This document shows positions 1-28,565 of a stretch of 28,565 nucleotides of DNA, one piece after another. A program made the translations under genes and the position numbers. The notes below the pieces were generated by a model. It saw only the letters and a program-made list of their open reading frames with translations. It made no database searches and was not told the DNA's origin. The stretch lies in the IMG/VR virus record IMGVR_UViG_3300025010_000198, positions 1 through 28,565 of that record. One strand, given 5' to 3'. Every line of letters starts with the position of its first letter. Within the stretch, counting starts at the first letter, position 1. Source of the stretch: a virus.

Positions 1-103
1 TCATCTCGTCAAGCTGTTTTAGCACCTGCCGAAGCTCCGGGTCTGCCGTCTGAAGCAGCGGAGAGGTTAAGTCAGGCTTTTTGGTTGTCTGATACTTCTT
101 CAT
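1..103 (-). CDS. Partial hypothetical protein (N-terminus only)
   Basis: The first 34 codons of a leftward gene are visible before the window edge. It starts at an ATG with a GGAAAGG ribosome site about five bases upstream. The visible part is hydrophilic and begins MKKYQTTKKPDLTSPLLQ. It lies 69 bases downstream of the nozzle-like gene, probably in the same transcript. The product is not recognised; the position would suit a further tail, virion or lysis protein, but that is only context. Confidence 0.6.
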   Translation of the reverse strand, partial: MKKYQTTKKPDLTSPLLQTADPELRQVLKQLDEM

Positions 104-172
104 ATGAACCTTTCCAGAATCTCTACAATGACCCCACGTTGACCGCTAGACCGCCTGTGCCCAAAAAGTGGG

Positions 173-3100
173 CTAGTCACCCTTTGCGGGTGTGTCGGCT
201 ATCTCAAACCCGATATGGTGAATAGTCGGAGGCGCAGCCGTATCCACGGAGAGTTTGACCTGCACAGCGTTGCACATGAGGTTTAGCCCCACCTTGTAGG
301 TGGTCTTGTCAGTCGCCGTGGTCAGCGTCTTTGTGACAGGCGTAACCGTCTTTAGCCCATGGGTATTGAATACCATCGTAAGCGTCACCGCAGAGGTTGA
401 TTCAACATCAATGACGAACTCACGCACGTTTATGTCCGCGCCAGGACTGCCGACTTGCACGAACTGAGTCCATACCTCACGGGCAGGGGTGGTATCCCCC
501 ATCTCGCTTGTGGCATGGGAAAACAGGTCGTACATCTTGCCGTCAGAGGATACCCCGTAGAGCTTGCCTCCGCTCCCCGTCGAGCAGATGCCGACAAGCG
601 TTGTTAAGAGCGAGGCGTGACGGATTCGCCATGCGCCTGTCTCAAGCTCGTATATCAGGAGAGCCATAGCGTCGTCATACTCGCAGAGGCAGACGTATCG
701 GTCTTTCCAATAGGCCGCTGAGTGCGGTTTTGTCCAATCTATCAGGCTTGAGTCTACCTTGTACCGAGAGATCGGTTGCGCAAGCCCACCAGCATATCCG
801 TAGAAGTGCTGTCCGTCATGCCAGATGAGGGCTTTTCGGCAGTCTGCGATGCTCCTTGAAGAGACGCACCCGATAGAGTCAAGCCGAACGAATCGCCATC
901 CGGATTGAGAGTTATCGCCCCTGAGCAGGAAGAACTCTGTGTCGAGGAAGACAAACTTTTCGTCCCCCCGGGCCACAAGTCCTCTGATCTCTGAGCCGGT
1001 AACGGCATATCCATCAAGCTCACCCCCGTCAGTAGCAGGCGAATCTTCATTAGTGACCGTAGGATAAGCCCACGGCTTGCGGTAACTAGATACCTCAATT
1101 GCTGTCCTCCTTTTCCATACCTCGCTCTCGCCGTCATAGTCCAGGCAGCCTGCGTATACCCTGCCGTCTGCTATCATGACGTGCTTTGCTGAAGATGCGT
1201 AATCGTTGGCTATCTCAAGGATCAGCGGCACTTCCCTGCCGTTCAGCATGGCAAGCTCATCGTCCGCGCCTGAGTCTATGTACGCAGGTGAGCTTATCAC
1301 GCTTGCGCCCGCATACCACCAATCGCTCCATGCCTTGCTTGTGCCTTCGTACTTCTGCCTGTAGTAGAGTACATGGGTCAGATATGCCCCGTATTCGGTC
1401 GCAACGGGCATGGCCGTAACGTCGAACTTAGCCCCTGTGCCTGTCCCGCCTGTCACACCAGAACCCGCCGCTGATTCGGTCACATAGCCTGTGCCGGACT
1501 CTGCCAGCCTGAATGTGGTAATCGCCCCTGCTGTTACGGTCAAGACCTCTATCTTGCAGTCATCGCCGCCTGTGTCCTGCGTGGTATCGTCGGAGAGCGT
1601 CAGCATATCGCCCGCCGTGTAGCCAGTACCGGCAGATGCGGCATGAAGCGTGACCGCTGTAACCGGGCCACCCAAGAGCGAAGGCGTGACCGTGAACGTG
1701 CGCCAGGGGTCAGCGAACACCCAATCGTTCGGGCTGCCGTCCTCATGGTCGGGGTCAGACGGGTTGCTTATCATAAGCTGCCAATCGTCGTTTGCAAGCC
1801 GATCTTTCCCGGCGAAGCAGTAACACCATCTGAAGGCGGGGTCTGCCGGGGTCTTGCCCGTCCCGCCTTCTGCAAACCGCTGTAGCACGAACGCAGAGCC
1901 GCCGCCCATCGAATCGGTAGGATAGAAGGCCAGGTCGTCTATGCGAAACGCCTGGTGGAAATTGTCGGAGTCGCTGTCAAGCTCGGCCTCGATATGCACC
2001 GCAAACTTGGCTGCAGTCGCAGGCGCAACCGCTGTGACCTGCTTCAGCCGATAGTCCTTGCTCATGTCCTCGTAGTACGGAGTCGCCGCAGTCGGGCCGG
2101 GTGAACAGACCGTGGATATGAGCGCGTCTGCCGCTGTGTACCATCGGATCTCACTTCGCCATGAAGCCGCGTGCGCCCCGCCTTCGTCGGGTGAGTAGTA
2201 CCATACATCGAAGGTGTAGCTTCTGCCTGCTGTTATCCCTGCCGTGATAGCCGATGTGACCGCCTCGTTTGCGTTGTCCAGCCTCATGCAGTAGTTATCA
2301 GTGCGCTGTGCATCGCTTCGCCGTGTGGCCGCCCCTGTGGTAGTCCATGAGCCTGATAGCGCAGACTCAAAGCCGCCGTTTGCAAGGATGCTTGTCCCAC
2401 GGGGAACGATTCGGGTGATGCCCTCTGTGCTTTCGGTCGTGGTCAATATGTCGTACCAGGGTGATTTTGACGATGCCTGAAGCTCAGGTAGAAACCAGTT
2501 GCCCGCGTTGCTCCACCTGTCGTTCATGGCATAGGAATATAGCTTGAGTGTCGCAGTCTTCCCCGTCTCTGGTGCTTCATAGAAGGAGGCTGTCTCTACG
2601 GCCACACCCTCTATGCTCACGCCCACCGCCGCCTGCGGAAGTCTGAAAGCTATCCTGTGTACCTGCCCGAGCGGCTCTATCCGTGGTATGCTCACCTTTG
2701 TGACAAGCGTAGTGCAGGCGGTATCCGAGTATAGTCCTATCTCGTAGCCTGAAGGCTGCAAGGTCGGGTCATTGGCGAACGTGCCGAACGCTTCGTACCC
2801 TTGAGGATCGTCGGCAAGGTAGATGTCCAGCAGCAGCCATTCCTTTGTGAGAACGGCAGGGATACCGGCTGTGAAAGCCTGCTCACCTGCAAGCGCGGTA
2901 TCCGTGAAGACGAACGTACCTGTCGAGGTTGTCTCCGAATAGGTGTAGGAATCATCTTTCCTTGTGAATAGCGTGCCTGTTATGTCGAACCCCTGCACCG
3001 CCGGACTCGTGGAGAGCGTGACCACCGGCCTTGCCTTGCGCCTGTAATCGTCAGGGCTTTTGAGCGAGAGAGGGCGCATGATGGTTGCGCCGAGTGATTC

Positions 3101-3496
3101 GGGTTCGTATGCCATGAGCTTGGCGTCAGGCCCGTCAGATGCGAATATCGCCTGAGTGCCGTAGCGCACCGGAACGGCGTCAGTCACCAGCGGAGGGGTC
3201 TGCGTGCTTGGCGTAGACCATGCGGGTGTGCTTATGTCAAAGCTTGCCACGTGCTCCGAGGCGTCACGAGATAGCACAAGCTGGCTGCCGTCTGCCTTCA
3301 GGAACGGTATCGGCGTATTGGCAGGGGTAACACCGGAGAGAGCCGCCGTGCCGACCTGTGCGCCTAGCAGCTCAGGCGTCATGCTCCCGCCCGTACCGTC
3401 ATAGCCCGACTGCCGAGCGAGTATGGCCTTTGCGCCTGAAGCTATTCTGCGAATGGTAGTTATCCCACCGCTGAAATCGTTTTTGCCGACCAGCAT
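173..3496 (-). CDS. Large tail protein with nozzle (stem)-like C-terminal part
   Basis: This is a 1107-residue beta-rich protein. The ATG is preceded by AGAGGAG at good spacing. Residues about 372-524 look like a carbohydrate-binding-type beta-sandwich (the GGFE...GSW opening and a closing DDLAFYP strand, as in CBM4/9-like modules). Residues about 605-690 hold two Gly-x-Gly-Tyr motifs of the kind common in phage tail proteins. From about residue 840 the text (EFFLLRGDN, IGCVSSRS, QPISRYKVD) resembles the beta-propeller of podovirus nozzle or stem proteins, which close the short tail below the adaptor ring. The family call is by pattern memory. The gene follows a 64-codon ORF and a terminator, and ends in TAG. 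A short tail is supported by the lack of tape-measure or tube genes. It could instead be a large tail fibre. Confidence 0.6.
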   Translation of the reverse strand: MLVGKNDFSGGITTIRRIASGAKAILARQSGYDGTGGSMTPELLGAQVGTAALSGVTPANTPIPFLKADGSQLVLSRDASEHVASFDISTPAWSTPSTQTPPLVTDAVPVRYGTQAIFASDGPDAKLMAYEPESLGATIMRPLSLKSPDDYRRKARPVVTLSTSPAVQGFDITGTLFTRKDDSYTYSETTSTGTFVFTDTALAGEQAFTAGIPAVLTKEWLLLDIYLADDPQGYEAFGTFANDPTLQPSGYEIGLYSDTACTTLVTKVSIPRIEPLGQVHRIAFRLPQAAVGVSIEGVAVETASFYEAPETGKTATLKLYSYAMNDRWSNAGNWFLPELQASSKSPWYDILTTTESTEGITRIVPRGTSILANGGFESALSGSWTTTGAATRRSDAQRTDNYCMRLDNANEAVTSAITAGITAGRSYTFDVWYYSPDEGGAHAASWRSEIRWYTAADALISTVCSPGPTAATPYYEDMSKDYRLKQVTAVAPATAAKFAVHIEAELDSDSDNFHQAFRIDDLAFYPTDSMGGGSAFVLQRFAEGGTGKTPADPAFRWCYCFAGKDRLANDDWQLMISNPSDPDHEDGSPNDWVFADPWRTFTVTPSLLGGPVTAVTLHAASAGTGYTAGDMLTLSDDTTQDTGGDDCKIEVLTVTAGAITTFRLAESGTGYVTESAAGSGVTGGTGTGAKFDVTAMPVATEYGAYLTHVLYYRQKYEGTSKAWSDWWYAGASVISSPAYIDSGADDELAMLNGREVPLILEIANDYASSAKHVMIADGRVYAGCLDYDGESEVWKRRTAIEVSSYRKPWAYPTVTNEDSPATDGGELDGYAVTGSEIRGLVARGDEKFVFLDTEFFLLRGDNSQSGWRFVRLDSIGCVSSRSIADCRKALIWHDGQHFYGYAGGLAQPISRYKVDSSLIDWTKPHSAAYWKDRYVCLCEYDDAMALLIYELETGAWRIRHASLLTTLVGICSTGSGGKLYGVSSDGKMYDLFSHATSEMGDTTPAREVWTQFVQVGSPGADINVREFVIDVESTSAVTLTMVFNTHGLKTVTPVTKTLTTATDKTTYKVGLNLMCNAVQVKLSVDTAAPPTIHHIGFEIADTPAKGD

Positions 3497-3507
3497 TGTT
3501 CACTCCT

Positions 3508-3702
3508 CTATTCCTTGACTAAATGATCGAACTCTTCGTCGTTGGCACAGTAGTCAGCCAGTGATTGCGCTCCTATGGTGCCCCACCAGTAGTTGAACGC
3601 CTCCGCGCCTGCGTCATCACGGAAGGATAATAGAACCTCGTGGTCTGCTGTGTGAATGGTTCTCTCTGTCTCTATGCTGACTCTCCAAAAAGGCTTAGGC
3701 AT
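3508..3702 (-). CDS. Small hypothetical protein
   Basis: This is a 64-residue protein with an excellent start: AAGGAG five bases before the ATG. It is acidic and aromatic-rich (FNYWWGTIG near residues 36-44), with no membrane segment or known motif. It ends in TAG 11 bases before the nozzle-like gene, whose ribosome site overlaps this stop, so the two are likely co-translated. Function unknown; similar small ORFs often sit between lysis and tail genes. Confidence 0.7.
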   Translation of the reverse strand: MPKPFWRVSIETERTIHTADHEVLLSFRDDAGAEAFNYWWGTIGAQSLADYCANDEEFDHLVKE

Positions 3703-3724
3703 GATATCTCCTTAAATCTGTTAC

Positions 3725-3756
3725 AAAAATGCCTGCACTTGTCGATAAGTACAGGC
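3725..3756 (-). terminator. Intrinsic terminator after the endolysin
   Basis: Read leftward, GCCTGTACTT pairs with AAGTGCAGGC (ten pairs, one G-U) around a six-base loop, followed by ATTTTTG. It lies 10 bases past the endolysin stop and ends the lysis/modification operon. Confidence 0.85.
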
Positions 3757-3766
3757 GTTTCGTAAC

Positions 3767-4288
3767 TCAAAGTTTGGTATATTCAAAGTGCATGGGGTCT
3801 GGCCGTTTCCAGTTACCGCCCCACACAAAGCCCTGCTTCTCAAATATCTCAACTACCCACGGAGGCATGCGCCCCTTCGTACCCATCGCGTTGTGCAAGG
3901 GGTCTATGTCTATCGCCGCCCCGAACGCGTGGGTGCTGAGCGTGTGGCCGCCCTTGATCGGTCTGAAGCAGTACGTCCCGCCGAACACGTCGAGTCCGAG
4001 CCAGCGCAGGTACGCTTTGGTCTTCTTGTCGTAGAAGGCCGTGTCTTCGCCGCCGTATTTGCGCTTAACTTCAAGCCGAGCCGCGTTCCAAACACCTTTG
4101 AGCGCAAGCCGTAGAGGCAGTTTAACATCGTCGTGGACAACCGCCACATTTACAGCACCGCCCCAAGATGCCCTCATCTGGTACGGCAGGAGCATGTGTG
4201 ATAGGCTCTCCATCTCCCATGCGCTGCTTGCCTTTCCGCTTGTGCCTCGTGGGTCGCCGAAGCGTTTTATAAGCTCATTTTGGGTCAT
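3767..4288 (-). CDS. Endolysin, M15 (VanY-like) peptidase
   Basis: This is a 173-residue zinc peptidase that would cleave cell-wall peptides (L-Ala-D-Glu or D-Ala-D-Ala type) to release virions. The diagnostic motif S-x-H-x-x-G-x-A-x-D is at residues 118-127 (STHAFGAAID), and the third metal ligand is His167 in PDPMHFEY. The ATG at 4288 is chosen because GGAG precedes it by six bases and it overlaps the upstream stop as ATGA; a GTG at 4300 is in frame but lacks a site. There is no signal peptide, so it needs a holin. No separate wall-binding domain follows; the length fits a single catalytic domain plus about 85 N-terminal residues of unknown role. Gene order after small membrane proteins agrees with a lysis role. 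Confidence 0.88.
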   Translation of the reverse strand: MTQNELIKRFGDPRGTSGKASSAWEMESLSHMLLPYQMRASWGGAVNVAVVHDDVKLPLRLALKGVWNAARLEVKRKYGGEDTAFYDKKTKAYLRWLGLDVFGGTYCFRPIKGGHTLSTHAFGAAIDIDPLHNAMGTKGRMPPWVVEIFEKQGFVWGGNWKRPDPMHFEYTKL

Positions 4289-4707
4289 CGGTTTCTCCAC
4301 ATTCGTTCATGCTTTGCGGCAAGTTCCATCATGTCTTGAGGCATTGTGTCACGAATCTTTGCCTTCAACAGATCGTCCCGGTCAGCAAGAAACGGATCAG
4401 GGTTTTTCATCAGCGAGCAGGTGTCAACCCACAAATCAGCTTCGTATTCGACCTCTTGGAATCCGTGTTCAGCAACCAACATGGCGATAACATCGTCCCA
4501 TATAGCCGTCGAATATGAACACATTCGCAGTCTACTATCGCTATCTGCGGCAATGGCTTCCTTTATGTTGCGACTGATAACCTTTACCGCCGCCTCAGCT
4601 ACTTCCGCTATCAGTTGTTCGGTCGTATGCTTGGTTTCGTGTGAGAGGATTGTGTATTTCTGAACTTCGTCGTAATCCTCTCCGCATTCCAAAAGGTAGC
4701 AGTACAT
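4285..4707 (-). CDS. Hypothetical protein, 140 aa
   Basis: The start MYCYLLECGEDYDEV at 4707 is used because it overlaps the preceding gene as ATGA; longer forms reach back through that gene in another frame. The protein is acidic and mainly helical (EQLIAEVAEAAVKVISRNIKEA). It has no recognisable catalytic motif. The C-terminus is basic (KHERMWRNR) and overlaps the endolysin start. Tight coupling on both sides suggests expression with the lysis genes. Function unknown. Confidence 0.7.
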   Translation of the reverse strand: MYCYLLECGEDYDEVQKYTILSHETKHTTEQLIAEVAEAAVKVISRNIKEAIAADSDSRLRMCSYSTAIWDDVIAMLVAEHGFQEVEYEADLWVDTCSLMKNPDPFLADRDDLLKAKIRDTMPQDMMELAAKHERMWRNR

Positions 4708-4850
4708 CAGTCCTCGCCCTCCATCTCCAATAGCATCTCTGCGTCTTCCTTCAGCCGCTTTGCTATGCGCTCTAGCTCCCTGTCCGCATACCACATGCAG
4801 ACCAGCGGCACTCCGGCTATCACAAACGCTCCAACTACAAGCCAGCCCAT
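4707..4850 (-). CDS. Small membrane protein, 47 aa
   Basis: This short ORF has a very good ribosome site (GGAGG, five bases before the ATG, inside the end of the metallophosphoesterase gene). One N-terminal hydrophobic segment (residues 2-20, GWLVVGAFVIAGVPLVCMW) is followed by a charged helical tail. The topology (N-terminal anchor, charged tail) would suit a lysis accessory protein such as an Rz-like spanin or antiholin, but the tail is short and no lipobox is present. Confidence 0.65.
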   Translation of the reverse strand: MGWLVVGAFVIAGVPLVCMWYADRELERIAKRLKEDAEMLLEMEGED

Positions 4851-4851
4851 A

Positions 4852-5931
4852 TTAGCCTCCTTGTCCTGCTATGTAGCACTCTGCGTCTCCTATCGACCAG
4901 AAGGCAGACATCTGCTTCTTGTCAGGGTGGAAGACGATGCACGGAGCGGCAAAGTAGCCCTGCTTGAAGTGCCGCTGGCTGAAGTCGTCGTCTGTCTTGA
5001 ACGTGCCGCACTTTACGGCGATCCATCTGCCGTGGTCGTCCATGCCCTGCGCCATCTCGGGATTGTGCGTGTGAGCGTCTACCATCACGTCTACCACATC
5101 ACGCCCGACTCTTGCGGTCTGCCTCGATGAGTGCGTTGCGTTGAAAGATGAGTTGTACCTGTTCTGATGGTTCAATGTGTACGTATACTCTACCGCCCCT
5201 ACCTTGAGCGTCAGATGCCCTGCGCCTCTGAAGTAGGGTATATCCTTGGCTTTTATGTCTTCGATTGGTGAGAAGCCGAATACCTTCTCATGCTGAGATT
5301 CGGTATGGTTGCCCCAGGTACAGCAGATGAGCTTCCCTGCGTCCACAAGCTCTCTCCAAAGGTTCTCAAAGAACCATTTCTGTTCATGCGGGTCAAGGCT
5401 CTGCCAGAGTGTCGGCTTGACGCTCTTGAACTGCCCTCGCTGCTCTAACTCATCACCGCAGCTTATGACGTACAGCCCGTCCGTGGTCAGCACCTTCTCT
5501 ATCCAGCCCTCAAGCATATCAATGTCGGTCGCAAGTGAGCCGAAGTGCCAGTCCGCGGAGTGCGTCACCATGATGGGCTTGTCTGTGGCAAGCGTGACGT
5601 AAGCCCTGTCCTGCCAGTAGACGCTCTTTTCCTTCTGCTCTCCTATGGCCTTTGCACGAACCAGGAGGCTTCTCCAATCGGTATCGGCGTGAACCTTGTC
5701 CTCGAAGACGGGTGTTACTGAGTTTGGCGTAGTGACAAGTGCTCTCGATGCTCGCATGACCGATTTTCTGATGGAGTCACCGACAACGTAGTTGCCCGTA
5801 GCCTCTGTTATCTGCCTTGCCACAGCGTCCCAACTCTGCCCCTGGTCTCTTAGATGCTTTGCGTAATCTCGCATTGTGCCATAGGGAGCGTATTCTGTAT
5901 CCCACGGCATATTCGTCGGACTGCACCGCAT
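4852..5931 (-). CDS. Metallophosphoesterase with N-terminal helical domain
   Basis: This is a 359-residue calcineurin-like phosphoesterase. All metal-binding motifs are present in order: D127-x-H129 (SADWHFG), GD at 159-160, GNH at 207-209, His267 and H287-T-H289. It probably hydrolyses a phosphodiester in DNA, RNA or a nucleotide. Residues about 20-60 (YAKHLRDQGQSWDAVARQI) look like a helix-turn-helix, so it may act on DNA. The ATG has AGGAGG seven bases upstream. It lies just downstream of a methyltransferase and a DUF4406 protein in one tight operon, pointing to nucleic-acid modification or processing. SbcD-like nucleases are relatives, but no SbcC partner is seen here. Confidence 0.82.
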   Translation of the reverse strand: MRCSPTNMPWDTEYAPYGTMRDYAKHLRDQGQSWDAVARQITEATGNYVVGDSIRKSVMRASRALVTTPNSVTPVFEDKVHADTDWRSLLVRAKAIGEQKEKSVYWQDRAYVTLATDKPIMVTHSADWHFGSLATDIDMLEGWIEKVLTTDGLYVISCGDELEQRGQFKSVKPTLWQSLDPHEQKWFFENLWRELVDAGKLICCTWGNHTESQHEKVFGFSPIEDIKAKDIPYFRGAGHLTLKVGAVEYTYTLNHQNRYNSSFNATHSSRQTARVGRDVVDVMVDAHTHNPEMAQGMDDHGRWIAVKCGTFKTDDDFSQRHFKQGYFAAPCIVFHPDKKQMSAFWSIGDAECYIAGQGG

Positions 5932-5940
5932 GAAAGCCTC

Positions 5941-6270
5941 CTAGCTTGGTATCTCTGACAGGCGGTAGTAAATCGGCAGTCCCATTGCCTCTGCCTTCGC
6001 CTTCTCCGCTAACGTCCCCGCTGAGTTCTGCCAGCCGAGCAGCAGAAGCACGCACTCGCAGGACTCCAGCCAGTTTAGCCCTAACTCAAGCCACTGGTCA
6101 TCTGTTATGTCTGATGCGTATATCTCACCCTCGCCCGTCATGGTGTGAGGGCAAAAGGGCGTGTGTCCCGCCCTGATAAGGTCGAACATGGCATACCTGG
6201 CGTTGACTATGTTTATGCTTACGCCTTGCGGCGTGCTTGCCCTGTACGGCCCTGCTATGTAAACCCTCAA
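5941..6270 (-). CDS. DUF4406 / nucleoside deoxyribosyltransferase-like protein
   Basis: This is a 109-residue protein opening with YIAGPYRA, the signature of the DUF4406 family, which has the nucleoside 2-deoxyribosyltransferase fold. A D-x-x-x-W-L-E-x-G-L segment and the C-terminal NSAGTLAEKAKAEAMGLPIYY fit the same family. It may act on a nucleotide pool or base modification; phages often carry it and its substrate is generally unknown. The start is TTG with AGGAGG six bases upstream, placed inside the end of the methyltransferase gene (4-base overlap). It ends in TAG, with the next ribosome site overlapping. Confidence 0.78.
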   Translation of the reverse strand: MRVYIAGPYRASTPQGVSINIVNARYAMFDLIRAGHTPFCPHTMTGEGEIYASDITDDQWLELGLNWLESCECVLLLLGWQNSAGTLAEKAKAEAMGLPIYYRLSEIPS

Positions 6271-6938
6271 ATCAAGCCTCCTAGCGTCAACTGCGCCTGT
6301 GCCTCTGCTATGCGCTTCTTGGCTATCTCGAAATACTGAGGCTCTTTCTCAATCCCAATGAACCGTCTGCCCGTCTTGACACAAGCAACGCCTGTTGTGC
6401 CAGAACCCATGAAAGGGTCAAGAATCAGGTCGCCTAATTGCGTGAACGTCATTAAGGGCAACATGGCATCCAATGGTTTTTGTGTCGGGTGTTCGGGCTT
6501 TCGCACGCGCGTCCAACCCAATACATCAGAGGCCGCCTTATCTGGTCGCTTCGGCTTACCCTTCACTAGCACATAAGCTTGTTCGTGCTGTCCTCTAGTC
6601 CAGTATCCTAATCCAATTTGGTTCTTCTTCCACACCAAATGACTAACGGGTTTGAACTGTGCTGCCTTCCAACTGGTCAGGAAAGTATCCGCGTGTGGCC
6701 AACCGTAGAAACTTATGTATATAGCGTTCTCGGCTAGAACTCGGTATATCGTGCTGTTAAGGTAGTCAAGCCAATCTAGTGAATTGTCGTTGTGTATCGC
6801 CTTCCAATCGCTATTCCATCTGCCAGAATAACCAACTCCATACGGCGGATCGGTGACCACAGCATCAACCGTGCCATCGGGTATATCACGCATCAGTTCC
6901 AGGCAGTCACCTTGCCATAGTGTTACGTCATTCACCAA
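6267..6938 (-). CDS. DNA adenine/cytosine-N4 methyltransferase, beta class
   Basis: This is a 223-residue SAM-dependent methylase. The catalytic DPPY is at residues 30-33 and the SAM-binding DPFMGSGT at 174-181. The order (catalytic motif first) marks the beta group of N6-adenine/N4-cytosine enzymes. No restriction enzyme is nearby, so it is an orphan methylase that may protect phage DNA from host restriction. The target-recognition segment lies between the motifs; its specificity cannot be read. The start is uncertain: TTG at 6938 or GTG at 6935, both somewhat far from the GGAGG. Confidence 0.9.
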   Translation of the reverse strand: MVNDVTLWQGDCLELMRDIPDGTVDAVVTDPPYGVGYSGRWNSDWKAIHNDNSLDWLDYLNSTIYRVLAENAIYISFYGWPHADTFLTSWKAAQFKPVSHLVWKKNQIGLGYWTRGQHEQAYVLVKGKPKRPDKAASDVLGWTRVRKPEHPTQKPLDAMLPLMTFTQLGDLILDPFMGSGTTGVACVKTGRRFIGIEKEPQYFEIAKKRIAEAQAQLTLGGLI

Positions 6939-6942
6939 AACA

Positions 6943-7269
6943 TCAAGCCTCCGGTATCTCTGTGCAAATCTTCATTTCGATTGCAAGATTGACGAATTCC
7001 TGCGCCGTGGTCGGTATCGGGTGGTTGCACCCATGCTTCAGGTTGAGATAGTTGATGAAGTAGGTAAAGCACTCCTTGTCAGTCCAATCGCCTTTGCCGT
7101 CCACGTCGAGGGCTTCTTTCGCCTGCCGATACTTCTTGCCGAGCCAGCCGGGAATCTTGCCTGCGACATGGTTTCGTAGCTTCTCCACCTCTATTTCAGG
7201 TGTCTCTCCCACGGTCACGGTGTTGATGTTCAGTCCGTCTATGCTTAGTTTCCATCTATGCGCCATCAT
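6943..7269 (-). CDS. Hypothetical protein, 108 aa
   Basis: The start MMAHRWKLSIDGLNI follows GGAGG by six bases. A longer in-frame form from a GTG at 7287 would bypass this site and is not preferred. The protein is mixed alpha/beta with a basic middle (GKKYRQAKEAL) and Cys97 near the end; no known domain is recognised. Its end carries the GGAGGCTTGAT initiation site used by the methyltransferase, so the two genes are coupled. Confidence 0.65.
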   Translation of the reverse strand: MMAHRWKLSIDGLNINTVTVGETPEIEVEKLRNHVAGKIPGWLGKKYRQAKEALDVDGKGDWTDKECFTYFINYLNLKHGCNHPIPTTAQEFVNLAIEMKICTEIPEA

Positions 7270-7283
7270 TTGCTTCCTCCATT

Positions 7284-7445
7284 TCACCTACGCCAATCCA
7301 TGATGCACAAACCAGCAAAACCAAGACAGCCTGTGAGCGTTACGACCTGAACTGATGGGCGAATAGTCTCACTGTGGTAAACACAAAATGCCAACACAAT
7401 GTTGGCGGCAAACATAAATACAAGCACCCACCTATGCGCCTTCAT
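7284..7445 (-). CDS. Small membrane protein, 53 aa
   Basis: The start overlaps the preceding stop as ATGA. The protein has two hydrophobic stretches (VLVFMFAANIVLAFCV near residues 7-22 and VVTLTGCLGFAGLCI near 34-48) joined by a short polar loop, with a basic C-terminus. It resembles small phage membrane proteins such as holins, but so do its two neighbours, so the holin cannot be chosen from sequence alone. Confidence 0.6.
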   Translation of the reverse strand: MKAHRWVLVFMFAANIVLAFCVYHSETIRPSVQVVTLTGCLGFAGLCIMDWRR

Positions 7446-7705
7446 TTCACGCCCCACGCATTGATGAACGCCTGTGCTTCTGGCCTGAGGTCTTTGTACG
7501 GGTCGTAGTTGCCGATGAGCACCCTTGAGAGGAATACCAGCGGCCTTTTCGCCATGTCGTTCAGGATAATGACCGTCAAGGCAACGAAGGCCGAGGCGAT
7601 TACCAGACCACCCCTCAGTGCGTCCATGTCGCCCTCAACAGCGCACTTTGTCAGCCCCTTGCTGAACTGCCCGACTTCTTTTGCCGCGTCAGATAACTTG
7701 CTCAT
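7442..7705 (-). CDS. Small membrane protein, 87 aa
   Basis: One clear membrane segment lies at about residues 33-49 (LVIASAFVALTVIILND). The N-terminal part is amphipathic and the C-terminus soluble (YDPYKDLRPEAQAFINAWGV). The ATG overlaps the upstream TAA. It is part of a chain of overlapping genes for small membrane proteins leading toward the endolysin. It may be a holin, antiholin or membrane accessory protein. Confidence 0.68.
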   Translation of the reverse strand: MSKLSDAAKEVGQFSKGLTKCAVEGDMDALRGGLVIASAFVALTVIILNDMAKRPLVFLSRVLIGNYDPYKDLRPEAQAFINAWGVK

Positions 7706-7914
7706 TATTCAGCCTTCCTTTCACGGATATACTTCTGCACAAACTCAATCAGGAAATAGACCATCGGAAGCCAGCTTGCGGCCTCCGGGTGTCCTTCGCC
7801 AGCGGCCTTCAGCCAGCCGGTCGCCTCGTTTGCGGCATACGCCAGAAGCGCAGTCGCCGCGATGACAATAAACCTGCGAAGCACCGCATAAGCGGCCTTC
7901 TTAAATGCGTTCAT
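7705..7914 (-). CDS. Holin candidate, 69 aa
   Basis: A basic N-terminus (MNAFKKAAYAVLRR) is followed by a hydrophobic helix (about residues 15-30), a polar turn with Gly/Glu/His, a second moderately hydrophobic helix (SWLPMVYFLIEFV) and a charged tail (QKYIRERKAE). Size, two-helix layout and charged tail fit a class II-like holin. It overlaps both neighbours by 1-4 bases. No family is recognised, so the role is inferred from topology and context. Confidence 0.65.
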   Translation of the reverse strand: MNAFKKAAYAVLRRFIVIAATALLAYAANEATGWLKAAGEGHPEAASWLPMVYFLIEFVQKYIRERKAE

Positions 7915-8276
7915 AGGTTCTTCAACCTTTCTAACTCACTGCGGAAAGCCTCATACGCCTCTTTTAATAGGCCCTTCGTCTTTTTAAACTCGAGGCGCAA
8001 AGCCTCCTCAGCAGAGCATACTTCAGATGCCGTTACGGGTCGCCGACCTTCTGGCTTAGGCTGCTCAATGCCGATATACATCATTTTTCTGAAATACATT
8101 TCAGCGCAGACGCCTGAGCAGTAGTCGTATACTTTGGTTTCTTGAGGAACGCCGTTTATCGCTTTCGGCTTATGTAAGACGGCGTACCAACCCTCCGGTA
8201 TCTCTCGGCCTAGTGATACCTCACCCTCACAGCCGCATGTGTCGCACGTCACTATAGTTAGTTCTTTTGTAGACAT
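7911..8276 (-). CDS. Zinc-ribbon-like protein, 121 aa
   Basis: AGGAGG lies about eight bases before the ATG. The N-terminal half has TCDTCGC at residues 10-16 and a second Cys pair (YCSGVCAEMYF near 52-62), so one zinc could be held by four cysteines. The C-terminal third (EEALRLEFKKTKGLLKEAYEAF) is a likely coiled coil. The fold is common among small phage proteins of unknown function. It is the first gene after the 46-bp repeat at 8297-8342, which may be its promoter or operator. Confidence 0.72.
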   Translation of the reverse strand: MSTKELTIVTCDTCGCEGEVSLGREIPEGWYAVLHKPKAINGVPQETKVYDYCSGVCAEMYFRKMMYIGIEQPKPEGRRPVTASEVCSAEEALRLEFKKTKGLLKEAYEAFRSELERLKNL

Positions 8277-8296
8277 TTTTGTATCCTCCTACAACT

Positions 8297-8342
8297 ATTC
8301 TACCGCCCATACAGTTAGCGGTATACGGCATACATGCCGTGT
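8297..8342 (-). repeat. 46-bp intergenic repeat, copy A (palindrome plus TAGAAT)
   Basis: Read leftward it starts AACACGGCATGTATGCCGT, containing a 16-bp palindrome with 7-bp arms (8325-8340). TAGAAT follows 22 bases after the palindrome (8302 to 8297). A copy at 19357-19402 has 24 identical leading bases and the same palindrome-to-TAGAAT distance. Both copies begin at the end of one gene and precede a strong ribosome site. TAGAAT could be a -10 box, but no good -35 box is visible. Confidence 0.75.
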
Positions 8343-8560
8343 TACTTTGTGATTGCAAACCAACCTTTTGCCATTATCACAAGCGTGCCTGTGATGACCG
8401 CCGATAATATGCCGACTAGCCATCTGCTTGCTGACTCTATTGTGGATAGCCGCCGTTCGTGGTCGTCTACATGGGTGGTCAACCCGGGCAGGCACTCAAG
8501 CCTCGCTATGATGTTCTCCATGTGGACTTCCATCCGTGCCATTCGCTCATCTTCAACCAT
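8342..8560 (-). CDS. XhlA-like holin / membrane protein, 72 aa
   Basis: An N-terminal charged amphipathic helix (DERMARMEVHMENIIARLE), a DDHERRLSTIE coiled segment and one C-terminal membrane helix (WLVGILSAVITGTLVIMA) give the same layout as the XhlA family of phage lysis proteins. AGGAG lies 11 bases before the ATG at 8560; a TTG at 8569 is too close to that site. It sits directly after the adaptor-domain gene and before the other small membrane proteins. It would act in the cell membrane, alone or with a partner holin. Family assignment is by pattern. Confidence 0.72.
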   Translation of the reverse strand: MVEDERMARMEVHMENIIARLECLPGLTTHVDDHERRLSTIESASRWLVGILSAVITGTLVIMAKGWFAITK

Positions 8561-8577
8561 TGAAGTCAACGCTCCTC

Positions 8578-9921
8578 TCAGCTTTTGATGCTGCCTGTTA
8601 TTAGCTGTAGCCAGCTATTCCAACTCTGCATAAGCGCGGTATATAGCGCACTGTTATTGGCGTATGTACTCCGCATCTTCCTTGCCTCTGCCTCTGCCCT
8701 GTCGAGGATAGACGAGGCCGCGTAGCCTATCGGGATCGCCGAAGGATAGTCCGTGTCGTTCACCATGTCAGCGGCTATCCCGTACCCGTGGACGGTAAGC
8801 GTTGCCCCTGCCGCCGGTGTTGGGTATACTCTGATGTATGAGCCTTGCAGCATGAGCCACTTGGTCGGCGTTGAAGCCGCCGTCTCGTTCCATGACTGAA
8901 GCGAGTAACCGAGGTCGCCCATCGTGGACTTCTTCAGCACAAGCGTACCGATGCTTGCCTCAAGCGGCTCAAATATGTCATCGGTGAAGTAGGTGTGCGT
9001 GTCGGCAAGCAGCGTCACATCTGTGGTCTTCCTGTAGCACTTGGTCGCCATCTGCGTTTCCCGGTATGCTATGTTCAGGCAGTAGTCTATGTCATCGTCT
9101 GAGTAGTTGCCTTGTGAGTCATAGTCGTTCAGCCTGCGTCTAAGCTGGTTCTGAAGGTCAAGGAAGCTCGGCCCTTGTCCGATTGTGCTTGCCGTCATGG
9201 TCAGGATATACGGCGAGAGCGCAGTACCAAGCCCCGCAAGGCTGCCCGTTCCCGCGTCCCCTGCGACAAAGGACACAGGCGCGTCAAGGTGCGCGTCCGA
9301 GGTGTTCGCCCACATGTAATAGGTGTTGCCAGCGTCCAGGTAGACCCCGTTTGCGCCGTTGACGTATCCGTCCGTATCCGTGAGGTACAGCCCTGCCACA
9401 ACCGCTGTAGGATCGTCGGTATTGGTAAACCAGACCTTCACATGGTCAAGCGGAGTTGTCGCCTCGTTCAGCACCTTGAAGAAGTATTGGGTAGCACCAG
9501 GGCCGGTGATGGCACTATAGATATTGTTGACGGTGTTGTATATGTTGGTGACCGAGCCGTCGATGTCTTTTAGGTACTTGGCTACACTGCCGTCTGTCTC
9601 ATGGTCGGGCGCGGTTATCACATGGTCTAGGATATCGGCCACGGTTATGACCGCCGCTGAGACGTACTCAACCGCCGGTATATCGTCTACGTCTGCCGTC
9701 CCTGCGGTGGTGAACATACACCTGTAATAGCCCGCCGCGTCCACGTTCGCGCCTGCCGCCACAGCGGAGTACAGCCCGTCTCCAAGGTCGCTGACCGCGC
9801 CGATGGTCAAGGCCGAACCGTCAGGCTTCTTTGCGGCTGCCGTGACTGTCAGCCCTGCCGCCCCTGAGCCTGAAGCCGTGAACATACCGAAAAAGGTAAT
9901 GGAATCTCCAATTTGTGGCAT
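8578..9921 (-). CDS. Two-part tail protein: beta-rich N-terminus plus adaptor-like C-terminus
   Basis: This is a 447-residue protein. Residues 1-250 are beta-rich; DSITFFGMFTASGSGAAGL and DGLYSAVAAG recall Ig-like or baseplate-type modules, with a spacer rich in N, I, Y and T (VTNIYNTVNNIYSAITG). Residues about 250-447 (LQNQLRRRLNDYD, YSDDDIDYCLNIAYRE) resemble the head-tail adaptor domain of SU10-like podoviruses, and the same domain type makes up the 213-aa protein at 13452-14093. The ATG follows the preceding TAA directly, with GGGGA as ribosome site. It may form a second ring or attach the spike to the tail. The adaptor call is from memory of the family pattern. Confidence 0.65.
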   Translation of the reverse strand: MPQIGDSITFFGMFTASGSGAAGLTVTAAAKKPDGSALTIGAVSDLGDGLYSAVAAGANVDAAGYYRCMFTTAGTADVDDIPAVEYVSAAVITVADILDHVITAPDHETDGSVAKYLKDIDGSVTNIYNTVNNIYSAITGPGATQYFFKVLNEATTPLDHVKVWFTNTDDPTAVVAGLYLTDTDGYVNGANGVYLDAGNTYYMWANTSDAHLDAPVSFVAGDAGTGSLAGLGTALSPYILTMTASTIGQGPSFLDLQNQLRRRLNDYDSQGNYSDDDIDYCLNIAYRETQMATKCYRKTTDVTLLADTHTYFTDDIFEPLEASIGTLVLKKSTMGDLGYSLQSWNETAASTPTKWLMLQGSYIRVYPTPAAGATLTVHGYGIAADMVNDTDYPSAIPIGYAASSILDRAEAEARKMRSTYANNSALYTALMQSWNSWLQLITGSIKS

Positions 9922-12900
9922 TTATATCCCCAATCTTCTTCTCGGCCCTGGTATCATCGAACCGAGCGCACTCGCAGACCACATCGGCCTGCCCGTTGTT
10001 CCTGCGTAGACCGTGATGCTTACATAGAAAACCTGGTTTTGGTATGAGACCTGCTGCCATGCAGACAGGTAATGCGCCTGAATGTCCACACCAAACCCTG
10101 CGTGCTTTATATCGTCCACCGTCCAGGTCGTGCCCCACAGGTCTGATGCACCGCCAAACGAGCGCGTCTCCCAGGTATCCACGGTTGACTCAACCCATAT
10201 ATGAGAGCCGTCCGCTTTGTTGTCGCCGGTCGGAGTGCCTGCCTTTAATAACCGTATTGTGTGGTCGTGCGTTGTCGGCTGCGCTGGTGGACTTCCAGTA
10301 CCCCAACCGGCCTTAAGCGTGACCGATATACCGCCTATCTCTGTCACTCCCACGGGTGGATCGAATCCGAAGTTTTGGAAGCGCAGAATCGGCGTCACAT
10401 AGTCCAGCACGGCAAAGCCCTCGCCGTAATAGGCTTTTTCCGCGTTGTCCACTCCTGCGTTCGGTATGTTAAGCCATGTATTCGCGCCAACGCTTGTGAC
10501 GTCAGTGGCGGGTGTGATAACCCCGTTTGTCTCGCTCCACAGCGGTGCCGGCGGGTCTTGAGGCTCAGGGTCAACCGGTGGATCGACCGGTGGGTCTACG
10601 GGCGGGTCTTCCGGCACCGGGTCTTCAACCGGAGGGTCTACCGGGTCTGGGTCTGGCACTATCGGAGGGTCTGCCGGGTCAACGGGCGGGTCTTCCGGTG
10701 GGTCTGGGTCTGGTATCGGGTCTTCCGGGTCAGGCGGGTCTGGCGGTGTCGTAACGGTCGCCGTGACTATCAAGGCAGAGTCCGTTGTCACGCTCTCCCC
10801 GTCCAGCCTCAGCACTCCGTCCGTCACCCAAACCTGCTGTGCCGCTGCCGAAACCCCCGTCCAAGTGTTGTAACGGGTCACATCGTAGCACCCGATAGCG
10901 AACCCCTCTATGGCTATGTCCGTACTCTTTGCGGTTGGCGTTACGCCGTCCCGCACCGCATTAGCCCAAGTCGCCTCTGAGTTGGAAAGCCAGAAGTAAG
11001 CCTCTGACCCCTTCTTCACGCCCATCAAGCGGACGTATGAGGAAGACGAAGTGCAGTCCTCTCCTGCGAAATCAGGTATGTTTGAGCAAAGCCGCACCGC
11101 GCCGTTCGGGTCATGGAACGGCAGGTCAGCGCAGAACGCCGAAAGCCCGTCCCAGATGCCGTAGAGCGATCGAGGGATTATGTAGTCCTTCGTCCACCAA
11201 TAGGTTGGCGTATGCAAGCCCTTCGTCGCCATGAGCGTAGCCCAGAAGCCGTTGTGAGCGTGGACGCCCGTGCTGTCATGGCTTGACATGGTGAGGTCGC
11301 CCGGGTCTGCGTACATGGACAGGTCGCCGCCTGCGCCCATCAGCCCGAACTCACCGTGAATGTACGGCTTCGGCAAGCCGAGCGTACCTGCGGCATAAGT
11401 GGACTCTGAGGTATGCGCCATGCAAGCAGCCCACTCCTCTTCATCTTCGCCTAGCGTGTCAAGCTCAAATCCGCTGTTGAATATCAGGTTTCTGCCGTCT
11501 GCCGCGTCTATCCTGAAGTTGTCTATCCAGACGTTCCCCGTTGTGCCTGTGAGCTTGAAGGTGAGCAGCATATAGTAGCAGTTGGCAGGCGTGGTCAGGT
11601 TCAAGGTCTTTAAGGACCATGAGACGTTCCCGTTGGTCACGGTGTTATAGACTGAACCTGAGCAGGCTGTACCGTCAGACTTGTAATACTGGTACTGCAC
11701 CGTAAGCTGCCCGTTGAAGCCGTAAGACCTTATCCTGTAGGTGTTGGTGTACGCAGAGGACGCCTTGCAAGGCACCTCTATGCTCCAAGAGCGCGTCGTA
11801 CCGTTAGGTGTGCATTTCATGCACTTGGAACCGGCATAACAGTTGGCCTGTGTCGTCTCAAGGGAATACCCGCCGCTGAAGTTACCCCAGAACGGTACGC
11901 CTCTTGGAGTAGTGCGCTCCTCCGTGTTCAGGTAGTAATGCACCTGATTGGCATCTGTGCCGGAGAGCGCGGCATAGCCCACATCTCCCGGTGAATACCA
12001 TGTCGAGTTCGTTACAATCCTGCCTGTAGGGTCGCTTGCTGCCAGAGCCGCAGATAGCCGTGTTATCCATGCCCCTCTGACTGCCGTATAAGTCGGGTCA
12101 AGTTCGTTTGATAGCTCCCACGCAAAGAGCGAGTCATAGCAAGCCCAACGTGCGGCCATCGAGCGCAGATGGTACTCCTGCTGTAGCAGGCTCTCCTCTG
12201 TTGAGAAGAAGTCTGCGTAATAGTCGAGGTACATACCGTCCACTTCGGGCATATAAAGCCTGTAGTCAAAGATAGCAGGTTGAAGCGTGATGCCGTAGCC
12301 GCTTGCCACGGATAGCAGATGCTCAAACCGCCACATTCTGCCACGGTCTAACTCAGTCGTGTTCCACGCCTCAAAGCCAGGCCTGAACAGGTAATCTGCA
12401 TAGCCGAGATCGGTATAGCCTGAGTCGCACTCTGCCAGCGTTGCATCATCTACCCACACGCTCCCGGCTGTGCTGGAGGCGTCCACTACCACGTTCCATG
12501 AGATCCACTCAGCGGCCTTGGTCGCAGAGACCGTCGATACCGTTGCTGTAACAGCCGTCCAATCGGCGCTGCCCTCTACACCATCGGAATATGCGGTTGT
12601 CTCTGAGCCGTCAGCCCACTTCAGCCTTAGCTTGAGTTTGGCTGTGCCGTTGAATGTGGAGTTGGTCTTGATGTAGCAGGTAGCCTTGTAATATGTGCTT
12701 GGCCTAACGCCTATAAACGTCTGCTCGATTACCTTGCGTTCGGTAGTGCCGCTTGTGACGGTAGCCCTAAGCGACTGCGCCCCCGTCCGCTTTACGCTGG
12801 TGTCATAGGCCGTTGTGAAGGCGGAGCCGCCCCAATCGGAGTAGTAGCCCCTGTGGACGTCCTGAACGGAGGTGTTGACGATGCCGCACCGGGAGAAGTT

Positions 12901-13449
12901 CATGCCATGAGCGTTCATCTCGTCAAGGAAGGCAAGAGCATCGTCGGTATCGGTCGGGAGCATTGCTCCGATCGGCACATACGGGTCGCCGTTTGCCCTG
13001 CTGAACCCGCCTGAGCCGCAGGCTACAATACCCTTGTTGCTCGATGCAACGCAGGTAAACGTTACAGCGTCTGCCGTGACTGTGCCTGTCTGGTCGGTGA
13101 AGGAGACCACCGCAGAGTGCGCCCCTGCCGTCTGAGGCATATATCTAATATGCCAGTAGGGAACGCTGGTCGGGCAAAACCTGTCATGGCCTGTGAAGCC
13201 TGTGCATTGGCCGAGGTACTCAAAGTCTGAGTCATAGAACCCCGGCACTGTGACTGTAGAGGCGTCAGGGAGCGTTATAACAGCCTGGCAGACCACTCCT
13301 GCCTTTGAGAGCGCAGAGGAGGTCACAGCAGGCCGCCAGGGGTTGTAATCGGCAGGCGATATGCCGGTCACAGCAAAGCCTAGCTCATATATGGAATATT
13401 TGCCCGGTGTCGCCGTATTCGCTGTTATTGATCCAATTACGATTGCCAT
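9922..13449 (-). CDS. Tail-associated glycoside hydrolase (clan A, GH5-like) with inserted CBM-like domains
   Basis: This is a 1175-residue protein, likely a host-polysaccharide depolymerase on the tail. Residues 1-140 resemble the beta domain found before such enzymes (DUF5060-like; GFYDSDFEY). From about 145 (DPYVPIGAM) a TIM-barrel glycosidase begins. The acid/base motif WELSNELDP places Glu449, and HGEFG places the nucleophile Glu700. Beta-sandwich segments at about 211-340 and 521-646 (ending WVDDATLAE and WIDNFRID) look like carbohydrate-binding inserts, the second lying between the two catalytic residues. About 70 residues of Pro/Asp/Glu/Val linker (about 902-970) lead to a C-terminal beta domain of about 200 residues that may be the virion anchor or receptor domain. 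The start ATG has a weak ribosome site three bases after the upstream TAG, so coupling is likely. Confidence 0.78.
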   Translation of the reverse strand: MAIVIGSITANTATPGKYSIYELGFAVTGISPADYNPWRPAVTSSALSKAGVVCQAVITLPDASTVTVPGFYDSDFEYLGQCTGFTGHDRFCPTSVPYWHIRYMPQTAGAHSAVVSFTDQTGTVTADAVTFTCVASSNKGIVACGSGGFSRANGDPYVPIGAMLPTDTDDALAFLDEMNAHGMNFSRCGIVNTSVQDVHRGYYSDWGGSAFTTAYDTSVKRTGAQSLRATVTSGTTERKVIEQTFIGVRPSTYYKATCYIKTNSTFNGTAKLKLRLKWADGSETTAYSDGVEGSADWTAVTATVSTVSATKAAEWISWNVVVDASSTAGSVWVDDATLAECDSGYTDLGYADYLFRPGFEAWNTTELDRGRMWRFEHLLSVASGYGITLQPAIFDYRLYMPEVDGMYLDYYADFFSTEESLLQQEYHLRSMAARWACYDSLFAWELSNELDPTYTAVRGAWITRLSAALAASDPTGRIVTNSTWYSPGDVGYAALSGTDANQVHYYLNTEERTTPRGVPFWGNFSGGYSLETTQANCYAGSKCMKCTPNGTTRSWSIEVPCKASSAYTNTYRIRSYGFNGQLTVQYQYYKSDGTACSGSVYNTVTNGNVSWSLKTLNLTTPANCYYMLLTFKLTGTTGNVWIDNFRIDAADGRNLIFNSGFELDTLGEDEEEWAACMAHTSESTYAAGTLGLPKPYIHGEFGLMGAGGDLSMYADPGDLTMSSHDSTGVHAHNGFWATLMATKGLHTPTYWWTKDYIIPRSLYGIWDGLSAFCADLPFHDPNGAVRLCSNIPDFAGEDCTSSSSYVRLMGVKKGSEAYFWLSNSEATWANAVRDGVTPTAKSTDIAIEGFAIGCYDVTRYNTWTGVSAAAQQVWVTDGVLRLDGESVTTDSALIVTATVTTPPDPPDPEDPIPDPDPPEDPPVDPADPPIVPDPDPVDPPVEDPVPEDPPVDPPVDPPVDPEPQDPPAPLWSETNGVITPATDVTSVGANTWLNIPNAGVDNAEKAYYGEGFAVLDYVTPILRFQNFGFDPPVGVTEIGGISVTLKAGWGTGSPPAQPTTHDHTIRLLKAGTPTGDNKADGSHIWVESTVDTWETRSFGGASDLWGTTWTVDDIKHAGFGVDIQAHYLSAWQQVSYQNQVFYVSITVYAGTTGRPMWSASALGSMIPGPRRRLGI
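10546..10752 (-). repeat. Low-complexity repeat encoding a Pro-Asp linker
   Basis: Imperfect tandem units related to GGGTCTNCCGG (plus strand) encode DPP, VDP and EDP repeats in the glycosidase protein. One part repeats PVDP three times in a row. Such DNA can gain or lose units by slippage, changing the linker length. It also produces long open frames on the plus strand that are not genes. Confidence 0.85.
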
Positions 13450-13451
13450 AC

Positions 13452-14093
13452 CTAGTAACTGAACCTTTCATAACGCCGGGTGTTCATCGCCCCTTGAAGT
13501 GCCTGAAGCTCGTTTGACCACATAGCGGAATACTTCTCAAACCGCATTCGCTCTATCGCCTTGTCAGGGTCAAAGGGCAGTTCGGCAAGGATATAGTAGG
13601 CTGGCGCAATCTGGAAATGGCTTGGGAAGTACGTCAGCGGGTTGGTCGCGCCCGTGCTGTCCGAGAAGTCGGCGGGTAACGCCCTGCCACGTACGACAAG
13701 CAGCCCTGCGGTTGAAACCGTTGGGATCACGTCGAATACCAGCGCGTCGCCGGTCGGCACAAAGTAAGAGGGTGTCCCTGTTGCCGTCCTCCACCCGTCA
13801 GAGTTCTCATCGAGCCAATCGAAGGTAGTGCGCTCAAGGAGAACCCCGTCCCACTCCACCGAGCCAACGCCCCGGCAGTCGATTGGGAGCGACGCCCTGT
13901 TGCCGGTGATCGGGAATACCGTTGTGGAGTTCGTCCAGATAGTGCCTGAGAGCATATCCGTCCTGTCGGCCATGATGCCGAGTGCCTTGTTGCCGAGCAT
14001 ACGGACGGTAGAGGCGTTCGGCCGTGCGCCTTCTTTCTCCAAGACATCGGAGACAAACTCGATTATGTTAGACCATGTGTATTGCGTGCTCAT
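13452..14093 (-). CDS. Head-tail adaptor protein (SU10-adaptor-like)
   Basis: This is a 213-residue protein. GAGAGG lies five bases before the ATG. N-terminal helices (WSNIIEFVSDVLEKEG, then a second helix through NKALGIMADR) are followed by a beta-rich core with LPIDCRGVGSVEWDGVLLE and a helical C-terminus (FDPDKAIERMRFEKYSAMW). This layout fits the adaptor or connector proteins that join portal and nozzle in short-tailed phages. It comes after the capsid block and before the tail genes, as expected. The same domain type is fused to another protein at 8578-9921. Family recognition is from memory, not a search. Confidence 0.68.
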   Translation of the reverse strand: MSTQYTWSNIIEFVSDVLEKEGARPNASTVRMLGNKALGIMADRTDMLSGTIWTNSTTVFPITGNRASLPIDCRGVGSVEWDGVLLERTTFDWLDENSDGWRTATGTPSYFVPTGDALVFDVIPTVSTAGLLVVRGRALPADFSDSTGATNPLTYFPSHFQIAPAYYILAELPFDPDKAIERMRFEKYSAMWSNELQALQGAMNTRRYERFSY

Positions 14094-14161
14094 GTGCGCC
14101 TCTCAAACTTGTGGTGAAACCGTGTCAATCTGTCACGGGTTGAAAGTGCTAAGGTGTAGGT

Positions 14162-14221
14162 GGCCCGGTATGGTCGTGTAGGAGGTCACGACAGAGGGTT
14201 ATAACGCCCCTGCACCGGGCC
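14162..14221 (-). ncRNA. Candidate three-way-junction RNA with an anti-Shine-Dalgarno loop
   Basis: Read leftward, GGCCCGGT pairs with ACCGGGCC as an 8-bp closing stem. Inside are two hairpins: AGGG/CCCT with an A/T-rich loop, and GTCGTG/CACGAC with the eight-base loop ACCTCCTA. The loop is complementary to the TAGGAGGT type of ribosome site. The element starts five bases after the encoded CCA of the neighbouring tRNA, so it may be released by tRNA processing. No known RNA family is recognised; the structure is by eye. Confidence 0.5.
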
Positions 14222-14226
14222 ATGTT

Positions 14227-14304
14227 TGGAGCTTCCACGAGGACTCGAACCTCGAACCCAGCTGATTTGTAGAACAGCTGCTCTGCCAGTTGAGCTATAG
14301 AAGC
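14227..14304 (-). tRNA. tRNA with irregular anticodon arm, isotype uncertain
   Basis: Read leftward it has a 7-bp acceptor stem (GCTTCTA with TGGAAGC, one G-U), a D-arm GCTC/GAGC with GG in the loop, a perfect T-arm (CGAGG, TTCGAGT, CCTCG), discriminator T and an encoded CCA. The anticodon region, GCTGTTCTACAAATCAGC, is one or two bases too long. With a strict U33/purine-37 rule the loop CTACAAA gives anticodon ACA. A bulged stem gives TAC (Val). Taking TT before CTA gives an amber-reading CTA. None folds cleanly. It may be a decaying gene or one with an unusual loop. Confidence 0.78.
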
Positions 14305-14308
14305 ATGT

Positions 14309-14331
14309 TGCCGGTCTCTCCCGGCTGTCAC
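14309..14331 (-). repeat. 23-bp hairpin repeat, copy 1
   Basis: TGCCGGTCTCTCCCGGCTGT plus CAC on the plus strand, identical to 14574-14596. It contains a 5-bp stem (GCCGG/CCGGC) with a six-base loop. This copy overlaps the stop of the 74-aa gene and ends five bases before the tRNA. Confidence 0.85.
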
Positions 14332-14552
14332 TTATCTGCGTGAACCATATCATCACCAGACGATATGGCTTTTATCATGTCCAGTCTTTGAGCAGCCCAT
14401 AAACAGAATCTAGCCATAGAAGCCTGCTGCTCCAATGTCCATTCCCATTCATGTGGGCTACAAGTAACCCATATAGCCACCTTCAGCGTCTCCTTGTATT
14501 CTTTGCGGTCAAATGGTATATGCGTCTGTTCATCTGGAAGTACTAGTTTCAT
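14328..14552 (-). CDS. Hypothetical protein, 74 aa
   Basis: GGAGG lies seven bases before the ATG, so the start is clear. The protein is mixed, with a Trp-rich middle (IWVTCSPHEWEWTLEQQ) and a C-terminal helix (RFCLWAAQRLDMIKAI). No motif is recognised. It is bracketed by two identical 23-bp hairpin repeats, which may mean the gene with its flanks arrived as a unit, or that the hairpins protect or process its transcript. Confidence 0.7.
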   Translation of the reverse strand: MKLVLPDEQTHIPFDRKEYKETLKVAIWVTCSPHEWEWTLEQQASMARFCLWAAQRLDMIKAISSGDDMVHADK

Positions 14553-14573
14553 GCGTCAGCCTCCATTTTTATG

Positions 14574-14596
14574 TGCCGGTCTCTCCCGGCTGTCAC
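14574..14596 (-). repeat. 23-bp hairpin repeat, copy 2
   Basis: Exact copy of 14309-14331 in the same orientation, just upstream of the ribosome site of the 74-aa gene. It lies in the 107-base gap after the beta-repeat protein. Confidence 0.85.
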
Positions 14597-14659
14597 GTCT
14601 GTTTGGGCCAGATATAAGCTATCAAGCATTGCCCCGGCTGACGTTCGCCGTAACTTGGT

Positions 14660-15796
14660 TTAGTCTGCGGCTTCTACAGAGAGGGTGGCTGAACCTATCG
14701 CAAAGGCCGCCCACTTTGTGGCTGATATGCCGACAATGCGTATGCCCCCGCCTATCTTCTCGCCAGCGGTAGACAGAGATACCTTGTCGGAGGTCGCCAC
14801 GTTGAGCGCGACGATGCTGTTGCCGTCCGCTGTGGTCGGCACAACGTCAAGCACCTGGTCTGCAGTCTGGTATATCTCGTAGACCACGCCGACTGTCCCG
14901 GCAGCAGGGTCAGGGAGCGTCACGGTTGTAGTGCCGTCCGCCTTGCTTGCGGTCACTATCAGGCCAGTCTGCGCTGCTGTCAACGTCTCTGAGCCGTCCG
15001 TGTTGGCAAGTGTAGCTCCATACTGGAACTTGTCTATTAACGCCACTCCATCAACGGAGAGCGTCCCTGTAGTGGCTACATTGCCTGTGGTATCTGCCAC
15101 GGTGAACGCGCTTGTGTCAACCGTGATTCCGCCGTTGAGCGCAGAAACCCCTCCTGCTGTAAGCGTGCCTGTAGTCCCCACGTTGCCGCTTGTGTCTGCG
15201 ACTGTGAATGCTGTGGAGTCGCAGGTTATCCCGGCGTTGAAGGCCACTGCGGAGGCTGAGGTTATGCCTGTGTCCCAACCTGAGCCGATGTTTACGGCTG
15301 TCTCAACCGCATGTGCGTCGCCTGTGATAGCTGCTATGTCAATGACCTGTACGGTGTTACTGCCTGTGTGGTCGGCATTCGTGATGTTCACGTCAAAGAG
15401 CGTGAAATCGTCACTCCCGTTCATTATGCCGAGCGTCGCTGTGTAGTCGTACGGGTTAGCCGAACCGCTGGCCGCGTTGGTGAGCGTCTGCGTAATAGTG
15501 CCTGCGGTCAGGATTGCGCCCTGTTCGCCTACGGAGAACACGGACGTTGCGCCCGTCCCGCCGTAGAAGTTGAGGTACTTGCCGCCGTTTAGCTTGGCGT
15601 CGAGTAGCTTCAACTTGAACAGGTCGCCCGTGGTGAGGAAGTTGTTGTACCAGTAGAAACTGGCAGTGGTTGTGGATGCACTGTACTGCGTCTTCCCTAC
15701 GGGGTTCTGTGCGCCTATGGCGAATGCCGAGACGGACAGCCCTGTTATGAGAAGAAGCGCAATGAGCGCAACTATGAATCTAGTCGGTAGTCTCAT
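14660..15796 (-). CDS. Beta-repeat virion-type protein with a signal peptide
   Basis: The ATG at 15796 gives MRLPTRFIVALIALLLITGL followed by SVSAFA, a typical Sec signal with an A-x-A-like site after about residue 26. An in-frame ATG at 15826 would add ten residues. Neither start has a strong ribosome site. The mature part is Thr/Gly/Ala-rich and includes two adjacent repeats of about 34 residues (GIT-D-S/T-AFTVADT-GNV-TTGTL, DNA about 15045-15247), like trimeric fibre or tailspike shafts. The C-terminal part (TVTLPDPAAGTVGVVYEI) resembles phage fibre or decoration domains. It lies between head and tail genes and overlaps the preceding gene. A secretion signal is odd for a virion part: the product could be exported, surface-held or a lysogen factor. 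Confidence 0.65.
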   Translation of the reverse strand: MRLPTRFIVALIALLLITGLSVSAFAIGAQNPVGKTQYSASTTTASFYWYNNFLTTGDLFKLKLLDAKLNGGKYLNFYGGTGATSVFSVGEQGAILTAGTITQTLTNAASGSANPYDYTATLGIMNGSDDFTLFDVNITNADHTGSNTVQVIDIAAITGDAHAVETAVNIGSGWDTGITSASAVAFNAGITCDSTAFTVADTSGNVGTTGTLTAGGVSALNGGITVDTSAFTVADTTGNVATTGTLSVDGVALIDKFQYGATLANTDGSETLTAAQTGLIVTASKADGTTTVTLPDPAAGTVGVVYEIYQTADQVLDVVPTTADGNSIVALNVATSDKVSLSTAGEKIGGGIRIVGISATKWAAFAIGSATLSVEAAD

Positions 15797-16415
15797 CAGA
15801 GATCGGTTCCCCCTTTGCTGCGACATATATCTGCCGCGCTGCGTGTCCGAACGGGTCGAACGGGTCGGCCTTGTTCGGGTCGGATACTATTTCAGATGCC
15901 TGTGCAATCGCACCGGCCTTTGTGTCATCGTCCGCGTCTGACCATGAAGGCACTGCTTCACCAGCCTTGATCTGCTCCGCTCGGCAGTGTTCGTAAGCTC
16001 CCTGAGCGACTGTCTCCACGACATGCGCCGCGTGGTCAGCCATGCTCTTTGTCAGAAGCCCTATCCGGACTGCCTGCACGATCGCCGCCTTGTTGCCCTT
16101 GACGCTGACGCCAAGCTCCTCCGCTATCTCTCGAAGGCGGTCTATCCTGGTGTCTTCAAGCTCGGGCTCTACGGCAGGCGTCGGGCTTATGGCAAGTGCT
16201 TGTGATTCGGCTATCTCACTCTCGGTCGCCCTCCTGATACCGGGCGTTCGGAACTTCCTGCCCCATATATCAGCAGGCATGTTCCCAACCCCGCCAGGAG
16301 CTACTTCTATCCCGCCGTTAGGCAGCATAGAGTCAGACACTCGTACCGGGCGGTCGCTTGTGTTCTTGAAGCTGACATATCGCTCTTTCATGCCAAGCTT
16401 GAGTTTGTTCTGCAT
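15780..16415 (-). CDS. Head-region protein with SAP-like motif, 211 aa
   Basis: The start follows GGGAG by ten bases. The N-terminal beta part (RYVSFKNTSDRPVRVSDSM) resembles small head-completion proteins. Residues 91-117 (IDRLREIAEELGVSVKGNKA) form a SAP- or Rho-N-like helix-extended-helix that may contact DNA. The later part, with AVPSWSDADDDTKAGAI, vaguely recalls RyR-type repeats found in phage proteins. It is directly downstream of the major capsid gene and of a strong hairpin, so its level may be tuned separately. It ends in TAG inside the next gene. The exact role is unknown. Confidence 0.62.
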   Translation of the reverse strand: MQNKLKLGMKERYVSFKNTSDRPVRVSDSMLPNGGIEVAPGGVGNMPADIWGRKFRTPGIRRATESEIAESQALAISPTPAVEPELEDTRIDRLREIAEELGVSVKGNKAAIVQAVRIGLLTKSMADHAAHVVETVAQGAYEHCRAEQIKAGEAVPSWSDADDDTKAGAIAQASEIVSDPNKADPFDPFGHAARQIYVAAKGEPISDETTD

Positions 16416-16430
16416 ATTATGTTGTCTCCC

Positions 16431-16464
16431 AGCGGGAGGGGATAGTGGTTAACCCCCTCCCGCT
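16431..16464 (-). promoter_or_regulatory. Strong hairpin between capsid and next gene
   Basis: A perfect 11-bp stem (AGCGGGAGGGG with CCCCTCCCGCT) has a 12-base loop. No T-run follows, so it is not a classical terminator. It could block decay of the capsid message, act as a processing site, or lower expression of the 211-aa gene, whose GGGAG site begins right after the stem. Confidence 0.75.
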
Positions 16465-16475
16465 ATCACTATCTA

Positions 16476-17987
16476 TTAGCTGACGTTGTCAGCGAGGTCC
16501 TGAATGACGAATCCACGGTCGCAACGCTCTGCGGCCATCTGGGTGTATCCGCCGAACCAGGATTCCCATACTCTCTGTCTGTTACCAGGGGAGAGTCTCC
16601 ACTGTCCGCCATTTTCGCCAAGCGGCAGGAAGTCGAATGCTCCGCCCTTGGTCATCCAGTGCAGATCCTTCGTTGTAACGCCATACATCACGTTCTTAGG
16701 AATGGCCTTGCTCACAACGACGGGTATCAGCCTGCCGTTCGGTGCTCTAAACGGCTTGGCGTACTGTCCACCCTCGATGTTGGTAGACCAGCCGTTGGCC
16801 TTCGCTACGTCCACGGTCGGGGTTATCTGGCCTGTGTTCTTCCTGTCCCAGCAGGTTGAAAGCTGCGAGGAAAGAAGAATCAGGTCAACTTCACCGTCCG
16901 TCTCGTCGGAGACTGCGTTCCATGCGTCGGTCACAGTGGAGGTATCCCAGTCGCCGGGAGTGCCTGCCGTGCCGCTGCCGCCGGTTATGTCCGTGCCGTT
17001 GTAGAACCTGGCCCTGAGTGTATCGTAGCTTGCCCGTGCCAGCCCCTGGAATGTGTCCAGAGTGTAGTCTACCGCGCCGTCGTTGTAGTCGTAGCTCGTG
17101 TCTGTGGTCTGGTATATTCCAACCAAGCCCATAGGCAGGGAGGTACGTACGTCTACTGAGCCGACGTAGTTAGTGGCTTCGTACATCCATGTCCCTGCGG
17201 CTGAGTCGGCGATGTTCGCCATCTCTCCGCGTGTGCCGTTCAGGTAGACGGTCGCGCCATCGTCGAACAATGCGGCAATGGTAGCTTCCTGGCCTGATGT
17301 GCATTCGATGGTGAACGTGCCTGTGGTCGCCGTGCCGTTGTTCCTGTCGCCGAAGGAAACGCTAGTCACCTTCCACGATGTAACGGCGTTGCCGTCCGCT
17401 CCGGCTGCTCCTGCGCCGGTGTAGACCTGAATCCACATACCGGGCTTGATGAACCGGACGTTCTCCCAACCGAAGTCGATGTACGTATTGTCGCAAGTGA
17501 CAACTACAGCGCTCGACCCTGCGGACGCGGAGGCTGCTCTCGCAAGCCGGCCTGTGCCGTCACCCATGGAACATATCTCCATGAGCCACGGGAACCGCAT
17601 CTTACGAACCTGGTCTATCTCTCGCTGTACGACCTTGCCCCAGGAGGCGTCTCCACCAGTGGCGAAATCAAGCGCGCGCTGTGAAATACCAGCAGGCTCT
17701 ATGACTTCCTTCATGGGAAGCTGCATTTTGACGAATGCCATGTTACCGGCATACGGCAGGCTGCTGCGCTCACCCATGCCCTGACCGCCATAGGAATACG
17801 TGGTCTGCATCTCTATCTCGAAGAGGTTGCCCCCCGCGAAGTCGAGACTGTTCACACGCCCCTGCAATGCGCGGTAGAGCGGGTTGTTCCATAATCTGTC
17901 TGTCTCAACGATAATCCCGCTCGGAAAATCCTTGAGATAGTTGTTAAGGTGGTTTACACCTACTATGCTGGATACTGTGTTAGGCAA
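16476..17987 (-). CDS. Major capsid protein
   Basis: This is a 503-residue protein placed directly after the scaffold gene, as in most tailed phages. The N-terminus, with an E-loop-like region near LFEIEMQTTYSYGGQG and a long helix around WGKVVQREIDQVRKM, fits the HK97 capsid fold. A beta-rich stretch at about 165-260 may be an insertion domain. The C-terminal part (KDLHWMTKGGAFDFLPLGENG, then WESWFGGYTQMAAERCDRG) resembles capsid ends in related podovirus and siphovirus sequences. The start appears to be TTG at 17987, with AGAGGA about nine bases upstream; no early ATG exists in the frame. That is unusual for the most abundant virion protein. Confidence 0.82.
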   Translation of the reverse strand: MPNTVSSIVGVNHLNNYLKDFPSGIIVETDRLWNNPLYRALQGRVNSLDFAGGNLFEIEMQTTYSYGGQGMGERSSLPYAGNMAFVKMQLPMKEVIEPAGISQRALDFATGGDASWGKVVQREIDQVRKMRFPWLMEICSMGDGTGRLARAASASAGSSAVVVTCDNTYIDFGWENVRFIKPGMWIQVYTGAGAAGADGNAVTSWKVTSVSFGDRNNGTATTGTFTIECTSGQEATIAALFDDGATVYLNGTRGEMANIADSAAGTWMYEATNYVGSVDVRTSLPMGLVGIYQTTDTSYDYNDGAVDYTLDTFQGLARASYDTLRARFYNGTDITGGSGTAGTPGDWDTSTVTDAWNAVSDETDGEVDLILLSSQLSTCWDRKNTGQITPTVDVAKANGWSTNIEGGQYAKPFRAPNGRLIPVVVSKAIPKNVMYGVTTKDLHWMTKGGAFDFLPLGENGGQWRLSPGNRQRVWESWFGGYTQMAAERCDRGFVIQDLADNVS

Positions 17988-18006
17988 CTGAATCTATCCT
18001 CTCTGG

Positions 18007-18912
18007 TTAGTCAGAGCGGAGTCTGGCGTTGACACTGGCTGCGAGTCGCTGCGCGAAACTGCGCTGATCCTTCTCGCTCATCCTGTCATAAGGCACGTCG
18101 TTCGGCGTACCCGGCTGCCCTCCGTCCGGCTTAACCCTGTCCTTTTGCTGTGATTTTTGGTTGTCTTCAACCTGCTTCGTGCCGAAGATGCCGAAAAGCA
18201 TCTTGGCCTCTGTCAACGCCTCTGTGACGCTCGCCTCAATCGTCGCTGAGTCGAAGGCTGCACCCGCGTTGACCTTCTGCGTGATAATCACGTCAGACTG
18301 GTTGATGATGTACTTGTCAACCAACTGGGATTTATCAGCAGCAAGCCCAGGAAACGCCTCGCCCCTGACCTCGGCAATGTAACCAATCACCGTGGACTGA
18401 AGCTCTTGATGCGCCTGGGCTATTTGAGCCTCGTATCGGCTCTCGATTGCCGCCTGCTTGTCACTCGCTACCGTCTGAGCCAGGGTTTCAAGCTGACTGC
18501 GGAGGTCGTGCTGCTCTGCGGCAAACTCAGGAGAAACCCACTGGCCGCGATACTTGACGAAGGTGTTGCCCTCGTCATCCTCTGTCGTTTCGAGCCCAGC
18601 CAACCCGGGATGTTTCGCCAATTCAGGCTCAAGTCCGGGTATCTGCTTTGCTGCAGGCTGTTTGGGTTCTGTGACCGTAGCCAAAGCCTTCTCAAGCTCT
18701 GCCTTCAGCTTGTTCCGCTCGTCGACAAGTCCGCGAATACGCTCATTTGAGCGGGAGGCAGGTTTCGGCGTCTCCGCTGGCTGCTCTACCGTGGCTTCAG
18801 GTTGACCCTCAGCAGGCTTCTCGGCCTCTTGCGGTACATCTTGACCTTCCGGCTGTGCTACCTCTGCGGATACGTCGATAACGTCTGCGCTCGTGTTAGT
18901 GGATTCGTCCAT
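18007..18912 (-). CDS. Capsid scaffolding protein
   Basis: This is a 301-residue highly charged protein. Residues 1-52 are Glu/Pro/Ala-rich and disordered. Coiled-coil segments follow (RIRGLVDERNKLKAELEKAL near 59-80, and EQHDLRSQLETLAQTVASDK near 133-155). A basic, helical C-terminus (KDQRSFAQRLAASVNARLR) fits the usual capsid-binding end. Low complexity, charge and the position directly before the capsid gene are typical of scaffold proteins, which guide procapsid assembly and then leave. AGGAG precedes the ATG by about nine bases. No protease gene is seen. Confidence 0.82.
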   Translation of the reverse strand: MDESTNTSADVIDVSAEVAQPEGQDVPQEAEKPAEGQPEATVEQPAETPKPASRSNERIRGLVDERNKLKAELEKALATVTEPKQPAAKQIPGLEPELAKHPGLAGLETTEDDEGNTFVKYRGQWVSPEFAAEQHDLRSQLETLAQTVASDKQAAIESRYEAQIAQAHQELQSTVIGYIAEVRGEAFPGLAADKSQLVDKYIINQSDVIITQKVNAGAAFDSATIEASVTEALTEAKMLFGIFGTKQVEDNQKSQQKDRVKPDGGQPGTPNDVPYDRMSEKDQRSFAQRLAASVNARLRSD

Positions 18913-18982
18913 GTGCTGTGTCTCCTGCTTAACGTCCTGTGGACGTGTGCCTGGCGTTTTACGTCTGCCAGGGTGACGTATG

Positions 18983-19011
18983 CAAAAGGCCCACCCCCGA
19001 AGGGATGAGCC
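18983..19011 (-). terminator. UUCG-loop intrinsic terminator upstream of the scaffold gene
   Basis: Read leftward, GGCTCATCCC pairs fully (with G-U pairs) to GGGGTGGGCC around a TTCG tetraloop, followed directly by TTTT. It separates the terminase/portal block from the scaffold/capsid block. Between it and the scaffold ATG lie two short hairpins (CTGGC/GCCAG and ACGTCC/GGACGT). Confidence 0.82.
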
Positions 19012-19039
19012 TATACATCGTGTTTATGTGGTTGCGCCA

Positions 19040-19092
19040 TTACCGTGCAGGTATCGTGCATGTATCGTGCAAGTAATGAATATCCATTACTT
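19040..19092. repeat. Three 11-bp direct repeats next to an inverted repeat
   Basis: Units TTACCGTGCA, GTATCGTGCA and GTATCGTGCA start at 19040, 19051 and 19062, exactly 11 bases apart. They are followed by a perfect 8-bp inverted repeat (AAGTAATG...CATTACTT, 19071-19092) ending just past the stop of the 73-aa gene. Spacing of about one helical turn suggests binding of a regulator on one DNA face. Confidence 0.75.
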
Positions 19093-19093
19093 A

Positions 19094-19315
19094 CTAAGGT
19101 TTACCTACCTCTTGGAACTCGGTTATCGTGTTGTCGCAGACACAAGTGCTGACACGCTCGCGGTCTAACCGCTTGGCAACGAGTGTTTCAAGGCATTCAC
19201 GCCGCGTTTTGCGATCCATACGCAACTCGGCAAGATAATCTGTAACATACTCAGTAACACAAACCACGATAAGTAACACAAAAAACAATCCGAAAACCCA
19301 TGCGTAAAGCAACAT
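19094..19315 (-). CDS. Small membrane protein, 73 aa
   Basis: The start MLLYAWVFGLFFVLL is fixed by AGGAGG six bases upstream; longer open frames run back through the portal gene and are not used. One N-terminal membrane segment (residues 2-20) is followed by a basic helical tail (LRMDRKTRRECLETLVAKRLDRE). It lies after the portal gene, behind the second copy of the 46-bp repeat, and before a terminator, so it may have its own transcript. Function unknown; a membrane protein here is unexpected among head genes. Confidence 0.72.
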   Translation of the reverse strand: MLLYAWVFGLFFVLLIVVCVTEYVTDYLAELRMDRKTRRECLETLVAKRLDRERVSTCVCDNTITEFQEVGKP

Positions 19316-19356
19316 AACGCCTCCTATCTGCGATGCCACTATTTTATGGCTGAACC

Positions 19357-19402
19357 ATTCTATCGCAAGCCAGGTTAGTGGTATACGGCATACATGCCGT
19401 GT
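19357..19402 (-). repeat. 46-bp intergenic repeat, copy B (palindrome plus TAGAAT)
   Basis: It shares 24 leading bases with copy A (8297-8342), the ACGGCAT/ATGCCGT palindrome (19385-19400) and a TAGAAT box (19362 to 19357) at the same distance. It begins just past the portal TAG and precedes the ribosome site of the 73-aa membrane protein. Confidence 0.75.
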
Positions 19403-19403
19403 T

Positions 19404-21233
19404 CTACTGCGGTAACTGCTCCTGCATCGGCTCTGGCTGTACTGGGTTGCCAAACTGGTCGATGGGCTGTTCTGCCTCACCCCCCATGCCAGGCTGAGGC
19501 TGGCTCTGTGCCAACTGCATGGATAACGCCTGCATCTGTGCCTGCATACTGAGTGCCGTCCACTGAGCAGCCGTACTCCGCAGGTCGTCTATGCTCATGG
19601 GCGCAATCATGCCCTCCACATCCTCACGCTCTATGCCCGGAGTAGTGAGCAGTGCCGATACCTTGCCCCATATCTGCGCAGGCGTGCCTTCCAGCACGAA
19701 CAAGCCCTGTGCTGATGCCTGGGCCTTCGCTTCGGCTTTCTGCGTCTCCGTGAGTATAGGAGCGGTTCTTGGCCGCACGTCTTCTGTGTTGCGTAGGTCG
19801 CTGCCAAAGAATGCCGCTGTGCGAACGTTGTTGCTCTCGCCTACTACACGGATCATTCTGGGTACGTGGTAATGGTTCTTGGCAAGGAGCAGCTTCAAGC
19901 GGCTGATCTTGCAATATGTTATGTCGAACCCCTCACGGAACATAGTCAGTCCGCTCATGTCGGACTCTTTGAGTATTGCAACCTGGGTTGCTGTCACCTT
20001 GCCCGATGCCTGCTGTCCCAACGCTGATTCATGGATGCCTGCAAGCTGCATGGACTCGTTACGCAATTGGTTCAACATGCTTTCTGCTTCTGAGGAGTTC
20101 AGGTTGTACTCCATGAACTTAAATGAACTGCCCGGCTGAACCCGAATTATCTTGCGCCCGTCCTTGCCTGTCTCCTGCGTCGGCTCGGTAACGCTGTCGG
20201 TGATAAGGTCACCGCGAAGCTGCCGGTTCTTTAGCTCAATGAGCTGTGAGAGCGTGATGTTGATCTCACGCTGTAGGTCTCTAAGCGGCGTCACAAATGG
20301 CAGGGGATAGGCTCGCCCCGGGATGGGGAACCAGTCTATCGCGCTAAACGGCATTTCGCCTTCCGGGAGCGTCTCCTCCTGGAGCAGCTTGCCATTCGCC
20401 CACACGTAGAGCTTGCCTTCTGGCTGCTTGCGGGTTGGCTTGGCATACATGCGCTTCAGGATAGCGGCCTTTTTGCGCTGGCTTGTGCTGTCGCCTGAAC
20501 CCTGCCCGACTATGTTTGTAAGCAGCCTGTCGAGGTTGCGCGTAGCATCGGAATATTCCTCAGCCTCCACGTCATGCCCCGGCCACAGGTCGTTTATCTC
20601 CTCGATATCCCGCACGTCTGACTCTATGATCCAAGGCATATCATCGCTGGACTCAGACCACGGGCAGGTGTGGAACCTGAACGGGTTCAGCGTCTTGCTT
20701 GCTATGTCGCCTAAGCCTTGCGTTTTGCCGGTCACGCCAAAGCCGTCTGCTTCGGGGTCCCAATATGTTTTGCGGAGGACTCTGCCAACGCACATGGCCC
20801 ACAGGATTTCCATGAACCGAAGCTCGTCTTCCCTGTCCTCATAGTGCCTGCTCTGAAGGAAGTCGGTCGCAAGCTCCGCCGCCTGCATGTCAGCCTCATC
20901 ACCCGTCGCGCTCGTAGCTACCTGCTGCGCTATGTGCTGCCTCAGTGAAGACGCGGCCTGTCTCGCAAGCGGAAGGATCGTATTGTCAACGATCTTGGTC
21001 TTGCCCGTCTGCGTAGAGGGTACAACAGTCCGGCCCCATCTGCGCACGTCGTCAACAGCCGCCTCCCACTGGTTGCCAGCTAGGAACAGGCAGTTGGTCA
21101 GCCAGTCAGGCTCAAACTTCCTGCGCGTGGCGTCAGCGGTCTGGTACAGCCCATCAAGCGCGATAACCTTGCTGTGGTCGGTCGTGCCCGGCTGCGACTC
21201 CGTAAATTGTGCTAGTTTGATATCCTCTGCCAT
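19404..21233 (-). CDS. Portal protein
   Basis: This is a 609-residue protein forming the dodecameric DNA gate of the capsid. The N-terminal helix region (FEPDWLTNCLFLAGNQW), the core around ILWAMCVGRVLRKTYWD and NPFRFHTCPW, and the long stem/wing helices (LRDLQREINITLSQLIELKN) fit podovirus portals of the P22/SU10 type. The C-terminal 60 residues are Gln/Met/Pro-rich (MQAQMQALSMQLAQSQPQPG), as in many portals. It comes after the large terminase and two small genes. GGGG lies six bases before the ATG, and it ends in TAG. Confidence 0.88.
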   Translation of the reverse strand: MAEDIKLAQFTESQPGTTDHSKVIALDGLYQTADATRRKFEPDWLTNCLFLAGNQWEAAVDDVRRWGRTVVPSTQTGKTKIVDNTILPLARQAASSLRQHIAQQVATSATGDEADMQAAELATDFLQSRHYEDREDELRFMEILWAMCVGRVLRKTYWDPEADGFGVTGKTQGLGDIASKTLNPFRFHTCPWSESSDDMPWIIESDVRDIEEINDLWPGHDVEAEEYSDATRNLDRLLTNIVGQGSGDSTSQRKKAAILKRMYAKPTRKQPEGKLYVWANGKLLQEETLPEGEMPFSAIDWFPIPGRAYPLPFVTPLRDLQREINITLSQLIELKNRQLRGDLITDSVTEPTQETGKDGRKIIRVQPGSSFKFMEYNLNSSEAESMLNQLRNESMQLAGIHESALGQQASGKVTATQVAILKESDMSGLTMFREGFDITYCKISRLKLLLAKNHYHVPRMIRVVGESNNVRTAAFFGSDLRNTEDVRPRTAPILTETQKAEAKAQASAQGLFVLEGTPAQIWGKVSALLTTPGIEREDVEGMIAPMSIDDLRSTAAQWTALSMQAQMQALSMQLAQSQPQPGMGGEAEQPIDQFGNPVQPEPMQEQLPQ

Positions 21234-21236
21234 GCT

Positions 21237-21503
21237 CTACCCCATCAGTCTGTTAAATGCGCTCTGTGACTCCACATAGTCGGCTACCTGCGGCTCGTGG
21301 TATGCGCTATGCGGCTCGTCGTCGTCCGGCCCTAGGTCTGCCGCTACCACGGTGTGCTTTGGCTCTTCTGCCCTCATAGCGTTGCTGGTGTAGTCGGTGA
21401 GCGTACCCGCCTGCAACCTGCTGTATAGCTCCCTGCGCTCTCGTGCAGCCAGTGCTTGCAAGATCACAATCAACATAGCGGCTATGCCTATCTCAAATGT
21501 CAT
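21237..21503 (-). CDS. Small membrane-anchored protein, 88 aa
   Basis: The ATG overlaps the preceding stop as ATGA, with GAGG seven bases upstream. An N-terminal hydrophobic helix (IGIAAMLIVILQALAA) is followed by a basic stretch (RERRELYSRLQ) and an acidic, His-containing tail. It has no known domain. It lies two codons before the portal start and is probably co-expressed. Possible roles in packaging or membrane attachment are only guesses. Confidence 0.68.
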   Translation of the reverse strand: MTFEIGIAAMLIVILQALAARERRELYSRLQAGTLTDYTSNAMRAEEPKHTVVAADLGPDDDEPHSAYHEPQVADYVESQSAFNRLMG

Positions 21504-21781
21504 TTTATTTCCTCGGGCCCGAAGCGATCTAGGAGAACGTCACACAAACGATTTAATTGAGTCTCCAAGTAGGTTATGCGGGCTTCGGCAGACTCAACGC
21601 GAGCTGTGAGTATTGGCCTATTGGATAAGCGTTCAACGCACTTCTCTAGTGCATCAACCCGTACCGTAAGCAGGTCCACTTGGGTCTGCCTGTCTGGAAG
21701 CATAACCATATCGTTACCTTCCCAGTAATATTTAGCGTTGCCCTCGCGTGGGACATAATCTATCTTTCGCGCACCTCTCAT
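21500..21781 (-). CDS. Coiled-coil protein, 93 aa
   Basis: AGGAGG precedes the ATG by eight bases. After a basic N-terminus (MRGARKIDYVPREGNAKYYW) comes a long heptad-like helix (LLTVRVDALEKCVERLS and ARVESAEARITYLETQLN), predicted as a coiled coil. It lies between the large terminase and a membrane protein. Function unknown; it may be a packaging accessory. Confidence 0.7.
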   Translation of the reverse strand: MRGARKIDYVPREGNAKYYWEGNDMVMLPDRQTQVDLLTVRVDALEKCVERLSNRPILTARVESAEARITYLETQLNRLCDVLLDRFGPEEIK

Positions 21782-21793
21782 TTGTTCACCCTC

Positions 21794-23176
21794 CTAATAG
21801 TCAGGACTCTCCTGTACCTCTGCCATAGCGTCCCGCTGCCGTATGCCGAGTGGTGAGCGCGGGTCGTATAGCTCCTCGCGTACGATAATGGTTGCCTGTG
21901 GCCTACTCATCACCCCATACCGGATAGCTTCGGGCATGTGTGTCAGCTCATGCGGCTCGTCCGACACGTCCTCAGGGTCGCGCTGATCCTTCACGACCGC
22001 CGAAATCGTGCGTATGGCAGTACGGCACGAACTGAATATCTTGAATTGAGCCGTCTTGATAGTCCCTCCGTCATCGGTGGGTATCTCGAACGGCTGTAGG
22101 TACTCTCTCAGATGCCGCCAGCCTGGTTTGCGCCTGTTGTCCGCCTTCACAATGTTTTTAAGCCCGGCTTTAGTGAGCGTCTCCATCTCAGGTACACCAG
22201 TGTCTTTATTGCGATTCCAGAGATCCGGCGCTGTGCTTGTGTATAGTATGGCCTCGTCACCGGGCGTCATGGCCTGTATGCGTTTGGCCGCCTGTCCCAG
22301 CGTCAATCCCGACTCGTACAACTCGCGATAGAGCCATAGATTAGCCTGGGGGTCGATCGCAAACCACGGAACAGCCAGCATGTCAAACCCGTAGTCCATC
22401 GCCCTAAACCGCTTCCACTCCGCTGGAATGTCGAAGGGTTCAACAACATGAATATCACGCCTGAACTCACCGTAGTACACCCCGCCGGGCAGCCCATACT
22501 CACCAAGGCCGACCACCTTGTACCGCTCAGGGTTGGTATCCTCAAGATCGGCGATCTTCTTCCGGTCTTGCTCGTCAAGCCACTCATTGCACTTGTAGGT
22601 GGTGGTCAGCGTGAACGTGTCGGGGTTTTCTCGGTCAAAATACCTGGTCTTTGTCCAATGCGAATCTATCCACGGGTTAAACGTAAGCGTGACCTGTTTC
22701 CAGAGTCCGTCCGGCATCTCGCCTCTGATGGACTCATCAAGCGTGTCAAACTCTGTTTCATCGTCTATCTCAAAGGCTTCTTCGATCCACACCCAGCACA
22801 AGACGCCAATAGGCACAGTCATAGAGGTCAGCTTCAACGGGTCGTCAAACCCTCTGAATAGAATCCTCTGACCTGTTGGCCTGTATACGCACTCCATCGG
22901 GTTGACCTTGAAATCCCACAGGTGGTATACATGCAGCCTTTGCGCCGCCCACTTGAGCTGTGCAAACGTGCTGTCTTTGTGCGTGTTGCCGGTCTTTCGC
23001 ACAACAAGCGCATTCGCCGCGGGGTGCTTCATTATGTGATAGATGTACCAAAGAGCAGCCGTGGCGCTTTTCTTCGAGCCTCGACCACCCTTTAATATTC
23101 TGTAACGGCTTTTGTTGTGCCAGAATGAGGCGTAGCCCTTGCCGATCGTCTTCGGCAGGTCGATATCAACCCTCAT
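21794..23176 (-). CDS. terL: Terminase large subunit (PBSX/Terminase_3 type)
   Basis: This is a 460-residue ATPase-nuclease that packages DNA into the procapsid. The Walker A-like LKGGRGSKKS is at residues 28-37, Walker B VLCWVWIEEA at 125-134, and the coupling motif TFNP at 165-168. The nuclease domain begins near Asp261 (AMDYGFD), and the C-terminus has the usual HMPEAIRYG. Length and motifs match the family well. The start overlaps the small subunit gene by 11 bases and depends on coupling. It ends in TAG just before the next ribosome site. Confidence 0.93.
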   Translation of the reverse strand: MRVDIDLPKTIGKGYASFWHNKSRYRILKGGRGSKKSATAALWYIYHIMKHPAANALVVRKTGNTHKDSTFAQLKWAAQRLHVYHLWDFKVNPMECVYRPTGQRILFRGFDDPLKLTSMTVPIGVLCWVWIEEAFEIDDETEFDTLDESIRGEMPDGLWKQVTLTFNPWIDSHWTKTRYFDRENPDTFTLTTTYKCNEWLDEQDRKKIADLEDTNPERYKVVGLGEYGLPGGVYYGEFRRDIHVVEPFDIPAEWKRFRAMDYGFDMLAVPWFAIDPQANLWLYRELYESGLTLGQAAKRIQAMTPGDEAILYTSTAPDLWNRNKDTGVPEMETLTKAGLKNIVKADNRRKPGWRHLREYLQPFEIPTDDGGTIKTAQFKIFSSCRTAIRTISAVVKDQRDPEDVSDEPHELTHMPEAIRYGVMSRPQATIIVREELYDPRSPLGIRQRDAMAEVQESPDY

Positions 23177-23582
23177 CCTCTAACCGATCTTCCCCGCCGA
23201 AATACACACGAAGGTTGAGGTCTTTGGCTTTCTCCTCGAACATACCGAGATGCTTGCCGAGCTTCTCCCAGGCGGCCACTCGTGCAGATGGGTTTGTATC
23301 TTCAACCTGCTGCGCTTTGCCCTCGATATCAAGCACGGTGCGGCTAAACTCGCCATTTGCTTCACGGAGCAGGCCATTGACCACCATTTCAGCTGTAATG
23401 CCTGCTTTTTCGGCTAATATTGCACGGTTTTGTGCTATTGCCTCTCTCACTCTAGTTTTTCCTAGCAGTTGAGCACCGATTTTGTCAGCATTTTTCTCCG
23501 AATACCCTGCGCTTTTCGCCGCTTTTGTGGCATTCGGATCGCTTATGTATGCCTCGATGAAGCGTTTCTGTTTTTCCGTCAT
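23166..23582 (-). CDS. terS: Terminase small subunit
   Basis: This is a 138-residue protein starting MTEKQKRFIEAYISDPNATK, the hallmark of the XtmA/Terminase_2 family. The N-terminal helix-turn-helix (NATKAAKSAGYSEKNADKIG) recognises the packaging site; the later helices (LAEKAGITAEMVVNGLL) form the oligomer. AAGGTGA lies about five bases before the ATG. It is followed by the large subunit and preceded by a 182-base gap with four direct repeats that could be its binding site. Confidence 0.92.
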   Translation of the reverse strand: MTEKQKRFIEAYISDPNATKAAKSAGYSEKNADKIGAQLLGKTRVREAIAQNRAILAEKAGITAEMVVNGLLREANGEFSRTVLDIEGKAQQVEDTNPSARVAAWEKLGKHLGMFEEKAKDLNLRVYFGGEDRLEDEG

Positions 23583-23649
23583 GGTGTCACCTTGTTGCTG
23601 TTGACTCAGCCCCGAAAGGGGTCTGCTTCATTGGATATACTTAGAGATA

Positions 23650-23769
23650 TTCTTCTACTCAGGAGGTTCTTCTACTTCCAGTATAGTTTTGCTACTAGGC
23701 TGTAGTATGATTTTGCTACCAGTTGCTAGTGTGATTTTGATACTAGGGTAGTGTGATTTTGATACTACC
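23650..23769. repeat. Four iteron-like direct repeats upstream of terS
   Basis: Copies related to AGTGTGATTTTGATACTAGG begin at 23680, 23704, 23728 and 23750 (spacing 24, 24, 22). The last overlaps the TAG of the winged-helix gene. A further pair of TTCTTCTACT repeats lies at 23650 and 23667. The spacing near two helical turns suggests a protein array: a packaging site, an operator or an origin. Confidence 0.8.
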
Positions 23770-24121
23770 CCCGCATTTGCTGCATCCACTTGCGTTTTTT
23801 CTCGCGGAATACCTTGGGGTCTATGGGTTCCCAATCCTCGCGTAATCTATATCTATTCACAGTTCGCATATCCGCGCCTGAGTCGTAATAGTCCAGCACC
23901 TTCCGCACCATTAGTTCATCGATCGCCGCCTTGATGCAGTTGCGCGATAACCCTGTCATGCGCTGGATTGTGTTATAGCCGGGGTATGCTTCGTGTGTGC
24001 CATAGTTCTCATGGGCTTTAAGTGTGAGGTAAAGCAATAGTGAAGCCTTGCTCCATCCTGCGAACGCCCCAATCTTAACCGCCTGACAATCAATCTTAAA
24101 AAAGCTCTTGGGTACTGCCAT
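23765..24121 (-). CDS. Winged-helix DNA-binding protein (HTH_36-like)
   Basis: This is a 118-residue protein starting at ATG 24121, with GGAGG seven bases upstream. The segment YPGYNTIQRMTGLSRNCIKA (about 47-66) is a helix-turn-helix of the kind seen in replication-initiator-like and primosomal phage proteins, followed by wing strands (VLDYYDSGADMRTVNRYRL) and a basic C-terminus. It likely binds DNA, and the iteron-like repeats directly at its 3' end are an obvious candidate target. It may be a late regulator, an origin protein or a packaging factor. It ends in TAG inside the last repeat. Confidence 0.75.
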   Translation of the reverse strand: MAVPKSFFKIDCQAVKIGAFAGWSKASLLLYLTLKAHENYGTHEAYPGYNTIQRMTGLSRNCIKAAIDELMVRKVLDYYDSGADMRTVNRYRLREDWEPIDPKVFREKKRKWMQQMRG

Positions 24122-24158
24122 GTGATCGCCTCCAGTCAAATCCCCCCAGTGAGTTGAA

Positions 24159-24211
24159 TGCAGGGCCAGCCGTCTGGAGGCCGGTTTTCGGGAGCTACCC
24201 TAGACCCTGCA
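24159..24211 (-). promoter_or_regulatory. Structured 5' leader of the winged-helix gene
   Basis: TGCAGGG (24159-24165) pairs with CCCTGCA (24205-24211). Inside are two hairpins: CCAG/CTGG and GGG/CCC around AGCTA. The resulting compact three-way junction lies 38 bases upstream of the ATG. No known riboswitch is recognised. The rest of the 278-base gap 24122-24399 holds a divergent promoter and A/T-rich DNA. Confidence 0.5.
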
Positions 24212-24309
24212 AATTGTTCGGGAAATCGCTCTCCCATATATACATAAAGCCCACGCTCAGCAGTAAACTTTTCACTCGCAAAATAGTTTGATTATTTTCA
24301 GGAATATGG

Positions 24310-24338
24310 TTGACACATGGGGTTTAGGGTGATACAAT
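24310..24338 (+). promoter_or_regulatory. Consensus sigma-70-type promoter
   Basis: TTGACA (24310-24315), a 17-base spacer and TACAAT (24333-24338) point rightward into the four-gene accessory operon. A second TATAAT at 24344 lacks a good -35 box. Confidence 0.85.
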
Positions 24339-24399
24339 ATGGGTATAATAGTGATAGAGCGGTACGGTCCACTTAAACAAACAAAGGAGATTACCGACA

Positions 24400-24585
24400 A
24401 TGACAAAATGCAGAATCGACAGACGGACGGCCGAAATCGGCGGCAAGCCCTATGTATGGAACACAAAAGGGGAGTGCCAGCAGTGCCGCAGAGAAAATGT
24501 ATTCGTTGCGCTGGTACGGCAGGAGGACGACAGCGTCAAACTCAACTGTTCGCCGTGCAGCAAGGGCAAGAGTATAGTCGGATAG
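24400..24585 (+). CDS. Small CxxC/CxxC protein, 61 aa
   Basis: AAAGGAG lies ten bases before the ATG. Two Cys pairs (ECQQC near residues 25-29 and CSPC near 50-53) suggest one bound zinc. The protein is basic at both ends. It is the first gene of the rightward operon from the consensus promoter. Small zinc proteins of this kind are common in phage accessory operons and often bind nucleic acid or host proteins. No specific family is recognised. Confidence 0.7.
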   Translation: MTKCRIDRRTAEIGGKPYVWNTKGECQQCRRENVFVALVRQEDDSVKLNCSPCSKGKSIVG

Positions 24586-24590
24586 CCGAA

Positions 24591-24630
24591 ACCCTCCGCT
24601 TGGAGGGTCTGACCGGGGCTAACCTCCCGG
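24591..24630 (+). promoter_or_regulatory. Tandem hairpins between two operon genes
   Basis: ACCCTCC pairs with GGAGGGT around GCTT (24591-24608), and CCGGG pairs with CCCGG (24613-24630). Both carry a CCTCC- or CCTCCC-type strand that could also pair with the AAAGGAG site of the next gene. No T-run follows, so attenuation or translation control is more likely than termination. Confidence 0.5.
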
Positions 24631-24662
24631 CACTGACGAGGCAGGTAAAGGAGAGTACGACA

Positions 24663-24998
24663 ATGAAGACAATGCGCGAATACGCAGACGACAGCCGATA
24701 CACCTATGATTTTGGTTTGTGCTCCAGCCACAACGGCTTTGCACAAGTGGACACATCTCAGGACGCCTCATATTTTGGGACATGGGCCAACCCTACCAGG
24801 CGAATCATATTCACCTATTGCGAAGGCGACTGCACGGTTCAGACTGCCGAAACCGATCAGGAGTTTGTTGAGGAGATCCATCGAATCAAGGCATGGAACG
24901 ACGATAACAACCATGAGTTCAAGGGCATTGACGCTATGTGTAATACCAGCATAGAAGCAGCTTTTCGCAATCTTGGGTTAGGCGATCTACTACACTAA
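24663..24998 (+). CDS. Conserved-type phage/plasmid protein of unknown function, 111 aa
   Basis: The ATG at 24663 is chosen because AAAGGAG precedes it; the open frame runs on upstream, but without an initiation site and overlapping the previous gene. The text (DTSQDASYFGTWANPTRRII and IKAWNDDNNHEFKGID) resembles a family common in phage and plasmid accessory regions with no known function. It is acidic and Trp/Tyr-rich with four Cys. It lies between a small zinc protein and a ribbon-helix-helix-like protein in one operon. Confidence 0.72.
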   Translation: MKTMREYADDSRYTYDFGLCSSHNGFAQVDTSQDASYFGTWANPTRRIIFTYCEGDCTVQTAETDQEFVEEIHRIKAWNDDNNHEFKGIDAMCNTSIEAAFRNLGLGDLLH

Positions 24999-25043
24999 TC
25001 ACACACAACCCAGCCGGGGGCTATCTGGCAGAAAGGCAATCCA

Positions 25044-25199
25044 ATGAGCGACAGAGAGCTTAGAACACACAGCCTAAAAATCATGCTGACCGAGAGCGAA
25101 TACGCAGAGCTTAAGGCCGACGCAGAAAAGCGAGGGCTTGCCATAGCCCCATACCTGCGGATGCTGGCAGCTGGCCAGAGAGAGGAGGCGCGGAAATGA
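25044..25199 (+). CDS. Ribbon-helix-helix-like small protein, 51 aa
   Basis: GAAAGG lies seven bases before the ATG. The pattern LRTHSLKIMLTESEYAELKA, then a helix ending in AIAPYLRMLA, matches the small ribbon-helix-helix / MobC-like proteins: one strand plus two helices. Such proteins bind DNA as dimers, often repressing their own operon. The stop overlaps the next ATG (ATGA). Confidence 0.72.
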   Translation: MSDRELRTHSLKIMLTESEYAELKADAEKRGLAIAPYLRMLAAGQREEARK

Positions 25200-25381
25200 C
25201 AGTGGTGGAGAAGGAGATTAGGTCAGACGATCCCGGCCCTAATGCAGAGTTACTGGAGTGCGGCCTGCTGGAAGCCCTGCGTATAGCACGCAGGGCAGGG
25301 CTACACCTGCATCTGCATGAATCATCATGCTACTGGTTTCTCTGTGATTGCGACAACGAGGAGGAGGCACAGCGCAAATGA
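25196..25381 (+). CDS. Hypothetical protein, 61 aa
   Basis: Starts in the ATGA overlap with the previous gene; AGAGGAGG lies nine bases upstream. The protein has an acidic N-terminus, a helix (LLECGLLEALRIARRAG), a His-rich strand (LHLHLHESSCYWF) and an acidic end. Not recognised. It is the last gene before the strong terminator at 25391. Confidence 0.65.
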   Translation: MTVVEKEIRSDDPGPNAELLECGLLEALRIARRAGLHLHLHESSCYWFLCDCDNEEEAQRK

Positions 25382-25390
25382 CGCAACACA

Positions 25391-25426
25391 AAGCCCCCGT
25401 GTCGATGTTATGACACGGGGGCTTTT
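25391..25426. terminator. Strong bidirectional intrinsic terminator
   Basis: AAGCCCCCGTGTC pairs with GACACGGGGGCTT (13 bp) around an eight-base loop, followed by a T-run rightward; leftward the stem ends in AA and could also work. It closes the rightward operon and insulates the attachment site. Confidence 0.92.
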
Positions 25427-25446
25427 GACATTATCCATGACATTAT
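25426..25446. repeat. attP arm-site pair, left (TGACATTAT x2)
   Basis: TGACATTAT at 25426-25434 and 25438-25446, 12 bases apart, the same motif as the pair beside the integrase gene. Likely arm-type binding sites for the N-terminal domain of the integrase. Confidence 0.75.
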
Positions 25447-25552
25447 ACCGGGGACAATGCCGAACCACTCTATGCTATTATATGCGATTGCGCGAGAGGG
25501 AGTAGGGGGCTGGAGACTATGCAAAACCACCTAAAATACCTCTTGTGGCGCA

Positions 25553-25591
25553 TTTCAAGACCGCTCCCTTAAACCACTCGGGCACCTCTCC
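25553..25591 (-). other. attP core: 5' half of a tRNA-Ser(UGA) gene
   Basis: Read leftward from 25591: GGAGAGG (acceptor 5' strand), TG, a D-arm CCC/GGG with the GAGTGGTTTAA loop typical of tRNA-Ser, A26, then GCGGT and the anticodon loop CTTGAAA (anticodon TGA). After the loop the sequence (TGCGCC) no longer pairs with the stem, and no T-arm follows. This is the pattern of an attachment site that crosses over in an anticodon loop. It lies between the two pairs of arm repeats and next to the integrase. Confidence 0.82.
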
Positions 25592-25633
25592 CACGCTCAT
25601 TTCAGGCCTGTTTCATGCTCCAACTATGCCCTT

Positions 25634-25653
25634 TGACATTATTTTGACATTAT
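25634..25653. repeat. attP arm-site pair, right (TGACATTAT x2)
   Basis: TGACATTAT at 25634-25642 and 25645-25653, 11 bases apart; the last copy covers the integrase stop codon. With the left pair it brackets the tRNA-Ser core, giving arms of about 107 and 43 bases. Confidence 0.75.
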
Positions 25654-26804
25654 AGCTCATCTAAGTACCCCGGAATCCGATCAGCCGCCGCCCGTTGAAT
25701 AGATGGAATAACATGGCTGTATCGGTTCATTGTAATGCCAATGCTGGCATGTCCCAACCGCTCCTGCACCACCTTCGGATGCACACCCTGGGTCAGCAGT
25801 TCGCTTGCATGGGTATGGCGGAATGCGTGAAACGGCACACGCTCCACCCCGGCGCGAGTGAGCAGATCCACAAACCTTGTCGAAAACCCGTCGGGAATGA
25901 TAGGGCGTCCGTCTTCGTAGCAGCATACCAGATCGCCGTTCTCTACTGTGATGACGGCTGCCGCGCCTTTGCGTTCCTCTGCCTGTGATATTCTATGTTT
26001 TTGCAACGCCTCTGTCAAATCCTGCGGTACGTCGATCTGTCTGCCGCGCCCTGATTTCGGCTGCTTGAACGCCAGCCCCTTCGCCGTCTGAGAGAGTGAG
26101 CGTCTGACGTAGACAACACCCGATTCAATATCCACATCAGTCCAACGTAGAGCCAGTATCTCCCCGCGCCTCATGCCGGTGTAGAGTGCAAGAAGGCAGG
26201 GCATATACCAGATGCTTCCGGCGGCTGCGGCAAGTATGCGGTTTATCTCGTCTCTGGTGAATATACGCATCTCAGCATCCTCCACTTTCGGCGGGTCTAC
26301 AGCATCGCATGGGTTACGGGGGACTAACTGCCAGCGGAGAGCCGTCTGCAACGCCCGGCGAAGGACTCTGTGGAGATGCAGGACAGTGCGCGGAGAGAGT
26401 CCCGGCTTGCCCTCTACGGCCTGTCTCCTGCCCGTCAGCAGGCACGCGGAATAGAACTGCTGTATGTGCCTCGGGCGCAGCCCCTTGAGCGTGTGATGGC
26501 CGAGTGCGGGGATGACGTGTAGTTTCACCAGCTCGCCGTAACGCTCATGTGTTTTGGCGGCTACAGTGGGCTCGATGGCGGCCAGCCAATCAAGGAGGAA
26601 CAAGCGCAGCGGCACAGCGGACGGGTTGACATGCTCTCCTCGCTGAATGTCCGTGATGATCTCGGATAGCCGCGTCTGGGCGTCTCGTTTGTTGCCGTGG
26701 AATGTCTCGCTGCTGTAGGCGGGCTTTCCCGTGGTGGAATCGCGGCCAGTGTACCATTGTAGCGTCCAGCTGCCCTTGGCGCGTGAGCGGAGCGTGCCTC
26801 TCAT
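25650..26804 (-). CDS. int: Tyrosine-type site-specific integrase
   Basis: This is a 384-residue recombinase that joins attP to the bacterial attB. The N-terminal arm-binding domain (about 1-60, AP2-like; SWTLQWYTGRDSTTGKPAYS) and SAM-like core-binding domain (about 65-165) precede the catalytic domain. Active-site residues are Arg212 (TGMRRGE), Lys250, H326-x-x-R329 (HAFRH), His352 (LGHAS) and the nucleophile Tyr362 (MNRYSH). The length and all residues are normal. The start overlaps the upstream gene as ATGA. The stop lies inside the right arm repeat, so arm occupancy and the gene end are linked. Confidence 0.95.
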   Translation of the reverse strand: MRGTLRSRAKGSWTLQWYTGRDSTTGKPAYSSETFHGNKRDAQTRLSEIITDIQRGEHVNPSAVPLRLFLLDWLAAIEPTVAAKTHERYGELVKLHVIPALGHHTLKGLRPRHIQQFYSACLLTGRRQAVEGKPGLSPRTVLHLHRVLRRALQTALRWQLVPRNPCDAVDPPKVEDAEMRIFTRDEINRILAAAAGSIWYMPCLLALYTGMRRGEILALRWTDVDIESGVVYVRRSLSQTAKGLAFKQPKSGRGRQIDVPQDLTEALQKHRISQAEERKGAAAVITVENGDLVCCYEDGRPIIPDGFSTRFVDLLTRAGVERVPFHAFRHTHASELLTQGVHPKVVQERLGHASIGITMNRYSHVIPSIQRAAADRIPGYLDEL

Positions 26805-27340
26805 GTGCCTACCATGCGGAGCAGGTCAGTTTCCATAGGCTGACACAGCCCCAGGTGATCGAGTTTGACGGATAGCGCACGCTGTGACACCTCGCACCGG
26901 GCCGCCAGTATCGAAACACGGCTTGGGATATGCGCCTCCAGTTCGTGCCACCAGTGCAATACCCAATCATCCGGCATGAGCAGTTCAGCCGCGCCGATGT
27001 TGCAAGCGCGTTCGATGCTGGAGACGTTTTCACTGTGGCTTGCGAGGAACAGGCTGCCCGAGGCCGCGCCGGCTTGCACTAGCCGAACGTGCATCAGCTC
27101 ATGCGCCAGGCTGTAGCGCACGCGCGGCCAAGGGATGTGGATGTTACTATTTATGTAGCAAATCCACCCTGAGCAGGTCTTATGCACGAACGCATCAGGC
27201 TCACACCGGGCGAACCTGTGCCGCCGCACCTCTACGCCAATATACTCAGCTATTCTTTCCAGCGACACAGGCGGCTCCTCGTGTAGTTCCATGAGCAGCG
27301 CGCGTGCTTGACCCATTGCCACTCTCGCGAGTCGTTCCAT
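26801..27340 (-). CDS. ImmA/IrrE-family metallopeptidase
   Basis: This is a 179-residue zinc protease with the H-E-x-x-H motif at residues 80-84 (SLAHELMH). AGGGGG lies four bases before the ATG. In mobile elements such as ICEBs1, ImmA cleaves the neighbouring XRE repressor to trigger induction. Its position between repressor and integrase fits the same role here: linking damage or other signals to prophage excision. The C-terminal part (about 125-170) contains a helix-turn-helix-like stretch (SILAARCEVSQRALSVKLDH), as often seen in this family. Confidence 0.9.
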   Translation of the reverse strand: MERLARVAMGQARALLMELHEEPPVSLERIAEYIGVEVRRHRFARCEPDAFVHKTCSGWICYINSNIHIPWPRVRYSLAHELMHVRLVQAGAASGSLFLASHSENVSSIERACNIGAAELLMPDDWVLHWWHELEAHIPSRVSILAARCEVSQRALSVKLDHLGLCQPMETDLLRMVGT

Positions 27341-27362
27341 AATGCCCCCTCGCTATTTCGTA

Positions 27363-27683
27363 CTACCGCCGCTGTTTATTCGCGGCTTCCTTGTCCCGGT
27401 TTATCAAGTCCAGGATCTCAGCTATAGTATCGTCCGACAAATCGCCCTGCGCACGCAGATATACCTCACTGCTGTATAACTGTACCCTCCGCTCCCAGGC
27501 GTCGGGGTCTTGGCCTATGGCCTCCGCGAACCTGCGTACTACCGATATATCCTCCGGTATCCGCCCGTATGCCATGTTGCTGACTGTAGGAGCGGAAACA
27601 CCTATCGCTCTAGCTACTTCCGCTTGGCTCTTGTCCTTCATCGCTGCGCGTACATCTACAGCCCATCGTTCACTGTATGGCAT
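27363..27683 (-). CDS. XRE-family phage repressor
   Basis: This is a 106-residue DNA-binding protein. The start at ATG 27683 has GGGAGGGG upstream; a longer frame to 27755 would run over the promoter and is rejected. The helix-turn-helix is at about 19-45 (SQAEVARAIGVSAPTVSNMA). A short C-terminal region (TIAEILDLINRDKEA) probably serves dimerisation and is the likely target of the adjacent ImmA-like protease. It would bind the CATTGTT sites between 27719 and 27845 to keep the early genes off. Confidence 0.9.
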   Translation of the reverse strand: MPYSERWAVDVRAAMKDKSQAEVARAIGVSAPTVSNMAYGRIPEDISVVRRFAEAIGQDPDAWERRVQLYSSEVYLRAQGDLSDDTIAEILDLINRDKEAANKQRR

Positions 27684-27718
27684 TGTCTTTGCCCCTCCCG
27701 TGATGTTCACCACCACCA

Positions 27719-27755
27719 CATTGTTGATTCTAACACCCCTGCCCATTATTGGCAA
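27719..27755 (-). promoter_or_regulatory. Leftward repressor promoter with operator half-site
   Basis: TTGCCA (27755 to 27750), a 17-base spacer and TAGAAT (27732 to 27727) point toward the repressor gene. A CATTGTT half-site (27719-27725) lies just past the -10 box, so binding there would reduce repressor synthesis. Confidence 0.75.
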
Positions 27756-27783
27756 ATACTTTCAAAATTATTTTTAATTCCTA

Positions 27784-27813
27784 TTGACATAACAACAATG
27801 TTTATGTTACTAT
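27784..27813 (+). promoter_or_regulatory. Rightward early promoter overlapped by an operator
   Basis: TTGACA (27784-27789), an 18-base spacer and TACTAT (27808-27813). An AACAATG half-site (27794-27800) lies within the spacer, inside a looser ACATAA...TTATGT inverted repeat. This is a typical repressible early promoter. Confidence 0.8.
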
Positions 27814-27826
27814 CTCCTTGGCAATA

Positions 27827-27845
27827 ATAACAATGACATTGTTAT
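27827..27845. promoter_or_regulatory. 19-bp perfect palindromic operator
   Basis: ATAACAATG-A-CATTGTTAT, symmetric around one base, placed just downstream of the rightward promoter. It carries the same CATTGTT half-sites as the other two sites and is the best candidate for the highest-affinity repressor site. Confidence 0.82.
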
Positions 27846-27861
27846 GAAGGAGGTGGTCCAA

Positions 27862-28062
27862 TTGGTCGAAAGTTACACAGACGAAATAGACCTGATTCGC
27901 AAAGTAGACAAGCTGCTGAAGATCGGCGTAAAGCCAGGCCCGGCAGCCAGAACATTCGGCATCAGCTACAACCGGCTGATGGAGTTGCTTGAAGGGCACA
28001 GTGTACGCATAGAGCGCACCCGGCGACTCGTACTGCCCGATCACTTCGGACAGAATGCCTAG
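27862..28062 (+). CDS. Early DNA-binding-type protein, 66 aa (Cro-like position)
   Basis: The first gene right of the operators. The start is TTG at 27862, because AAGGAGG lies eight bases upstream; an ATG at 27844 in the same frame sits inside the operator, upstream of this ribosome site. A helical N-terminus (IDLIRKVDKLLKIG) is followed by a helix-turn-helix-like segment (PAARTFGISYNRLMELLEG). Location and size suggest a Cro-type regulator or excision factor. No family match is certain. Confidence 0.7.
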   Translation: MVESYTDEIDLIRKVDKLLKIGVKPGPAARTFGISYNRLMELLEGHSVRIERTRRLVLPDHFGQNA

Positions 28063-28093
28063 TTTCTATACCCCGCAGGGGGTTGGAGTAACC

Positions 28094-28312
28094 ATGAACG
28101 AGACAACCAAAATAGACGTGCAGCCAGTTCCGAGAATCAGCCTCTCCGTAGCAGAAGCAGCGGAGGCGTTGGGCATCGGAAGTAAGATGGCTTACGAACT
28201 TGTGGCGCAAGGTGTCATTCCCTCGTTCTGCCTTCGTGGCCGACGGCTCGTGCCGGTGGCGGGGCTTGCGGAATGCGTTGAGAGACTGACGGGAGGTCAA
28301 CAGTGTGGGTAG
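28094..28312 (+). CDS. Excisionase-family HTH protein, 72 aa
   Basis: The start at 28094 is chosen because GGAG precedes it by six bases; a longer frame overlaps the previous gene. Residues about 16-65 (SLSVAEAAEALGIGSKMAYE, then RGRRLVPVAGLAECVERL) form the MerR-like HTH_17 domain of excisionases and related regulators. It may direct the integrase toward excision at the attP, or act as an early regulator. It ends in TAG inside the start of the next gene. Confidence 0.82.
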   Translation: MNETTKIDVQPVPRISLSVAEAAEALGIGSKMAYELVAQGVIPSFCLRGRRLVPVAGLAECVERLTGGQQCG

Positions 28313-28464
28313 TGGCAGTATCGGCAGTTGCAATAACGGTGACGATCATGGGTCTGCTGAACGCGTCAGCGACGGCAGACCTCAGAATGGAGCTGGAGCT
28401 AATGAAGATAGAGCGAAACATCTGGCGTCAGCGCGTGCTCGGCGCAATCGAAGGGAGACAGTGA
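28303..28464 (+). CDS. Small membrane protein, 53 aa
   Basis: The GTG start has GGGAGG six bases upstream and overlaps the end of the excisionase-like gene. An N-terminal hydrophobic helix (VVAVSAVAITVTIMGLL) precedes a charged helix (DLRMELELMKIERNIWRQR). Too short for a confident family; early-region phage membrane peptides of this kind may affect host or superinfection. Confidence 0.65.
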   Translation: MWVVAVSAVAITVTIMGLLNASATADLRMELELMKIERNIWRQRVLGAIEGRQ

Positions 28465-28465
28465 G

Positions 28466-28565
28466 ATGAGAAGCTACTTTGAAGTCAAAGACAGCGACAT
28501 CGAGGAAGATTCAATCTGGTGGGAAATCGCCCTGATAGCAACGTCAGCGGCATTGGTGGTAATTC
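28466..28565 (+). CDS. Partial small membrane protein (N-terminus only)
   Basis: An ATG one base after the previous stop, with GGGAGA upstream. The visible 33 residues have an acidic start (VKDSDIEEDSIWW) and then a hydrophobic helix (EIALIATSAALVVI) that runs off the window edge. Likely the next gene of the early operon. Confidence 0.6.
   Translation, partial: MRSYFEVKDSDIEEDSIWWEIALIATSAALVVI

Follow-up and report, generated by a model that had tools for sequence, protein, structure and literature searches.

Among the 3,919 tRNA-gene islands of Islander, 159 carry a 5' fragment of the tRNA gene, and 2,083 are anticodon-centred (PMC4383910, Table 1). The attP sites of tRNA-integrating mycobacteriophages have a core of 30-45 bp and carry the 3' half of the gene, so that the host promoter goes on driving the tRNA (PMC10865867). 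tRNA-dependent lysogeny, known from phages such as Fionnbharth and Gaia, relies on a core of about 10 bp; the broken host gene is complemented by a separate tRNA of the phage, and the prophage becomes responsible for an essential tRNA (PMC10865867). A literature search returned the Islander counts and no paper on promoter replacement by an element carrying the 5' half.

The stretch of DNA analysed here (the window), 28,565 nucleotides long, is the linear record of a virus in IMG/VR, and we are highly confident that its positions 25426-25655 constitute the attP of a temperate phage, at which crossover in the anticodon loop would rebuild tRNA-Ser(UGA) from a phage 5' half and a host 3' half. Like the 5'-fragment islands of Islander, the window combines a tyrosine integrase with a carried fragment of the tRNA 5' end that stops in the anticodon loop, where crossover would take place, and a displaced 5' fragment is expected at the far end of the integrated element. 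Unlike those integrated islands, it holds a free phage attP, and the displaced fragment was seen in relatives only. Core size, arm sites and a (here predicted) anticodon-loop crossover are shared with the mycobacteriophage sites, but the half carried is the other one; with tRNA-dependent lysogeny it shares a prophage that would answer for an essential tRNA, although in this case it is the tRNA gene that would be rebuilt. Already on record for about 4% of tRNA-gene islands, the arrangement is an uncommon form of a strategy that is very common among phages. The window shows a free phage attP whose integration would replace the first part of a tRNA gene and so put a host tRNA under the control of phage DNA.

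Anatomy of the attachment site

On the minus strand, positions 25591 to 25553 read GGAGAGGTGCCCGAGTGGTTTAAGGGAGCGGTCTTGAAA, 39 nt that equal nt 1-39 of tRNA-Ser(UGA) and contain the acceptor strand, the D-arm, the 5' anticodon stem and the 7-nt anticodon loop. The loop's final base, nt 39, is also the last identical one; from there the tRNA goes on with ACCGC and the phage with TGCGC. Using the inner 34-mer common to the window and a sister phage (L002) as an exact query against a genome collection of 84,980 species, we obtained matches in three contigs, from Clostridiales (L083), Chloroflexi (L084) and Armatimonadetes (L085), all inside full tRNA-Ser(TGA) genes called by ARAGORN. The window agrees with the Clostridiales gene at 39/39 positions and with the other two at 38/39. 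The search for a bacterial tRNA-Ser(UGA) identical to 25553-25591, proposed in the first-pass annotation, therefore returned one such gene, bearing out its reading of the stretch as a 5' half that stops at the end of the loop. The half carried by L002 differs by one acceptor change, at position 5 (GGAGAGG to GGAGGGG), and equals the Chloroflexi tRNA-Ser at 39/39. Since both phage halves are identical to those of real genes, joining them in silico to the host 3' halves gives complete sequences equal to real tRNA-Ser genes.

The annotation had also held that the site names the host attachment gene. The gene stands as tRNA-Ser(UGA), but the host does not: assigning a host from the tRNA half was rejected, the half being present in three bacterial phyla, and no lysogen of the window phage or of a close relative was found in a search for related integrases covering Armatimonadota, Chloroflexota and the phylum of the Clostridiales contig, where the best genome integrases were 43-47% identical. 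Capsid protein relatives, sought in IMG/VR for host identification, were not found there. Terminase relatives at 77-79% occur only in metagenome viruses, and those in isolate-derived records reach about 60%.

The integrase gene int (25650..26804, minus strand) encodes a tyrosine recombinase of 384 aa (Pfam PF00589, E=2.6e-28; PF14659, E=2.9e-9), in whose sequence the catalytic motifs GMRRGE, HAFRHTH, LGHAS and MNRYSH can be read. Relative to the predicted crossover, the tRNA half is on the int side, and its direction is that of int. Around it, TGACATTAT occurs exactly four times in the window, with starts at 25426, 25438, 25634 and 25645, all on the plus strand, against 0.17 copies expected, and 0 of 100 shuffles reached four. 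The copies form an int-distal pair (25426..25446, plus strand, period 12), which is conserved in L002, and an int-proximal pair (25634..25653, plus strand, period 11), the inner repeats lying 106 and 42 bases from the tRNA segment. Short sites repeated on both sides of the core characterize arm-type attP, and these pairs are putative arm-type sites at which integrase binding is predicted. That paired repeats flank the tRNA half and that int ends in the last of them had been noted before; both hold, the int stop codon lying inside that repeat, with the correction that these are direct repeats having one orientation on both arms. In many relatives, the int stop codon is likewise accompanied by similar direct repeats in pairs.

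Within the core, the anticodon loop CTTGAAA (25553..25559, minus strand) is the predicted 7-bp strand-exchange (overlap) region; attB identity ends here, and fragments in an integrated relative described below (G543) also point to the anticodon loop. Beyond it, where host tRNA identity stops, the phage-specific core side TGCGCCACAAG (25542..25552, minus strand) takes the place of the host 3' anticodon stem and is presumed to be the second core-type integrase site. On the other side, phage DNA extends from the int-proximal arm to tRNA nt 1 (25592..25633, minus strand). In a lysogen this segment would lie upstream of the tRNA; it is nearly unchanged in L002, with 2 changes, at -1 and -3. A perfect 14-bp inverted repeat, AAAGCCCCCGTGTC / GACACGGGGGCTTT, at 25390..25425 is also kept in L002 and, judging from its sequence, is probably a two-way terminator closing the attP, although it was not among the predictions of the terminator scan.

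The integrase of L002 is 97% identical to that of the window, and the attP has about 97% DNA identity versus 93% across the whole aligned 2.1-kb block; positions 25427-25675 are almost unchanged, and the adjoining int 3' end is more diverged. Because phage genes continue on both sides of the site in each record, both represent the unintegrated attP form. Elsewhere (19404-23176, minus strand), the terminase large subunit and the portal are 79% and 46% identical between the two phages, as against about 97% for the integrase, the ImmA-like gene and attP; apparently, the integration module was exchanged or is changing much more slowly than the structural genes. The window also has a tRNA-like gene (14227-14304, minus strand; 47 bits with RF00005) with an abnormal anticodon stem-loop, to which ARAGORN gives no isotype; its L002 counterpart, near-identical in the outer parts, is a normal tRNA-Thr(TGT), and the anticodon arm of the window gene looks altered.

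In the proposed mechanism, the integrase would bind the TGACATTAT pairs of the arms as well as the quasi-symmetric anticodon stem, and strand exchange would span the 7 nt of the anticodon loop in the host gene for tRNA-Ser(UGA). Because tRNA identity lies on the int side and is codirectional with int, the phage would give nt 1-39 and everything upstream at the int-side junction, with the 3' half coming from the host, and the far prophage end would keep the original promoter and 5' half of the host. Both the integration of the window phage and the exact cut positions are what we infer from this layout.

The same core might be used without rebuilding the tRNA, a phage tRNA substituting for the broken host gene as in the mycobacteriophages with tRNA-dependent lysogeny (PMC10865867), and the window and L002 do carry one tRNA-like gene each. 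Yet attP and attB share only about 10 bp in those phages, as against a 39-bp match here that yields a complete tRNA in silico; a short core and an unrestored tRNA, the marks of that system, are not what this core presents. The phage tRNA there also fits the isotype of the target, whereas that of L002 is Thr(TGT) and that of the window is without an ARAGORN isotype. Neither ARAGORN nor Rfam RF00005 called a tRNA-Ser able to replace a broken host gene in the window or the L002 record, both of which may be partial. We regard such substitution as extremely improbable and retain the rebuilding of tRNA-Ser(UGA).

The 5'-half swap in integrated relatives

We examined 120 integrase relatives in whole genomes, 54 of which have a complete tRNA or tmRNA gene at most 600 bases from the int end. 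The tRNA faces int, the usual 3'-half arrangement, in 51 of these, and runs in the same direction as int in three. Two of the codirectional cases (G543 and G448) are clear 5'-half swaps, with the restored tRNA and the displaced 5' fragment at opposite ends of the element, and the proportion of confirmed 5' swaps to usual arrangements (2 : 51) is close to that of Islander (159/3,919; PMC4383910). The third (L264, genome G350) was rejected as a swap of this kind: its flank is a second, almost complete tRNA copy, and there is no 5' fragment.

At G543:C1, an intact tRNA-Arg(CCT) lies beside int and reads away from it, and an exact nt 1-39 fragment, which retains a TTCACA-18-TATAAT promoter, is found 8.9 kb off on the same strand. 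A second element, on the other side of this tRNA, left a fragment of nt 33-77, whose overlap with the first fragment is exactly the anticodon loop, 7 nt long (nt 33-39). At this locus (~1782363-1796493; L302-L303), one element replaced the 5' half of tRNA-Arg(CCT) and another its 3' half. At G448:C27, the intact gene is a tRNA-Trp, the first of a tRNA cluster, and the exact nt 1-38 fragment lies 11.2 kb away; the sequence upstream of this fragment resembles another int 3' end, suggesting a tandem insertion. Both loci resemble the window in their integrase family, in a tRNA codirectional with int and in a 5' half that comes from the element, and differ from it in an integrase only 33-35% identical, in their tRNA targets and in their separate branch of the integrase tree.

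These elements also bear on the possibility that the tRNA half is the remnant of a decayed phage-borne tRNA-Ser gene that adjoins int by chance and has no role in integration. Phages do carry tRNA-Ser genes with segments 85-90% similar, and a further tRNA-like gene is present in the window itself (14227-14304), but identity here stops exactly at the loop, beside int and between two pairs of arm repeats, the halves of both phages are exact for real host tRNAs, and G543 and G448 have the same nt 1-38/39 block at both element ends. Chance decay is hardly credible as an origin for this pattern. The sequence, the sister phage and the integrated relatives with the 5' half all give good support to the original annotation of a complete attP built on the 5' half of tRNA-Ser(UGA).

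Proposed transcription of a rebuilt tRNA

After such an integration, phage DNA would have to provide the transcription of the restored, essential tRNA, through read-through of the repressor-ImmA-int genes or a promoter near the int end. An HTH repressor-like gene (27363..27755, minus strand; PF13560, PF01381) is the first of a minus-strand group that reads towards the tRNA half, followed by a gene for an ImmA/IrrE-like protein (Peptidase_M78; 26801..27340, minus strand; PF06114, E=6.1e-9), which overlaps the start of int by 4 bases. From the int stop to the tRNA half, scans for promoters and terminators recognised neither a consensus promoter nor a terminator. A TATAAT at 25654-25649, earlier suggested as part of a promoter, does not hold up in that role: it overlaps the int stop codon and an arm repeat, and at 16-18 nt spacing the best -35 box has 2/6 matches. 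Inside int, TTGGGA-17-TACAAT (25757-25729) matches a promoter at 9/12 positions; it is lost in L002 and was not relied on.

The int 3' ends of G543 and G448 (L280 and L240) have sigma-70-like matches of 11/12 and 10/12 at the codons of the catalytic-tyrosine motif. There, the codons for FTMDVYSHII spell TTCACA-17-TATAAT in G543 and TTTACT-17-TATAAT in G448, about 110-137 nt upstream of the rebuilt tRNA. Scored in the same way, none of 50 relatives with a facing tRNA exceeds 9/12, and one relative without a nearby tRNA scores 11. Because G543 and G448 are sister sequences, the two matches count as one observation; a promoter hidden in the integrase gene is possible in these elements.

For the window, we tentatively favour read-through of the repressor-ImmA-int group. 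The earlier proposal, transcription of the tRNA from phage DNA in the lysogen, follows from the geometry of the site and agrees with the structure of the relatives; the expression part, including the source of transcription, is what we infer from these. In its specific form, with tRNA-Ser(UGA) as the last gene of a lysogeny transcript (repressor, ImmA-like protein, int, tRNA) or driven by a promoter in the int 3' end, we put it forward as a tentative and rather unlikely scenario; if true, the supply of an essential tRNA-Ser(UGA) would be tied to the lysogenic state. It is also conceivable that the attP is real and the carried half silent, a second host tRNA reading UCA so that restoration would not be required. 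The failure of the scans to recognise a promoter upstream of the half would fit such silence, but both phages keep the half exact, in contrast to the drift at other attP positions, and the single change, at position 5, remains within real tRNA variants. A silent half is accordingly improbable, and restoration of tRNA-Ser(UGA) remains the preferred reading.

Carried half and polarity in the integrase family

A tree built from 42 integrases joins the window and L002 to L095 and L097, with support of 90/87, under the strict threshold; G543 and G448 belong to a different group with good support, where they stand among relatives with a facing tRNA. As the two pairs with the 5' half belong to different groups, carrying this half arose at least twice on the tree. 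L095 and L097 have a displaced tRNA-Leu(TAA) 3' half beside int and codirectional with it, and in their genomes a complete tRNA-Leu(TAA) lies on another contig, followed by repeats resembling those at the int end. From this complete gene and its arm-like repeats, it follows that L095 and L097 carry the 3' half on the int-distal side. In the window lineage, to judge from the tree, the carried half probably changed and the polarity did not.

With 51 relatives in which the tRNA faces int, two verified 5'-half swaps and several codirectional displaced 3' halves, the window and its relatives outline changes of attP polarity and of the carried half inside one integrase family. A displaced tRNA 3' half next to int and codirectional with it is also present in two further integrase relatives, L320 and L323.
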